A stretch of 53,481 nucleotides of DNA from assembly GCF_000469385.1 (NCBI RefSeq), contig NZ_KI271291.1:119810-173290 (forward strand), read 5' to 3'. Shown piece after piece: positions 1 through 53,481 of this stretch (position 1 is its first letter; each line of letters begins with the position of its first letter). The notes beneath the pieces were generated by a model. The model was not told the origin of the DNA. It made no database searches and saw only the letters and a program-made list of their open reading frames with translations. This DNA comes from Leptotrichia sp. oral taxon 879 str. F0557 (GTDB lineage Bacteria > Fusobacteriota > Fusobacteriia > Fusobacteriales > Leptotrichiaceae). Both the position numbers and the translations under genes were made by a program.

Positions 1-263
1 ATGCACTAGGAATGATTGAAACAAAAGGATTAGTGGCGGCAATAGAAGCTGCAGATGCAATGGTAAAAGCTGCAAACGTTACTCTAATTGGAAAAGAACA
101 CGTAGGTGGAGGACTAGTAACAGTATTAGTAAGAGGAGATGTAGGAGCAGTTAAGGCTGCAACAGATGCAGGAGCTGCGGCTGCTGAAAGAGTAGGAGAA
201 TTGATTTCAATTCATGTAATCCCACGTCCACATGCTGAAGTTGAAACTATTTTGCCTAGATAA
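1..263 (+). CDS. eutM: BMC shell hexamer protein, EutM-like (5' end outside window)
   Basis: This is a small single-BMC-domain protein that tiles the facets of the ethanolamine microcompartment. The frame is open to the left edge (codons from base 3 read A-L-G-M-I-E-T). The complete paralogue at 1848-2144 has seven codons in front of the equivalent ATG at 12, so the true start lies about 13 bases upstream of the window. The motifs [13 protein letters not shown] and [19 protein letters not shown] are the classic PduA/EutM fold. It differs from the downstream copy mainly at the extreme C-terminus (ends ILPR rather than [11 protein letters not shown]). Much of its DNA is nearly identical to that copy. 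eutS follows 26 bases later. Confidence 0.93.
3..255. repeat. Near-identical repeat with 1863-2115 (duplicated eutM)
   Basis: Bases 3-255 align without gaps to 1863-2115 at a constant offset of 1860. Bases 115-214 and 1975-2074 are identical over 100 positions, including synonymous sites, whereas the flanks carry scattered third-position changes. This is a paralogous pair of eutM genes, perhaps homogenised by gene conversion. Confidence 0.9.
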
Positions 264-289
264 AGGGATTTTTAGAAAGGATTTGTCAG

Positions 290-640
290 ATGGAAGAAGA
301 AAAAAAACAGAGAATGATACAGGAATATGTGCCCGGTAGACAGTTGACTCTGGCTCACATAATTGCAAATCCACAAAGAGATTTATCAAAAAAGATAGGG
401 CTTTCCGAAAATAATACAAATGCAATAGGAATACTTACAATAACTCCAGGAGAAGCGGCAATAATTGCGGCAGATCTGGCTACTAAAAGTGCAGGAGTTG
501 AAATAGGATTTGTTGACAGGTTTACAGGATCAGTTGTAATAAACGGAGATGTGGGAAGCGTAGAAGCTGCTGTAAATGAAGTAGTTTCATATTTTAAAAA
601 TGTACTAAGATTTAGCATAACTCAGATAACGAGGTCATAA
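290..640 (+). CDS. eutS: BMC shell protein EutS
   Basis: A 116-residue shell protein of the EutS/PduU family, which forms bent, circularly permuted BMC hexamers thought to sit at edges of the compartment. The N-terminal stretch [17 protein letters not shown] followed by [20 protein letters not shown] and a C-terminal [14 protein letters not shown] is characteristic of the family, and the length is normal (about 110-116). The ATG has an AGAAAGGA ribosome-binding site upstream. The gene lies 26 bases after eutM' and two bases before the eutP start, so it is co-transcribed. Confidence 0.95.
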
Positions 641-642
641 AA

Positions 643-1092
643 TTGAAAAAGATACTTTTAATAGGAAAATCAATGTGCGGTAAGACAACATTGACTCAAA
701 GAATACACGGTCTGGATATACAATATGAAAAGACACAGATGTTAAAGTATTCTGATGATATTTTAGATACGCCTGGTGAATATATGGAAAATAGAATGCT
801 TTACAAGGCTTTGATTATAAGTTCGTATGACTGTGATGTTATAGGAATGGTTCAGGCGTGTAATGAGGAGCATAATGTTTTTCCGCCAGGATTTTCCACA
901 GCTTTTACAAAACCTGTAATTGGAATTGTAACAAAATCTGATTTGGGTGGAGATGTAGAAAGAGCTTGTGAAATATTAGAAAACGCAGGAGCCCAAAAAG
1001 TTTTTGTTGTAAGTTCTTATGAAAATAAAGGAATTGAAGAGCTTGTCAAATATCTGGAAGATGATAACGGGCAGTTAGAAGGTGATAAATAA
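643..1092 (+). CDS. eutP: EutP/PduV-family small GTPase-like protein
   Basis: A 149-residue P-loop protein of the EutP/PduV family. These are Ras-like NTPases; some homologues have been reported to have acetate kinase activity, and their role in compartment biology is unsettled. Visible motifs are the Walker A GKSMCGKTT near residues 8-16, DTPGE (G3) near residue 44, and the G4 motif TKSD near residue 109, so nucleotide binding looks intact. The start codon is TTG, supported by GAGGT overlapping the end of eutS. The stop abuts the next start, which indicates translational coupling. Confidence 0.9.
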   Translation: MKKILLIGKSMCGKTTLTQRIHGLDIQYEKTQMLKYSDDILDTPGEYMENRMLYKALIISSYDCDVIGMVQACNEEHNVFPPGFSTAFTKPVIGIVTKSDLGGDVERACEILENAGAQKVFVVSSYENKGIEELVKYLEDDNGQLEGDK

Positions 1093-1845
1093 ATGGATTC
1101 GTACGGATATGTGGAAACACGGGGACTTGTGACGGCAATAGAGGCTGCCGATGCTGCATTGAAAGCTGCTAATGTAACATTGACAAACTATTACTATGTA
1201 AAAGGTGGAATTGTAACCATTGAAGTGATGGGAGATGTTGCAGCTGTAAATGCCGCTGTGGATGCCGCCGTTGAAAGTGCTAAAAGACTTGGCAATTTCC
1301 TGAGTAGCAATGTCATTGCGAGAATGGCTGCTGAAACGAAGAAAATCCTAATAAGTGATAATGGAAAAAAATCAGACGAAAAGACAGTTGTCCAAGAAAA
1401 ATCTGAAGAAAAGGTTATTGAAGAAACTCTAGAAGAGAAAATAGAGGAACAATCAATAGTTGAGAATACAGATAAAAAAGAGGCAATAGTTGAACAAATG
1501 GAGGATATAGTAGTAAAAGAGCCTGTTCAAGAAATTTTTGAAAAAGCATCTGAAGAAATTTCAGAAAAAATTGAAACAATAGAAAAAATGGAAGATGTGC
1601 TTCAAGAAGAAGTAAAATCAGAATTAAATGATGATAATCAGGAAAATAAGGAAATCTCATTAAAGAAAACTTCCAAAAAAGAAGAAGAAATAAAAAAATT
1701 GAGAAAAGAATATCAGGATACGAAGGTAGCCGACTTAAAAACAAAGGTAAATAACCTTAGACTTGGCTATACTTGGAACCAGATAAAGACAATGCCAAAG
1801 AAAAAATTGATAGAAATTTTGATAAAAAATAATCAGGAGGAATAG
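1093..1845 (+). CDS. BMC shell protein with long acidic linker and basic C-terminal domain (EutK-like)
   Basis: A 250-residue protein. Residues 1-85 are one BMC domain ([17 protein letters not shown]..., [20 protein letters not shown]). Residues 95-195 are a low-complexity, strongly acidic Glu/Lys/Val linker likely to be disordered or coiled-coil. The last 55 residues are basic and seem folded ([29 protein letters not shown]), resembling a small helical nucleic-acid-binding or SAP/Rho-N-like module by eye. EutK of enterobacteria also joins a BMC domain to a C-terminal helical wing, but is only about 165 residues and lacks this linker, so the name is an analogy. The start ATG follows GAAGGTGATAA and abuts the eutP stop. 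Confidence 0.8.
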
Positions 1846-1847
1846 AG

Positions 1848-2144
1848 ATGGCAACATTAAATGCATTAGGAATGATTGAAACTAAAGGATTGGTAGCGGC
1901 AGTAGAAGCTGCAGATGCAATGGTAAAAGCTGCAAATGTTACTTTAATTGGAAAAGAACACGTAGGTGGAGGATTAGTAACAGTATTAGTAAGAGGAGAT
2001 GTAGGAGCAGTTAAGGCTGCAACAGATGCAGGAGCTGCGGCTGCTGAAAGAGTAGGAGAATTGATTTCAATTCACGTAATTCCTCGTCCTCATACTGAAA
2101 TTGAAGCTATATTGCCTAAATCAAGAGTAGTTGAGGGTGAATAA
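1848..2144 (+). CDS. eutM: BMC shell hexamer protein EutM
   Basis: A complete 98-residue facet protein with the PduA/EutM fold ([38 protein letters not shown]). A strong ribosome-binding site (AGGAGG) precedes the ATG, and the gene starts two bases after its neighbour. The core is almost identical to the truncated copy at the window start, while the tail is longer (KSRVVEGE). Two near-identical facet proteins in one operon could form mixed hexamers or simply raise dosage. Confidence 0.95.
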
Positions 2145-2195
2145 GAGAACTTAAAGTAATCAGATAACAGTGATTATTTATAGAAAGGACAAACT

Positions 2196-3662
2196 ATGGA
2201 TAAAGATTTACAATCAATACAAGAAGTAAGAGATTTATTAAATAGCGCAAGTAAAGCATTTGAAGAATATAGTCAGTTCTCGCAAGGTCAAATTGATGAA
2301 ATAGTAAGGGAAATCTGTGAAGAAGCTCAAAAACATGAAGTTGAGCTAGCAAAACTTGCTAATGAAGAAACAGGATTTGGACGTTGGGAAGACAAAGTTC
2401 TAAAAAATAGACTTGCTTCAGTAGGAGTATATGAAGCTATAAAAGATCAGAAGACAAAAGGGATAATTCTTGATGACAAGGAAAAAAGAATAACTGAAAT
2501 AGGAGTTCCAATGGGTATAATTGCAGCCTTGATTCCATCAACTAATCCTACTTCGTCAACAATTTATAAAATAATGATAGCATTAAAGGCAGGAAACGCA
2601 GTAATTGTAAGTCCTCACCCAAATGCAAAGGACTGTATAATTAAGACTGCAGAATACTTGATAAAAGCTGCTGAAAGAAAAGGTGCTCCAAAAGGACTTA
2701 TTGGAGTTATAAAAACACCTACATTACAAGCTACACAAGAACTTATGAAACATAAAAAGACTTCATTAATTCTTGCAACAGGTGGAGAAGCAATGGTAAA
2801 AGCGGCATACAGTTCAGGAACACCTGCAATAGGAGTAGGACCTGGAAATGGACCTGCGTTTATTGAAAGAAGTGCTGATATAAGAAAAGCCGTTAAAAGA
2901 ATTATTGACAGTAAAACTTTTGATAATGGAGTAATTTGTGCTTCAGAACAATCAATAGTTACAGAAGAAGTAATTAAAAATCAAGTAGTAGATGAACTAA
3001 AAAGACAAGGAGCATATTTCCTTAACAAAGATGAAAGAAATAAAGTTGGAAGCATTCTTATGCGTGCAAACAACACAATGAATCCAAAAATAGTTGGAAA
3101 AACAGCTTTATATATAGCTGCAATGGCAGGAATAACAGTTCCTACAACTACAAAAGTACTTGTTTCTGAAGAAACAGAAGTTTCTCATTTAAATCCATAT
3201 TCAAGAGAAAAATTATGTCCTGTATTAGGATTTTATACAGAAGAAACTTGGGAAAAAGCATGTGAAAAATGTATAGAAATTCTTGAAAATGAAGGAATTG
3301 GACATACAATGTCAATGCACACAAATAATGAAAATATCGTAAGAGAATTTTCATTGAAAAAACCTGTATCAAGACTGCTTGTAAATACAGCTGCAGCACT
3401 TGGAGGAGTAGGAGCAACAACTAATCTTTTACCTGCATTTACATTAGGATGTGGAACTGTTGGAGGAAGTGCAACTTCTGACAATATTGGACCATTAAAC
3501 CTTATAAATATTAGAAGAGTAGCTTATGGTACAAAGGAACTGGAAGAATTGAAAGAAGAAGGTTCATGTGTAAATACATGTTCAGTTGATAATTCACGAG
3601 TAAATGAAAACGAAATTGAAGATATCATAAGAAAAGTATTGGACGGAATTATAAAAAAATAG
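2196..3662 (+). CDS. eutE: CoA-acylating acetaldehyde dehydrogenase EutE
   Basis: A 488-residue aldehyde dehydrogenase that converts acetaldehyde plus CoA and NAD+ to acetyl-CoA inside the microcompartment. The catalytic Cys is in FDNGVICASEQ at about residue 248, and the cofactor-binding segment IPSTNPTSSTIYK is present as in EutE/PduP/AdhE-N. The C-terminal tail (VNENEIEDIIRKVLDGIIKK) is a short amphipathic helix after a Cys-rich linker, the style of helix known to target proteins to BMC lumens. The ATG follows AGAAAGGA. The 51-base gap after eutM contains only a weak imperfect hairpin (AATCA...TGATT). Confidence 0.95.
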   Translation: MDKDLQSIQEVRDLLNSASKAFEEYSQFSQGQIDEIVREICEEAQKHEVELAKLANEETGFGRWEDKVLKNRLASVGVYEAIKDQKTKGIILDDKEKRITEIGVPMGIIAALIPSTNPTSSTIYKIMIALKAGNAVIVSPHPNAKDCIIKTAEYLIKAAERKGAPKGLIGVIKTPTLQATQELMKHKKTSLILATGGEAMVKAAYSSGTPAIGVGPGNGPAFIERSADIRKAVKRIIDSKTFDNGVICASEQSIVTEEVIKNQVVDELKRQGAYFLNKDERNKVGSILMRANNTMNPKIVGKTALYIAAMAGITVPTTTKVLVSEETEVSHLNPYSREKLCPVLGFYTEETWEKACEKCIEILENEGIGHTMSMHTNNENIVREFSLKKPVSRLLVNTAAALGGVGATTNLLPAFTLGCGTVGGSATSDNIGPLNLINIRRVAYGTKELEELKEEGSCVNTCSVDNSRVNENEIEDIIRKVLDGIIKK

Positions 3663-3679
3663 ATAGGGTGTGATAAAAA

Positions 3680-4465
3680 ATGCCTGTTATAACAGAAGGA
3701 ATGCTTAGAAAATTAGATAAGGAAGGGCAGCTTGAAAAAGTACATATAACTGAAAAAGACATCCTTACACCGTCAGCAAGAGAGTTTTTAAATGTAAAAA
3801 AAATTGATTTTAGAATAAAAAGATCACAGGATCAAGTTGTGAATAGCGAATCAGACAATGTAAACAAAGTTAAAGACTCTCAAGCAAATACTTCCGAAGA
3901 AAAAGCCCCTCCAAAAAGACAGTATAAAGACTATATTACAGGAGCAACTTATGATAAAAAGCCTGAATTTATGACTCAACTGTTTGGAAATGAACTTGTT
4001 GTAAAAAATCATAAGAGAATTGTTTTACGAGGTAAGTTTGATATTTTGCAGGCTGAGGTAATAAGATACTGGAAAAAATATGAAAAGAATAAAAAATTGG
4101 AAAGTGACTTTGCACAGGCATACAGATTTGTAAGAGATTTGTTTATAAGTGAAATGACTGATACACCGTTTCAGGAAAGAGATGTTCTTGGATATGACAT
4201 TGATACATTAAAAGATATAACTCATAATACAATTAAATATTACAAAACAGGACATCTCTTTGAAATAAATGCTGACTTTGATGAAGCAGTCATTGATATA
4301 AACTGTCTTAGAGCTTTGTCAAGAGAGTGTGAAGTTGCTGCAGTAGATGCTTTTTATAAGGAAGGGAAGACGGAAAGAGTAGATATGCTAAAGGCACTAA
4401 ACCGTCTGAGCAGTATATTGTACTTGATGATGTTGAAAGCAAATAACGGAGATTATAAATCATAA
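3680..4465 (+). CDS. eutT: Cobalamin adenosyltransferase EutT
   Basis: A 261-residue enzyme predicted to transfer the adenosyl group of ATP to cob(I)alamin, making the cofactor for EutBC. The N-terminus (VITEGMLRKL, DILTPSAREFL) and the C-terminal motif ALNRLSSILYLMML match EutT. The Cys-rich metal-binding motif (HX11CCX2C) of the Salmonella enzyme is absent: the only cysteines are two near residue 215. This suggests the metal-independent form described for Listeria-type enzymes. Residues 50-85 are a variable polar linker. It follows eutE by 17 bases. Confidence 0.9.
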   Translation: MPVITEGMLRKLDKEGQLEKVHITEKDILTPSAREFLNVKKIDFRIKRSQDQVVNSESDNVNKVKDSQANTSEEKAPPKRQYKDYITGATYDKKPEFMTQLFGNELVVKNHKRIVLRGKFDILQAEVIRYWKKYEKNKKLESDFAQAYRFVRDLFISEMTDTPFQERDVLGYDIDTLKDITHNTIKYYKTGHLFEINADFDEAVIDINCLRALSRECEVAAVDAFYKEGKTERVDMLKALNRLSSILYLMMLKANNGDYKS

Positions 4466-4485
4466 GCTCTGAATTGGGAGATATT

Positions 4486-5124
4486 ATGGACAGAAATGAA
4501 TTGGAGAGAATAATAAGAGATAAGTTGCAGGAAATTCTGACAACAGAAAAAAAAGATACCTTTATGGTGGAAGCATCAGGTCGTCATGTGCACCTTACTA
4601 AAGAACACGTGGAAGCACTTTTTGGAGAAGGATATGAATTGACACCTGTAAAAGATTTATCACAGCCTGGACAGTTTGCCGCAAAGGAAAGAGTCAGAGT
4701 AATTGGACCAAAAGGAGAATTTTCGAGTGTTGCAATATTAGGACCATGCAGAAATTTTTCTCAAGTGGAGTTATCACTTACTGACTGCCGTGAAATTGGA
4801 GTCAAAGGAGTAATAAGAGAAAGTGGAAAAATTGAAGGGACACCAGGAATACTTATAGGTGTAGGTGATAAATATATACAGTTGGATAAAGGGCTTATAG
4901 TCGCAAGAAGACATATACACATGACAAGTGAAGATGCAAAAAGATTTTCTGTAAATGATGGTGAAACTGTGAAAGTAAAAATTCATAGTGACAGACCATT
5001 AATATTTGATGATGTTTTAATAAGAGTAAAGGACAGTTTCAGATTGAGCATGCATATTGATTTTGATGAAGCAAATGCTTGTGGATATACTTCAGGAGTA
5101 AATGGAAGCATTGTAAAAGATTAA
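4486..5124 (+). CDS. eutD: Phosphotransacetylase, PduL type
   Basis: About 212 residues with the PduL fold (duplicated beta-barrel domains). It interconverts acetyl-CoA and acetyl-phosphate, recycling CoA inside the compartment. The paired zinc-ligand motifs SGRHVHL and ARRHIHM mark the two halves. The start is set at the ATG at 4486 because GGGAG lies 5-9 bases before it; a TTG at 4474 in the same frame would overlap that site. The first 20 residues (MDRNELERIIRDKLQEILTT) form an amphipathic helix like known encapsulation peptides. Most eut operons use an unrelated Pta-type EutD; the PduL type is usual in Gram-positive and fusobacterial loci. Confidence 0.93.
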   Translation: MDRNELERIIRDKLQEILTTEKKDTFMVEASGRHVHLTKEHVEALFGEGYELTPVKDLSQPGQFAAKERVRVIGPKGEFSSVAILGPCRNFSQVELSLTDCREIGVKGVIRESGKIEGTPGILIGVGDKYIQLDKGLIVARRHIHMTSEDAKRFSVNDGETVKVKIHSDRPLIFDDVLIRVKDSFRLSMHIDFDEANACGYTSGVNGSIVKD

Positions 5125-5146
5125 AGTGAAAAGGGCAGGAGATGAA

Positions 5147-5791
5147 ATGGATACTCAAGATTTAATAGAAGTGCTTGCAAGGGAAGTATTAAAGGAAATT
5201 GCCAAAAGAGAAAATCAAAGTTTATCTGAAAATATCAAACATTCTCCTGAAAAATCAATAATAACAGCTTTTTTAGGAAATGATGAAGTCTTGAAGGATG
5301 AACTTAAAAAAGAGACATCAGTTGTAGACAACATAAAGTTGGACAGTACATGGGAAGAAATAGAAAAAAATGAAAATAAAAAGAGACTTGTTGTATCAAC
5401 TCTTGGAATAAATGATTTAATTGATCTCTCACAAGGGAAAAAAAGTATCATAACAGAATTTCTTTTTAATGAAGGAGAAGTTCTGCTTGTGGAAGAAGGG
5501 TTGGAATATAAAAAATATACTAAACCTGCTGTATTAATAAGCCTTTATGATGAATATGTCAAAAAAGTTCAAGAATTTGGAATAAAGGTTGTGAAAAGAA
5601 CAGAAGTAAAAAATACTTTTGATGCTAAAGAAAAAGTGTATCTAAGAGGTTTGGTAACAGAAAGCAGACTTAGAAAGCTAGGATTAAAAAATCAGATACT
5701 CGAAGTTGATGCAAAATCTAAAGTAACTTCCCTTGCGATGGATTATATAAAAGAAAATAGCATTGAACTGTGCTATGAAAGAGGACAATAA
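5147..5791 (+). CDS. Uncharacterised ethanolamine-utilisation protein, likely lumenal
   Basis: About 214 residues with no enzyme motif I can name. It resembles the small family annotated only as 'ethanolamine utilization protein' (TIGR02536-like) in Gram-positive eut operons. The ATG at 5147 is chosen because AGGAG lies five bases upstream; a GTG at 5126 is in frame but unsupported. The N-terminus (DTQDLIEVLAREVLKEIAKR) is an amphipathic helix like those on PduL and EutC, followed by a polar linker and an alpha/beta domain (RLVVSTLGINDLIDL, PAVLISLYDEYV, SRLRKLGL). The context suggests a structural or assembly role inside the shell. Confidence 0.75.
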   Translation: MDTQDLIEVLAREVLKEIAKRENQSLSENIKHSPEKSIITAFLGNDEVLKDELKKETSVVDNIKLDSTWEEIEKNENKKRLVVSTLGINDLIDLSQGKKSIITEFLFNEGEVLLVEEGLEYKKYTKPAVLISLYDEYVKKVQEFGIKVVKRTEVKNTFDAKEKVYLRGLVTESRLRKLGLKNQILEVDAKSKVTSLAMDYIKENSIELCYERGQ

Positions 5792-5792
5792 C

Positions 5793-6062
5793 ATGTTAAT
5801 TGGAAAAGTTGTAGATAATGTCTGGGCAACAAGAAAGGATGAAAAGCTAAGAGGACTAAAACTTATGGTAGTTGAAGTGGAAGGTACAGGCGAAGGTCAT
5901 GGAAGCAGAAAAATGGTGGCAGCCGATTATATTGGTGCTGGACAGGGCGATAAGGTAATAATCGTTACTGGAAGTTCTGCAAGACATGTATTTGATGCTG
6001 AAACTCCTGTAGATGCGACTATTGTAGGAATAATAGACAGTTTGGAATCGGAAAAGGAGTAA
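5793..6062 (+). CDS. eutN: BMC vertex pentamer protein EutN/CcmL
   Basis: An 89-residue protein that caps the vertices of the microcompartment as a pentamer. The sequence MLIGKVVDNVWATRKDEKLRG followed by KMVAADYIGAGQGDKVIIVTGSSAR and PVDATIVGIID is typical of the EutN/CcmL family (PF03319). The ATG at 5793 sits right after GAGGAC and the upstream stop. A longer reading from 5763 would overlap the preceding gene with residues foreign to the family, so it is rejected. Confidence 0.95.
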   Translation: MLIGKVVDNVWATRKDEKLRGLKLMVVEVEGTGEGHGSRKMVAADYIGAGQGDKVIIVTGSSARHVFDAETPVDATIVGIIDSLESEKE

Positions 6063-6066
6063 AAAA

Positions 6067-6369
6067 ATGGGAAAAAGATTGATAACAGTAAAAAATCTTT
6101 TTGAATATATTCAAGATAAGGAACTGGTGGTTCAGGCTGATATGATTATTACTCCCGGAGCAAAAGACATGATTAGAGAACAAGGAATAGAAGTGAGATA
6201 CGAAAAGACTTGTGGCGTGTCAAACTCTGCATCGGGAAATGAAATCAGAAAAAATACAAGAGATTGTGAGGATTTTGAAAAGAAAGTAATTGAAATACTT
6301 GTAAAAAATTACAAAATTACAGATTCTGACACAATCCGAAAAATATTATCCAAATTAAAGGAATTATAG
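6067..6369 (+). CDS. Short protein resembling the N-terminal domain of EutQ/EutT
   Basis: A 100-residue protein. Residues 1-50 (LITVKNLFEYI, MIITPGAKDMIREQGIEVRY) resemble the N-terminal segment of long EutQ and of the EutT in this same operon (DILTPSAREFLNVKKIDFRI). The remainder is a Ser/Asn linker and an amphipathic helix (DFEKKVIEILVKNY, SDTIRKILSKLKEL). The cupin half of EutQ is encoded separately at 16666-17127, so this may be the detached N-terminal half. It has a GGAG ribosome-binding site and starts four bases after eutN. Its function is unknown. Confidence 0.7.
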   Translation: MGKRLITVKNLFEYIQDKELVVQADMIITPGAKDMIREQGIEVRYEKTCGVSNSASGNEIRKNTRDCEDFEKKVIEILVKNYKITDSDTIRKILSKLKEL

Positions 6370-6487
6370 TAAGATTACTTTAGAATAAAATTTAAAAGTA
6401 ATAACTATTTTCTCAACTCTAGACTATTTAGATTTATTAGCTAAATGTTACGGAGATTGAGGGTACAATAGAAAGGAAGTGGATTTA
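6370..6487 (+). promoter_or_regulatory. Intergenic leader upstream of eutG with nested inverted repeats
   Basis: This 118-base gap is one of the longest breaks inside the eut operon. ATTTAG (nine-base loop) CTAAAT can form a hairpin, and outer arms CTCAA and TTGAG can enclose it. No T-tract terminator follows. EutV is an ANTAR protein that in enterococci binds dual hairpins in eut leaders, so this is a candidate target. The loop consensus is not convincingly present by eye. Confidence 0.3.
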
Positions 6488-7606
6488 ATGGGTTTATTTC
6501 AAATAAAGCCGGATATTCATTACGGAGCTAATTCTTTGGATATATTAAGAACAATGGAAATCGAAAAAGTATTTTTAGTAACAGACGAGAATATGGTTAA
6601 ACTAAAAGTAGTGAATAGAATAACAAATATCTTAAAATCAAGAGGAATAGATGCTAAAATATATTCGGATGTTAAACCAGATCCCACAGATGAAGAAATT
6701 ATAAAGGGTATGCTTGAGCTTAGCGCTTATGATCCTGATTGCATAATAGCACTAGGAGGAGGATCACCAATAGATGCCTGTAAATCAATGATTTATTTTA
6801 CAAATAAAATAAAAAGGGCAATGGGAGAATATAAAAAGCCTAAATTTATTGCAGTGCCAACAACAAGTGGAACAGGATCAGAAGTAACATCTTATGCAGT
6901 TGTTACAACTCAAAGTAAAAAAATACCGTTGAGTGACAGTGAAATGCTGCCTGATATAGCAATTTTAAATCCAGAGTTTATAAAAACTCTTCCGCCATCA
7001 ATAATTGCGGATACAGGAATGGATGTTTTGACACACGCTATAGAAGCTTATGTTTCAAGATCTAGAAACTTGTTTACAAATACACTTGCCATAGGAGCAA
7101 TAAAAACTGTTTTTGCTGATTTAGTAAGCAACTTTGAAAATCCTGAACTTGAAAGAGAAAGAATTGATTTACAGATTGCTTCATGTATGGCAGGAGTAGC
7201 ATTTAGCAATGCAGGACTGGGAATAAACCACAGTATAGCACATTCGCTAGGCGCAAGATTTCATAAACCGCATGGACGGCTTAATGCGATAATAATGCCA
7301 AAAGTTATAGAGTTTAATGCACAAAATAAGAATGCAGCTAGATATTATCGTGAAATTGCTGAAGCATTGGGATTTGCACCTAAGGAAGATGCAGAAGGAG
7401 TACAAATTTTAGCAAAAGCTATTAAAATGCGAGCTGCTAAAATGTCAATACCAGGTAGTTTAAGAGAGCTTGGTATACCTGAAGATCAATATTTTTCAGA
7501 AATGGAAAGCGTAATTGATCAGATAGAAAATGATATGTGTACTGGGGAAAACCCAAGAAGATTTAGCAGAATAGAAATGAAGCAGCTACTGACAGATTTA
7601 TATTAA
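6488..7606 (+). CDS. eutG: Iron-containing alcohol dehydrogenase EutG
   Basis: About 372 residues of the group III Fe-dependent alcohol dehydrogenase family. It is predicted to reduce acetaldehyde to ethanol with NADH, recycling NAD+ for EutE inside the shell. The NAD-binding GGGSPIDACK, the TTSGTGSEVT motif and the metal-binding histidines in GINHSIAHSLGARFHKPHG are all visible. ATG 6488 is preferred over the in-frame GTG at 6479 because AAAGGAAG lies upstream at normal spacing. It is followed 21 bases later by eutV. Confidence 0.92.
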   Translation: MGLFQIKPDIHYGANSLDILRTMEIEKVFLVTDENMVKLKVVNRITNILKSRGIDAKIYSDVKPDPTDEEIIKGMLELSAYDPDCIIALGGGSPIDACKSMIYFTNKIKRAMGEYKKPKFIAVPTTSGTGSEVTSYAVVTTQSKKIPLSDSEMLPDIAILNPEFIKTLPPSIIADTGMDVLTHAIEAYVSRSRNLFTNTLAIGAIKTVFADLVSNFENPELERERIDLQIASCMAGVAFSNAGLGINHSIAHSLGARFHKPHGRLNAIIMPKVIEFNAQNKNAARYYREIAEALGFAPKEDAEGVQILAKAIKMRAAKMSIPGSLRELGIPEDQYFSEMESVIDQIENDMCTGENPRRFSRIEMKQLLTDLY

Positions 7607-7627
7607 ATTTGAGGAAAAGGAAAAAAG

Positions 7628-8206
7628 ATGAGAAAAATAATAGTTGTAGATGATGAGCCGATAACAAGAATGGATATATGTGAAATATTGAAAGAAGCAA
7701 ATTATGATGTAGTCGCTCAGGCGGGAGACGGATTTGATGCAATTGAGCAGAGCAGAAAATATAAACCTGATTTTGTAATAATGGATGTCAAAATGCCGAT
7801 ACTTGATGGACTGAAAGCAGCAAAAGTCATAACAGAGGAAAAATTGTCTAGAGGTATTGTTTTACTCACAGCCTATTCCAATAAGGAATTTATAGAAGAA
7901 GCCAAGAATATAGGAATAATAGGATATATAGTAAAACCCATTGATGAAAAATCCTTTATTCCTAATCTTGAAATCATATTTAATAAGCAAGAAGAATTTG
8001 AAAAGCTGGAAAAAAAATATTTAAAAACAAGTCAGAAGCTGGAGGATAGAAAAAAAATTGATATTGCCAAAAGTATTTTGATAAAAACAAGAAACTTTAC
8101 TGAAAATGAGGCATATGAATACATAAGAACGCTTAGTATGAATAAAAGATGTGACATGGGAAAAATAGCAGATATTATAATTTTATCTGGAGATGAAGAT
8201 GCTTAG
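7628..8206 (+). CDS. eutV: Response regulator EutV with ANTAR antiterminator domain
   Basis: A 192-residue regulator. Residues 1-120 are a receiver domain with the acidic pair DDEP and the phospho-acceptor Asp in VIMDVKMP, plus the conserved Lys in GYIVKPID. Residues 130-190 are an ANTAR RNA-binding domain (LEDRKKIDIAKSILIKTRNFTENEAYEYIRTLSM). Phosphorylated EutV is known in enterococci to prevent termination in eut leaders. Its kinase eutW overlaps its 3' end. The placement in mid-operon rather than upstream means it amplifies its own expression. Confidence 0.95.
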   Translation: MRKIIVVDDEPITRMDICEILKEANYDVVAQAGDGFDAIEQSRKYKPDFVIMDVKMPILDGLKAAKVITEEKLSRGIVLLTAYSNKEFIEEAKNIGIIGYIVKPIDEKSFIPNLEIIFNKQEEFEKLEKKYLKTSQKLEDRKKIDIAKSILIKTRNFTENEAYEYIRTLSMNKRCDMGKIADIIILSGDEDA

Positions 8207-9602
8207 AACGATATGTAGACAATATACGCAACTTTCAAATAAAGATATTGAAAAGCTGGAAAAAATATGTGAAGGGCTGCCTGTAATGAGTAAACTTCTA
8301 AAGGCAGACGTGTTTATAGACTGCATGACAGAAAATAGAGATACAGCAATTGTAGTTGCTGAGGCAAAACCAAGAATAGGATCAAGCTATACTCAAAGTG
8401 TAGTAGGAAAATTTGCCTATAGGAAAAATGAACCAGCTGTACTTAGAACTCTTGAAACTGGGCATCCATCAAGAGATTATAAGGCATTGACGCAAGAAAA
8501 TAAAAGTGTAACGCAAAATGTAGTACCCATAAGAAGTGATGAACAGGATGGAAAAATAATAGCCGTTCTTATAGTTGAAGAAGGAATGAATGAGGAAAAT
8601 ATCGGCAAGGGGCTGAGTTTTTTGAACAATGCAACTGATGATATACTTATGAGTTCTGTTGGAATGATGCGAGAGCGGAAAATTATTGACTATATAAATG
8701 ATGGAATTATAATCTTTAACGAGGAAGGCATATGCATATATGCTAATTCCAGAGCAAAATATGTTTACAGAAAAATTGGCTATAAGGATTCTTTCCTTGG
8801 AGAAAAATTTGATAATATTGTAATTGATAATGTTGAATTTGAAGATGTGCTAAGTGGAAAAGTAAATAAAAGATCTGATATAAATATATCAAATATGGTT
8901 CTTAGTCTTGAATATATATTAGTAAAGGAAACAAAGAGCGTTAAAAATGTAGTCTTATTTATAAAAGATATTACTGAAATTAAAGTGAAGGAAAAGGAAT
9001 TAGTTCTAAAATCTGTTGCAATAAAGGAAATACACCATCGAGTAAAGAACAATTTGCAGACAATAGCAAGTTTACTTAGAATACAGGCTAGAAAGACTGA
9101 TGATAAAGCTGTAAAGGCTGCATTTAGTGATAGTATAAATAGGATTTTAAGTATTTCAGTTACTCATGAACTGCTTGCACAGAATGGATTTGATGAGCTT
9201 GAAATAAAGGAAGTTATAAATAAGATTCTGAAAAATTCAGTGAGAGAGAATTTAGACGGGCATCTGAAACTTAAAATAGATGTCATTGGAGACAACTTTG
9301 AAATAAGTTCAGATAAGGCAACAACAATAGCCTTGATAGTAAACGAACTTGTAGAAAATTGTATAAAGCATGCCTTTAAAGGAAAAACTAAAGGACAAAT
9401 AATAATAAAAGTGAAAAGAGGGGAAATAAAATCCCGTATTTCCATAAGTGATAATGGAATAGGAATGGATGAAAGGGATTTTGAAAAAGGAAGCATTGGA
9501 CTGCAAATAGTTAAAAGTCTTGTGAAAGAGAAACTTTATGGGAATCTGGATATAAAGACTGGTAATAAAGGAACTGAGATTAGTTTTGGATTTGAAAATT
9601 GA
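8199..9602 (+). CDS. eutW: Ethanolamine sensor histidine kinase EutW
   Basis: About 467 residues and soluble, with no membrane segments. The N-terminal half is a GAF/PAS-like sensor (residues 1-260). The phospho-acceptor box KEIHHRVKNNLQTIASLLRIQ is of the HisKA_2 type, and a C-terminal ATPase has the N-box ELVENCIKHAF and the G-box DNGIGM. This is the expected partner of EutV. The start at 8199 has GGAG at 8189-8192 at good spacing; ATG 8193 would have none. It overlaps the eutV stop by eight bases. Confidence 0.93.
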   Translation: MLRTICRQYTQLSNKDIEKLEKICEGLPVMSKLLKADVFIDCMTENRDTAIVVAEAKPRIGSSYTQSVVGKFAYRKNEPAVLRTLETGHPSRDYKALTQENKSVTQNVVPIRSDEQDGKIIAVLIVEEGMNEENIGKGLSFLNNATDDILMSSVGMMRERKIIDYINDGIIIFNEEGICIYANSRAKYVYRKIGYKDSFLGEKFDNIVIDNVEFEDVLSGKVNKRSDINISNMVLSLEYILVKETKSVKNVVLFIKDITEIKVKEKELVLKSVAIKEIHHRVKNNLQTIASLLRIQARKTDDKAVKAAFSDSINRILSISVTHELLAQNGFDELEIKEVINKILKNSVRENLDGHLKLKIDVIGDNFEISSDKATTIALIVNELVENCIKHAFKGKTKGQIIIKVKRGEIKSRISISDNGIGMDERDFEKGSIGLQIVKSLVKEKLYGNLDIKTGNKGTEISFGFEN

Positions 9603-9628
9603 TGATTTAAAGACAAAGGAGTCTTGAG

Positions 9629-11059
9629 ATGACAGAAGAAATACTAAGTGTGGGGATAGACATTGGAACTTCCACAACACAGCTTATTTTTTCAAAGATA
9701 TATATAGAAAATAGAGGAAGCGCTTTTACAGCTCCTCAAATAAAAATAATAGGAAAAGAAGTTGTTTACAGAAGTGAAATTTATATTACCCCATTAGAAA
9801 ATGAAACAAAAATAGATGCAAAAAGAGTTAAGGAAATAATAGAATCTGAATACAAAAAAGCAAATATACAATATAAGGATGTTTCAACAGGAGCTGTAAT
9901 AATAACAGGAGATACTGCAAGAAAGGAAAACGCTAAGGAAGTATTACAGATACTTAGTGGAATGGCAGGAGATTTTGTTGTAGCAACTGCAGGTCCTGAT
10001 CTTGAAAGCATTATTGCTGGAAAAGGTTCGGGAGCCTATGGATATTCTGAAGAAAAAAATACAAGTATCGTAAACTTTGATATAGGAGGAGGTACTACAA
10101 ATAATGTTGTCTTTAATAGGGGAGAAGTGGAAGACACTACTTGCCTTGATATAGGAGGACGACTTATAAAATTTGATGAAAACAGGAATACACGTTATAT
10201 TTTCAAAAAAATGTACGATATTGCTGAAGATGTGAATGTAAAGCTGGAACTAGGAAAACCTATAAGTGAATCTGATTTGAGAAAAATAACAAGAAGAATG
10301 GCACAACTTATTTTTGAAAGTGTAGAAATTTTTCCAAAAACAGAACTGTATCATAAAATCGTAACATATAATGACTTCAGAAAGCACAATAAAGACATTC
10401 AACATTACTCATTTACTGGAGGAGTTGCAGATTTCATCTATGGACGTGTAGAAAAAGATTTGTACAAGTATAATGACATTGGAGTAGTTCTTGGTGAAGA
10501 AATTGTAAAAGTTCTAAAAGAATTGAATATAGAGCCTTTGAAGTTAAGTGAAACAATAGGAGCGACAGTAGTTGGAGCAGGAAGCCATACTACAGAAATA
10601 AGCGGAAGCACAATTACTTATACTGAAGGAATCTTCCCAATAAAAAATATTCCTGTATTAAAAATGTCTGAGTCAGATGAGAATTTGCCTGTTAATGAAC
10701 TGGGAAAAGTGATAGAAGGTAAGCTAGACTGGTTTAGTTCTGAAAATGAACTTGAAAATGTGGCTCTTGCATTTAAAGGAAAGCATAATATGGCATATAA
10801 CGAAATAATGGAATTATCTTTAGTAATTTCAGATATTATCAAAAGAAAGCATGACAAAAAACATCCTGTAATCGTCATAGTTGAAAATGATATGGCAAAA
10901 GTCCTTGGACAATGTATGAAACTGGAGCTTGCTGATTATGACATAATCTGTATAGATAGTGTTAAAGTAAGAGACGGAGACTACATTGATATAGGAGCGC
11001 CGCTAGGAAACGGAAATGTTTTGCCTGTCGTAATAAAAACATTGGTATTCAGTTATTAA
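9629..11059 (+). CDS. eutA: Ethanolamine ammonia-lyase reactivating factor EutA
   Basis: A 476-residue actin/Hsp70-like ATPase chaperone. It replaces damaged cobalamin in EutBC. The phosphate-1 loop [14 protein letters not shown], the central [14 protein letters not shown] and the downstream [10 protein letters not shown] glycine-rich segments are all present, and the length is typical (about 470). AAAGGAG precedes the ATG. The gene lies between the regulators and the lyase genes. Confidence 0.94.
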
Positions 11060-11089
11060 ATTAATAAATTTTAGAGAGGTGGCAATAAG

Positions 11090-12454
11090 ATGGTATTAAA
11101 AACAAAATTATTCGGTCATACATATGAATTTAAATCTGTAAAAGATGTACAGAATAAGGCAAGTGAATTTAGATCAGGAGATGAACTTGCGGGAGTAAGT
11201 GCAAGTACAGCGGAAGAAAGAGTTGCCGCAAAAGCTGTGTTGGCTGAGTTAACATTGGCAGACTTAAGAAACAATCCTGCAGTACCTTATGAAGAAGATG
11301 AAGTTACAAGAATTATCCAGGATGCTGTAAATGAAAAGATTTATGGAGAAATAAAAAACTGGACTGTAAGTGAATTAAGAGAATGGATTTTGGATTCTCA
11401 TACAAGTGGTGATGACATAAAGAGAATCAGTAAAGGTCTTACAAGTGAAATGGTAGCAGCAGTTGCTAAACTTATGAGTAATATGGACCTTATTCAAGGA
11501 GCAAGCAAAATAAGAATTAAAAAATTCTGTAATACTGAAATAGGTGGAGAAGGAATACTTGCAACAAGATTGCAGCCTAACCATACAACAGATGATCCAG
11601 ATGGAATTATGCTATCAACTTATGAAGGGCTTAGCTTTGGGCAAGGAGATGCTCTTTTAGGATTAAACCCAGTTGATGACAGTGTTGACAGTGTTATGAG
11701 AGTATTGCACAGATTCCACGAAATAAAAACTAAATGGCAAATTCCTACTCAAATATGTGTATTAGCTCACGTAACTACACAAATGGAAGCAATTAGAAGA
11801 GGAGCACCTACAGACTTAGTTTTCCAAAGTATTGCAGGATCTGAAAAAGGAAATGAAGCATTTGGAATAAATGGAACAATGATTCAGGAAGCAAGAGATT
11901 TAGCATTAAAACATGGAACAGCGACAGGACCTAACGTAATGTACTTTGAAACAGGACAAGGTTCAGAATTGTCATCAGATGCTCACCATGGTTGCGATCA
12001 GGTTACAATGGAAGCAAGATGTTACGGATTTGCGAAAAAATTTGATCCATTTATTGTAAATACGGTTGTTGGATTTATCGGACCAGAATATTTGTATAAC
12101 AGTAAACAAGTAATAAGAGCTGGACTTGAAGATCATTTCATGGGTAAACTTACTGGAATCTCAATGGGAGTTGATGCTTGCTACACTAACCACATGAAAG
12201 CGGATCAAAACGATATTGAAAACTTGAAAGTATTATTAACAGTAGCAGGATGTAACTACTTTATGGCTATTCCTGCAGGAGATGACATAATGCTTAACTA
12301 TCAAACATCTTCTTATCATGATGATGCTACATTAAGAGAACTATGTAACAGAAGACCTATAAAACCTTTTGAACAATGGTTAGAAAAAATGGGAATAATG
12401 AAAGATGGAAAACTTACAGATAGAGCCGGAGACGCTTCAATTTTCTTAAAATAG
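11090..12454 (+). CDS. eutB: Ethanolamine ammonia-lyase large subunit EutB
   Basis: A 454-residue TIM-barrel catalytic subunit that cleaves ethanolamine to acetaldehyde and ammonia by an adenosylcobalamin radical mechanism. The sequence is full length and highly conserved in character (IGGEGILATRLQPNHTTDDPDGI, LAHVTTQMEAIRRGAPTDLVFQSIAGSE in parts, YFETGQGSELSSDAHHG). The ATG follows GAGAGGTGG. It is followed closely by eutC, and both are required for the active complex. Confidence 0.97.
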   Translation: MVLKTKLFGHTYEFKSVKDVQNKASEFRSGDELAGVSASTAEERVAAKAVLAELTLADLRNNPAVPYEEDEVTRIIQDAVNEKIYGEIKNWTVSELREWILDSHTSGDDIKRISKGLTSEMVAAVAKLMSNMDLIQGASKIRIKKFCNTEIGGEGILATRLQPNHTTDDPDGIMLSTYEGLSFGQGDALLGLNPVDDSVDSVMRVLHRFHEIKTKWQIPTQICVLAHVTTQMEAIRRGAPTDLVFQSIAGSEKGNEAFGINGTMIQEARDLALKHGTATGPNVMYFETGQGSELSSDAHHGCDQVTMEARCYGFAKKFDPFIVNTVVGFIGPEYLYNSKQVIRAGLEDHFMGKLTGISMGVDACYTNHMKADQNDIENLKVLLTVAGCNYFMAIPAGDDIMLNYQTSSYHDDATLRELCNRRPIKPFEQWLEKMGIMKDGKLTDRAGDASIFLK

Positions 12455-12467
12455 GGAGGAAAAATCA

Positions 12468-13394
12468 ATGTTATCAGAAAGAGAACTAAAAGACGTAATT
12501 GAAAAAATAATAGGTGAAATGAAAATAGACGAACCATCAACAACTGTTGAAGAAAAAGCACCAGTTGTCAGTACAAGCTCAGTTTATATCGAAAGTGGAG
12601 ATGAGCCACGTGAAAATCCACATATTGTAAACGGAGAAGTAAGAGATATTGGACAAATAAACATAAAAGATCAAATGCTTGTGGGTAATCCTGAAGACAG
12701 AGAAGAATATATGAAGTTAAAACAAAAAACATCTGCAAGACTTGGAATTGGAAGAGCTGGAACAAGAATGAGAACAGAAGTTTTGTTAAGATTAAGAGCA
12801 GACCACGCTGCAGCGCAAGATGCCGTGTTCAATGACGTGCCTACAGAATTTCTTGATGAACTTGGATTGTTTGAAGTTACTACTGAATGTGAAAGCAGAG
12901 ACCAATATATCACACGTCCTGATTTAGGAAGAAGAATTTCTGAAGAAGGAATAAAGACAATAGAAGAAAAATGCAAAAAAAATCCAACAGTTCAAATATT
13001 ATTATCAGATGGATTAAGTTCAACTGCAGTTGAAGCAAATGCAAAAAACATAATTCCTGCATTGTTAAATGGGCTTAAAGGATATGGAATTGAGACAGGA
13101 ACACCATTTTTTATCAAATATGGAAGAGTTGGAGCAGGAGATCACGTTGGAGAAATTTTAAATGCTGATGTAGTTTGTATATTAATAGGAGAACGTCCTG
13201 GACTTACAACTGCAGAAAGTATGAGTGCCTACATTACTTACAAGGCTCGTCCTGGAATTTCTGAAGCAAAAAGAACAGTTGTTTCAAATATTCATAAGGA
13301 TGGAACTCCATCTTCAGAAGCAGGAGCTCACGTTGCTACATTAATTAAGAAAGTAATTGATGCAAAAGCAAGTGGACAAGATTTAAAATTATAA
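12468..13394 (+). CDS. eutC: Ethanolamine ammonia-lyase small subunit EutC
   Basis: A 308-residue subunit that completes the cobalamin-binding site of EutBC. The N-terminal 20 residues (LSERELKDVIEKIIGEMK) are an amphipathic helix followed by a Ser/Val-rich linker, matching the known encapsulation peptide of EutC. The core carries LGIGRAGTRMRTEVLLRLRADHAAA, VQILLSDGLSSTAVEAN and GERPGLTTAESMSAY, all family hallmarks. GGGAGG precedes the ATG, 13 bases after eutB. Confidence 0.97.
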   Translation: MLSERELKDVIEKIIGEMKIDEPSTTVEEKAPVVSTSSVYIESGDEPRENPHIVNGEVRDIGQINIKDQMLVGNPEDREEYMKLKQKTSARLGIGRAGTRMRTEVLLRLRADHAAAQDAVFNDVPTEFLDELGLFEVTTECESRDQYITRPDLGRRISEEGIKTIEEKCKKNPTVQILLSDGLSSTAVEANAKNIIPALLNGLKGYGIETGTPFFIKYGRVGAGDHVGEILNADVVCILIGERPGLTTAESMSAYITYKARPGISEAKRTVVSNIHKDGTPSSEAGAHVATLIKKVIDAKASGQDLKL

Positions 13395-13438
13395 ATTAAC
13401 TTAATAAAAAATAAAAATTAAAAACTTTAGGAGGAACA

Positions 13439-14092
13439 ATGAAAGGCGATAGATTAAAAGCAAATGTACTAGCTGTAAGATTAATTCCAAATGTAGATAA
13501 TGATATGGCTAAAGAGCTGGAATTACCTGAAGGACATAGAAGTATAGGAATTATAACAGCAGATTGTGATGATGTTACATATACTGCACTTGATGAAGCT
13601 ACAAAAAAAGCTGTAGTTGATGTAGTTTACGGAAAATCATTCTATGGTGGAGCTGCAAATGCGAATACAAAACTTGCAGGAGAAGTAATAGGAATATTGT
13701 CAGGGCCTACTCCTGCGGAAGTAAAAAGTGGACTAGCTGCAGCAGTTGACTTTATTGAAAATGAAGGAGCATTCATAAGTGCAAATGATGATGATAGCAT
13801 TGCATATTATGCACATTGTGTATCAAGAACAGGAAGTTATTTATCAAAAACAGCAGGAATTGCAGAAGGGGAATCATTAGCATACCTAATAGCACCTCCG
13901 CTTGAAGCAATGTACGCTTTAGATGTTGCATTAAAAGCAGCAGATGTAAGTTTAGTTGCGTTTTTCGGACCACCTTCAGAAACAAACTTTGGTGGAGCGC
14001 TTTTAACAGGAAGTCAGTCTGCATGTAAAGCTGCATGTGATGCTTTTGCTGAAGCAGTAAAATCTGTGGCAGATAATCCATTAAATTATTAA
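13439..14092 (+). CDS. eutL: BMC tandem-domain shell protein EutL
   Basis: A 217-residue shell protein with two permuted BMC domains, which forms trimers with a gated central pore. Motifs include LKANVLAVRLIPNVD, HRSIGIITADCDDVTYTALDEATKK and GGALLTGSQSACKAACDAF. GGAGG sits upstream of the ATG. The following 263 bases contain no gene, and a large inverted repeat lies there. Confidence 0.95.
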   Translation: MKGDRLKANVLAVRLIPNVDNDMAKELELPEGHRSIGIITADCDDVTYTALDEATKKAVVDVVYGKSFYGGAANANTKLAGEVIGILSGPTPAEVKSGLAAAVDFIENEGAFISANDDDSIAYYAHCVSRTGSYLSKTAGIAEGESLAYLIAPPLEAMYALDVALKAADVSLVAFFGPPSETNFGGALLTGSQSACKAACDAFAEAVKSVADNPLNY

Positions 14093-14355
14093 TTGAAGAA
14101 CCATTGTTATAAACTAGAATTGCCTTGTAAATTTATAGCATTAAATTTTTAAATAAAAAATATTTTTATTGGGCAATTCTAAATTTTTATAAAATATTTA
14201 AAAAATTTTTAAGTATAGTTTTATTTGTGTAATTAAAGTTTTTGTAATCCAAATTAATAAAAAGAATTTTATAGAAAATGATTTTGAATAAATATAATTT
14301 TGAGTATTTTCATTTAAAACAAAATAATTAAATGAAAATTTGGGAGGAATATAAA
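14093..14355 (+). promoter_or_regulatory. eutL-eutH intergenic region with 10-bp inverted repeat
   Basis: TAGAATTGCC (14115-14124) and GGCAATTCTA (14172-14181) are perfectly complementary across a 47-base AT-rich loop that itself holds the self-complementary AAAAATATTTTT. A few T-rich stretches follow. It could be an attenuator or terminator between the lyase/shell genes and eutH, possibly read through with EutV. I see no coding signal here. Confidence 0.45.
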
Positions 14356-15459
14356 ATGGGAATAGATAAAATAATAATTATTATTATGACTATCTTTATG
14401 GCAATAGGTGGAATAGATAAAATATTTGGAAATAAACTGGGATATGGTGAAAAATTTGAAGAAGGAATAATGGCTATGGGTTCACTTGCGGTTGCTATGG
14501 TTGGGATTATTTCTTTAGCGCCAGTTTTAGGAAATATTTTAACACCAATAGTAGGACCAATTTATTCAGCATTAGGAGCAGATCCAGCTATGTTTGCAAC
14601 AACACTTCTTGCAAATGATATGGGAGGAGCTCCGCTTGCATTAGGAATGGCTAAAAATCCAGAAGCTGGAAGATTAGCGGCATTTATATTAGGTTCGATG
14701 ATGGGACCAACTATCGTGTTTACAATACCAGTAGCATTAGGAATTATTGAAAAAGATGACAAGCCATTTTTGGCAAAAGGAATTTTAGCTGGAATTACTA
14801 CAATACCGTTAGGAGTACTTGCAGGTGGATTAGTGGCTGGATACCCAATAGGATTAATTTTAGTGAATTTGATACCAATAATAATTGTTGCTGCATTAAT
14901 TATTTTAGGATTAGTTTTTATGCCTGAAAAAATGACAAAAGGATTTGCAATTTTTGGACAAGCAGTAGTAACTATAATAACAATAGGATTAGTAGCAGCA
15001 ATAATTAAAGAATTAACAGGATTTGTAGTAATTCCTGGAATGGCTCCAATAAAAGATGGGTTAGGAACAGTTGGAGCTATTGCGATAGTTCTTGCTGGAG
15101 CATATCCATTAGTACATTTTATTACAAAAGTATTTGGTAAACCGCTTGAAGTATTAGGAAAAAGTCTTGGAATGAATGAAGCTGGTGCAGCTGGATTAGT
15201 TGCAACTTTGGCTAATAATATCCCTATGTTTGGAATTTTAAAAGATATGGATGCGAATGGAAAAGTTATGAATATTGCTTTTGCAGTAAGTGCTGCATTT
15301 GTTTTTGGAGACCATTTAGGCTTTACTGCTGGATTTGAATTAAATGGAGAAAGATTTACTCAAATGATTTTCCCAATGATAGTTGGAAAATTAGTGGCAG
15401 GAGTAACAGCGATAGTTGTAGCAAAAATATTATTCTGCAAAAAAGAAACTGCAAAATAA
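14356..15459 (+). CDS. eutH: Ethanolamine permease-like membrane protein EutH
   Basis: About 367 residues and very hydrophobic, with roughly ten membrane segments. EutH is an inner-membrane protein that promotes ethanolamine entry when it is scarce. The first segment IIIIIMTIFMAIGGIDKIFG, the TTLLANDMGGAPLALGMA loop and the C-terminal AFVFGDHLGFTAGFE are typical. The ATG at 14356 is chosen because TTGGGAGGAA lies just upstream. An earlier in-frame ATG at 14332 would place that site inside the gene. Confidence 0.93.
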   Translation: MGIDKIIIIIMTIFMAIGGIDKIFGNKLGYGEKFEEGIMAMGSLAVAMVGIISLAPVLGNILTPIVGPIYSALGADPAMFATTLLANDMGGAPLALGMAKNPEAGRLAAFILGSMMGPTIVFTIPVALGIIEKDDKPFLAKGILAGITTIPLGVLAGGLVAGYPIGLILVNLIPIIIVAALIILGLVFMPEKMTKGFAIFGQAVVTIITIGLVAAIIKELTGFVVIPGMAPIKDGLGTVGAIAIVLAGAYPLVHFITKVFGKPLEVLGKSLGMNEAGAAGLVATLANNIPMFGILKDMDANGKVMNIAFAVSAAFVFGDHLGFTAGFELNGERFTQMIFPMIVGKLVAGVTAIVVAKILFCKKETAK

Positions 15460-15494
15460 AAATGTGAAAAAATGATTATCTGAGGAGATGAAAG

Positions 15495-16640
15495 ATGAAA
15501 TTTAGTATGAAAAAATTGATTGGATTATTGGTATTTTTAGTTATGGCATTCGCTTTATCAGCTGCTAATTTGGACGAATTGAGATGGGTTCCCAAAAACA
15601 GGGAAGCTTTATCAAAACTTATAGATGAAAATAAAAATCAAGGAAATTATGTAGTCTTTGACTGGGATTATACATCAATTTATCAAGATACACAAGAAAA
15701 TTTGTTTAGATATCAGATAGACAATTTAAAGTTCAAAATGACACCGGCACAATTTTCAAAAGCAATAAGAAAAGATATTCCGCTTGATAACTTTGCAAAA
15801 GACTATGTTAATGTAAAAGGTCAGCCTATTAACATTACAAAAATAGCAAATGATTTGGATAAAAGATACACTTTTCTTTACAATAACTACATAAAAACTC
15901 AAAAAATGTCTTTGGAAAAAATTAAGCAAACTGAAGAATTTAAAGATTTTAGAGGAAAATTAGCATTTCTTTATGAAGCAATAGGTGGCAGTTTTTCACA
16001 TGATGTAGCTTATCCGTGGGTACTTTACCTATTTGAAAATATGAGCGTATCAGAAGTTCAAAAACTAGCTAAAGAAGCAAATGATTTTGGAATTGGGAAT
16101 AAACTTGGAAAATATGTTCTTGAGTCAAGTGATAAACTAACAGGTGAAGCAGGTAAAGTAAGCCATCAATATAAGAGTGGTTTGAGAACTCAGCCTGAAA
16201 CAGCCAATTTATTTCATGAATTTGAAAAAAATGGTATAAAAGTATATATAGTTTCAGCTTCTCTTGAAGATATTGTAAAAGTATTCGCAAGCAATAAGTC
16301 TTATGGATATAATTTAAGTTCTGATAGTGTTTATGGAATGCGTCTTGAAATGAACGGAGACAAATATGTTGCCGAATATAAGCACGGTTATCCACAAACA
16401 CAAACTAAAGGAAAAGTTGAAGTAATTAATAAATACTTGAAACCTAAACATGGTGGAAAAGATCCGCTTCTAGTGGCAGGAGATAGTGAAGGAGATGTAA
16501 ATATGCTTTCTGAATACAAAGGTACAAAGGCACTTCTTCTTATGAAAAGAAAAGGAAAACTTGACAATCTTGCAAAAGATGCTAGAGCGTTAATTCAAAC
16601 AAGAAACGAAGAAACAGGGTTATTCGTTCCTGAAAATTAA
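15495..16640 (+). CDS. Secreted HAD-superfamily phosphatase within the eut operon
   Basis: A 381-residue protein with a signal peptide (MKKLIGLLVFLVMAFALSA). It has the haloacid dehalogenase phosphatase motifs: the nucleophile pair D56/D58 in FDWDYTS, YIVSAS (motif II), a Lys in KGKVEVI, and AGDSEGDVNML (motif IV). By eye it resembles secreted phosphoserine/phosphorylcholine-type phosphatases. Its place between the ethanolamine permease and eutQ suggests it frees ethanolamine from phosphoethanolamine outside the cytoplasm, but the substrate is inferred. It is not a standard eut gene. GAGGAGATG precedes the start. Confidence 0.8.
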   Translation: MKFSMKKLIGLLVFLVMAFALSAANLDELRWVPKNREALSKLIDENKNQGNYVVFDWDYTSIYQDTQENLFRYQIDNLKFKMTPAQFSKAIRKDIPLDNFAKDYVNVKGQPINITKIANDLDKRYTFLYNNYIKTQKMSLEKIKQTEEFKDFRGKLAFLYEAIGGSFSHDVAYPWVLYLFENMSVSEVQKLAKEANDFGIGNKLGKYVLESSDKLTGEAGKVSHQYKSGLRTQPETANLFHEFEKNGIKVYIVSASLEDIVKVFASNKSYGYNLSSDSVYGMRLEMNGDKYVAEYKHGYPQTQTKGKVEVINKYLKPKHGGKDPLLVAGDSEGDVNMLSEYKGTKALLLMKRKGKLDNLAKDARALIQTRNEETGLFVPEN

Positions 16641-16665
16641 TTGAAAGATTTTGGAGGAAGAAATA

Positions 16666-17127
16666 ATGGACTTAAAAAATTTAGATAAGGAAACATTGGA
16701 AAAAATATTAAGAAAAGTAGTACAAGAAGAACTTGGAAGAAAAGTTGGAGGATTTGAAAAACATATTGATAAAAGTGGAGTAGGAGTTGTTAAAATTCCT
16801 TCAGTAAAACCTGAAAGATTTGATACTGGAAATCCTAATGACAAAGTATTCTTAACTGATGTATTTACAATAGAAGAAAGTGGAAGATTGAGTTGCGGAG
16901 TTATGGAAATGGAAGAATCTGCATTTGATTGGGAACTGAACTACGATGAAATAGATTATGTAATAGATGGAACATTAGAAATTATAGTAGATGGACGTAA
17001 AGTTACAGGAAACAGGGGAGATGCTATTTTAATCCCTAAAGGTTCAAAAATAAAATTTAGTGCTCCTAACTTTGCAAGATTTTTATATGTAATCTATCCT
17101 GCAAATTGGCAAGACACTTGTAAATAA
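16666..17127 (+). CDS. eutQ: EutQ cupin-domain protein
   Basis: About 153 residues with the cupin barrel of EutQ (VFTIEESGRLSCGVMEMEES, EIDYVIDGTLEIIVDG, GDAILIPKGSKIKFSAP, FLYVIYPANW). Acetate kinase activity has been reported for Salmonella EutQ. The N-terminal domain of long EutQ is missing, and in its place is a helix (NLDKETLEKILRKVVQEEL) like an encapsulation peptide. The ATG at 16666 has GGAGG eight bases upstream; a TTG at 16651 is in frame but overlaps that site. This is the last gene of the operon. Confidence 0.9.
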   Translation: MDLKNLDKETLEKILRKVVQEELGRKVGGFEKHIDKSGVGVVKIPSVKPERFDTGNPNDKVFLTDVFTIEESGRLSCGVMEMEESAFDWELNYDEIDYVIDGTLEIIVDGRKVTGNRGDAILIPKGSKIKFSAPNFARFLYVIYPANWQDTCK

Positions 17128-17153
17128 GTTAAATAAATACCCCTAAATAAAAT

Positions 17154-17192
17154 AGAGGCTGTAAAATGATATAACAATAACAGCCTCTTTAC
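17154..17192 (+). terminator. Rho-independent terminator ending the eut operon
   Basis: AGAGGCTGT (17154-17162) pairs perfectly with ACAGCCTCT (17180-17188), followed by a short T-rich stretch. Confidence 0.85.
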
Positions 17193-17265
17193 TTATTTTA
17201 GAAAATATAATGTATAAAACAGATTACTTGATAAAGATAGAAAAAATACAAAATGAGGTTATTTT

Positions 17266-18645
17266 ATGGAAAAATTTTTTAAATTTTTAAATTCAGACAG
17301 ATATCAATACACAGAAAGTGAGATTTATTTAAAAAATAATATGCAAAATGAAATTGCAACTTTTGATGTATTTTTGCGTACAAAAAAAGAAAATGACTAT
17401 GCTGTAGTATATGGGATATCTGATGTTCTTGAGCTTATCGAGATACTTAACGAAACTTCTTATGACGATAAGAAGAAATATTTGTCAAAAATATTTGATA
17501 ATTCTGATTTTATCGAATATATTGCGAATATGAAATTTACAGGTACGATAAAAGGGGTACGAGATGGAGAAATTGTATTTTCAAATGAGCCAATACTAAC
17601 GATTACTGCTCCACTTATACAAGGGAAAATCCTTGAAACGCCTATTTTGAATATTCTTCATTTTCAGACACTTGCGGCAACAGTCACTTCTAAAATTGTG
17701 CTAGCGGCTGAAGGAAGGGGAGTACTTTCATTTGGAACAAGAAGAACAGCTGGATTTGATGCAGCGATGACAATGACAAAAGCTAGCTATGTAGCTGGCT
17801 GCATATCTCACTCAAATCTTGCGGCAGAATATCTTTATGACTTGAAAAGCACAGGAACGATGACACATGGCTTTATTCAGACTTTTGGAATGGGAGAAAG
17901 TGCTGAATACACGGCTTTTGATGCTTTTATAAAAATGTATAGAAACAAAAATCAGGCTCTTATAATGCTAATTGATACTTATGACACTCTTGAGAGTGGA
18001 ATAATTAGTGCTGTGAAGGCATTTAAAGATAATGGCATAGATGATGAATACGAAGGAATGTATGGAATAAGGATAGATTCGGGAAATTTGGAGAAATTGT
18101 CAAAAGAATGTAGGAAAATACTGGATAAAAATGGACTTTACAAGGCGAAAATTGTATTAACGAGCGGACTTGACGACAAAAAAATAGCAAATCTAATAAA
18201 AAATCAGGCAGAAGTTGATGTATTTGGAGTAGGAGATGCCATAGCATTGCCAGAAAGAGAAATAAGCACTGTCTATAAAATGTCTAAAATTAATGAAAAT
18301 GATGTAATGAAAATTTCTGATGAAAGCGGAAAAACATCATTGCCAGGAAATAAGGAATTATATAAGGTTTATGAAAATCAGGATTTTTATGATGTTGTGG
18401 CATTAGAAGAAGAAAAATTGGCAAATATAGAGAATATACAAAAAATAACGATAAATTATATTGAAAATGGTAAAAAAATAGAAAAAAATTATGAGCTTTT
18501 AGATTTAAAAAAGGCAAAGGAATATTATGACAGCAATTTGATTTACTTAAAAAAAATTTATAGTGAAAAGCTGAAAACTAGAAGAGTAAAATTATCAGAA
18601 AAATTAGAAAAATTAAAAAATTTACTTTTTGAAACAAAAAAATAA
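17266..18645 (+). CDS. pncB: Nicotinate phosphoribosyltransferase
   Basis: A 459-residue enzyme that makes nicotinate mononucleotide from nicotinate and PRPP in NAD salvage. Family signatures are LSFGTRRTAGFDAAMTM, the phospho-His segment STGTMTHGFIQ, LIDTYDT, GIRIDSGN and VDVFGVGDAI. The last 60 residues are a Lys-rich helix. The gene stands alone between the eut terminator and cbiK. Besides NAD supply, its product is the ribose-phosphate donor used by CobT to activate the lower ligand of cobalamin, which would suit this location, though that link is inference. Confidence 0.92.
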   Translation: MEKFFKFLNSDRYQYTESEIYLKNNMQNEIATFDVFLRTKKENDYAVVYGISDVLELIEILNETSYDDKKKYLSKIFDNSDFIEYIANMKFTGTIKGVRDGEIVFSNEPILTITAPLIQGKILETPILNILHFQTLAATVTSKIVLAAEGRGVLSFGTRRTAGFDAAMTMTKASYVAGCISHSNLAAEYLYDLKSTGTMTHGFIQTFGMGESAEYTAFDAFIKMYRNKNQALIMLIDTYDTLESGIISAVKAFKDNGIDDEYEGMYGIRIDSGNLEKLSKECRKILDKNGLYKAKIVLTSGLDDKKIANLIKNQAEVDVFGVGDAIALPEREISTVYKMSKINENDVMKISDESGKTSLPGNKELYKVYENQDFYDVVALEEEKLANIENIQKITINYIENGKKIEKNYELLDLKKAKEYYDSNLIYLKKIYSEKLKTRRVKLSEKLEKLKNLLFETKK

Positions 18646-18920
18646 ACATTTATTATTAATTATAATTTAATTATAAAATATAAGAAAAACAAAGTTGTAT
18701 CAAAAATATGTTGATAAATAGAAGATTAGATGATGTATATAATTTTTTTTGATAAAACAAAAAATATTAAAATAATTTAAAAAAATAGTTGCAAAAAATG
18801 GAAAAAACTATTATAATACAAACAGAGACAAAAGATAGTTTGATAGTCAAATATAAAGGGCTAGTGAATTAGTTAGTAAAAAGTAAATAATTTTATAAAT
18901 TCAGATGGAAAGGAAGTGTT
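18646..18920 (+). promoter_or_regulatory. cbiK upstream region with a sigma-70 promoter
   Basis: TTGCAA (18789-18794), a 17-base spacer and TATAAT (18812-18817) form a strong promoter for cbiK. Downstream is a small hairpin TTTGA/TCAAA (near 18840-18852) and an AAAGGAAG ribosome-binding site. No B12 aptamer is seen in this leader. Confidence 0.8.
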
Positions 18921-19661
18921 ATGAGAAAGGCGATTTTAGTAACAAGTTTTGGTACATCGCATAAGGATACAAGAGAAAAATGCCTTGACTCGATTCAAAA
19001 AGAAGTGGAAGCAAAATATGGAACTGAAAATGTGGAAAGAGCCTACACTTCAGGAGTTATAAGACGAATAGTGGAAAGAAAAGAAGGAATCCACATATTT
19101 GATCAGGAGGAAGGGCTAGAAGCCTTAAAAAATAAAGGATATGATGAGATTATCACAATGTCTTTACATATTCTAGATGGAATTGAGTATTCAAAACTTA
19201 ATAACAAGTATGGAAAAATTTCAAAACCACTTTTAGCAACTGATGAAGACTTTAAAAAAGTTGTGAGCAATGAAGAATTTAACAATCTTGAAGGAAATGA
19301 TGCCATAGTATTTATGGGTCATGGATCCGAAAGTGCCGCAGACAGTACATATCAGCGACTTCAAGAAGAATATGTGAAGGCTGGAAAAGATAATATTTTT
19401 ATAGCGACTGTTGAAGGGGAAGTAACAATTGAAGATGTTATTCAAAGGTTAAAAGGGAGAGGCTTTAGAAAAATATTGTTAAAGCCATTTATGATAGTCG
19501 CAGGAGATCATGCAAAAAATGATATGGCTTCTGATGAGGACGATTCGTGGAAAACCGTTCTTGAGAATGAAGGATATGAAGTAACACCTTTATTAAAAGG
19601 AATGGGAGAATATCAGTTTATACGTAAAATGTTTATGGATAAATTAGAAGAAGTTTATTAA
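18921..19661 (+). CDS. cbiK: Sirohydrochlorin cobaltochelatase CbiK
   Basis: A 246-residue anaerobic cobalt chelatase that inserts Co2+ into sirohydrochlorin, the first committed step of cobalamin synthesis. Recognisable parts are AILVTSFGTSHKDTRE, MSLHILDGIEY with a metal-ligand His, VFMGHGSE, and KPFMIVAGDHAKNDMASDEDDSW. There is no signal peptide, so it acts in the cytoplasm. It has its own promoter and is followed by a B12 riboswitch belonging to the next operon. Confidence 0.95.
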   Translation: MRKAILVTSFGTSHKDTREKCLDSIQKEVEAKYGTENVERAYTSGVIRRIVERKEGIHIFDQEEGLEALKNKGYDEIITMSLHILDGIEYSKLNNKYGKISKPLLATDEDFKKVVSNEEFNNLEGNDAIVFMGHGSESAADSTYQRLQEEYVKAGKDNIFIATVEGEVTIEDVIQRLKGRGFRKILLKPFMIVAGDHAKNDMASDEDDSWKTVLENEGYEVTPLLKGMGEYQFIRKMFMDKLEEVY

Positions 19662-19696
19662 TATAGCAAAAGAATAATTTTAAATTTATAATTTTA

Positions 19697-19976
19697 TAGG
19701 TGTTGCATAAACTTAATAAGGAAACCAGTTAGAATCTGGTACAGCCACCTCTACTGTGATACTGACGAAAGTATTGAAAAACCACTGAAATATTATTATA
19801 TTTTGGGAAGGGTACGAGTAGGACGAAGTTAGTCAGGAGACTTGCCTATATTAAAAAATTATATTTTTCGGGAAGGGAAAAATTTAATATATAAAAACTG
19901 CTGTAAATCTGCATAAATACTATTCATCTGTTTTAATATATAAATTTTAGTTCAACTTTCTGAGTTGGATTTTTTT
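19697..19976 (+). ncRNA. Cobalamin riboswitch with terminator (controls ABC importer)
   Basis: The aptamer runs about 19697-19850. It has the AGGTGTT start, AATAAGGAAACCAGTTAGAATCTGG arms (in part), CAGCCACCTCTACTGTGA, ACCACTGAAA, GGGAAGGGTACGAGTAGGACGAAG and GTCAGGAGACTTGCC, all hallmarks of the B12 box. A TATAAT (19687-19692) lies just upstream. The expression platform ends in a terminator, CAACT/AGTTG (19953-19967) plus seven T. High cobalamin should shut off the downstream transport genes. Confidence 0.93.
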
Positions 19977-20111
19977 GTTTATGTAAAATTTTAAAAATAT
20001 AAAAAAATCTCTTTTAGTATAGGAATAATAAAATATAACTAATACTATGAGATAAATAAAATAGTCATATTTTTTGAAGGAGGAAGTGATAAGTATCACG
20101 AGTTTAGACCA

Positions 20112-21053
20112 ATGACGAAGAATAAAAAAATAGCAAAATATGCTACACAAATATTAATTGTACTTTTTGGAATAAGTTTTTTTACTTTCTGTCTTATGTA
20201 TATTTCACCGGGAGACCCTGCAAAAGTAATGCTAACAGAATGCGGACATATTCCGACGCCTGAACTTTTGGCTCAAACAAGGGCGGAACTTGGGCTTAAT
20301 CAGCCTTTTTATATTCAATACTGGAAATGGCTGTTTGGAGTACTGCAAGGAAACTTTGGAAAGTCATATTCATTAAGAATACCTGTAATTCAGAAAATTG
20401 CTCAGGCATTCATACCTACATTGTCATTATCTTTTCTGTCTCTTTTTATGATGTGTGCAATGTCGATACCGCTTGGAATACTTGCGGCAGTAAAAGAAAA
20501 TAAATGGCAAGATTATTTGATAAGAATGATAACATTTATGGGAATGTCTGTACCTAGTTTCTGGCTAGGGCTAGTATTTTTGAGTATTTTTGGAGTGCAA
20601 CTAGGATTGGTATCAGTTTCAGGCGGAAATGCTGATTTTGGTTCAATGATTTTACCTGCATTTACAATAGCGATAGCAATGTCAGCTAAGTATATACGTC
20701 AAATAAGACATATATTCCTTGAAGAACTTGGAAAAAGTTATGTGACAGGGGCTAGAATGAGAGGAATAAAAGAAAGAGATATTTTATGGAAACATGTACT
20801 TCCTAATGCAATGCTTCCAATAATAACATTGCTTGGACTTTCATTAGGAAGCCTTCTGGGAGGAACTGCAGTTGTAGAGATAGTTTATAACTGGCCAGGA
20901 ATGGGAAGAATGGCAGTAGCTGCTATAAAATCACAGGATTATCCATTAGTTCAATCTTATGTTCTTATAATTGCATTTTTATATTTACTAGTAAATATTA
21001 CAGTTGATATTTCATACAAATATTTGGATGCGAGAGTTGAGGAGGTAATTTAG
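20112..21053 (+). CDS. Nickel/peptide-type ABC transporter permease (NikB/DppB family)
   Basis: A 313-residue inner-membrane permease with about six segments. The opening (ILIVLFGISFFTFCLMYISPGDPAK) and the cytoplasmic coupling loop (ARMRGIKERDILWKHVLPNA) are typical of NikB/DppB. The ATG used here has a strong AGGAGG 26 bases upstream, unusually far, so the real initiation site may be a non-standard codon in between. It is the first gene after a B12 riboswitch, which favours a metal (cobalt or nickel) over peptides as substrate; this is inference. Confidence 0.85.
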   Translation: MTKNKKIAKYATQILIVLFGISFFTFCLMYISPGDPAKVMLTECGHIPTPELLAQTRAELGLNQPFYIQYWKWLFGVLQGNFGKSYSLRIPVIQKIAQAFIPTLSLSFLSLFMMCAMSIPLGILAAVKENKWQDYLIRMITFMGMSVPSFWLGLVFLSIFGVQLGLVSVSGGNADFGSMILPAFTIAIAMSAKYIRQIRHIFLEELGKSYVTGARMRGIKERDILWKHVLPNAMLPIITLLGLSLGSLLGGTAVVEIVYNWPGMGRMAVAAIKSQDYPLVQSYVLIIAFLYLLVNITVDISYKYLDARVEEVI

Positions 21054-21055
21054 AT

Positions 21056-21886
21056 TTGAATAAATTGAAAAAATTAAAATTTATAGGAAAAGATACTCAG
21101 TTGAAAATATTTTTGGTATTGGCTATTATTGTGGTATTAATGGCAATTTTTGCACCAGTTATAGTTCCAAAGGATCCTTTTAAACAATTAGGACCAAGTT
21201 TACAGAGGCCATCAAATCGGTTTATTTTTGGAACCGATCATCTTGGAAGAGATTTATTTTCAAGAATTATATATGGCTCAAGATATTCTATATTTATGAC
21301 TTTAACGTTAATGTTTGTAATATTTGCAGTAGGAACGATACTAGGAGTAATCGCAGGATATTTTGGTGGAGTTGTGGATACAGTCATAATGAGAATTGGA
21401 GATATGATGATTGCGTTTCCTGGACTTATTCTTGCTATAGCAATAGCAGGACTTTTGAATCCAAGTGTTAAAAATTCGATTATTGCAATAGCTGCAGTTA
21501 CTTGGACAAAATATGCAAGGCTTGCAAGAAGTATGGTACTGAAAATAAAGCAGGAACTTTATGTAGAAGCTGCAAAAATAACAGGAAGTAAGGATTATTC
21601 AATAATATTTAAATACATAATTCCAAATATTATTACAACAATGATAGTAACAGCAGTTTCGGATATGGGAACACTAATGCTGGAAATAGCTGCACTTTCA
21701 TTTTTAGGATTTGGGGCACAGCCACCAACTCCAGAATGGGGAGCAATGTTAAATGAAGGAAGATCAGCACTTAGTAGAGCACCGTGGGTAATGCTGTATC
21801 CGGGATTAGCAATAGTAGTAGTTGTAGTTATATTCAATATGCTGGGAGATTCAGTAAGAGATGTAGTTGATATAAAAAATGAGTAA
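21056..21886 (+). CDS. Nickel/peptide-type ABC transporter permease (NikC/DppC family)
   Basis: A 276-residue second permease of the importer with five to six membrane segments. It shows the N-terminal FGTDHLGRDLFSRIIYGSRYS motif and the coupling loop EAAKITGSKDYSIIFKYIIPN of the NikC/DppC family, and ends with the conserved LGDSVRDVVD. It starts with TTG, two bases after the upstream stop, with GAGGAGGT as ribosome-binding site. Confidence 0.88.
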   Translation: MNKLKKLKFIGKDTQLKIFLVLAIIVVLMAIFAPVIVPKDPFKQLGPSLQRPSNRFIFGTDHLGRDLFSRIIYGSRYSIFMTLTLMFVIFAVGTILGVIAGYFGGVVDTVIMRIGDMMIAFPGLILAIAIAGLLNPSVKNSIIAIAAVTWTKYARLARSMVLKIKQELYVEAAKITGSKDYSIIFKYIIPNIITTMIVTAVSDMGTLMLEIAALSFLGFGAQPPTPEWGAMLNEGRSALSRAPWVMLYPGLAIVVVVVIFNMLGDSVRDVVDIKNE

Positions 21887-21934
21887 TTTATAAAAAATAT
21901 GGTAATAAAAAATAAAATATATAGGGAGAAAAAA

Positions 21935-23500
21935 ATGTTAAAAAATCGTAAAAGTAAATTTTTAATTTTAATTTTAGCAGTATTGATGCTGCTTGTGGCA
22001 TGTGGGGGAAAAGGTAGTTCTACAAAAAGTAAAACTAATCCAGATGAACTTGTAGTTGGAGTAACTTCGTTTGCAGATACGCTTGAGCCTACAGATCAGT
22101 ATTTTAGCTGGGTTGTAACTCGTTATGGTGTTGGAGAGAACTTGACAATTTTTGATGAAAAAGGTAACTTGCAGCCATTGCTTGCTGAAAGCTGGAAATT
22201 AAGTAATGATAAATTAGAGTGGACTTTTAAAATAAGAGATGGAGTAACTTTCTCAAATGGACATCCATTGACAGCAGAGGCAGTAAAAAAATCAATAGAA
22301 AGAGTATTTGCTAAAAATAAAAGAGCAGAATCATTCTTTAAATATGCTTCAATAGAAGCCAATGGACAAGAATTGAAAATAAAAACAAAAGAGCCTGTAG
22401 CGATATTGCCTGAATCATTGGCAGATCCGTTGTTCTTAATAGTTGATACATCAGTTAATACAGATGAGTTTGCTCAAAAAGGACCAATATCAACAGGACC
22501 GTTTATTGTTCAAGAATTTAAGCCTGGTGAACAGACAGTTGTTGTAAGGAATGAAAAGTATTGGAATGGAAAAGCAAAATTGGCAAAAGTAACATTTAAA
22601 GATATAAATGATCAAAATACAAGAGCATTATCGTTAAAATCAGGAGAAATTGATGTAGCGTACAACTTGAAAGTTACTAATAAGGCTGATTTTGAAGGGG
22701 ATAAAAATATTGTAATAAATGAATTGAAATCACTTAGATCAACTTATGCCTTTATGAATCAAACTAAAGGACTTAAAGACAAAGTGTTAAGAGAAGCAAT
22801 AATAAGAGGTGCAAATAGAGAAAACTATACACAAAACTTATTACAAGGTGGAGCAACTCCAGGAAAAGCACCAGTACCTCCGACATTGGACTTCGGATTT
22901 AATGAATTAAAGGATGAAAATGCTTATAATCGTGAAAGTGCTAAAAAATTGTTAGCAGATGCAGGTTATAAAGATGTGGATGGAGATGGATTTGTAGAAC
23001 GTCCTGATGGATCAAAAATTGACTTGAACTTTGTAATTTATACAAGTAGAGAAGAATTAGGAATTTATGCTCAGGCATTTCAGACAGATATGAAGGAAAT
23101 TGGAATCAAAGTAACATTAAAGCCTGTGAGTTATGAAACAGTTTTGAGTATGAGAGACGATTCAAACTTTGATATGTTAATTTGGAACGTACTTGCTGCA
23201 AATACTGGAGATCCTGAAAAATACTTGCATGAAAACTGGTACAGCAAAGCAGAAACAAACAAAACAGGTTATTCAAACCCTGAAGTTGATAAAATGCTTG
23301 ATGAATTATCAAAAGAATTTGACAAAGCTAAGAGAAAAGATCTTGTTGTAAAAATACAGCAGTTAATAATGAACGATGCGGCGACATTATTCTTTGGATA
23401 TGAAACTACATTCCTTTACAGCAACAAAGTGGTAACAGGGCTTAAAATGTATCCAATGGATTACTACTGGATAACAAAAGATGTAGCAAAAGCTAATTAA
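21935..23500 (+). CDS. Nickel/peptide-type ABC transporter substrate-binding lipoprotein
   Basis: About 521 residues. The lipoprotein signal ends in LLVACGG (lipobox Cys near residue 23), which anchors the protein at the membrane. The body is the SBP family 5 fold (LAESWKLSNDKLEWTFKIRDGVTFSNG, AVKKSIERVF, STGPFIVQEF). ATG 21935 is chosen over 21899 because AGGGAG lies just before it and the signal peptide then starts properly. Its ligand is unknown; the B12 riboswitch upstream suggests a metal complex or cobalamin precursor. Confidence 0.88.
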   Translation: MLKNRKSKFLILILAVLMLLVACGGKGSSTKSKTNPDELVVGVTSFADTLEPTDQYFSWVVTRYGVGENLTIFDEKGNLQPLLAESWKLSNDKLEWTFKIRDGVTFSNGHPLTAEAVKKSIERVFAKNKRAESFFKYASIEANGQELKIKTKEPVAILPESLADPLFLIVDTSVNTDEFAQKGPISTGPFIVQEFKPGEQTVVVRNEKYWNGKAKLAKVTFKDINDQNTRALSLKSGEIDVAYNLKVTNKADFEGDKNIVINELKSLRSTYAFMNQTKGLKDKVLREAIIRGANRENYTQNLLQGGATPGKAPVPPTLDFGFNELKDENAYNRESAKKLLADAGYKDVDGDGFVERPDGSKIDLNFVIYTSREELGIYAQAFQTDMKEIGIKVTLKPVSYETVLSMRDDSNFDMLIWNVLAANTGDPEKYLHENWYSKAETNKTGYSNPEVDKMLDELSKEFDKAKRKDLVVKIQQLIMNDAATLFFGYETTFLYSNKVVTGLKMYPMDYYWITKDVAKAN

Positions 23501-23509
23501 GGAGAATTT

Positions 23510-24295
23510 ATGTTGGAGATAAAAGATTTGACAATTCAGTATGGGGATAAACCTCCAGTAGTTGAAAATTTTTCTCTTTCATTGAAAAAAGGTGAAATAA
23601 TAACAATAGTTGGAGAAAGCGGTAGTGGAAAATCTACCGTTCTTTCTTCTATTTTGGGACTATTGCCAAATGGAGGAAAAATAATTTCAGGCGATATAAT
23701 TTATAATGGAGAGTCAATGCTAAATAAAAGCCTTAATCAATGGAGGGAACTGCGAGGGACTGAAATAACAATGATTTCACAGGATTCAGGAGGAACTCTT
23801 AATCCAATAAGAAAAATAGGAAAACAGTTTGTCGAATACATTCAGACACATTCCAAAATGTCAGCAAAAGAAGCTGAACAAAAAGCAGAAGATATGTTTT
23901 CCAAAGTAAACTTGCCAGATCCTGAAATCATTATGAAAAGCTACCCACACCAATTGTCAGGTGGAATGAAACAGCGTGTAGGAATAGCAATGGCACTAAC
24001 TTTCCATCCAAAAATTATTTTGGGAGATGAGCCTACAAGTGCGCTAGATGTAATAACGCAGGCTCAAATAGTGAAGGAAATAATGGATTTGAGAAAAAAA
24101 TTTGACACTTCTATCATAATGGTAACTCATAATCTGGGAGTCGCTGCATATATTTCGGATAAAATAATTGTTATGCAGAATGGAAAAATAGTTGATGCAG
24201 GTAATAAAAATGAAGTTATAGAAAATCCAAAAAGTGAATATACTAAAAAATTGCTAGAAGCTGTGCCTGAAATTGGAGGTGAAAGGCTTGTCTAA
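23510..24295 (+). CDS. ABC transporter ATP-binding protein (NikD/DppD family)
   Basis: A 261-residue ATPase of the importer. It has Walker A VGESGSGKSTV, the signature LSGGMKQRVGIAMAL, Walker B IILGDEPTSALD and the H-loop MVTHN. It follows the binding protein by nine bases with AAGGAG upstream of its ATG, and overlaps the next ATPase gene. Confidence 0.9.
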   Translation: MLEIKDLTIQYGDKPPVVENFSLSLKKGEIITIVGESGSGKSTVLSSILGLLPNGGKIISGDIIYNGESMLNKSLNQWRELRGTEITMISQDSGGTLNPIRKIGKQFVEYIQTHSKMSAKEAEQKAEDMFSKVNLPDPEIIMKSYPHQLSGGMKQRVGIAMALTFHPKIILGDEPTSALDVITQAQIVKEIMDLRKKFDTSIIMVTHNLGVAAYISDKIIVMQNGKIVDAGNKNEVIENPKSEYTKKLLEAVPEIGGERLV

Positions 24296-25091
24296 TATTA
24301 ATGATGTAATTCTTGAAACAAAAAACCTTACAAAAATTTATGAAAAATCAAATGATAAAAAAGTGGTGGCTTGTAACAACGTAAATTTAAAAATTCATAA
24401 AGGAAAAACTTTGGGAATTGTTGGAGAATCAGGATCAGGAAAAACAACACTTGTAAATATGCTTATGGACTTGGAAAAGCCGACTTCTGGAGAGGTTTTG
24501 TATCACGGAAGGGATATAAGCAAGTTTACAAAACAGGAAGTGTGGGAAAATAGACAAAATATTCAGATAGTCTTTCAAGATCCATGGTCAGCTTTTAATC
24601 CAAAAATGAACGTTATGCAAATCCTCACAGAACCATTAATGAACTACGGAAGACTAAAAAGATCGGAAAGAAAGCAAAAAGCTATAGAACTTCTTAAAAT
24701 GGTTGACTTGCCTGAAGAATTTGTAACAAAGTATCCACAAAATATGAGTGGTGGGCAAAGACAAAGGCTTGGAATCGCAAGAGCAATTTCGCTTGAGCCT
24801 GAGATACTTATATGTGACGAGGCAACTTCCGCACTTGATGTTTCCATTCAAAAAAACATAGTGGAACTTCTTGTAAAATTACAAAAAGAAAAAAACATAA
24901 CAATGATTTTTATATGCCATGACATTGCACTAATAGAGTCTTTTGCACACGAAATCGTAGTAATGTACCACGGAGATGTGGTGGAAGTAATAGAAGGTGG
25001 ACAAATTTCTGAAAAAGCAAAACATCCATACACAAAGTCGCTATTGAATGCAATTTTTCCTGTGCGTGGAGAAATGGTGGAAGTTAAGTAG
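24288..25091 (+). CDS. ABC transporter ATP-binding protein (NikE/DppF family)
   Basis: About 267 residues: the second ATPase of the transporter. Walker A is VGESGSGKTTLV, the signature is MSGGQRQRLGIARAI, and Walker B is ILICDEATSALD. The start is taken as the TTG at 24288 (LSNINDVILETKN), since GGAGGTG lies just before it. This overlaps the previous gene by eight bases. It is the last gene of the riboswitch-controlled operon. Confidence 0.88.
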   Translation: MSNINDVILETKNLTKIYEKSNDKKVVACNNVNLKIHKGKTLGIVGESGSGKTTLVNMLMDLEKPTSGEVLYHGRDISKFTKQEVWENRQNIQIVFQDPWSAFNPKMNVMQILTEPLMNYGRLKRSERKQKAIELLKMVDLPEEFVTKYPQNMSGGQRQRLGIARAISLEPEILICDEATSALDVSIQKNIVELLVKLQKEKNITMIFICHDIALIESFAHEIVVMYHGDVVEVIEGGQISEKAKHPYTKSLLNAIFPVRGEMVEVK

Positions 25092-25179
25092 GTTTCTGTT
25101 ATTTATATAACAAAAGTTTTATTTCTTATAATTTTTATGCTATAATTGTTATATATATTTATGTATAGGGGTGATAAAA

Positions 25180-25434
25180 ATGAGTAAAACAACTTATGCA
25201 TTTAAATTAGACGATGATTTAAAATTTGATTTGGAAAATGTATGCGAAGAATTGGGAATAACACTACCTGTTTTTTTTACAATGGCAGCCAAAAAATTGG
25301 TTAGAGAGAGAAAACTGGAAATTGACTTGTCAGAAAAAGATGATTATTTCTACAGTGAAGAAAATATTACAAGACTTCTAAAAGCAAAGGAACAAATTGA
25401 AAAAACTGGTGGAACAGTTCACGAGGTGCTGTAA
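25180..25434 (+). CDS. RelB/DinJ-family antitoxin
   Basis: An 84-residue ribbon-helix-helix antitoxin of the RelB/DinJ family (TTYAFKLDDDLKFDLENVCEELGITLPVFFTMAAKKLV), with a C-terminal acidic toxin-binding tail. ATG 25180 follows AGGGGTGATAAAA; an in-frame GTG at 25171 is inside that site. It lies one base out of phase with the toxin (TAATG overlap), and RelB-type proteins autorepress their promoter. A TATAAT near 25141 is the likely -10 box. Confidence 0.88.
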   Translation: MSKTTYAFKLDDDLKFDLENVCEELGITLPVFFTMAAKKLVRERKLEIDLSEKDDYFYSEENITRLLKAKEQIEKTGGTVHEVL

Positions 25435-25697
25435 TGGTAAAAAGATGGTCTGATGAAGCATGGGAAGATTTTCTTTTTTGGCAGAAGAATGATAAGAAAG
25501 TTTTTAAAAAAATATTAGAACTTATAAAAGACATTGATAGAAATGGATATGCTGGTATCGGAAAACCTGAAGGCTTGAAGCATGAACTGTCTGGCTACTG
25601 GAGCAGGAGAATTAATGAAGGAAATAGAATTGTTTATAAAATAGAAAATGGTGAAATCTGGTTTTTGCAATGCGGTTCTCATTATAAGAAAAAATAA
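25434..25697 (+). CDS. YoeB/Txe-family toxin (mRNA interferase)
   Basis: An 87-residue RelE-superfamily ribosome-dependent endoribonuclease of the YoeB/Txe branch. The sequence WSDEAWEDFLFWQKNDKK, GKPEGLKHELSGYWSRRINEGNRIVYKI and the terminal CGSHY are family hallmarks, with the catalytic Glu, Arg and His present, so it looks active. It overlaps the antitoxin stop and ends just before a strong terminator, making a self-contained two-gene module. Confidence 0.9.
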   Translation: MVKRWSDEAWEDFLFWQKNDKKVFKKILELIKDIDRNGYAGIGKPEGLKHELSGYWSRRINEGNRIVYKIENGEIWFLQCGSHYKKK

Positions 25698-25700
25698 AAA

Positions 25701-25727
25701 GGGTGGAAAAATTTTCTACCTTTTTTT
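25701..25727 (+). terminator. Terminator of the toxin-antitoxin pair
   Basis: GGGTGGAAAA pairs with TTTTCTACC, followed by seven T (25721-25727). Confidence 0.85.
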
Positions 25728-25741
25728 GAGTTTGGTTTAAA

Positions 25742-25896
25742 TAAGTTTCATTAAATTATTAAATATTTTTGACAAGTATTTTTTGATTGAGTGTGTCACA
25801 GTAACACGACGAAATTTAAAAATATATGAGGAATTTTTTAAGAAGAAATTGGATTTTGAGCAACTTGGATTTATAAAAAAAATATTAAAATATTAG
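25742..25896 (+). pseudogene. Coding remnant upstream of the orphan gene
   Basis: A stop-to-stop frame of about 50 codons. Its latter part reads like real protein (TVTRRNLKIYEEFFKKKLDF, then EQLGFIKKILKY) and ends at TAG 25894-25896, 12 bases before the next gene. No clear start with a ribosome-binding site exists. It looks like the C-terminal scrap of a degraded gene. The family is not recognised. Confidence 0.35.
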
Positions 25897-25908
25897 GAGA
25901 TAGTCAAA

Positions 25909-26463
25909 ATGAAAATAAAATTACGATTACAATCAGAAGACCCTGATGAGTTTGAATTAGATTTAATGGAATGTTTTAGTAGTGTTCCAGTTATTATAGG
26001 TGATAAAATGTTTTTAAGAACTTATACTACGGTTTTAGATACATTGGATAGCACATACAATCAATTACCTGAAACTTTAAAAAAAATGTTAGATCAGCAT
26101 CAAACTAGAAGTTTTTATTTAAAGTCTTCTTTATTAACAATAACAGGATTAACAGCATACAGTATAGATATAGGATTTAATAAATCAAAAGATGCATTTC
26201 GTGCAGCGAAAATTTTTGATGCCTTTAATAAAGAAAGAGGTTACACTATGATACTGTGTAATTGCTTTTTTCCATCAGGAAGTATGGTGATATATTTTCA
26301 AGCTTTAGGAGATATTTTTTTAGAATTTGACTTAGAGGATGTTTTTTTTCTAAAAGATTCTAAAGATTTTTATAAAATTTCAGATTTAGAATATAAAGAA
26401 AGAGACAAGATAAATAATCAAGATTATAATGAAATTACAGCAATTATACGTGGTAAAAAGTAA
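25909..26463 (+). CDS. Hypothetical protein, unknown family
   Basis: 184 residues with no signal peptide, membrane segment or motif I recognise. It has mixed alpha/beta character (KIKLRLQSEDPDEFELDLME, TVLDTLDSTYNQLPETLKKML, KDAFRAAKIFDAFNKERGY). AGGAG precedes the ATG at normal spacing and the frame is clean, so it is probably a real gene. It sits between a toxin-antitoxin pair and a gene remnant in an accessory patch; an immunity or defence-accessory role is possible but unsupported. Confidence 0.6.
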   Translation: MKIKLRLQSEDPDEFELDLMECFSSVPVIIGDKMFLRTYTTVLDTLDSTYNQLPETLKKMLDQHQTRSFYLKSSLLTITGLTAYSIDIGFNKSKDAFRAAKIFDAFNKERGYTMILCNCFFPSGSMVIYFQALGDIFLEFDLEDVFFLKDSKDFYKISDLEYKERDKINNQDYNEITAIIRGKK

Positions 26464-26626
26464 TAAAAAATCTTAAAAAATTAAAAATTATCTTTATTGA
26501 AATTTTTTAACTTAATAAATTTGAATAATATAGTAAAACTGCTTTAAAACTAAACTCAAAAGTTATGACTATTTTACTCAAACCCTAAATTTTATATAAT
26601 TTTTAGTAGTTTAATTTTAAGTAGGT
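26464..26626. other. Non-coding AT-rich gap with one arm of an inverted repeat
   Basis: No gene is seen. TACTCAAACC (26575-26584) is perfectly complementary to GGTTTGAGTA (26624-26633), with a 39-base loop. The second arm overlaps the beginning of the following remnant. Confidence 0.4.
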
Positions 26627-26779
26627 TTGAGTATAGTTGTAAAAGACGGTGATTATTTTATATATTGGCAAAATAAAACATTGGAAAGTTTTAATAAACT
26701 TGAAAATCAACACGTTTCTTTTTTATCTTATGTATTAAAACCAAGTTATTTTGGTTTTGAATATATTGATAAATTATAA
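26627..26779 (+). pseudogene. Coding remnant, about 50 codons
   Basis: The frame from TTG 26627 to TAA 26779 encodes a plausible protein tail (VVKDGDYFIYWQNKTLESF, then NHVSFLSYVLKPS-like and FGFEYIDKL). There is no ribosome-binding site. It is most likely the 3' scrap of a lost gene, or a very small protein. The family is not recognised. Confidence 0.3.
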
Positions 26780-26815
26780 AAAAAAGGACTATAAGATTTT
26801 GGTGCAAATAGTCCT
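26778..26815 (-). terminator. Minus-strand terminator of the SRPBCC-marR operon
   Basis: AGGACTAT (26785-26792) pairs with ATAGTCCT (26808-26815). On the minus strand the hairpin is followed by eight T (the A-run 26778-26785). Confidence 0.75.
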
Positions 26816-26903
26816 ATTGAAATAAATTATTGTTTTATTTTTTGAATTTTAAATATAATAATAAAAATGGTAATTTTGACATATTTATTAATTATAATAT
26901 TTC

Positions 26904-27350
26904 TTATTCTTCATTTAATCTAGCAAGAAAATGTTTAAATTGTTCTTCATCGGTGTCTAACTTTTTGAAAAAAATTTCATCAATTTGTTCAATTAATGGA
27001 ACGGCTTTTTGTAATATTTCTTCTCCTTTTTTGTTTAAAATAACAGCTTTTGCCCTTGTGTCCTTTGAATGTTCTTTTCTTTTTACAAAATCATTTTTTT
27101 CTAATAAATTTAATATTTGAGATACTGTCATAACATCTATTCCTGAGAGTTTTGAAATCATAACTTGCGTAATTTCTTCGTTGCTGCCTTGTGATAAATA
27201 AGCAAGGGAAGCTAAAACAACAAATTGAGGGTGTGTTAAGTTCATTTTCTTTAGCTCTTTTTTTATCATAGAATGCCATTTATTGTATACCCTCATAAAT
27301 AACAATCCTGTTGATTTTTCTGAATTATCTTTATATTTTGATGTAAACAA
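26904..27350 (-). CDS. MarR-family transcriptional regulator
   Basis: A 148-residue winged-helix regulator of the MarR family. Shown are the dimerisation helix (YNKWHSMIKKELKKMNLTHPQFVVLASLAYL), the recognition region (MISKLSGIDVMTVSQILNLLEKNDFVKRKEHSKDTR in parts) and the wing (KAVILNKKGEEIL). It appears to start at a TTG with AAGGTGAT upstream. It lies 12 bases downstream of the SRPBCC gene in the same operon and probably represses it. Confidence 0.88.
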   Translation of the reverse strand: MFTSKYKDNSEKSTGLLFMRVYNKWHSMIKKELKKMNLTHPQFVVLASLAYLSQGSNEEITQVMISKLSGIDVMTVSQILNLLEKNDFVKRKEHSKDTRAKAVILNKKGEEILQKAVPLIEQIDEIFFKKLDTDEEQFKHFLARLNEE

Positions 27351-27362
27351 GTATCAATCACC

Positions 27363-27770
27363 TTATCTTTCCAAGTAATTTTTTAGAATAAATATAGATT
27401 GAGGGACATCTGAAAAAACTTGGCTTAAAAATTCTAAATGCTGTTCATCTTCACTGTCCAAAATTACAGTATGTTTTATATTTATGCTTCCATCGTTGTT
27501 ATCAATTATTTGATGACCAAAAAGAATATCTCCAAATGGAGTTTCTGTTTTATCCCAAAATTCTTCAAAAGGTTTTACAAGAGTAAGTTTATACTCCATA
27601 GGGGGCATTCCTTCAAGTTCCATAGTTCCACATGAACCAGTCTTAAATTCACCTTTCAATGTGATATTTTTTAAGTCTTTTTCCCAATCATACCATTTTT
27701 CAATATTTGCATAGTATTCCCACGCATCTTCTTTTTTTGCTTTGATTTTTAAAGTAAAACTAAATTCCAT
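27363..27770 (-). CDS. SRPBCC (START-like) domain protein
   Basis: A 135-residue protein with the SRPBCC/polyketide cyclase fold (FSFTLKIKAKKEDAWEYYANIEKWYDWEKD, CGTMELEGMPPMEYKLT in parts), which forms a hydrophobic pocket for small ligands. AAGGAGG precedes the ATG. It is first in a two-gene minus-strand operon with marR, so it may bind or detoxify the ligand sensed by that regulator. Confidence 0.8.
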   Translation of the reverse strand: MEFSFTLKIKAKKEDAWEYYANIEKWYDWEKDLKNITLKGEFKTGSCGTMELEGMPPMEYKLTLVKPFEEFWDKTETPFGDILFGHQIIDNNDGSINIKHTVILDSEDEQHLEFLSQVFSDVPQSIFILKNYLER

Positions 27771-27801
27771 TATATTTCCTCCTTATATTATATGTGTACT
27801 T

Positions 27802-27830
27802 ATTATAAATTATTTTATAATATTTGTCAA
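27802..27830 (-). promoter_or_regulatory. Consensus minus-strand promoter with overlapping inverted repeat
   Basis: Read on the minus strand, TTGACA (27830-27825), a 17-base spacer and TATAAT (27807-27802) match the sigma-70 consensus exactly. The spacer and -10 form an imperfect palindrome (ATTATAAA...TTTATAAT), a plausible MarR operator. Confidence 0.85.
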
Positions 27831-27900
27831 CAATATTTTGTATACTCCAATATCATATTAATAAATTATTTAAATTTGAAAAAAATATGCTTTTTTAGGG

Positions 27901-27928
27901 TTGACAAATATAAGAAAGAGAGTATAAT
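27901..27928 (+). promoter_or_regulatory. Promoter of the riboswitch-cbiMNQO operon
   Basis: TTGACA (27901-27906), 16-base spacer, TATAAT (27923-27928). Transcription would start about 7-10 bases later, just before the aptamer. Confidence 0.85.
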
Positions 27929-27943
27929 ATAGTAAAGAATTAT

Positions 27944-28259
27944 AGGTGTTTTACAAACTTAATAAGGAAATCGGTTAGAATCCGATACAGCCCCCACTAC
28001 TGTGAAACTGACGAAAGTACACAAAACCACTGAAATATTTTGGATATTTTGGGAAGGGTATGAGTAGGATGAAGTTAGTCAGGAGACTTGCCTAATAATT
28101 TTTTATATAAAATTTTCTGGGAAGGGAAGATTTAATATACATCAATGTAAAAATAAATCAACGGTGATTTGTTCCATAAGCGTACTATACGATGATGATA
28201 TAGTTATTGTTGTGGAAGTTTTGACGTGTATTGGCTTCAGCTTTGGCTGATTTTTTTTT
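27944..28259 (+). ncRNA. Cobalamin riboswitch with terminator (controls cbiMNQO-cbiA)
   Basis: The aptamer is about 27944-28096: AGGTGTT, AATAAGGAAATCGG/CCGAT arms, CAGCCCCCACTACTGTGAAA, ACCACTGAAA, GGGAAGGGTATGAGTAGGATG, and GTCAGGAGACTTGCC. After it, the platform repeats GGGAAGGG and ends in a terminator, TCAGC-TTTG-GCTGA (28237-28250), followed by nine T. Cobalamin binding should reduce expression of the cobalt importer and of the linked cbi genes. Confidence 0.95.
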
Positions 28260-28302
28260 GGAACTTGCCGAAGGATAAATTAAATTTGGAGAAGGAGAGA
28301 AA

Positions 28303-29010
28303 ATGAAAAAGAGAACATTATTGTTTTTAGTTTTAACCAGTATGCTGTTAATAGGTGTAAATGGTTATTCAATGCACATTATGGAAGGTTTTTTACCTTT
28401 AAATTGGGTTATGGTATGGTTTGCAGTGTGTATTCCGTTTTGGATAATAGGAATAAAGAAGCTTCAATCTGTTTCTAAAGGGAGCGTGCGGGAAAAAATG
28501 ACGCTTGCATTAGCGGGTGCATTTATATTTGTATTGTCTGCACTAAAAATTCCGTCAGTTACAGGAAGTTCATCACATCCTACAGGAGTAGGACTATCTG
28601 CTATATTATACGGACCTTTTGTAACTTCCATTCTTGGAACAATCGTATTAATATTTCAAGCAGGATTGCTTGCACACGGAGGATTTACAACTTTGGGAGC
28701 AAACGCTGTTTCAATGGCAATTGCAGGACCAATTGTATCATATTTAGTGTATAAAGGATTTGAGAAAAAGAATAAGGCGTTAGCGGTATTTTTGGCAGCA
28801 GCGTTAGGAGATCTTGCGACTTATGTGGTAACATCAATTCAGCTTGCACTTGCATATCCATCTCCACAAGGTGGAGTAGTTGCTTCATTTATCAAATTTG
28901 GAGCGGTATTTGCAGTAACTCAGGTTCCTCTTGCAGTTATCGAAGGGCTACTTACAAACGTGGTGATGAATATACTTGAAAAATATAGCGTAAAAGAGGT
29001 GGAAGCTTAA
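28303..29010 (+). CDS. cbiM: Cobalt ECF transporter substrate-specific component CbiM
   Basis: A 235-residue membrane protein that binds Co2+ and passes it inward. An N-terminal signal-like segment ends before MHIMEGFLP at residue 24. In CbiM the exposed N-terminal Met-His of that motif coordinates cobalt, so cleavage there would generate it. Six or so membrane segments follow ([36 protein letters not shown]). GAAGGAGAG precedes the ATG. Confidence 0.95.
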
Positions 29011-29312
29011 TGTCGGAAAATAAAAACAAAAGTGTGTTTAAAAAGAATATTATTTTAATAATTGCAATAATTTTAATAGGTGTTATTCCTTTGCTTCTCG
29101 TAAAATCTGAATTTGGAGGATCTGATGACAAGGGAGAAGAAGTAATAAAAACTATAAAACCTGATTATGAGCCATGGGCTAAAAATTTAATAGAATTACC
29201 AGGAGATGAAACTGAAAGTCTGCTGTTTGCATTACAGGCGGCATTAGGTGCAGGAATTGTAGGGTATGTGTTAGGCTATTTCAAAGGTGAAAGAAAAAAT
29301 GCTAATAGATAA
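29010..29312 (+). CDS. cbiN: Cobalt transport accessory protein CbiN
   Basis: A 100-residue protein with two membrane helices flanking an extracytoplasmic loop (FGGSDDKGEEVIKTIKPDYEPWAKNL), typical of CbiN. It helps load cobalt into CbiM. It overlaps the cbiM stop by one base and the cbiQ start by 14. Confidence 0.9.
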   Translation: MSENKNKSVFKKNIILIIAIILIGVIPLLLVKSEFGGSDDKGEEVIKTIKPDYEPWAKNLIELPGDETESLLFALQAALGAGIVGYVLGYFKGERKNANR

Positions 29313-29991
29313 GGTATCTTACACAAATCCCATAAAAAATATAAATCCCGGAGTAAAGTTTATATTGTCAATGACGACATTAGTATTTTTACTTTATACT
29401 GGAAGTAAAATAGTATTTGTTTTTAATTTTATACTGTTTAATTTACTTCTTTTGTTTGTCGTAAAAGTGAAAATAGGTGACTTGTTAAAGCTGAACTTTA
29501 TTCCGGCTTTATTTATTTTAACAACTGTAATTTCCTTGCTGTTTATAAAAGCGGATATATGGACATTTTTGCTACGTTCATTTTCCTCGATAGCTGTAGT
29601 TTATTTCCTTATTTGTTCTACTCCAATTATAGATTTGGACTATATATTTGCAAAGCTGAAATTTCCTAAAATATTTAGGGAAATGTTTTTACTAATTTAC
29701 AGATATATATTTTTATTATTTGAAAATAAGGAAAAATTACATAATGCACAGGAAGTAAGACTAGGATACAGCAGTTTTAAAAATGGGATGAAATCATTTC
29801 CGATGCTAGTAGTTGCTATACTAAAAAAAACATACTACTATAATCTGAATTCTATAAAGGCTGTGGAATCAAGAATGGGAAAGGAGTTTATTTTTTCTCA
29901 TAGAAAATATAAAAAAATCGGGTTTGAAATAATATTCGTAATAATAATAGTTATAATAAATTTATATTTGGTGGTAAAATACAATGCTTAG
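29299..29991 (+). CDS. cbiQ: Cobalt ECF transporter transmembrane protein CbiQ
   Basis: About 230 residues with five to six membrane segments; this is the coupling subunit linking CbiM to the ATPase. It has NPGVKFILSMTTL near the N-terminus and a coupling helix (AQEVRLGYSSF, ESRMGKEF), matching the ARG-type coupling motifs. ATG 29299 follows AAGGTGAAAG; the upstream GTG 29287 is less likely. Confidence 0.9.
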   Translation: MLIDKVSYTNPIKNINPGVKFILSMTTLVFLLYTGSKIVFVFNFILFNLLLLFVVKVKIGDLLKLNFIPALFILTTVISLLFIKADIWTFLLRSFSSIAVVYFLICSTPIIDLDYIFAKLKFPKIFREMFLLIYRYIFLLFENKEKLHNAQEVRLGYSSFKNGMKSFPMLVVAILKKTYYYNLNSIKAVESRMGKEFIFSHRKYKKIGFEIIFVIIIVIINLYLVVKYNA

Positions 29992-30790
29992 ACTTGAAAA
30001 TATAACTTTTTCATATGATGAAGAAACAGAGGCTCTAAAAGATGTAACTTTAAATATTGAAAAAGGGAAAAAAACATTATTTCTTGGGGAAAATGGCTCA
30101 GGAAAATCAACATTATTTTTAATAATGAATGGACTTTTGAAAGCACAAAAGGGAAATATTTATTTTGAAGAGAAAAAAATAGAGCATAAAAAGAAAAATC
30201 TCGAAGAATTGAGAAAAAAAGTCGGGATAATTTTTCAGGATCCTGAAATACAGATTTTTGCACCTTTAGTATTTCAGGAAGTAGCTTACGGACCTGAAAA
30301 TCTTGGATATTCTAAAGAGGAAGTAGAAAAAAATGTAAACAGGGCAATGAAAGAAATCAATATAACAGATTTAAAAGATAGACCTTGTCATCATCTGAGC
30401 TATGGACAGAAAAAAAGAGTCTCAATAGCTGCAATTACGGCAATGGAGCCAGAACTTCTTATTCTAGATGAGCCAACTGCATGGCTTGATTCTAAAAATA
30501 CAAAAAGAGTATCAGAAATTCTAGATAATTTTTCCAAAGCAGGAAAAACAATGGTGGTATCAACTCACGATACAGATTTTGCCTATGAATTTGCTGACTA
30601 TATCTATGTCCTTGAAAAAGGGAGAATTGTACGGCAAGGGAGCAGGGACGAGGTTTTTGAGGATTTTGAATTTTTGAAGAAATTAAATTTGAATATTCCA
30701 AATGTACTGAAAATAAAAAGTTATCTCAAGTATAAAAATCTTGATGAAAATGATTATTATAAATTTTTGGAGGAAAAAAACTTGCTATGA
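29984..30790 (+). CDS. cbiO: Cobalt ECF transporter ATPase CbiO
   Basis: A 268-residue ATPase that powers cobalt import. Walker A is GENGSGKST, the Q-loop IIFQDPEIQIFAPLV, the signature LSYGQKKRVSIA, Walker B LLILDEPTAWLD and the H-loop STHD. It overlaps the cbiQ stop by eight bases and cbiA by four (ATGA), so the block is tightly coupled. Confidence 0.95.
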   Translation: MLRLENITFSYDEETEALKDVTLNIEKGKKTLFLGENGSGKSTLFLIMNGLLKAQKGNIYFEEKKIEHKKKNLEELRKKVGIIFQDPEIQIFAPLVFQEVAYGPENLGYSKEEVEKNVNRAMKEINITDLKDRPCHHLSYGQKKRVSIAAITAMEPELLILDEPTAWLDSKNTKRVSEILDNFSKAGKTMVVSTHDTDFAYEFADYIYVLEKGRIVRQGSRDEVFEDFEFLKKLNLNIPNVLKIKSYLKYKNLDENDYYKFLEEKNLL

Positions 30791-32130
30791 AAAAAATACT
30801 TATATCGGGAGCAATGAGTGGTGGTGGAAAGACTACAGTAAGCAGCATATTGATGTCAGCTTTTGAAAATGTGGCACCTTTTAAAGTTGGTCCAGACTAT
30901 ATCGACCCTGGCTATCATGAGTTGTTCACGGGAAATAAATCTCGTAATTTAGATGCTTTTATGTTTGATGAAAGTACGTTAAGGCATATATTTGAAACAG
31001 GAGCGAAAGGAAGCAATATCGCTATAGTTGAGGGAGTTATGGGACTTTATGATGGAATTGGGCATGAAAAGGATAATTTTAGTACAGCTCATGTATCAAG
31101 AATACTTGATATACCAGTAATTCTTGTAGTTAACGCAAAAGGAATCTCCACAAGCATAGCTGCCGAAGTTTTGGGTTTCAAGCTGTTTGATAAAAATGTT
31201 AAAATAAAGGGCATTATTTTAAATAATGTTTCTTCTGAAAAACTATACTTGAACTTGAAGGAAGCGGTAGAAAGATTTACGGGGATAGAATGCGTAGGAT
31301 ATTTGCCGAAAAATGAGAAATTATCGGTGGAAAGCAGACATCTGGGATTAAAACAGGCTTTTGAATTGAAAGGTTCAAAAGAGCTTGAGGAAAAGAAACA
31401 GCTGTTTAAGGAAATTGCACAAAATTGCTTAGATTTAGAAAAAATTTACGAAATAGCAGAAGAATTTGAAACAAAAAGCAGTATGGACAGTTTTGAGCCA
31501 ATAAAGGACTTAAAGAATAAATATAAAGGAAAACGTGTTGGAGTTGCTAAAGATGGTGCATTTTCATTTTACTATGAGTCAAATCTGGAACTGATGAGAT
31601 TTTCAGGATTAGAAATAGTAGAATTTAGCCCTGTAAAAGACGAAAAAATACCAGAAAATCTTGATATGATTTATCTTGGCGGAGGTTATCCTGAACTTTA
31701 CTGGAAAGAATTGTCTGAAAATGTATCTATGAAGGAAAGTATAAAGCAGGCTTATGAAAATGGAGTAAAAATCTACGGAGAATGTGGCGGATTTATCTAC
31801 TTAACAAATAAACTGAATTTGCTAGATGGAAATAGTGGAAATTTCTGTGGACTGATAGATGTGGAAATTTCTATGAAAAATAGGCTGAATATCGGAAGAT
31901 TTGGATATATAAATATAAAAGCCGAAAATGGAATTTGTACAAAAGGACACGAATTTCATTATTCAGAAATTTCTGTAGATAACGAAAAAGAAAAATTTTA
32001 TAAAATAGAAAAAAATGATGGAAGAAATTGGGTTTGCGGATATAGAAAAAATAGTCTTCTAGCAGGATACCCGCATATTTCGTTTTATTCAAATATAGAG
32101 TTTTTTAAATACTTGATAGAAAAGCTGTAA
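30787..32130 (+). CDS. cbiA: Cobyrinate a,c-diamide synthase CbiA
   Basis: A 447-residue enzyme that amidates the a and c side chains of cobyrinate using glutamine and ATP. It has an N-terminal P-loop (SGAMSGGGKTTVSS), KVGPDYIDPGYH, and a C-terminal glutamine amidotransferase domain with the nucleophile Cys in YGECGGFIYL after GGGYPELYW. The start overlaps the cbiO stop. It is the last gene of the tightly packed riboswitch operon. Confidence 0.95.
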   Translation: MKKILISGAMSGGGKTTVSSILMSAFENVAPFKVGPDYIDPGYHELFTGNKSRNLDAFMFDESTLRHIFETGAKGSNIAIVEGVMGLYDGIGHEKDNFSTAHVSRILDIPVILVVNAKGISTSIAAEVLGFKLFDKNVKIKGIILNNVSSEKLYLNLKEAVERFTGIECVGYLPKNEKLSVESRHLGLKQAFELKGSKELEEKKQLFKEIAQNCLDLEKIYEIAEEFETKSSMDSFEPIKDLKNKYKGKRVGVAKDGAFSFYYESNLELMRFSGLEIVEFSPVKDEKIPENLDMIYLGGGYPELYWKELSENVSMKESIKQAYENGVKIYGECGGFIYLTNKLNLLDGNSGNFCGLIDVEISMKNRLNIGRFGYINIKAENGICTKGHEFHYSEISVDNEKEKFYKIEKNDGRNWVCGYRKNSLLAGYPHISFYSNIEFFKYLIEKL

Positions 32131-32279
32131 CTTTTTCAAGTAAGAGTACGTTGTTCATTGCTTTTGCGTGAAAACAAATTAGAAATATAGATGAAAAAAT
32201 ATTATTAAATAAACAAAAGTAAAAAATAAAGTTATTAACATATTCAAATAAATAAAAATAAAGAAAAGGAGAATAAATT

Positions 32280-32936
32280 ATGTCGTATATTAAAGATCCA
32301 AAATCGATTGAGGTAAAGAGTTTTGAGATGATTACAGAAGGGCTGGCTGGGAAAGCAGACCATTTTAGTGAAGAAGAGCAATTAATCGTAAAAAGATTGA
32401 TTCATACAACTGGAGATTTTGATTATGTGAACATTGTTGAATTTCATAATAATCCAATTGAATCAGCAAAAGAAGCATTAGAAGCTGGAAATTGCAAAAT
32501 TTATTGTGATACAAACATGATTGTTAATGGATTGAACAAAAATGGTCTGAAAAAATTTGGAGCAGAGGCGTATTGTCTAGTGGCAGATCCGGATGTAGCT
32601 AGAGAAGCGAAGGAAAGAGGAATTACACGTTCGATGGTTGGATTGGAAAGAGCATTAAAAGATCCGCAAACAAAAATTTTTGTAATCGGAAATGCTCCAA
32701 CAGCATTGTTTACATTACTTGAAAAAATGGAAAAAGAAGGGGAAAATGTACCGAAATTGATAGTTGGAGTTCCAGTTGGATTTGTGGGATGTCCTGAATC
32801 TAAAGCAGAACTTTCAAAATACAATGTTCCGTTTATACGAACAAATGGAACAAAAGGTGGAAGTACAGTTGCAGTTGGTGTAATGCACGGAATCCTTTAT
32901 CAAATGTATGAAAGAGATAAATATTTTAATAATTAA
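32280..32936 (+). CDS. cbiC: Precorrin-8X (cobalt-precorrin-8) methylmutase CbiC
   Basis: A 218-residue enzyme that moves the C-11 methyl group to C-12, forming cobyrinate. The active-site His lies in RLIHTTGDFDYVN. CDTNMIVNGLN and the substrate loop VGVPVGFVGCPESKAEL match the family. AAAGGAG precedes the ATG. It stands 149 bases after cbiA and has no obvious promoter of its own. Confidence 0.95.
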   Translation: MSYIKDPKSIEVKSFEMITEGLAGKADHFSEEEQLIVKRLIHTTGDFDYVNIVEFHNNPIESAKEALEAGNCKIYCDTNMIVNGLNKNGLKKFGAEAYCLVADPDVAREAKERGITRSMVGLERALKDPQTKIFVIGNAPTALFTLLEKMEKEGENVPKLIVGVPVGFVGCPESKAELSKYNVPFIRTNGTKGGSTVAVGVMHGILYQMYERDKYFNN

Positions 32937-32951
32937 TAAATGAATTTGTAA

Positions 32952-33060
32952 ATATCTGAAAATCCAAAATTTATTTTATTTTTAGTATTTTGATTTTATT
33001 TAATCAAAAACACTGAAAATTTATTAGTTTTGAGCATTTTCAGATATATTTTAGTATAAT
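32952..33060 (+). promoter_or_regulatory. cbiC-cbiD gap: alternative hairpins and a -10 box
   Basis: ATATCTGAAAAT (32952-32963) is perfectly complementary to ATTTTCAGATAT (33036-33047). An inner CTGAAAAT (33013-33020) competes for the same 3' arm, and TTTTGATT/AATCAAAA (32988-33009) forms another hairpin. TATAAT sits at 33055-33060. This could be a terminator/antiterminator-like switch or only a processing site. Confidence 0.45.
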
Positions 33061-33075
33061 TGTGGAGAAATAAAA

Positions 33076-34182
33076 ATGGAAAATTATGTATATTTTAACG
33101 GTAGAAAACTGCGATATGGCTATACCACAGGAAGTTCGGCAACAGCAGCGACTAAGGCGGCACTGTTACTTTTACTAGGAAAAGCTGAAAAAGTCGAAGA
33201 AGTTGAAATAGATGTTCCAGCAGGTAAAAAGATAAAAATTAAGATTAAGTCTTTTGAAAAGACAGAGGATTATGCAACAGCAACTGTCATAAAAGATGGG
33301 GGAGATGACCCTGATGCGACACACGGTCTAGAAATCATATCAAAAGTAAGTTTTAGAGAAGATGATAAAATCAATATTTTTGGAGGAAAAGGAGTCGGAA
33401 AAGTCACAAAAATCGGACTTCCTGTCGAAGTTGGAAAATCAGCAATAAATCCAACGCCAATGAAAATGCTGACTGGTATTGTGAAGGAACTTCTTCTGCC
33501 TGGAAAAGGAGTAGATGTTGAAATTAGTGTGCCTCTGGGTGAAGAAGCTGCCAAAAAAACAATGAATGGGAAATTAGGGATTATTGGTGGAATTTCTATT
33601 CTTGGAACAATGGGAATTGTACGTCCGATGTCTGAAGAGTCATGGAAGGCTTCCCTTGCAATAGAGCTGAAGCAAAATTTAACATATTTTAATACAAAAA
33701 CAGCAATATTTCTTTTTGGAAATCGAGGAAAAATGTTTTTGAAAAAGGAATTTCCAGAAAAATCTGAAGAAGGTGTTGTAATCAGCAATTTTGTGGGATA
33801 CATGTTTGATAAGGCGTGTGAATTTGAAGTTAAGAAAATTTATTTTATTGGAGAATTGGGAAAATTTGTAAAAGTGGCAGGAGGAATTTTTCATACGCAC
33901 AGTCGAGTTTCTGATGCAAAAATGGAAATTTTGGCTGCAAACGCATTGTTAGTGGGTGAAAAACTAGAAAATGTCTATAAAATTCTAGAATCGAATACAA
34001 CTGAAGAGGCTTCTGGATACATTGAAAAAAAAGAAGTTTTTAACTTGCTAGCTGAAAAAGCAAAACAAAAATGTGAGGAACATTGCAGAAAAAATGGATG
34101 GGATCTAGAAGTGGAAACATTGATTTTATCAGCTGAGAAACAGGTTATAGGGCATAGTAAGCACTTTTTTGATAATTTTTAA
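33076..34182 (+). CDS. cbiD: Cobalt-precorrin-5B C1-methyltransferase CbiD
   Basis: A 368-residue enzyme that methylates C-1 during ring contraction in the anaerobic pathway. The N-terminal YGYTTGSSATAATKAALLLL, IKDGGDDPDATHG, and GGKGVGKVTKIGLPVEVG are strong CbiD signatures. GGAG lies seven bases before the ATG. The gene is full length. Confidence 0.95.
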   Translation: MENYVYFNGRKLRYGYTTGSSATAATKAALLLLLGKAEKVEEVEIDVPAGKKIKIKIKSFEKTEDYATATVIKDGGDDPDATHGLEIISKVSFREDDKINIFGGKGVGKVTKIGLPVEVGKSAINPTPMKMLTGIVKELLLPGKGVDVEISVPLGEEAAKKTMNGKLGIIGGISILGTMGIVRPMSEESWKASLAIELKQNLTYFNTKTAIFLFGNRGKMFLKKEFPEKSEEGVVISNFVGYMFDKACEFEVKKIYFIGELGKFVKVAGGIFHTHSRVSDAKMEILAANALLVGEKLENVYKILESNTTEEASGYIEKKEVFNLLAEKAKQKCEEHCRKNGWDLEVETLILSAEKQVIGHSKHFFDNF

Positions 34183-34334
34183 AAAATAGCTTTAAGGATA
34201 AAGAAGTTGTTATGGTTATTGCCAATAGGTCAAAAAATCCGGCTATATATTGTGATATATAGTTTAAAAAAAGTTTAATTAAATTTACGAGAAGTAAAAG
34301 TTAGTAAAACCTCATTGATAATTTTTAAATTACA

Positions 34335-34430
34335 GGACTACATTCCTTAAAAAATTAAAAACTTCAAAATTTATGGAATATATTCCTTAAACTTTAACAA
34401 TTTATAGAAAAACAGGATTATATTCTGTAA
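34335..34430. repeat. Three 16-bp palindromic boxes spaced exactly 40 bp apart
   Basis: GGACTACATTCCTTAA (34335), GGAATATATTCCTTAA (34375) and GGATTATATTCTGTAA (34415). The middle copy contains the perfect palindrome GGAATATATTCC. The start-to-start distance is 40 bases in both cases (about four helical turns). The last box ends four bases before the -35 element of the next gene, so these look like operator sites. Confidence 0.6.
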
Positions 34431-34433
34431 AAA

Positions 34434-34462
34434 TTGATTTTTAAATAAAAAAGGGGTATAAT
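34434..34462 (+). promoter_or_regulatory. Promoter of the AAA_14/DUF4143 gene
   Basis: TTGATT (34434-34439), 17-base spacer, TATAAT (34457-34462), 24 bases before the ATG. Confidence 0.7.
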
Positions 34463-34485
34463 TTAAAAGGAAATGAGGTGTTAAA

Positions 34486-35724
34486 ATGATAAGAATAGAC
34501 AGAAAAGAATATTTAAATTTTTTAGTAAAATCAAAAGACAGACAGATAATAAAGGTCGTATCTGGTGTAAGAAGATGTGGAAAATCCACTCTTTTTGAGA
34601 TATATAAAGATTTTCTGCTTGAAAATGGAGTTGCAAAAAATCAGATTATATCTATAAATTTTGAAGATATTGATTATGAAGAACTTACAGATTATAAAAA
34701 ACTTTATGAATATATAAAATCTAAAATGATTGGAGATAAAAAAAATTACATATTTTTAGATGAAATTCAGCATGTGGATAAATTTGAAAAAGTTGTAGAC
34801 AGCCTTTTTATAAAAGAAAATACAGACCTGTATATAACAGGCTCTAATGCCTATTTTATGTCGAGCGAGTTGGCAACCCTTTTAAGTGGGCGTTATATAG
34901 AACTGAAAATGTTGCCTTTATCATTTAAGGAGTATTATCAGGCTAAATTAGAGTATGAAAAACTGGAGCAGAAGGAAAATAGGACATCAAAAACACTTAT
35001 ACAATATTATAATGAATATATAGTAAACAGTTCGTTTCCTTATACTTTACAGTTAGACAGTGATTTGAAAAATATACATGAATATTTAAGTGGGATATAC
35101 AACTCTGTACTCTTAAAAGATATAGTTGCAAGATTGAAAATTTCAGATGTAATGAGACTTGAAAGTGTTGTGAAGTATATATTTGATAATATCGGTAATT
35201 TAACTTCGCTTTCAAAAATAGCGAATACCTTAACTTCAATGGGAAGAAAAACAGATACAAAAACCATTGAAAAATATATTAGAGGACTTACTGACAGTTT
35301 ACTTGTGCATGAAGTTAGCAGATACAATATAAAAGGGAAAGAATTCCTGTCCACATTATCAAAATATTATGTTGCAGATTTAGGACTCAGACAGATGATT
35401 TTAGGCAACAGAAATATAGATATGGGGCATATACTGGAAAATATAATCTATCTCGAACTGCTTAGAAGAAAAGGCAATGTATATGTCGGACAGTTTGATA
35501 AAAACGAAATTGACTTTGTTGTTATTAATTCAAATGAAATTAAATATTATCAGGTTGCTTTGACTGTCTTAGATGAAAACACTTTAAAAAGGGAACTGGA
35601 TGCCTTTAAAAATATTAAGGATAATTATCCGAAGTATCTTATAACTTTAGATGATGTAATGGTAAATACTGACTATGACGGAATAAAGGTTGTAAATGCT
35701 CTGGAATGGTTGTTGAGGAATTAG
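34486..35724 (+). CDS. AAA_14/DUF4143-type ATP-binding protein
   Basis: A 412-residue ATPase common as a free-floating accessory gene in anaerobes. It has Walker A SGVRRCGKST, Walker B YIFLDEIQHV and the sensor-1 TGSNAYFMSSELATLLSGR (in part). The C-terminal DUF4143-like part contains YYVADLGLRQMIL, ILENIIYLELLRR and a nuclease-like FDKNEIDFVVI. Its function is unknown; such proteins are sometimes linked with toxin-antitoxin or DNA-processing roles. It has its own promoter and separates cbiD from cbiL, so it is probably a late insertion. Confidence 0.88.
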   Translation: MIRIDRKEYLNFLVKSKDRQIIKVVSGVRRCGKSTLFEIYKDFLLENGVAKNQIISINFEDIDYEELTDYKKLYEYIKSKMIGDKKNYIFLDEIQHVDKFEKVVDSLFIKENTDLYITGSNAYFMSSELATLLSGRYIELKMLPLSFKEYYQAKLEYEKLEQKENRTSKTLIQYYNEYIVNSSFPYTLQLDSDLKNIHEYLSGIYNSVLLKDIVARLKISDVMRLESVVKYIFDNIGNLTSLSKIANTLTSMGRKTDTKTIEKYIRGLTDSLLVHEVSRYNIKGKEFLSTLSKYYVADLGLRQMILGNRNIDMGHILENIIYLELLRRKGNVYVGQFDKNEIDFVVINSNEIKYYQVALTVLDENTLKRELDAFKNIKDNYPKYLITLDDVMVNTDYDGIKVVNALEWLLRN

Positions 35725-35754
35725 GTAAAACCGTAAAATTAAAGAAAATTTTCT

Positions 35755-35892
35755 TTGTTTACGATAACTTTAGTCTTGACATTATCTTTTGAAAATCAAT
35801 CAATGGAAAAAATGGAAGTTTCTAATATTCAAAACAAATTGATTGTTAAGTATGGAAAATTTTCAAAAATTAAATTTAATATATTTTTTTAA
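35755..35892 (+). pseudogene. Possible small ORF or coding remnant
   Basis: A 45-codon frame from TTG to TAA contains a plausible peptide (TLVLTLSFENQSMEKMEVSN, then IQNKLIVKYGKF). There is no ribosome-binding site. The start overlaps a palindrome AAAGAAAATTTTCTTT (35741-35756) that may end the ATPase transcript. Weak support. Confidence 0.25.
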
Positions 35893-35907
35893 GTTTTAAT
35901 TGAGAGG

Positions 35908-36586
35908 ATGAATTTATTGGAATTAGAAATTATGAAATTAAAAAGTAGTGAAAATTATGATGCTAAGTTAAAAGAAATTGAATTTTATAAAGATTCAAAA
36001 ATACATCAATGTATGTTACCTTATGTTGGCTTTAAATATGAAGAATATAAAGTATTATTAGTTGCTGAAAGTCATTACCTTGAAAATGAAGAAGATAGAA
36101 AAAAAGTAGATAATTTTGAAAAATGGTATGGGGATAAAGGAAATATTTCTTTATCTTGTCCTAAATATATATACAAGAGGAGTAGTAGATGAATGTTTTT
36201 CTAGAGGGAATGTTTTTTTTCAAAGAATAAAAAAAGAACTTGAAAAAGCAAATATTGATATAAAACATTTTTGGGAAAGAGTTTCATTCATGAATTTTTT
36301 TGTAGTTCCTTCAACAAATGGAAGTAGAGGAATAATAGCTACAAAGGAAATGGAAGAAAAGTCTTTAAATAATTTTGAAGAAGTAATTAAAGTGTTGAAA
36401 CCGAATTATATATTATTTCTTAGTAAAAAAAGTTATTATATTTTTGAAAAACAGAATTCAGAATCCTTAAAAAAAACTTACACTTTTTGTCACCCTGCTT
36501 CAAGATGGTGGTATAGAAAAAGAAAAGATGGGGGAAAATCAAGTAATGAATTCAGAGAAAAAATAGAAATTATTTTCAAAATTTAA
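35908..36586 (+). pseudogene. Hypothetical gene split by a frameshift in a TA repeat
   Basis: Two overlapping frames (35908-36192 and the one ending at 36586) read as one protein of about 226 residues. The upstream half has KVLLVAESHYLENEEDRKK; the downstream half has FWERVSFMNFFVVPS and FCHPASRWWYRKR, suggestive of a uracil-DNA-glycosylase-like fold by eye. The frame breaks at AAATATATATACAAG near 36165; one extra TA unit would restore it. It could be phase variation, true decay or an assembly error. GAGAGG sits just before the start, which may be ATG 35908 or TTG 35917. Confidence 0.7.
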
Positions 36587-36678
36587 TAATGTAAAAAAGG
36601 AAGAGATAATATAAAATTATTGAAAAAAAGTTTTTGAAACTAAAAAATTTGGAATGAATAAAAATTAGAGGAGAAAAA

Positions 36679-37407
36679 ATGGCTAGTAAATTAGGTAAAT
36701 TCTATGGAATAGGAGTAGGAGTAGGAGATCCTGAAAATATAACAGTTAAAGCAGCAAAAAGACTGCATGAAGTAGATGTGATAGTACTGCCTGAGGCAAA
36801 AAGCGGAGAAGGAAGCACAGCCTTTAATATTGTAAAAGAATATGTAAAGCCAGAAGTAGAGCAGCTATTTTTGGAGTTTCCGATGATAAGGGATGTGGAA
36901 GCAAGAAAAGTTTTTCGTAAAAATAATGCGGATGTAATAAGTGCTGAATTGGAAAAAGGTAAAAATGTAGCGTTTTTAACAATAGGAGACCCAATGACTT
37001 ATAGTACTTATACTTATGTATTGGAACATATTTCAGATGATGTGGAAGTTGAAACTATCGCTGGGATAACTTCGTTTAACAGCATTGCAGCGAGGCTTAA
37101 TATACCGCTTATGGTTGGAGATGAAGATTTAAAAATAGTGTCTGTTAGTAGAAAAACTGATGTTCATAAAGAAATTGAAAATAACGAAAATCTAGTGTTA
37201 ATGAAAATTAGCCGAGATTTTGAGAGAATAAAAAAAGCGATTATTGAAACAGGAAATAAAGAAAATATAGTTATTGTTTCAAACTGTGGAAAAGAAAATG
37301 AAGAAATTATTACAGATATTGAAAATGTTGAAAGTGTACATTATTTTTCTACATTAATTCTTAAAAAACAGGGAATAGAAGAATGGAAGAGATTTTTAAA
37401 AGCGTAA
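36679..37407 (+). CDS. cbiL: Cobalt-precorrin-2 C20-methyltransferase CbiL
   Basis: A 242-residue SAM-dependent tetrapyrrole methylase adding the C-20 methyl group. It shows GIGVGVGDPENITVKAAKRL, FLTIGDPMTYSTYTYV and TIAGITSFNSIAARLNIPL, all hallmarks of CbiL/CobI. AGAGGAG precedes the ATG. It is separated from cbiD by the ATPase and the frameshifted gene. Confidence 0.93.
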   Translation: MASKLGKFYGIGVGVGDPENITVKAAKRLHEVDVIVLPEAKSGEGSTAFNIVKEYVKPEVEQLFLEFPMIRDVEARKVFRKNNADVISAELEKGKNVAFLTIGDPMTYSTYTYVLEHISDDVEVETIAGITSFNSIAARLNIPLMVGDEDLKIVSVSRKTDVHKEIENNENLVLMKISRDFERIKKAIIETGNKENIVIVSNCGKENEEIITDIENVESVHYFSTLILKKQGIEEWKRFLKA

Positions 37408-38231
37408 AAAAGTTAAAACCTAAAATAATAATATTTATAGTTTTACAAATTTTATTATTTATGTATTATTTCTGGATTGGAAAATATGATTGGGATTATG
37501 GCTTTGATTTGCCATTTCGGTTATTATTTGGTGGAATATTTTTAGCAATAACAGGAATAATTTTTGGATGGATATTTTATTCAATGGGGAAAAGTAAAAA
37601 TTATGAAAATGATAAAATTTTGAAATTGCCAATATTTTTTATAATTTTGTCAATAATATTATTATTTAGAATAGACATTATTGGGGTTATAAAACTGTGT
37701 TTTTACAACGGACTTTTCATTTTAGCAATACTTCAAAGTAAAGTAACAGTAAAAAGTTATTTGTCCAAAGTTTCAAAAATTATATTATGGTTTATTTTAA
37801 TGTACTTTTTAATTCCTGGTTTTGCAATTTGCTTTGGAATTTTTGTCGAAATAGTAAAAAGTATGTTTGGAATTTATGGAGATATGAGCCAATTTAGTAT
37901 TTTAATTCCATTTGTTGTTATCAATATTTGTTTTGGATTTTTTATAAAAAAGTATTTTGATAAAGAAGAAATTGAAGTTGTAAGAATACTGACAATAGCA
38001 GGTTGTCTAATAATTATGGGAATATTTATTTTTATGGGCTTTAATTGGTATAAAGAAGACTATCACGCAATAATTTATACTTTTCCGTATAAAGTATTGA
38101 TGTATTTAGAAGAAGCTCAGATTAGTATTGAAAAAGTTGGGATTATAAAGACGTTAGAGTCGAGGTACTTTGTTTATGCTATGATTGTTAATATGGGCTT
38201 TTATTTGGGGACTTTAAAAAAAATAAAATAA
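37383..38231 (+). CDS. Hypothetical multi-pass membrane protein
   Basis: 282 residues with about seven hydrophobic segments (IIIFIVLQILLFMYYFW, LLFGGIFLAITGIIFGWIFY, IILWFILMYFLIPGFAICFG, ILTIAGCLIIMGIFIFMGF). No catalytic or transport motif is recognised. It overlaps the last 25 bases of cbiL, so it is translationally linked, but the ribosome-binding site is weak. A role in cobalamin metabolism is possible from location alone. Confidence 0.65.
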   Translation: MEEIFKSVKKLKPKIIIFIVLQILLFMYYFWIGKYDWDYGFDLPFRLLFGGIFLAITGIIFGWIFYSMGKSKNYENDKILKLPIFFIILSIILLFRIDIIGVIKLCFYNGLFILAILQSKVTVKSYLSKVSKIILWFILMYFLIPGFAICFGIFVEIVKSMFGIYGDMSQFSILIPFVVINICFGFFIKKYFDKEEIEVVRILTIAGCLIIMGIFIFMGFNWYKEDYHAIIYTFPYKVLMYLEEAQISIEKVGIIKTLESRYFVYAMIVNMGFYLGTLKKIK

Positions 38232-38337
38232 TAATATTATTTATGGCAGAGAAGATTTAGGATTAAATATAAAATTGTATAAAGTAATAAAAAATGTTAT
38301 TATTTTATTAAGAAAATTCTCTGAAAGGAGACTCGTT

Positions 38338-39975
38338 ATGAAGAGATTGCCAATAGGAATAAGTGATTTTAAGTATTTAATAGAGGAAGATTATTATTAT
38401 TTTGACAAGACAAATTTTATTGATGAGATTATTAAAGATGGCTCTCAAGTAAAACTTTTTACTAGACCAAGAAGATTTGGGAAAACATTGAATATGTCGA
38501 TGTTAAAATATTTTTTTGATATTAAGGAAGGTAAAGAAAATAAAAAACTTTTTAACGGATTGTATATAGAAAAGACAGAAAGTTTTAAAAGACAGGGGCA
38601 ATATCCTGTTATATTTTTATCCTTAAAGGATTTAAAAGCTGAAACTTGGGAAGAAATGCAAGTTGGAATAAAAGAGTTGTTACAAAATATATTTATAGAA
38701 TATAAAAATTTAGCTAAAGAATTAGATGAATTTGATTTATTGAATTTCAAAAAAATTATTAACAGGGAAATAGAAGTTGAAGGATTAAAATCTTCATTAA
38801 AATTTTTAGCAAGAATATTATATGAGAAATATAATAAAAAAGTTGTGGTATTAATAGACGAATACGATGCTCCTCTAGTATCGGCATATATGAACAGATA
38901 TTATGAAAAGGCTAAAAACTTTTTTAAAACTTTTTACAGCACAGTGATGAAAGACAATGTCTATTTACAAATAGGAGTAATGACAGGGATTATTAGAGTT
39001 ATAAAAGCTGGTATCTTCTCAGATTTAAATAATATAAGCACTTATACTATATTAAATGATTTTTATTCTGATTGTTATGGATTAACAGAAGAAGAAGTTG
39101 AGAAGGCATTAAAAGCTTATAATTTAGAATATGAAATACAAGATGTTAAAGATTGGTATAATGGCTATAAATTTGGTAAAAGTGAAGTATATAATCCTTG
39201 GAGCATATTAAATTTCTTACAATCTAAAGAATTAAGAGCCTACTGGGTAGACACTTCAGGAAATGATTTAATAAATAATGTACTTAAAACAACAAATAAA
39301 TATACCATTAGAGCTTTAGAAAAATTATTTAATGAAAAAGGTTTAAAGCAAAATATATCTTCTACATCAGATTTATCAAGGTTGTTAGGCGAGGACGAAT
39401 TATGGGAATTACTGCTATTTAGCGGTTATTTAACAGTTAAAGAAAAAATTGGAGATATTCATGAAAGTATTTACACATTAAGATTACCAAATAAAGAAGT
39501 GAAGGATCTTTTTAGAAAAACATTTCTAGAAAGATATTTTGGAAGAGGAAGTAAACTAATAGATTTAATGGAGGCTTTGACTGAAAATAGAATAGAAGAT
39601 TTTGAAGAAAAATTTCAAGAAATTTTGTTGACTTCAGCGAGTTACCATGATACAAAAAATGAAGATTTTTATCACGGATTAATTTTAGGAATGAGCCTTT
39701 ATTTAGAGAATCAATATCATATAAGTTCAAATAAAGAAAGTGGCTTAGGAAGATACGACTTAGTAATGGAGCCAAAGAATAAAAATGATAAAGCCTATAT
39801 TTTAGAATTTAAAGTTGCCAAAAGTGAAGAAAGTTTAAATAAAGAAAGCCAAGAAGCAGTAGAACAAATAATTTCTAAAAAGTATGATGTAAACTTGAAA
39901 GAAAAAGGAATAAAGGATATTATTTTTGTAGGTATAGCTTTTTATGGAAAATTAGTGAAGGTTGCTAGAAATTGA
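38338..39975 (+). CDS. AAA-ATPase-like protein with PD-(D/E)XK nuclease domain
   Basis: About 545 residues. The N-terminal AAA-ATPase_like domain has LPIGISDFKYLIEEDYYYFDKT, Walker A TRPRRFGKTL and Walker B VVLIDEYDAPL. The C-terminal DUF1703-type domain ends with RYDLVMEP...YILEFKVAK, a PD-(D/E)XK nuclease core with Asp, Glu and Lys all present. Such proteins are widespread multi-copy accessory genes in Bacteroidetes and Fusobacteria; their function is unknown. ATG 38338 follows GAAAGGAGA; the frame from 38275 is longer but unsupported. Confidence 0.9.
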   Translation: MKRLPIGISDFKYLIEEDYYYFDKTNFIDEIIKDGSQVKLFTRPRRFGKTLNMSMLKYFFDIKEGKENKKLFNGLYIEKTESFKRQGQYPVIFLSLKDLKAETWEEMQVGIKELLQNIFIEYKNLAKELDEFDLLNFKKIINREIEVEGLKSSLKFLARILYEKYNKKVVVLIDEYDAPLVSAYMNRYYEKAKNFFKTFYSTVMKDNVYLQIGVMTGIIRVIKAGIFSDLNNISTYTILNDFYSDCYGLTEEEVEKALKAYNLEYEIQDVKDWYNGYKFGKSEVYNPWSILNFLQSKELRAYWVDTSGNDLINNVLKTTNKYTIRALEKLFNEKGLKQNISSTSDLSRLLGEDELWELLLFSGYLTVKEKIGDIHESIYTLRLPNKEVKDLFRKTFLERYFGRGSKLIDLMEALTENRIEDFEEKFQEILLTSASYHDTKNEDFYHGLILGMSLYLENQYHISSNKESGLGRYDLVMEPKNKNDKAYILEFKVAKSEESLNKESQEAVEQIISKKYDVNLKEKGIKDIIFVGIAFYGKLVKVARN

Positions 39976-40227
39976 AAATTATTATAGAAGATGAGCAGGA
40001 AAATAGTGAGAAAGCAGAGTATTGTGAGATTTTGAGTATATCTGATAATAAAGGAAGGGCATTTTATGAAAGAGAATGGTATTCAGTCCGAATATACACT
40101 AACTTTCTAATCAAATTTTTGCTTCAAAATACACATTATTCCTAATGAGGAAGTTCTTGAAAATGAGGTGGAAAAAGTTTTAGGGGAATATGATGAGAAA
40201 AATAAAATTAAAAAGAATAGAGAATAA
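39972..40227 (+). pseudogene. Frameshifted small gene
   Basis: The TTG at 39972 overlaps the stop of the preceding ATPase gene and opens a 57-codon frame (IIIEDEQENSEKAEYCEIL, GRAFYEREWYSVRIYTNF) that stops at 40145. The next frame over continues sensibly as HIIPNEEVLENEVEKVLGEY to TAA 40227. The break lies near TTTTTGCTTC (40115-40125). It is likely a decayed small gene; the family is not recognised. Confidence 0.5.
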
Positions 40228-40232
40228 TAATT

Positions 40233-40562
40233 ATGAATAAAAAAGAATTACCGAAGTGTTCTGTTGAAATAACACTTTCTTTAATTTCTAATAAATGGAA
40301 AATACTTATAATAAGAGATTTACTTGATGGAACAAAAAGGTTTGGAGAATTGAGAAAATCTATAAATGGAATTTCTAATAAAGTTTTGACATATAATTTG
40401 AGAGAAATGGAGGAAGATAATCTTCTTGTAAGAAAGATTTATCCTGAAGTTCCTCCAAAAGTTGAATATTCTCTTACTGAGACAGGTTACAGTTTAAAGC
40501 CGATACTGGAAAGTATGGACAAATGGGGCATAAATTACCGAGAAAAAACAAAATATGAATAA
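40233..40562 (+). CDS. HxlR-family transcriptional regulator
   Basis: A 109-residue winged-helix regulator with the HxlR signature (CSVEITLSLISNKWKILIIRDLL, FGELRKSINGISNKVLTYNLREMEEDNLL in part). It carries a single Cys at residue 9 near the typical redox-sensing position. It converges with a flavin-binding-type gene whose promoter contains a 12-bp palindrome, a plausible target. The ribosome-binding site is weak. Confidence 0.9.
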   Translation: MNKKELPKCSVEITLSLISNKWKILIIRDLLDGTKRFGELRKSINGISNKVLTYNLREMEEDNLLVRKIYPEVPPKVEYSLTETGYSLKPILESMDKWGINYREKTKYE

Positions 40563-40582
40563 CTAAGATTGTATCAAATTAA

Positions 40583-40996
40583 TTATGGTTTTTCTATTTT
40601 AAAATTTTCATTGGTATAAGTTTTTAAATCAAAAGTCCTGATCTCTTCTACATTAATATAAAAAAGTTCAAAAATAGGATTGTCAGGAGTTTTAAAAAGT
40701 TCTTTTATTGCTGGATATTCATTTAAAACTCTTGTTTTAAGATTAATATCATCAGTAAAATGAATATTTCCATTTACAGATATAAAAGATAAATAATCTT
40801 TTGAATGAGAGAGAAAAGAAACGTAAGGACATTTTTTTAACTGTTTATAAACGTTTTTATTATTTGTAGTTGCAAGATATACTTTGTCTTTTTCAGAAAA
40901 TAGGTATTGAAAAATTCTTGTTTTAGGTTTATTATCGTCAAGTGTAGCTAAAACTCCGTAAGAGTTTTCTTTTAATATTTTATTATAATCAATCAT
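40583..40996 (-). CDS. Pyridoxamine 5'-phosphate oxidase-family protein
   Basis: A 137-residue split-barrel flavoprotein-like protein (SYGVLATLDDNKPKTRIFQYLF, VYLATTNNKNVYKQLKKCPYVSF). Such proteins bind FMN or F420-like cofactors; the substrate is unknown. It is transcribed convergently to the HxlR gene. GGAGG precedes its start on the minus strand. Confidence 0.82.
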   Translation of the reverse strand: MIDYNKILKENSYGVLATLDDNKPKTRIFQYLFSEKDKVYLATTNNKNVYKQLKKCPYVSFLSHSKDYLSFISVNGNIHFTDDINLKTRVLNEYPAIKELFKTPDNPIFELFYINVEEIRTFDLKTYTNENFKIEKP

Positions 40997-41024
40997 TTTA
41001 ATTTCCTCCAGATATATTTTTTTG

Positions 41025-41048
41025 AGTTAGCTAACTATATTAATTATA
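41025..41048 (-). promoter_or_regulatory. PPOX gene promoter region with a perfect 12-bp palindrome
   Basis: AGTTAGCTAACT (41025-41036) is a perfect palindrome. On the minus strand TATAAT lies at 41048-41043, so the palindrome would cover the transcription start: a good repressor site, perhaps for the HxlR protein. Confidence 0.6.
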
Positions 41049-41097
41049 GCTTAAAATAGAAAAATTGTGGAGAAGGTACATTTTTATTACAAGGTAA

Positions 41098-41229
41098 CAA
41101 GATGGTAACTTAAAAAGAATAATTTGTTTTGAAAATGGGAAAATCTGGGAAGCGTTTTTTAAGAAAGATAAAAAAATATATTTGAATACAGAAATATCAG
41201 TAAGTTTTCAAATAAATGAAATATTATAA
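41098..41229 (+). pseudogene. Coding remnant upstream of cbiF
   Basis: A frame of about 43 codons without a start reads like a protein tail (RIICFENGKIWEAFFKKDKK, then IYLNTEISVSFQINEIL) and ends at TAA 41227-41229. It may be scrap of a deleted gene. The family is not recognised. Confidence 0.3.
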
Positions 41230-41262
41230 AAATAAAAAAATTAAAAAAGAAAGAGGTAATTT

Positions 41263-42024
41263 ATGAAAAAAGTATATTTCATAGGAGCAGGACCGGGAGA
41301 TCCTGAATTGATTACAGTAAAAGGGCAAAAAATTGTAAAGGAAGCAGATGTAATAATTTATGCGGGGTCATTGGTTCCAAAAGAGGTTATTGATTGCCAT
41401 AAGGATGGAGCTGAAATTTATAATTCTGCTTCAATGAACTTGGACGAAGTGATGGAAGTTACGATAAAGGCACAGAAAAACGGGAAGCTGGTAGCAAGAG
41501 TGCATACTGGAGATCCGAGCATTTATGGTGCAATAAGGGAACAAATGGATATTCTGGATGAATATGGGATTGAATATGAAGTAATTCCAGGAGTGAGTTC
41601 ATTTGTAGCTGCTGCTGCTGCAATAAAAAAAGAATTTACCCTGCCTGATGTGAGTCAGACAATAATTTGTACAAGACTGGAAGGAAGAACATCTGTTCCT
41701 GAAGCAGAAAGTCTTGAAAGCCTTGCTTCACATAAATGTTCGATGGCAATATTCCTATCTGTGCAAATGATAGATGAAGTTGTAAAAAGATTATTAAAAC
41801 ATTACGATAAAACAACACCAATTGCAATTGTTCAAAGAGCAACTTGGGAAGATCAGAAAATTGTTATGGGAACATTAGAAACAATTGCTGAACTTGTGAA
41901 AAAGGAAAAAATCACAAAAACGGCACAAATTCTTGTAGGAAACTTTATGGGGAACGAATATTCTAAGTCTAAACTTTATGACAAGGCATTTTCACATGAA
42001 TTTAGAAAAGGAATTAAGGAATAA
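41263..42024 (+). CDS. cbiF: Cobalt-precorrin-4 C11-methyltransferase CbiF
   Basis: A 253-residue SAM-dependent tetrapyrrole methylase adding the C-11 methyl group. It has YFIGAGPGDPELITVKGQKI, VARVHTGDPSIYGAIREQMD, IPGVSSFVAAAAAIKKEFTLP and FLSVQMIDEVV, matching CbiF/CobM closely. AGAGGT precedes the ATG. It is followed, with a one-base overlap, by a secreted-protein gene. Confidence 0.95.
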   Translation: MKKVYFIGAGPGDPELITVKGQKIVKEADVIIYAGSLVPKEVIDCHKDGAEIYNSASMNLDEVMEVTIKAQKNGKLVARVHTGDPSIYGAIREQMDILDEYGIEYEVIPGVSSFVAAAAAIKKEFTLPDVSQTIICTRLEGRTSVPEAESLESLASHKCSMAIFLSVQMIDEVVKRLLKHYDKTTPIAIVQRATWEDQKIVMGTLETIAELVKKEKITKTAQILVGNFMGNEYSKSKLYDKAFSHEFRKGIKE

Positions 42025-42659
42025 TGAAAAAACTAATAACAATAATTTTATTTATATTTTCTATGCAAATTTTTGCAGGGCAGTATCAAGTAATAAAGCA
42101 AAAAAATGTTACTTTGTCAAAAGAGCAGATTGATTTGGAGAATAAGAAAATTGAAGAAACAGTGAGTAAATATCCTAAGAAAGTATTACAAGAAATGATT
42201 TCATATTATTTTTCTGTATCAAATAAAGTAAATAATGAAATGAGCAAAGAAGAAAAAGAGAGTATACAATTGCTATTAAAAGAATTTTCTAGTTTTTTTT
42301 CTGAAATATTTAACAATTCAAAATTTAATATAAAAACTGTAAAATATTTATCAAATAGAAAGGTTTCTGTTACTTATGAAGTAGTTATTCTTGATTCGGA
42401 TAAAATTTTAGATGAAAAAGAAATTAAAAAAAGATTTTTTAAAAAATATGGATATGAAATAAAAGACGCTGAAGATTTTTTTAGTCTTTCAGAAGTAAAA
42501 AAATGGATAGATATAATGAATGAAATGTTAAGAGAAGGAATGCGAAATCCTAAGAATTATGTGACAGATAAAGTAACGAATGAATTAAATAAAATCGGGA
42601 ATGACTGGAAATTTAAGGATGCGGAAAAATTTGAAGAAATGTTAAAAAAAATGAAGTGA
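42024..42659 (+). CDS. Small secreted protein, distant member of the local family
   Basis: 211 residues with a signal peptide (MKKLITIILFIFSMQIFAG) and a mostly alpha-helical body; it shares the pattern of the family at 43985 and 45099 (a helical pair, a beta segment FNIKTVKYLSNRKVSVTYEV, then a terminal helix). It overlaps the cbiF stop (TAATG), so it is co-expressed with it. No function is known; periplasmic or surface location is inferred from the signal. Confidence 0.65.
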   Translation: MKKLITIILFIFSMQIFAGQYQVIKQKNVTLSKEQIDLENKKIEETVSKYPKKVLQEMISYYFSVSNKVNNEMSKEEKESIQLLLKEFSSFFSEIFNNSKFNIKTVKYLSNRKVSVTYEVVILDSDKILDEKEIKKRFFKKYGYEIKDAEDFFSLSEVKKWIDIMNEMLREGMRNPKNYVTDKVTNELNKIGNDWKFKDAEKFEEMLKKMK

Positions 42660-42694
42660 TAAAATACTATTTATTACCTAGGGATTTAAAAAAT

Positions 42695-43720
42695 ATGAAA
42701 ATTATAAAACTTGAAAATCAGAAAAATGATTCTTTTTTTGAAGCAGAATGTTTTTTGCATATTGGAGAAGCAAAAGAAGATAAAAATTATGTGGCATTTG
42801 ATTTGAGAAGAGAAGATGATCCGCTGTATAGCTGTTCTTATTATGATTTTGAGAAAGAAAAGGGAGATAAAATATTTCATTGTTTTGATGGGCAGGATTA
42901 TTCGTGGAAATGTTACGAAAATGAAGTTACGAATGATGAAAAATTGAAAAATGAAATTTTAGGAAATTATGATATTTTGAGAAATAGCACAATTAGATAT
43001 TTGAAAGAAATAATTCATAAAAATAAGGTTGATTTTTCAAAAAAATTAATTGAACTTCTTGAGAAAATAAAAGCGGGAGAAAAAATAAACAAGAAGGAAT
43101 TTCGGATAGAACTGAAAAAAGTTGGGCTGTATAAATCAATTTGGAAAGAAAAAATAGAAATTTCTGATGATGTTGTAACACGGGAAATTGGTTTTGAGAA
43201 GATAATGGAATTTATTGAAGAAAATAATGTGAATAGGATTGTCTTTGAGAATGGCGAGTTTTTAGAAAATGAAGAAATAGGGAAATTTATTAGAGAATAT
43301 ATAATTGTAGAATTTCGTGATTTTAAGCCAATTAAAGATTTTGATATGATAAAAATGACTTTGGAAGAATGGAATAATCTTAAGAAATGGAAAAAATTGG
43401 AAGCAGAAAATAATATTATTGAAATTGAAGAAAAAGATTTTGAAAAAGATGTTTCGATTTACAGGTTAAATGGGAGAAAAATAAATGCAAAAATAGAAGT
43501 TACAGATTTTGTGGAAATTAAAAATAATTTTTTTCGTTATTTTAATAAATGGTTTAGCAAGGGAAAAGATAATAATTTGAGAAAAAAGACAGTTATAGAA
43601 GGTGTTATACGAGATGGGAGAAAGTTTTATAACTGGATTTTTTTTGATAAAAATAATAAGATTGTAACAAGAGAAGAATATGATGAATTTGGGAAAAGAT
43701 GTGATTTGAAAAATATGTAA
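42695..43720 (+). CDS. Hypothetical soluble protein
   Basis: About 341 residues, rich in Lys/Glu, with no signal peptide or membrane segment. Segments YVAFDLRREDDPLYSCSYYDF and IFHCFDGQDYSWKCYENEV suggest a beta-rich N-terminal domain. The ATG at 42695 has a weak AGGGA upstream; a GTG at 42656 overlapping the previous stop would add 13 residues. No family is recognised. Coding character looks normal for the window. Confidence 0.55.
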   Translation: MKIIKLENQKNDSFFEAECFLHIGEAKEDKNYVAFDLRREDDPLYSCSYYDFEKEKGDKIFHCFDGQDYSWKCYENEVTNDEKLKNEILGNYDILRNSTIRYLKEIIHKNKVDFSKKLIELLEKIKAGEKINKKEFRIELKKVGLYKSIWKEKIEISDDVVTREIGFEKIMEFIEENNVNRIVFENGEFLENEEIGKFIREYIIVEFRDFKPIKDFDMIKMTLEEWNNLKKWKKLEAENNIIEIEEKDFEKDVSIYRLNGRKINAKIEVTDFVEIKNNFFRYFNKWFSKGKDNNLRKKTVIEGVIRDGRKFYNWIFFDKNNKIVTREEYDEFGKRCDLKNM

Positions 43721-43733
43721 AATAGTAAAAAAT

Positions 43734-43778
43734 AACATGATTAAAGAAACTGACAATAGTTTGATAATCATGTTTTTA
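43734..43778 (+). terminator. Terminator after the hypothetical gene
   Basis: AACATGATTA (43734-43743) pairs with TAATCATGTT (43765-43774), with an inner AAACT/AGTTT stem and a T-run after it. Confidence 0.75.
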
Positions 43779-43984
43779 TTTGTTTCTAGGCATTAAATCT
43801 CTCCTTATAAATCATAAATTTCCTGTATTATATCGCATAGATTATTTTTTTATAATTTTTTTTATTTCTAAATAGTAACACTTTATTTTATAACTTTTCT
43901 TTTGAAATAATTTTTAATTTTAATATTTCATAAAAATATGTTATACTTTTGTAAAAAAACTAAAAGATAAAAAGAGGAGAATTT

Positions 43985-44689
43985 ATGAAAAAATTATTAC
44001 TTGTAGTAATGCTGGCAATAATAGGAAATACATTTGCAGCACCAAAGTCACAAAAGACTAAAAGCACCAGAGCCGTAACAACAAGCAGAATATCAGAAAA
44101 TGATAGAAAGGAGATTGAAAATGTCATTCAAAGGGATATGGCTCCTATTTTCAATAAGCTTTTAAGTATCGGAATTAATGATTATAAAAAGGAAATTGAA
44201 AAAGATACCAGCCTGTTTGAAAAAGGCTTTGTCATAAGTGAGTCTTTGAAAAAAGAAATCTTGAAAAAATATTCAGATGAAATAGTAAAATTTATTTTAA
44301 AGTCTTTTGATTTAAAAATTAAAATTAATCAAATTAGCTATATTTCAGAGAATAAAGTAAATGTAACTTTGGACTTCACGTCAAGAAATTTGGATAAAGT
44401 GCTTGATATAGGAGGAAAAGATGATATACTTTACGAAAGAAGCTTTAAAAGATTAGGATATAAATTTGTGGATGAATTTGAAAAAGTTATGAAAAATAAA
44501 GGAAATGAAGATAAAAAACGAAATTTTTATAACGTAGCACTGGAAGAAATAATAAATCTTTTGAATGAAAACTTGAGTGAAATTAAAGAAGAAAATGTAT
44601 TTTTAAGCAATGTACCTGTAAATTTAATAAAAGTAAATGGAAAATGGGAAATAGAAAATTTGGAGAATTTAAGGAACGCTTTTAATTAA
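43985..44689 (+). CDS. Small secreted protein, paralogous family
   Basis: 234 residues with a signal peptide ending in NTFAAPKS. The body has a helical region, ISYISENKVNVTLDFTSRNLD, the motif KRNFYNVALEEI, and the C-terminal VNGKWEIENL. It is clearly related to the protein at 45099-45815 and to the pseudogene between them. It has AGAGGAG upstream and a TATACT -10 box near 43942. Its function is unknown. Confidence 0.75.
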   Translation: MKKLLLVVMLAIIGNTFAAPKSQKTKSTRAVTTSRISENDRKEIENVIQRDMAPIFNKLLSIGINDYKKEIEKDTSLFEKGFVISESLKKEILKKYSDEIVKFILKSFDLKIKINQISYISENKVNVTLDFTSRNLDKVLDIGGKDDILYERSFKRLGYKFVDEFEKVMKNKGNEDKKRNFYNVALEEIINLLNENLSEIKEENVFLSNVPVNLIKVNGKWEIENLENLRNAFN

Positions 44690-44715
44690 TAAATCAATAA
44701 AAATGAGGATAACCC

Positions 44716-45047
44716 ATGAAGAAATTATTATTTCCGCTAATGTTAACGGTAACAGGAAATACATTTACAGCACCAAAGCCGCAAAACACTAAAAGTATAA
44801 GAAATTCAATAGCAAGCAGAATATTGGAAAGCGAAAAAAAAAAGAGATTGAGGAAGCAGTTCAAAAAGAAACAAAACCTTTTGCAGATTATGTTATAAAC
44901 TTTGGAATTACGGAAGCAAGAAGAAATATTGGCGAAGAGGCATTTGAACAATTTTTTGAAAAAGATTACATTATAAGTGATATTTTGAAAAAAGAAATTG
45001 GAAAGTGGCAAGTTGAAGACTTAGGATATACTAATACTTTTAACTAA
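44716..45047 (+). pseudogene. Decayed paralogue: A10 frameshift plus internal deletion
   Basis: It starts like its neighbours (signal peptide MKKLLFPLMLTVTGNTFTAP) but meets a run of ten A at about 44834-44843. The original frame then stops at 44898, while the shifted frame continues as KKEIEEAVQKETKPFADYVI and on to DILKKEIGKWQVEDLGYTNT. The joint ILKKEI|GKW matches two parts of the paralogue lying about 130 residues apart, so an in-frame deletion removed the middle. The A-run could also slip in vivo, but the deletion means the product is not a full protein. Confidence 0.8.
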
Positions 45048-45098
45048 AAAGTGTGGTATAATTTAGTGGAAACTAAAAAACAGAATAAGGAGACAAAT

Positions 45099-45815
45099 AT
45101 GAAAAAAATATTATTTGTAATTATGCTAGCAGCGGCAGGAAATATCCTTGCGTCAAACCGTAGCATATCGGAAACAATCAGAAGGGAAAAGGAAGAGCAA
45201 AGAGCAGCAAACTGGGAAAAAAAGGAAATTGAATACACGCTTCAAAGAGATTTACAGGATTTTTTTTACAGCTATGTAAATGCTATGATAGGAGAAAATG
45301 AAAAAAAACTTGAAAAACAGGCGTATAATAATCTGTTTAACAGAAATTATATCGTAAGCAATTCACTAAAACGTGAAATTGCAGAAAAATATGTACGTGA
45401 ATTGGCAAAGGAGGCAATAAAGGAATCAACTTTGAGATTCGAAACAAAACAGATAAATCACATTTCAGAAGATAAAGTAGATGTAGTTTTTGACATAAAA
45501 GCAAGAAACTTGACAAGGGCTACGAATGGACTGACAATAAACAACGATATCATCGGAAGAGTTGTAGAGCGTGGAAGATTTGGAAGCGTGGATGAACTGG
45601 AAAGAATTATGAAAAGAAGAGGAAATGAGCCTACCAAAAGAAATTTTTACAATGTTGCATTGGAAGAGCTGGTAAGCCGTTTTGCTGAAGAAATAAAAAA
45701 TATTACAGATGAAGATGTAATTCTAGATAATTTGCCAGCAACACTTCAAAGGGTGAATGGGAAATGGAAAGTTACAAATCCTGTAGTTACAGAAGATGGG
45801 ATAGAATTAAAATAG
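45099..45815 (+). CDS. Small secreted protein, paralogous family
   Basis: About 238 residues. Signal peptide MKKILFVIMLAAAGNILAS, Glu/Arg-rich helices, INHISEDKVDVVFDIKARNL, the shared motif KRNFYNVALEEL, and VNGKWKVTNP near the end. ATG 45099 has AAGGAGA upstream; the frame from 45051 lacks a ribosome-binding site. A TATAAT (45057-45062) may be its -10 box. The ligand or function is unknown. Confidence 0.8.
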   Translation: MKKILFVIMLAAAGNILASNRSISETIRREKEEQRAANWEKKEIEYTLQRDLQDFFYSYVNAMIGENEKKLEKQAYNNLFNRNYIVSNSLKREIAEKYVRELAKEAIKESTLRFETKQINHISEDKVDVVFDIKARNLTRATNGLTINNDIIGRVVERGRFGSVDELERIMKRRGNEPTKRNFYNVALEELVSRFAEEIKNITDEDVILDNLPATLQRVNGKWKVTNPVVTEDGIELK

Positions 45816-45864
45816 AAGGAATATATTCTTGTAAACAGAAGATTGAGAAAGAAAATTAAGAAAA

Positions 45865-45897
45865 AGACCTCTTAGTATATTTTAGAGGTCTATTTTT
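45865..45897 (+). terminator. Terminator after the secreted-protein gene
   Basis: AGACCTCT (45865-45872) pairs with AGAGGTCT (45884-45891), followed by ATTTTTA. Confidence 0.8.
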
Positions 45898-46006
45898 ATA
45901 ATAAAATTACTTTTAAAATAAAAATTTAAAGAGTTGAATATTAACAGAATTTAAGCAGTAAAATAAAATAAATTTAGAAATTATATAAAAGTTTGAAAAT
46001 AAAGTG

Positions 46007-46035
46007 TTGACAAAATAAAAATTTTTTTGTATAAT
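46007..46035 (+). promoter_or_regulatory. Consensus promoter of tRNA-Gln
   Basis: TTGACA (46007-46012), 17-base spacer, TATAAT (46030-46035): a full consensus, 24 bases before the tRNA. Confidence 0.9.
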
Positions 46036-46059
46036 AGTTCTTGTCTTAGGAAATATTGT

Positions 46060-46134
46060 TGGGCTGTCGCCAAGCGGTAAGGCACTGGACTTTGACTCCA
46101 GCATGCAATGGTTCGAATCCATTCAGCCCAGCCA
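46060..46134 (+). tRNA. tRNA-Gln (anticodon TTG)
   Basis: The acceptor strands TGGGCTG and CAGCCCA pair, the D-arm GCCAAGCGGTAAGGC, the anticodon loop CTTTGAC with TTG, and the T-arm GGTTCGAATCC are all present. The CCA end is encoded. It is a single-gene transcript with its own promoter and terminator. Confidence 0.95.
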
Positions 46135-46161
46135 TTTTGAATATAAATTGTGTAATATATA

Positions 46162-46189
46162 ACTACTGATTTTATCAGTAGTTTTTTTT
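46162..46189 (+). terminator. Terminator after tRNA-Gln
   Basis: ACTACTGAT (46162-46170) pairs with ATCAGTAGT (46174-46182) around a TTT loop, followed by a run of T. Confidence 0.9.
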
Positions 46190-46258
46190 GACAAAAAACA
46201 AAAAACTTAGATAATTTTTTTGGTAATCTTAATATAAAATTTTATTGATTTCTACCTG

Positions 46259-46287
46259 TTGAAAATTCAATAAAAATGTGATATACT
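46259..46287 (+). promoter_or_regulatory. Promoter of gapA
   Basis: TTGAAA (46259-46264), 17-base spacer, TATACT (46282-46287). Confidence 0.75.
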
Positions 46288-46348
46288 CAAATTGTATAGA
46301 ATAATATATTTTTTTAATATATTAAAATTTTTAGGAGGTATTATTAAA

Positions 46349-47362
46349 ATGGCAATTAAAGTAGCAATTAACGGATTTGGAAGAATCGGAAGATTAGCAT
46401 TAAGATTAATGGCTGAACAAACAGACAAATTTGAAGTGGTGGCAATTAATGATTTAACAGATGCTAAAATGTTAGCACACTTATTCAAATATGACTCATC
46501 TCAAGGAAGATTCAATGGAACTATCGAAGTTAAAGAAGGAGCTTTCGTAGTAAACGGAAAAGAAATCAAAACTTTCGCAAAAGCTAACCCTGAAGAATTA
46601 CCTTGGGGAGAATTAGGTGTTGACGTAGTATTGGAAGCTACAGGATTCTTTGCTACAAAAGATAAAGCAGAATTACACGTTAAAGCAGGAGCTAAAAAAG
46701 TAGTTATTACTGCACCTGGTGGAAACGATGTTAAAACAGTTGTTTACAATGTAAACCACGAAATTTTAGATGGATCTGAAACAGTTATTTCAGGAGCTTC
46801 TTGTACAACTAACTGTTTAGCACCAATGGCTAAAGCATTAAACGATAACTTTGGTGTTGTAACTGGTACAATGACAACTATCCACGCTTACACTGGAGAC
46901 CAAAACACTTTAGATGCACCTCATAGAAAAGGTGACTTAAGAAGAGCAAGAGCTGCAGCTGTAAACATTGTTCCTAACTCAACAGGAGCTGCAAAAGCAA
47001 TTGGATTAGTAGTACCTGAATTAAACGGAAAATTAGATGGAGCTGCTCAAAGAGTACCTGTTCCAACTGGTTCATTAACTGAATTAGTATCAATCTTAAA
47101 CAAAAAAGTAACTGTAGAAGAAGTAAATGCAGCTATGAAAGCAGCAGCTAACGAATCATTCGGATATACTGAAGAAGAATTAGTATCTTCTGACATCGTT
47201 GGAATTCACTTCGGATCATTATTTGACGCAACACAAACAAAAATTGTTCAAAACGGAGATGCTCAATTAGTTAAAACAGTATCTTGGTATGACAACGAAA
47301 TGTCTTATACAGCTCAATTAATCAGAACTTTAGGATACTTCGCAAGCAAAATTGCTAAATAA
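46349..47362 (+). CDS. gapA: Glyceraldehyde-3-phosphate dehydrogenase
   Basis: A 337-residue glycolytic enzyme oxidising glyceraldehyde-3-phosphate with NAD+ and phosphate. It has the NAD-binding [16 protein letters not shown], the catalytic Cys in [15 protein letters not shown], and [18 protein letters not shown] 46349 follows TTAGGAGGT; a frame from 46292 is longer but not supported. Codon use favours C-ending codons (AAC, TTC, CAC) more than its neighbours, as expected for a highly expressed gene. Confidence 0.97.
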
Positions 47363-47396
47363 TTGATTTAAACAGAAATCTTAAAAATTAATTTTG

Positions 47397-47430
47397 AAAA
47401 TCGGCTAGAAATAGTCGGTTTTCTTTTTTT
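47397..47430 (+). terminator. Terminator after gapA
   Basis: TCGGCTA pairs with TAGTCGG around GAAA, with flanking A/T pairs and a long T-run. Confidence 0.8.
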
Positions 47431-47525
47431 ATAATGGATTGTATAATAAAATGTAGCAAATTTAAAATAAAATAAAACTCATAATAATTTCGTGCATTTG
47501 TTGCGAATTTTAAGTGAATTGACTG

Positions 47526-47543
47526 TATATTTTATAAAATATA
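47526..47543. promoter_or_regulatory. 18-bp perfect palindrome upstream of the bicupin gene
   Basis: TATATTTTATAAAATATA is a perfect palindrome placed between a TTGACT and a TATACT. It could be a repressor site, although AT-rich palindromes can occur by chance in this genome. Confidence 0.35.
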
Positions 47544-47601
47544 TGTTATACTATATAAAATTATTTCAAAAAAGTTACTATAGATAACAAGGAGATATTT
47601 T

Positions 47602-48276
47602 ATGGTTAAAATAGAAGTAGCAAAACCGATAAATTTTAATGAACTTATCACATCTAAGGAAGCCGAAGTTGTAAGTATGAGAATCTTAAATCAGCCAAAT
47701 AGCTATATTTCTTTATTCTCTTTAGCAAAAGATGAGGAAATAACTGCAGAAGCTATGCTCGGAAATCGTTATTATTACTGCTTTAACGGTAATGGAAAGA
47801 TTTTTATTGAAAATAATAAGAAAGTAATTTCCAATGGAGACTTTCTTGAAATCACAGCAAATCATAATTACTCTATTGAAGCAAGAGATAATTTGAAGTT
47901 GATTGAAATTGGAGAAAAGATAGGAGATGGAAATATGGAAAATAAGACATTAAAAATGCTGGAAAGTGCAAGTGCTTTTAATCTTGCTGAAGTTGTTGAT
48001 TATCAGGAAGGAAAAATTGTAAGTAAAAATTTGGTAGCAAAACCAAACTTAGTAATGACAATTATGTCTTTTTGGAAAGGTGAGAGCCTTGATCCACATA
48101 AAGCACCTGGAGATGCTTTGGTTACTGTGCTTGATGGGGAAGGAAAATATTATGTTGACGGAAAACCATTTGTTGTGAAAAAAGGTGAAAGTGCAGTTCT
48201 TCCTGCAAACATACCTCATGCTGTAGAAGCTGAAACAAAAAATTTCAAGATGTTGTTAATACTTGTTAAAGAATAA
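47602..48276 (+). CDS. Double-cupin protein
   Basis: 224 residues with two cupin barrels (residues 20-105 and 130-220). The second has the better motif, FWKGESLDPHKAPGDALVTVLDGEG and KKGESAVLPANIPHAVEA, with metal-ligand His residues. The first barrel lacks clear ligands. Such proteins often bind small molecules or serve as regulatory or isomerase domains; no substrate can be assigned. AAGGAG precedes the ATG. Confidence 0.75.
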   Translation: MVKIEVAKPINFNELITSKEAEVVSMRILNQPNSYISLFSLAKDEEITAEAMLGNRYYYCFNGNGKIFIENNKKVISNGDFLEITANHNYSIEARDNLKLIEIGEKIGDGNMENKTLKMLESASAFNLAEVVDYQEGKIVSKNLVAKPNLVMTIMSFWKGESLDPHKAPGDALVTVLDGEGKYYVDGKPFVVKKGESAVLPANIPHAVEAETKNFKMLLILVKE

Positions 48277-48311
48277 GAATTTTATCAAAAAAATTATATA
48301 AATTAGATAGA

Positions 48312-48340
48312 TGTGTTGACCCCAAAAAGTTGGGCAAATT
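48312..48340. mobile_element. Possible solo end of an IS3-family element
   Basis: TGTGTTGACCCCAAAAAGTT followed by GGGCAAATT resembles the terminal inverted repeat of IS3/IS150-type elements (TGACCCCAAAAAGTTGGACA). No transposase or second end is seen nearby. Confidence 0.35.
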
Positions 48341-48430
48341 TAATTCTTATTTTATAAAATTTATGTTATAATAATCTAAAATTATAACTTTGCTGTTAAA
48401 ATTCAAAAAATTTTAAAATTTGGAGAAAAT

Positions 48431-49156
48431 ATGAAAAATAAAGAAAACATGAAGAAATTTTACGATACAATAGCAGAAAAATACGATTTTATCTTTTCAC
48501 TTTCAGATGTTCAGAAGAATTTTTTTCAAAAATATATTACAGGAAAAAAAGTGCTTGATGTAGGAGCTGCAACAGGTAATTTGTCAAAATTTCTAAAAAA
48601 TGAAGGATATGATGTAATTTCCATTGATATAAATGAAAAATTAATTGAGCAGGCTAGAGAAAAAAATGTTGATGTAAAAAATTTGGATATGATGAGAGTC
48701 GATGAATTGGGAAAATTCGACACAATAATAAATGTTGGAAATACGTTACCGCATTTAAATAGCAAAGATGAGATTTTTTTATTTTTAAAAAAGGCTTATT
48801 CACAGCTTGAAAATAATGGGAAACTGATTATTCAGCTAATAAATTTTTATAAATTTTTTGAAAATCAAAAATCTGAATCTAATTTTTTAGGAAATTTACC
48901 ATTAATTGAAAATGAAAATGTGAAATTTGAGCGTTATTATTACAAAAATTCTGATAATAATGTAATTTTTAAAACTATTTTGGATGATAAGCTTGAAAAT
49001 GAGGAAATTTTAACAAATGTTAATTATTTTGATTTTATGAAATTTTTTGAACAGTTAGGTATAATCAATGTAAAAGTATTTGGAGGCTTTAATGAGTCTG
49101 AGTTTATTTTGGAAAAGTCACAGCCATTAATATTTATGATTACAAAAACTGATTAG
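48431..49156 (+). CDS. Class I SAM-dependent methyltransferase
   Basis: A 241-residue methyltransferase. Motif I is VLDVGAATGNLSKFL, followed by VISIDINEKLIEQAREK and FDTIINVGNTLPHL. The substrate is unknown. TTGGAG lies just before the ATG. It is not clearly linked to the neighbouring genes. Confidence 0.85.
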   Translation: MKNKENMKKFYDTIAEKYDFIFSLSDVQKNFFQKYITGKKVLDVGAATGNLSKFLKNEGYDVISIDINEKLIEQAREKNVDVKNLDMMRVDELGKFDTIINVGNTLPHLNSKDEIFLFLKKAYSQLENNGKLIIQLINFYKFFENQKSESNFLGNLPLIENENVKFERYYYKNSDNNVIFKTILDDKLENEEILTNVNYFDFMKFFEQLGIINVKVFGGFNESEFILEKSQPLIFMITKTD

Positions 49157-49278
49157 GTTTAGTTTGAAATATGTTGTAAATGTATAAATTTTTGTAAGAA
49201 TTAAGATGAAATTTTAAATAATAAAATAGAGTATGCGTTCTCTTGAATTAACGTAAATAATCAATAAAGGAGAAATTT

Positions 49279-49338
49279 ATGATAATTAATGAATTTAATT
49301 ATTATAAAGTAAAAAGTAAAAATTATGAAATCTTTTAA
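49279..49338 (+). CDS. Possible 19-codon leader peptide
   Basis: AAAGGAG followed by ATG at 49279 opens a short frame (MIINEFNYYKVKSKNYEIF) that stops at 49338, 13 bases inside the next gene. The following gene has no good ribosome-binding site of its own, so translation may be coupled through this short frame. Confidence 0.4.
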   Translation: MIINEFNYYKVKSKNYEIF

Positions 49339-49828
49339 AAATTTTATAAAGGTAACTTTAATTGGAGCTCCGCTTCTAAATAAAATTATAGGAATATTTC
49401 TTATATCAATGTTGCCTATAATTGAACTTCGTGGAGCAATACCGATTGGAGCAGCTATTGGATTACCTTGGTACTTGAATATGATTGTTTCGATTATTGG
49501 AAATATGCTTCCTGTGCCGTTTATTCTTTTATTTGTAGTAAAATTATTTGAATTTATGAAAAAGAAGAATATATTGGTAAACTTTATCGAAAAAATTGAA
49601 AAAAGGGCGATGAGCAGAAGTGAAAGTATCGCAAATAAGGAATTTTTGGGACTTATGATTTTTGTAGCTATTCCATTTCCAGGAACAGGTGCTTGGACAG
49701 GAGCATTAATTGCGGCATTACTTCAATTTGACAGAAAAAAATCTTTTTTATATATTCTTTTTGGAGTATTAATTGCAGCAGCTCTTGTAACATTGGGAGT
49801 ATACGGAGTGATAGGATTTTTAAAATAG
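49325..49828 (+). CDS. COG2426-type small membrane protein (annotated small multi-drug export)
   Basis: 167 residues with about four membrane segments. The signature ISMLPIIELRGAIPIGAAIGLP and IPFPGTGAWTGALIAALLQFDRKKSF identify the COG2426 family, annotated as putative small multi-drug export proteins; the real substrate is not established. It starts within a short upstream frame and lacks its own strong ribosome-binding site. Confidence 0.85.
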   Translation: MKSFKNFIKVTLIGAPLLNKIIGIFLISMLPIIELRGAIPIGAAIGLPWYLNMIVSIIGNMLPVPFILLFVVKLFEFMKKKNILVNFIEKIEKRAMSRSESIANKEFLGLMIFVAIPFPGTGAWTGALIAALLQFDRKKSFLYILFGVLIAAALVTLGVYGVIGFLK

Positions 49829-49961
49829 ACCTGTTCGATAACTATATTGAATTTGAAAATACAATGAGATAAATATTGCTCTAAGGGGGGCAAGACATCT
49901 TATTAGAAATAAAAAAATATAAAGTTTCCGAACAAGGCTAACATAATTTTTAAATAATATC

Positions 49962-49990
49962 TTTTCAAAATCTTAAATATATGCTATACT
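49962..49990 (+). promoter_or_regulatory. Promoter of tmRNA
   Basis: TTTTCA (49962-49967), 17-base spacer, TATACT (49985-49990), 23 bases before the mature 5' end. Confidence 0.6.
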
Positions 49991-50013
49991 AAAAAAAGTA
50001 AATTTTAAAATAA

Positions 50014-50352
50014 GGGAATGTTTTGGTTTCGACAGGATAAAAAGATTACTATTGGCAAGTAAGCGGGAGCTTTAAAATCCAACTTAAAAATAATCGGAAA
50101 CGATAATTACGCATTAGCTGCCTAAGATAGCGGCTCATCTCTTTTGGGAACGCCATTTTTCCATTAGGTGATGTCATTTTTAATGGCTTACTTGGATGTA
50201 TGATTATGTCATCTAAGGAAAATTTATAATCTCGCCTTTAGACTTTTGTCTGTTTAATATCTAATGGTTAAAGCGTTAAATAGACTAAACTTGTAGAAGA
50301 TAGTAAGAACTTTTTATTTTGGACACGGGTTCGATTCCCGTCATTTCCACCA
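50014..50352 (+). ncRNA. ssrA: Transfer-messenger RNA (tmRNA)
   Basis: A one-piece tmRNA that rescues stalled ribosomes. The 5' GGGAATG pairs with the 3' CATTTCC, followed by A and an encoded CCA. The tRNA-like TTTGGTTTCGACAGG start and GGGTTCGATTCCCG T-arm are standard. The tag frame 50096-50125 reads GNDNYALAA then TAA; the exact resume codon is inferred. Pseudoknot regions fill the rest. Confidence 0.95.
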
Positions 50353-50392
50353 AAACAGAAAATAAAAATCGAATTATTAAATAAACTGTAAG

Positions 50393-50420
50393 CGAGTTGC
50401 ATAACTCGTTTTTTCTTTTT
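50393..50420 (+). terminator. Terminator after tmRNA
   Basis: CGAGTT (50393-50398) pairs with AACTCG (50403-50408) around GCAT, then TTTTTTCTTTTTT. Confidence 0.85.
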
Positions 50421-50553
50421 TGAAAATACTTTATTGAAAAAAACAAAATATTAATATATAATGGATTTATAAAAAGAATTGGAATTGAAAGGAGAGTGTA
50501 ATTTTAAGTCAAAGTGTTATTTTGAGTATAAAAAATTACAATTTATAAATAAA

Positions 50554-52476
50554 ATGAGAAATTATGATGTAATTGTAGTCGGTGCTGGACACGCAGGAAT
50601 TGAAGCAGCATTGGCATCAGCTAGATTAGGGTTGAATACAGCAATTTTTACAATAACATTAGATAATATAGGTGTTATGTCCTGTAACCCATCAGTTGGA
50701 GGGCCTGCAAAAAGCCATCTGGCTAAGGAAGTTGACGCATTAGGTGGAGAAATTGGAAGAAATATGGATAAAAGCTTTGTACAAATGAGAATTCTGAATA
50801 CAAAAAAAGGACCGGCAGTTCGTTCGTTAAGGGCTCAGGCAGATAGAAAAATTTACGCAAGGGAAATGAAAAAAACAATAGAAAATCAGCAAAATTTAGA
50901 TACTGTTCAAGATATTGTCACAGAATTAATTGTTGAAGAAATTGAAATTTTAGAAGGTAATTCTAAAAGAATTGAAAAGGTTATAAAAGGGATAAGAACT
51001 AAGACAGGAATGGAGTTTTTTGCAAAGGCAGTTGTACTTGCAACAGGAACATTCTTAAGAGGGCTTTTATACATTGGAGATAAAAGGGTAAAAGGTGGAA
51101 GAATGGGAGAGTTATCGGCAGAAGATTTGACAGATTCCCTGAAATCTTTAGGATTTAAAATGGATAGATTCAAGACAGGAACACCACCTAGACTTGATAT
51201 TAGAACATTAAATTTGGAAAAATTGGAAGAACAGCCGGGAATAACAAATATTCCATTAAAATTTTCAATGAGAACGCCAAATGATGAAGTTTTGGAAAAA
51301 CCGCAATTATCATGCTATTTGACAAGAACTAATAAAAATACACATAAAATAATAATGGATAATCTGGATAAAGCACCAATGTATAACGGAAGTATAAGCA
51401 GTACAGGACCAAGATACTGTCCGTCAATTGAAGATAAAGTTGTAAAATTTAATGATAAAGACAGCCATCATCTGTTTTTGGAGCCAGAAGGATTTGACAC
51501 GGCGGAAGTCTACATAAGTGGACTTTCCACAAGTTATCCCGCTAGTTTGCAACAAAAGATAGTAAATACAATTGATGGACTTGAAAATGCTCATATAATG
51601 CGATACGGGTATGCTGTGGAATATGATATTGTAGACCCTAGCGAACTTGACTACACTCTTGAAACCCGTAAAGTAAAAGGACTTTATTTAGCTGGACAGC
51701 TAAATGGGACAAGCGGTTATGAAGAGGCAGCTGCACAGGGAATTATCGCAGGAATCAATGCAGCTTTAAAAATTAAAGGAGAAGAGCCGTTTATTTTGGA
51801 TAGGGAGAGTTCATACATTGGAACAATGATAGATGATTTAATAAATAAGGAATTGTTTGAGCCATATAGAATGTTTACAGCAAGATCTGAATTTCGACTT
51901 ATTTTACGTGAAGACAACGCTGATATAAGACTTTCTGAAAAGGCTTATAAAATCGGACTTCTTGATAAAAAATATTATGATATTGTACAGGAAAAGAAAA
52001 AAAATGTTAAGATAACAATAGAAAATCTTGAGAATATAAAACTTGGAAGCAGTAACCAAAGACTCATGGAAATTCTTGATAAATATAACGAAAGTCTCAA
52101 AAGTGGAACGACTTTAAAGGAAATTTTACGTCGTCCAAAAGTTACATATCAAGATATAAAATATATCGCTGAAATCATTGAAAATGTTCCAAATCTAAAT
52201 TTTGACGATGAAACTGAATATCAAATTGAAGTTCAGACAAAATATGAGGGCTACATTGCCAAAGCCATCCAAATTATGGAAAAACAGCAAAAACTTGATG
52301 ATAAAAAAATTCCTAAAAATTTTGACTATGACAGTATGAAGGGAATTACAAGAGAAGCAAAACAAAGATTGAAAGAAAATAGACCATATAATGTAGGACA
52401 GGCATCCAGAATGTCTGGAGTAACGCCAGCAGATATTTCTGTGCTGCTAATGTATTTAGATGGAGTTTTAAAATAA
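50554..52476 (+). CDS. mnmG: tRNA uridine-34 carboxymethylaminomethyl enzyme MnmG (GidA)
   Basis: About 640 residues. With MnmE it modifies the wobble uridine of certain tRNAs. FAD-binding [19 protein letters not shown] near the start, [13 protein letters not shown], and the C-terminal [18 protein letters not shown] are hallmarks. The ATG 50554 ([10 protein letters not shown]) fits family starts but has a poor ribosome-binding site. An in-frame TTG at 50479 would add 25 residues foreign to the family, though an AAAGGAGAG lies between the two, leaving the start unsettled. Confidence 0.95.
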
Positions 52477-52530
52477 ATCTAGCTATTTTAAAATAAACTT
52501 TTATATATTAATGGAACGTAAGGAGAAAAA

Positions 52531-53253
52531 GTGGAAAATATAAACGAAGAAGCCAATTTAAGAGAATATTTCTTAAACTTGCTTTCAAAATCAGAAATTA
52601 AAGTATTAGACGAAAAAATTACACAAATTCTGAAATTTTTAGAACTTTTATATAATAAAAATCAAATTATGAATTTAACAGCAATTCGTGAGAAAAAAGG
52701 AATGCTGGAAAAACATTTTATAGATTCTTTGCTTTTAACAAAAGTTATAAATGATGACGAAAAATTTTTTATAGATGTGGGAACAGGTGCTGGATTTCCT
52801 GGGCTTGTACTTGCCATTTATTACCCAGAGAAAAAGTTTTTGTTAGTAGATTCAGTAAGGAAAAAAATAGAATTCATAAATGAAGTAATAAAAGAATTAA
52901 ATTTACAGAATGTAACCACAAGTTTTGAACGTGCAGAAGGATTAATAAAAGATAGAAGAGAATGTTTTGATGTTGCTCTTTGTCGAGGAGTAGCAAATTT
53001 AAGAATAATACTGGAGTATATGATTCCATTCATAAAAGTAAATGGACGATTTTTACCACAAAAATTGAATTTAAACGAAATAGGGGAATCGAAAAATGCT
53101 CTAAAGATTTTAAATGCAAAAATAAACAAAACTTTTGAATTTAATCTTCCAGAAAGTATGGATAAAAGGATAATTTTGGAAATTTTAAAACTACAAAAAA
53201 CAGACAAAAAATACCCAAGAAAAATAGGGATTCCATCCAAGAAGCCGTTATAG
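52531..53253 (+). CDS. rsmG: 16S rRNA guanine-527 N7-methyltransferase RsmG (GidB)
   Basis: 240 residues. The SAM-binding motif FIDVGTGAGFPGLVLAIYYP, MNLTAIREKKGMLEKHFIDSLL and the catalytic-region CRGVANLRIILEYMIPF identify RsmG. The start is GTG with AAGGAG at ideal spacing. The mnmG-rsmG arrangement is widespread. The C-terminal extension is Lys-rich. Confidence 0.95.
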   Translation: MENINEEANLREYFLNLLSKSEIKVLDEKITQILKFLELLYNKNQIMNLTAIREKKGMLEKHFIDSLLLTKVINDDEKFFIDVGTGAGFPGLVLAIYYPEKKFLLVDSVRKKIEFINEVIKELNLQNVTTSFERAEGLIKDRRECFDVALCRGVANLRIILEYMIPFIKVNGRFLPQKLNLNEIGESKNALKILNAKINKTFEFNLPESMDKRIILEILKLQKTDKKYPRKIGIPSKKPL

Positions 53254-53449
53254 ATAAAAGAATTAAAAAGTTGTAAAAATAAAGCATTCATTTGTATGGA
53301 GCAACAGACTTTTAGGAAATAACTCTATAAAGGCAATAGTTAACAGAGGAATAAAAGTTACAGGATTAGTATAAAATTATAAAAAACGGTGTATTGTCAA
53401 GTCAAGTGCAACAGAAAGTAAAAATAATATAAAGTTAAAGTTTTTTTAA
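53254..53449 (+). other. Downstream region with a short coding-like stretch
   Basis: No gene is certain. A frame without a start reads IKHSFVWSNRLLGNNSIKAI and VNRGIKVTGLV to TAA at about 53373; it may be a gene remnant. The rest is AT-rich. Confidence 0.25.
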
Positions 53450-53475
53450 GGGCAGAGATTTTTCTGCTCTTTAAT
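53450..53475 (+). terminator. Terminator near the window end
   Basis: GGGCAGA (53450-53456) pairs with TCTGCTC (53463-53469, one G-T pair), followed by TTTAATTTTT. Confidence 0.7.
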
Positions 53476-53481
53476 TTTTAT

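Follow-up and report, generated by a model that had tools for sequence, protein, structure and literature searches.

What binds the regularly repeated palindromic boxes that precede an AAA_14/DUF4143 ATPase gene, and what might they do to its promoter? The question is raised by a stretch of 53,481 nucleotides from Leptotrichia sp. oral taxon 879 str. F0557, which was analysed as a whole and is referred to as the window; all positions given count from its first letter. The first-pass annotation, made from these letters, had proposed that the boxes form an operator, and we followed this proposal through the promoter, the protein, its orthologues and its wider family.

Three palindromic boxes lead into the promoter of the ATPase gene

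The region upstream of the ATPase gene contains the following features:

34333 to 34350, forward strand: box 1, CAGGACTACATTCCTTAA, with GGACTACATTCCTTAA at 34335; no mismatches to the first-pass consensus
34373 to 34390, no strand assigned: box 2, the best palindrome, ATGGAATATATTCCTTAA, with GGAATATATTCCTTAA at 34375; core GGAATA-TATTCC; 40 bp from box 1
34413 to 34430, forward strand: box 3, CAGGATTATATTCTGTAA, with GGATTATATTCTGTAA at 34415; two mismatches to the same consensus; 40 bp from box 2
34434 to 34439, forward strand: -35-like hexamer TTGATT, unchanged in all eight aligned sequences (window plus seven orthologues)
34453 to 34468, forward strand: fourth 40-bp register, which includes the -10 TATAAT at 34457 to 34462; the -10 centre lies 39 bp past the centre of box 3
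34475 to 34480, forward strand: GAGGTG, ribosome-binding-site-like, read from the sequence

Motif matching confirmed that the boxes, placed by the first-pass annotation at 34335, 34375 and 34415, are spaced by exactly 40 and 40 bp, and that the end of box 3 adjoins the -35. The promoter of the ATPase gene reads TTGATT-17-TATAAT, with the boxes upstream of the -35, and its -10 is as constant as its -35 in the same eight aligned sequences. The palindromic core was found as proposed: box 2 is a perfect 12-bp palindrome that matches the consensus on both strands, with no mismatches on the forward strand and one on the reverse, and a repeat search placed it within an 89% palindrome and recovered boxes 1 and 2 as a 38-nt direct repeat (74%, spacing 40). 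Box 1 is the only place in the genome with no mismatches to the 19-mer used in our own-genome search, and the sequence in the fourth register, AAGGGGTATAATTTAAAAGG, is weakly box-like. The further proposal, that the boxes share one face of the helix, is right only for 10.0 bp per turn; at 10.5 bp per turn, 40 bp amounts to 3.81 turns, which puts neighbouring boxes about 69 degrees off.

Two other kinds of element were considered and rejected. The boxes lie upstream of the -10 and therefore outside the transcript that starts from the TTGATT/TATAAT promoter, which rejects an RNA leader element; and only palindromes of about 20 bp recur between spacers, which does not agree with a CRISPR-like or simple tandem array. 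Chance repetition deserves more attention, as the region is very AT-rich. The repeat-plus-palindrome score of the 170 bp upstream has a z of 3.0 and an empirical P of 0.01 against 100 dinucleotide shuffles, and the whole window holds 22 box matches with at most three mismatches versus 12.7 expected. Taken alone, the statistic for the three boxes is suggestive, not overwhelming, and it is the family comparison described below that makes the array firm.

The gene encodes a predicted STAND-like ATPase of the PDC-S01 type

The gene and the parts of its product are as follows:

34486 to 35724, forward strand: AAA_14/DUF4143 ATPase gene, 412 aa, PDC-S01 of PADLOC (Pfam and PADLOC matches)
34549 to 34935, forward strand: AAA_14 domain, residues 22-150, with an intact P-loop GVRRCGKS (Pfam match)
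35149 to 35373, forward strand: predicted winged helix, residues 222-296 (AlphaFold2 model; our reading of the order of elements)
35380 to 35721, forward strand: C-terminal domain, residues 299-412, PD-(D/E)XK-like (invariant residues and model; label from PMC12988326)

It is located in a cluster of cobalamin genes, between cbiD (33076 to 34182) and a cobalamin-type methylase gene (36679 to 37407), and the contig measures 173 kb in a genome of 2.4 Mb. Family membership comes from matches of a single chain to both PF13173 (113.9 bits; cut-off 27) and PF13635 (67.1 bits; cut-off 28.1), and the PADLOC model PDLC04787 (PDC-S01) matches residues 3-411 of 412 with an E value of 7.5e-155, by which the ATPase is a single-gene phage-defence candidate. 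NCBIfam gave no family at an E value of 0.01 for this protein, and a search of the PDB by sequence gave nothing usable (best E value 0.57). A paper on archaeal immunity describes PDC-S01, in the passages that deal with it, as a fusion of an ATPase with a PD-(D/E)XK superfamily member, ranks it fourth in frequency among the defences of prokaryotes, and states that validation of most PDCs is still pending (PMC12988326).

Comparison of 33 sequences showed invariant P-loop residues G27, R29, R30, G32, K33 and S34, and, in the C-terminal domain, invariant E341, D343 and Q356. The PD-(D/E)XK label of this domain is the one given to PDC-S01 in the cited paper, rather than the outcome of a fold search of the domain alone, and the catalytic signature D...(D/E)xK was not found in these 33 sequences, where Q356 is followed by V and A. 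Since the lysine of ExK is missing, catalysis by the C-terminal domain appears doubtful and nuclease activity should not be assumed.

An AlphaFold2 model built from the 33 aligned sequences (pLDDT 90, pTM 0.90) presents, in this order, an AAA core, a helical part, winged-helix-like elements and a C-terminal alpha/beta domain. We read the elements at 222-234, 242-251, 258-270 (the predicted recognition helix), 274-281 and 286-296 (the wing strands) as a putative winged helix-turn-helix. The closest solved folds to residues 1-307 are SSO1545 (2fna) and PABY2304 (2qen), with a Z of 17.6 and rmsd values of 3.6 over 271 residues and 3.9 over 272, respectively, followed by several plant NLRs (Z 12.5-16.4), CED-4 (Z up to 15.5) and the Cdc6/Orc1 structures 2qby (Z 14.0) and 1fnn (Z 13.3); the replication initiation factor 1l8q also appears in the Foldseek list. 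The match to 2fna spans model residues 1-306, in which the AAA core is continued by a helical part and then by the winged helix, as in STAND/SSO1545-like proteins, and the protein would accordingly be named a STAND-like ATPase in the sense of a shared fold, not of a shared function.

Operators follow the protein clade across phyla

Absence of the boxes upstream of orthologues had been named by the first-pass annotation as the result that would speak against an operator. Instead, all eight close orthologues keep at least two boxes. Three recognisable boxes are kept in seven of the eight (88-98% identity; L027-L033), which come from the same genus, another genus and another family, with box 1 weak in the sequences from that genus (L031, genome G019) and that family (L033, genome G036). 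Two boxes are kept in the Fusobacterium gastrosuis orthologue (L145), and two boxes plus a third on its own -10 in a homologue of 66-68% identity (L034, genome G038). In the aligned close orthologues the boxes are about as conserved as the spacers, and therefore this set alone proves little.

At larger distances the picture is as follows. First, a GGAATnnATTCC-like box with at least 8 of 10 letters precedes 21 of the 24 genes that are 55-69% identical to that in the window, and 19 of these 24 match at least 9 letters; genes with this box include those of Phascolarctobacterium, Clostridium, Roseburia and Desulfovibrio piger, and many belong to other phyla. Second, at 55-62% identity, 17 of 21 genes have a significant array, which scores 9-15 of 18 letters (mean 12.5), and four have none. 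Third, no box with at least 8 of 10 letters was found in 15 genes at 50-54% identity, foreign genes and L002, the paralogue from the same genome, alike; L002 has 6 of the 10 letters of GGAATnnATTCC, and 7 of 18 operator letters match between it and the window gene. The repeat itself differs by clade, being AGGAATA-TATTCCT in that of the window versus TATCAGTTA-TAACTGATA, TTATCGATTA-TAATCGATAA, GAATTAAAT and others elsewhere.

Paralogues of one genome share 9.60 of 18 operator letters on average (n = 30) versus 9.30 for a shuffled box, a mean that leaves out the divergent pair L161/L161a, which shares its intergenic region and hence scores 18 of 18. Binned by protein identity, same-genome and different-genome pairs score 10.62 versus 9.63 at 30-40% (L161 pair included), 9.82 versus 10.03 at 40-50%, and 8.57 (n = 7) versus 10.51 (n = 700) at 50-60%, where a single orthologous pair, which enters once for each of four genomes, largely determines the same-genome mean; in the first two bins operators are no less similar within genomes than between them. 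Since foreign homologues at 50-54% identity also lack the window's box, the same-genome comparison alone cannot separate a protein that binds its own operator from a clade-specific outside binder.

As far as can be judged from sequence, it is the protein clade, and not the host genome, that makes operators alike, which is the behaviour expected of a protein with an operator of its own. Because the box follows the clade across phyla and differs among the paralogues of one genome, the comparison favours the ATPase over a regulator from outside as the likely binder. That the boxes are an operator of the AAA_14/DUF4143 gene, as first proposed, thus appears well supported by the comparison of orthologues and of the family.

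The alternative binder would be a host-encoded regulator, for example of the GntR, MarR or TetR type, that controls the ATPase gene among others. Regulators of these types typically leave such a footprint, a palindromic operator adjoining the -35, but the likeness of operators from the same genome, which is no more than chance, and the retention of the window's box in other phyla do not agree with one. The genome searches bear on the same point.

Box searches in the same and in other genomes

With up to three mismatches, the 19-mer has 88 matches in its own genome versus 31 for a reversed control, own array included, an excess that a host regulator could explain. The genome search for the box that the first-pass annotation had suggested nevertheless gave no sign of a regulon: nine of the ten other places with at most two mismatches are inside ORFs, on which ground we rejected a host regulon, and the single one that is not resembles, by eye, a terminator hairpin.

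We also scanned 98 genomes for pairs of GGAnTnnATTC boxes at a distance of 38-42 bp, a pattern that is specific rather than sensitive, as it missed the known arrays in G019, G036 and G038. It gave 15 matches in nine arrays, compared with none for the reversed pattern. Seven arrays (13 matches) precede intact genes of the family. An eighth (L361, genome G008) is at the same cbiD-methylase locus, at which no family ORF was found, so that the gene has apparently been lost and the operators have stayed; and next to the ninth (genome G039), 76 residues give a weak match to the family (10.1 bits), apparently from a decayed family gene. All nine thus belong to places of the ATPase family, again at odds with a host regulator. 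The pattern also occurs in four viral contigs, in none of which it stands beside a family gene within the stretch covered, and the idea of the array as a phage target found no support in these contigs.

Two observations on gene copies may be added. On contig C76 of the same genome (36-1206 and 5225-6397; L002, L004-L006), pieces of a broken copy of the family lie a few kb from an intact paralogue of 55% identity. The related genome G035 has 17 DUF4143 matches, some of them partial, on several contigs.

The spacing of the repeats is subfamily-specific

To compare spacing, we assembled 289 unique family genes encoding at least 350 aa (205 in an earlier round), leaving out nine matched ORFs with incomplete N-termini, proteins of less than 350 aa, and short or N-containing upstreams; start codons were chosen by script and operator calls are statistical. 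Single-linkage blastp clustering gave five groups of at least five genes, which we use as subfamilies of our own definition. For each gene, we took the gap that gave the best repeated, palindromic 20-mer pair in the 180 bp upstream, with the following results.

First, in the subfamily of the window, 39-41 bp was the best gap in 34.8 of 62 genes (less than 70% mutual identity) versus 3.1 in dinucleotide shuffles, and in 28.6 of 62 versus 2.4 when palindromy was ignored. Second, another subfamily has 32-33 bp in 14.2 of 28 genes versus 0.7 in shuffles. Third, a six-gene subfamily has 23 or 46 bp in all six, a five-gene group has 32 or 64 bp in three, and a twenty-gene subfamily has no preferred spacing. 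A later set of 45 genes, taken from the bacterial family of a Blautia schinkii genome and less than 70% identical to the first set, again gave 39-41 bp, in 16.6 genes versus 1.9 in shuffles. With close relatives included, 108 of 203 genes of the window subfamily have a significant 38-43-bp pair at P of at most 0.05, and 76 at P of at most 0.01; no significant array was found in the other 95.

Two further controls delimit this result. At the same loci, 39-41 bp was the best gap for 36.9 of 94 family representatives, all subfamilies considered, versus 16.3 of 156 upstreams of other genes; and it was so for 1.7 of 30 upstreams of PF09820 ATPases from the same phylum. The count for other genes is about twice the shuffle level, in line with some chance contribution in AT-rich DNA. 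Even so, the family-wide spacing measured against shuffles, other genes and another family, together with its recurrence in the later sets, refutes chance repeats at the level of the family, and we leave this explanation practically no weight. Judged by these comparisons, spacing is a property of the protein subfamily and box sequence is not. Subfamily-specific spacing would also be hard to explain by many unrelated regulators, and, taking all the evidence together, we regard a host-encoded regulator as unlikely.

On mobile elements, 39-41 bp was the best gap in 12 of 32 unique genes from viral contigs, a count without shuffles and with near-duplicates kept. Among four plasmid homologues examined, 40 bp was best in three, and the Acinetobacter homologue L477 has 61 bp as its best gap and 40 bp as its second. 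Plasmid records with a family homologue number 229, and 173 of these are from Acinetobacter (about 50% identity among the matches listed).

Other families and groups were seen alongside. A second ATPase-nuclease family, PF09820 AAA-ATPase_like plus PDDEXK_9 (38275 to 39975 of the window, and L417-L446), is also multiplied, with seven matches in the same genome and presence in 38 of 60 genomes, and no preferred upstream repeat of 39-41 or 32-33 bp was found in 30 of its genes. DUF234-tailed sister ATPases of related genomes (L447, L449-L460) have upstream palindromes about 30 bp apart in 5.7 of 13 genes, several of them closely related, and possibly follow the same principle with another pitch. 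A group of mostly Bacteroidota genes (L160, L162-L169, L176) lacks a clear 40-bp array upstream; a longer inverted repeat like ATGACGAAA...TTTCGTCAT, also given as like TGACGAAA...TTTCGTCA, was seen by eye just upstream of them.

The array tends to be in register with the -10

The position of the -10 relative to the array bears on what binding would do. Of 62 diverse genes for which the array is significant, 40 have a predicted -10 whose distance from the box centre deviates by no more than 4 bp from a multiple of 40 bp, versus 13.9 expected if positions were uniform: the -10 is on a box in 10 genes, one register away in 20, and two registers away in 7. Because TTATAA box cores resemble TATAAT, the predictor may have taken a box for the -10 in the 10 genes of the first class and so contributed part of this signal; the genes at one or two registers are harder to account for in this way.

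These numbers can be read in two ways. The ATPase could bind the array and activate its gene, or switch between repression and activation by nucleotide state: boxes 1-3 of the window are upstream of the -35, at centre-to-centre distances of about 39, 79 and 119 bp from the -10, which is a usual position for activators, and the 20 genes in which the downstream box of the best pair is one register upstream of the -10 agree with this. A box on the -10 itself fits repression, however, and the register as a whole fits coverage of the promoter better, and thus we find activation or switching rather unlikely.

The array might also serve the replication or mobility of an element, as an iteron-like origin, partition or recombination site, with promoter control as a secondary effect. 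Repeats are the binding sites of iteron Rep proteins and of Orc1/Cdc6, in many cases close to the genes that encode these proteins; an Orc1/Cdc6 structure, 2qby, is among the fold neighbours of the ATPase, and the family is present on the plasmid records counted above and in viral contigs (41 loci). Such a role sits poorly with a window copy embedded in a cobalamin gene cluster of a 173-kb contig and with a register tied to the -10, and we consider it very unlikely.

Candidate DNA-reading parts of the ATPase

If the ATPase binds the boxes, residues that contact DNA should vary with the operator, and we looked for such covariation with phylogeny partly controlled, so that shared ancestry remains in these tests. 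Among 77 diverse genes, association with the operator half-site is, segment by segment, highest in the predicted helices at 239-253 (mean summed z 15.7) and 254-272 (17.7), compared with 8.9-14.7 for other segments, and the same two helices of the helix-turn-helix came out on top by segment in an earlier run with 38 genes. Seven of the 20 top columns are in 239-272 (hypergeometric P 5.6e-4, with columns treated as independent). The best single columns are 124, 259, 263 and 281, the very best being 124, in the AAA domain. Particular protein sequences visibly pair with particular boxes, namely, DxKTxxKYxRGLTDSL with GGAAT, ETILNYIKAC with ATCAGTTA/ATCGATTA, PTVYDYL with GAATTAAAT, and KTVxKYISMLRSAF with TTTTGACTT.

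Other tests spread the signal more widely. In a partial Mantel test, the windows of residues 117-135 (0.156) and 391-403 (0.143) rank above the helix at 254-272 (0.128). A nearest-neighbour test was won by the region 254-292 at two of three identity cut-offs, a weak result that varies with the cut-off, and it ranked the 239-272 window 335th, 69th and 69th of 379. Therefore, we hold that the winged helix as DNA reader is likely rather than settled.

Residues 117-136 (34834 to 34893 of the window) form a lower-confidence loop after the strand at 113-118 that is otherwise nearly invariant (TGSNA..xSSELAT); its residues 124 and 125 are variable and track operator type as strongly as the recognition helix does. 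In Orc1/Cdc6, the AAA domain makes a second DNA contact, and by analogy a second contact from the AAA domain of this family is possible.

A putative operator array, probably bound by the product of its gene

We infer that the ATPase probably binds its own promoter as an array of fixed pitch and represses its own gene. The sequence evidence consists of the array, the spacing of each subfamily, boxes that track the clade, the register of the -10, and operator types that covary with several parts of the protein, the recognition helix being one. Each palindrome of about 20 bp would be read by the STAND-like ATPase, as a dimer or as two protomers, with the winged helix of its DUF4143 part. Contacts between neighbouring units, at a pitch set by the subfamily (40 bp in that of the window, 32-33 bp and 23/46 bp in its sisters), would make binding along the array cooperative. 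With the -10 in the 40-bp register, the assembly would cover it and thereby repress the gene. More speculatively, titration, ATP turnover or an infection signal might release the array and induce the protein.

A wider reading, which we put forward tentatively and as more doubtful than not, is that a very common class of bacterial immune candidates, STAND-type and NLR-like, may be DNA rulers on their own promoters, with repressor and sensor in one protein. They would polymerise there at a subfamily-specific pitch, with a specificity insulated from that of paralogues, until an infection cue (invading DNA, a phage protein or a nucleotide change) led to ATP-driven release, induction of the gene and freeing of the effector.

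With respect to PDC-S01, whose model the window protein matches, what is described here is the operator arrays; the passages on PDC-S01 in PMC12988326 contain nothing on promoters or DNA binding. Our literature search, which did not extend to preprints (bioRxiv) and most subscription journals, found, among the papers listed, none on promoters of the AAA_14/DUF4143 (PDC-S01) family. Likenesses to three other kinds of system can be drawn.

First, the initiators Orc1/Cdc6 (archaeal) and DnaA (bacterial) are AAA+ ATPases with repeated boxes as binding sites, in the case of DnaA within its own promoter as well, and the fold matches 2qby, 1fnn and 1l8q recall them. Unlike in these systems, paralogues of the ATPase family have different boxes, the pitch is fixed by subfamily and the -10 is in register, and no origin function is indicated for the array. 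Second, the fold likeness over residues 1-307 extends to SSO1545/PABY2304 and to STAND ATPases, a class that includes NLR resistosomes, CED-4 and Apaf-1. The winged helix of NLRs is a regulatory domain and not a DNA reader, whereas covariation suggests that the winged helix of this family may read DNA. Third, Stl of phage satellites and autoregulated toxin-antitoxin systems can be likened to the ATPase as self-regulating repressors that double as sensors, each being a one-gene autoregulated unit with insulated specificity; we know of no Stl protein that is an AAA ATPase with a nuclease-like tail. Stl2 of the satellite SaPI2 is reported to mediate antiviral immunity (PMC11846896). For the Thermus thermophilus AAA_14/DUF4143 gene TT_P0211, a 6.6-fold rise in RNA is reported in the presence of a plasmid, provided that Argonaute is there as well (PMC4406477), and we take this rise as a published hint of inducibility.

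The operator arrays give a first mechanistic handle on PDC-S01, as they provide a defined candidate DNA ligand for each protein, and their ruler-like spacing predicts the geometry of the oligomer. Insulated operators could explain how many paralogues, such as the 17 matches, some partial, of genome G035, coexist without cross-regulation. Operator arrays may also allow PDC-S01 proteins to be typed and orthogonal protein-operator pairs to be predicted.
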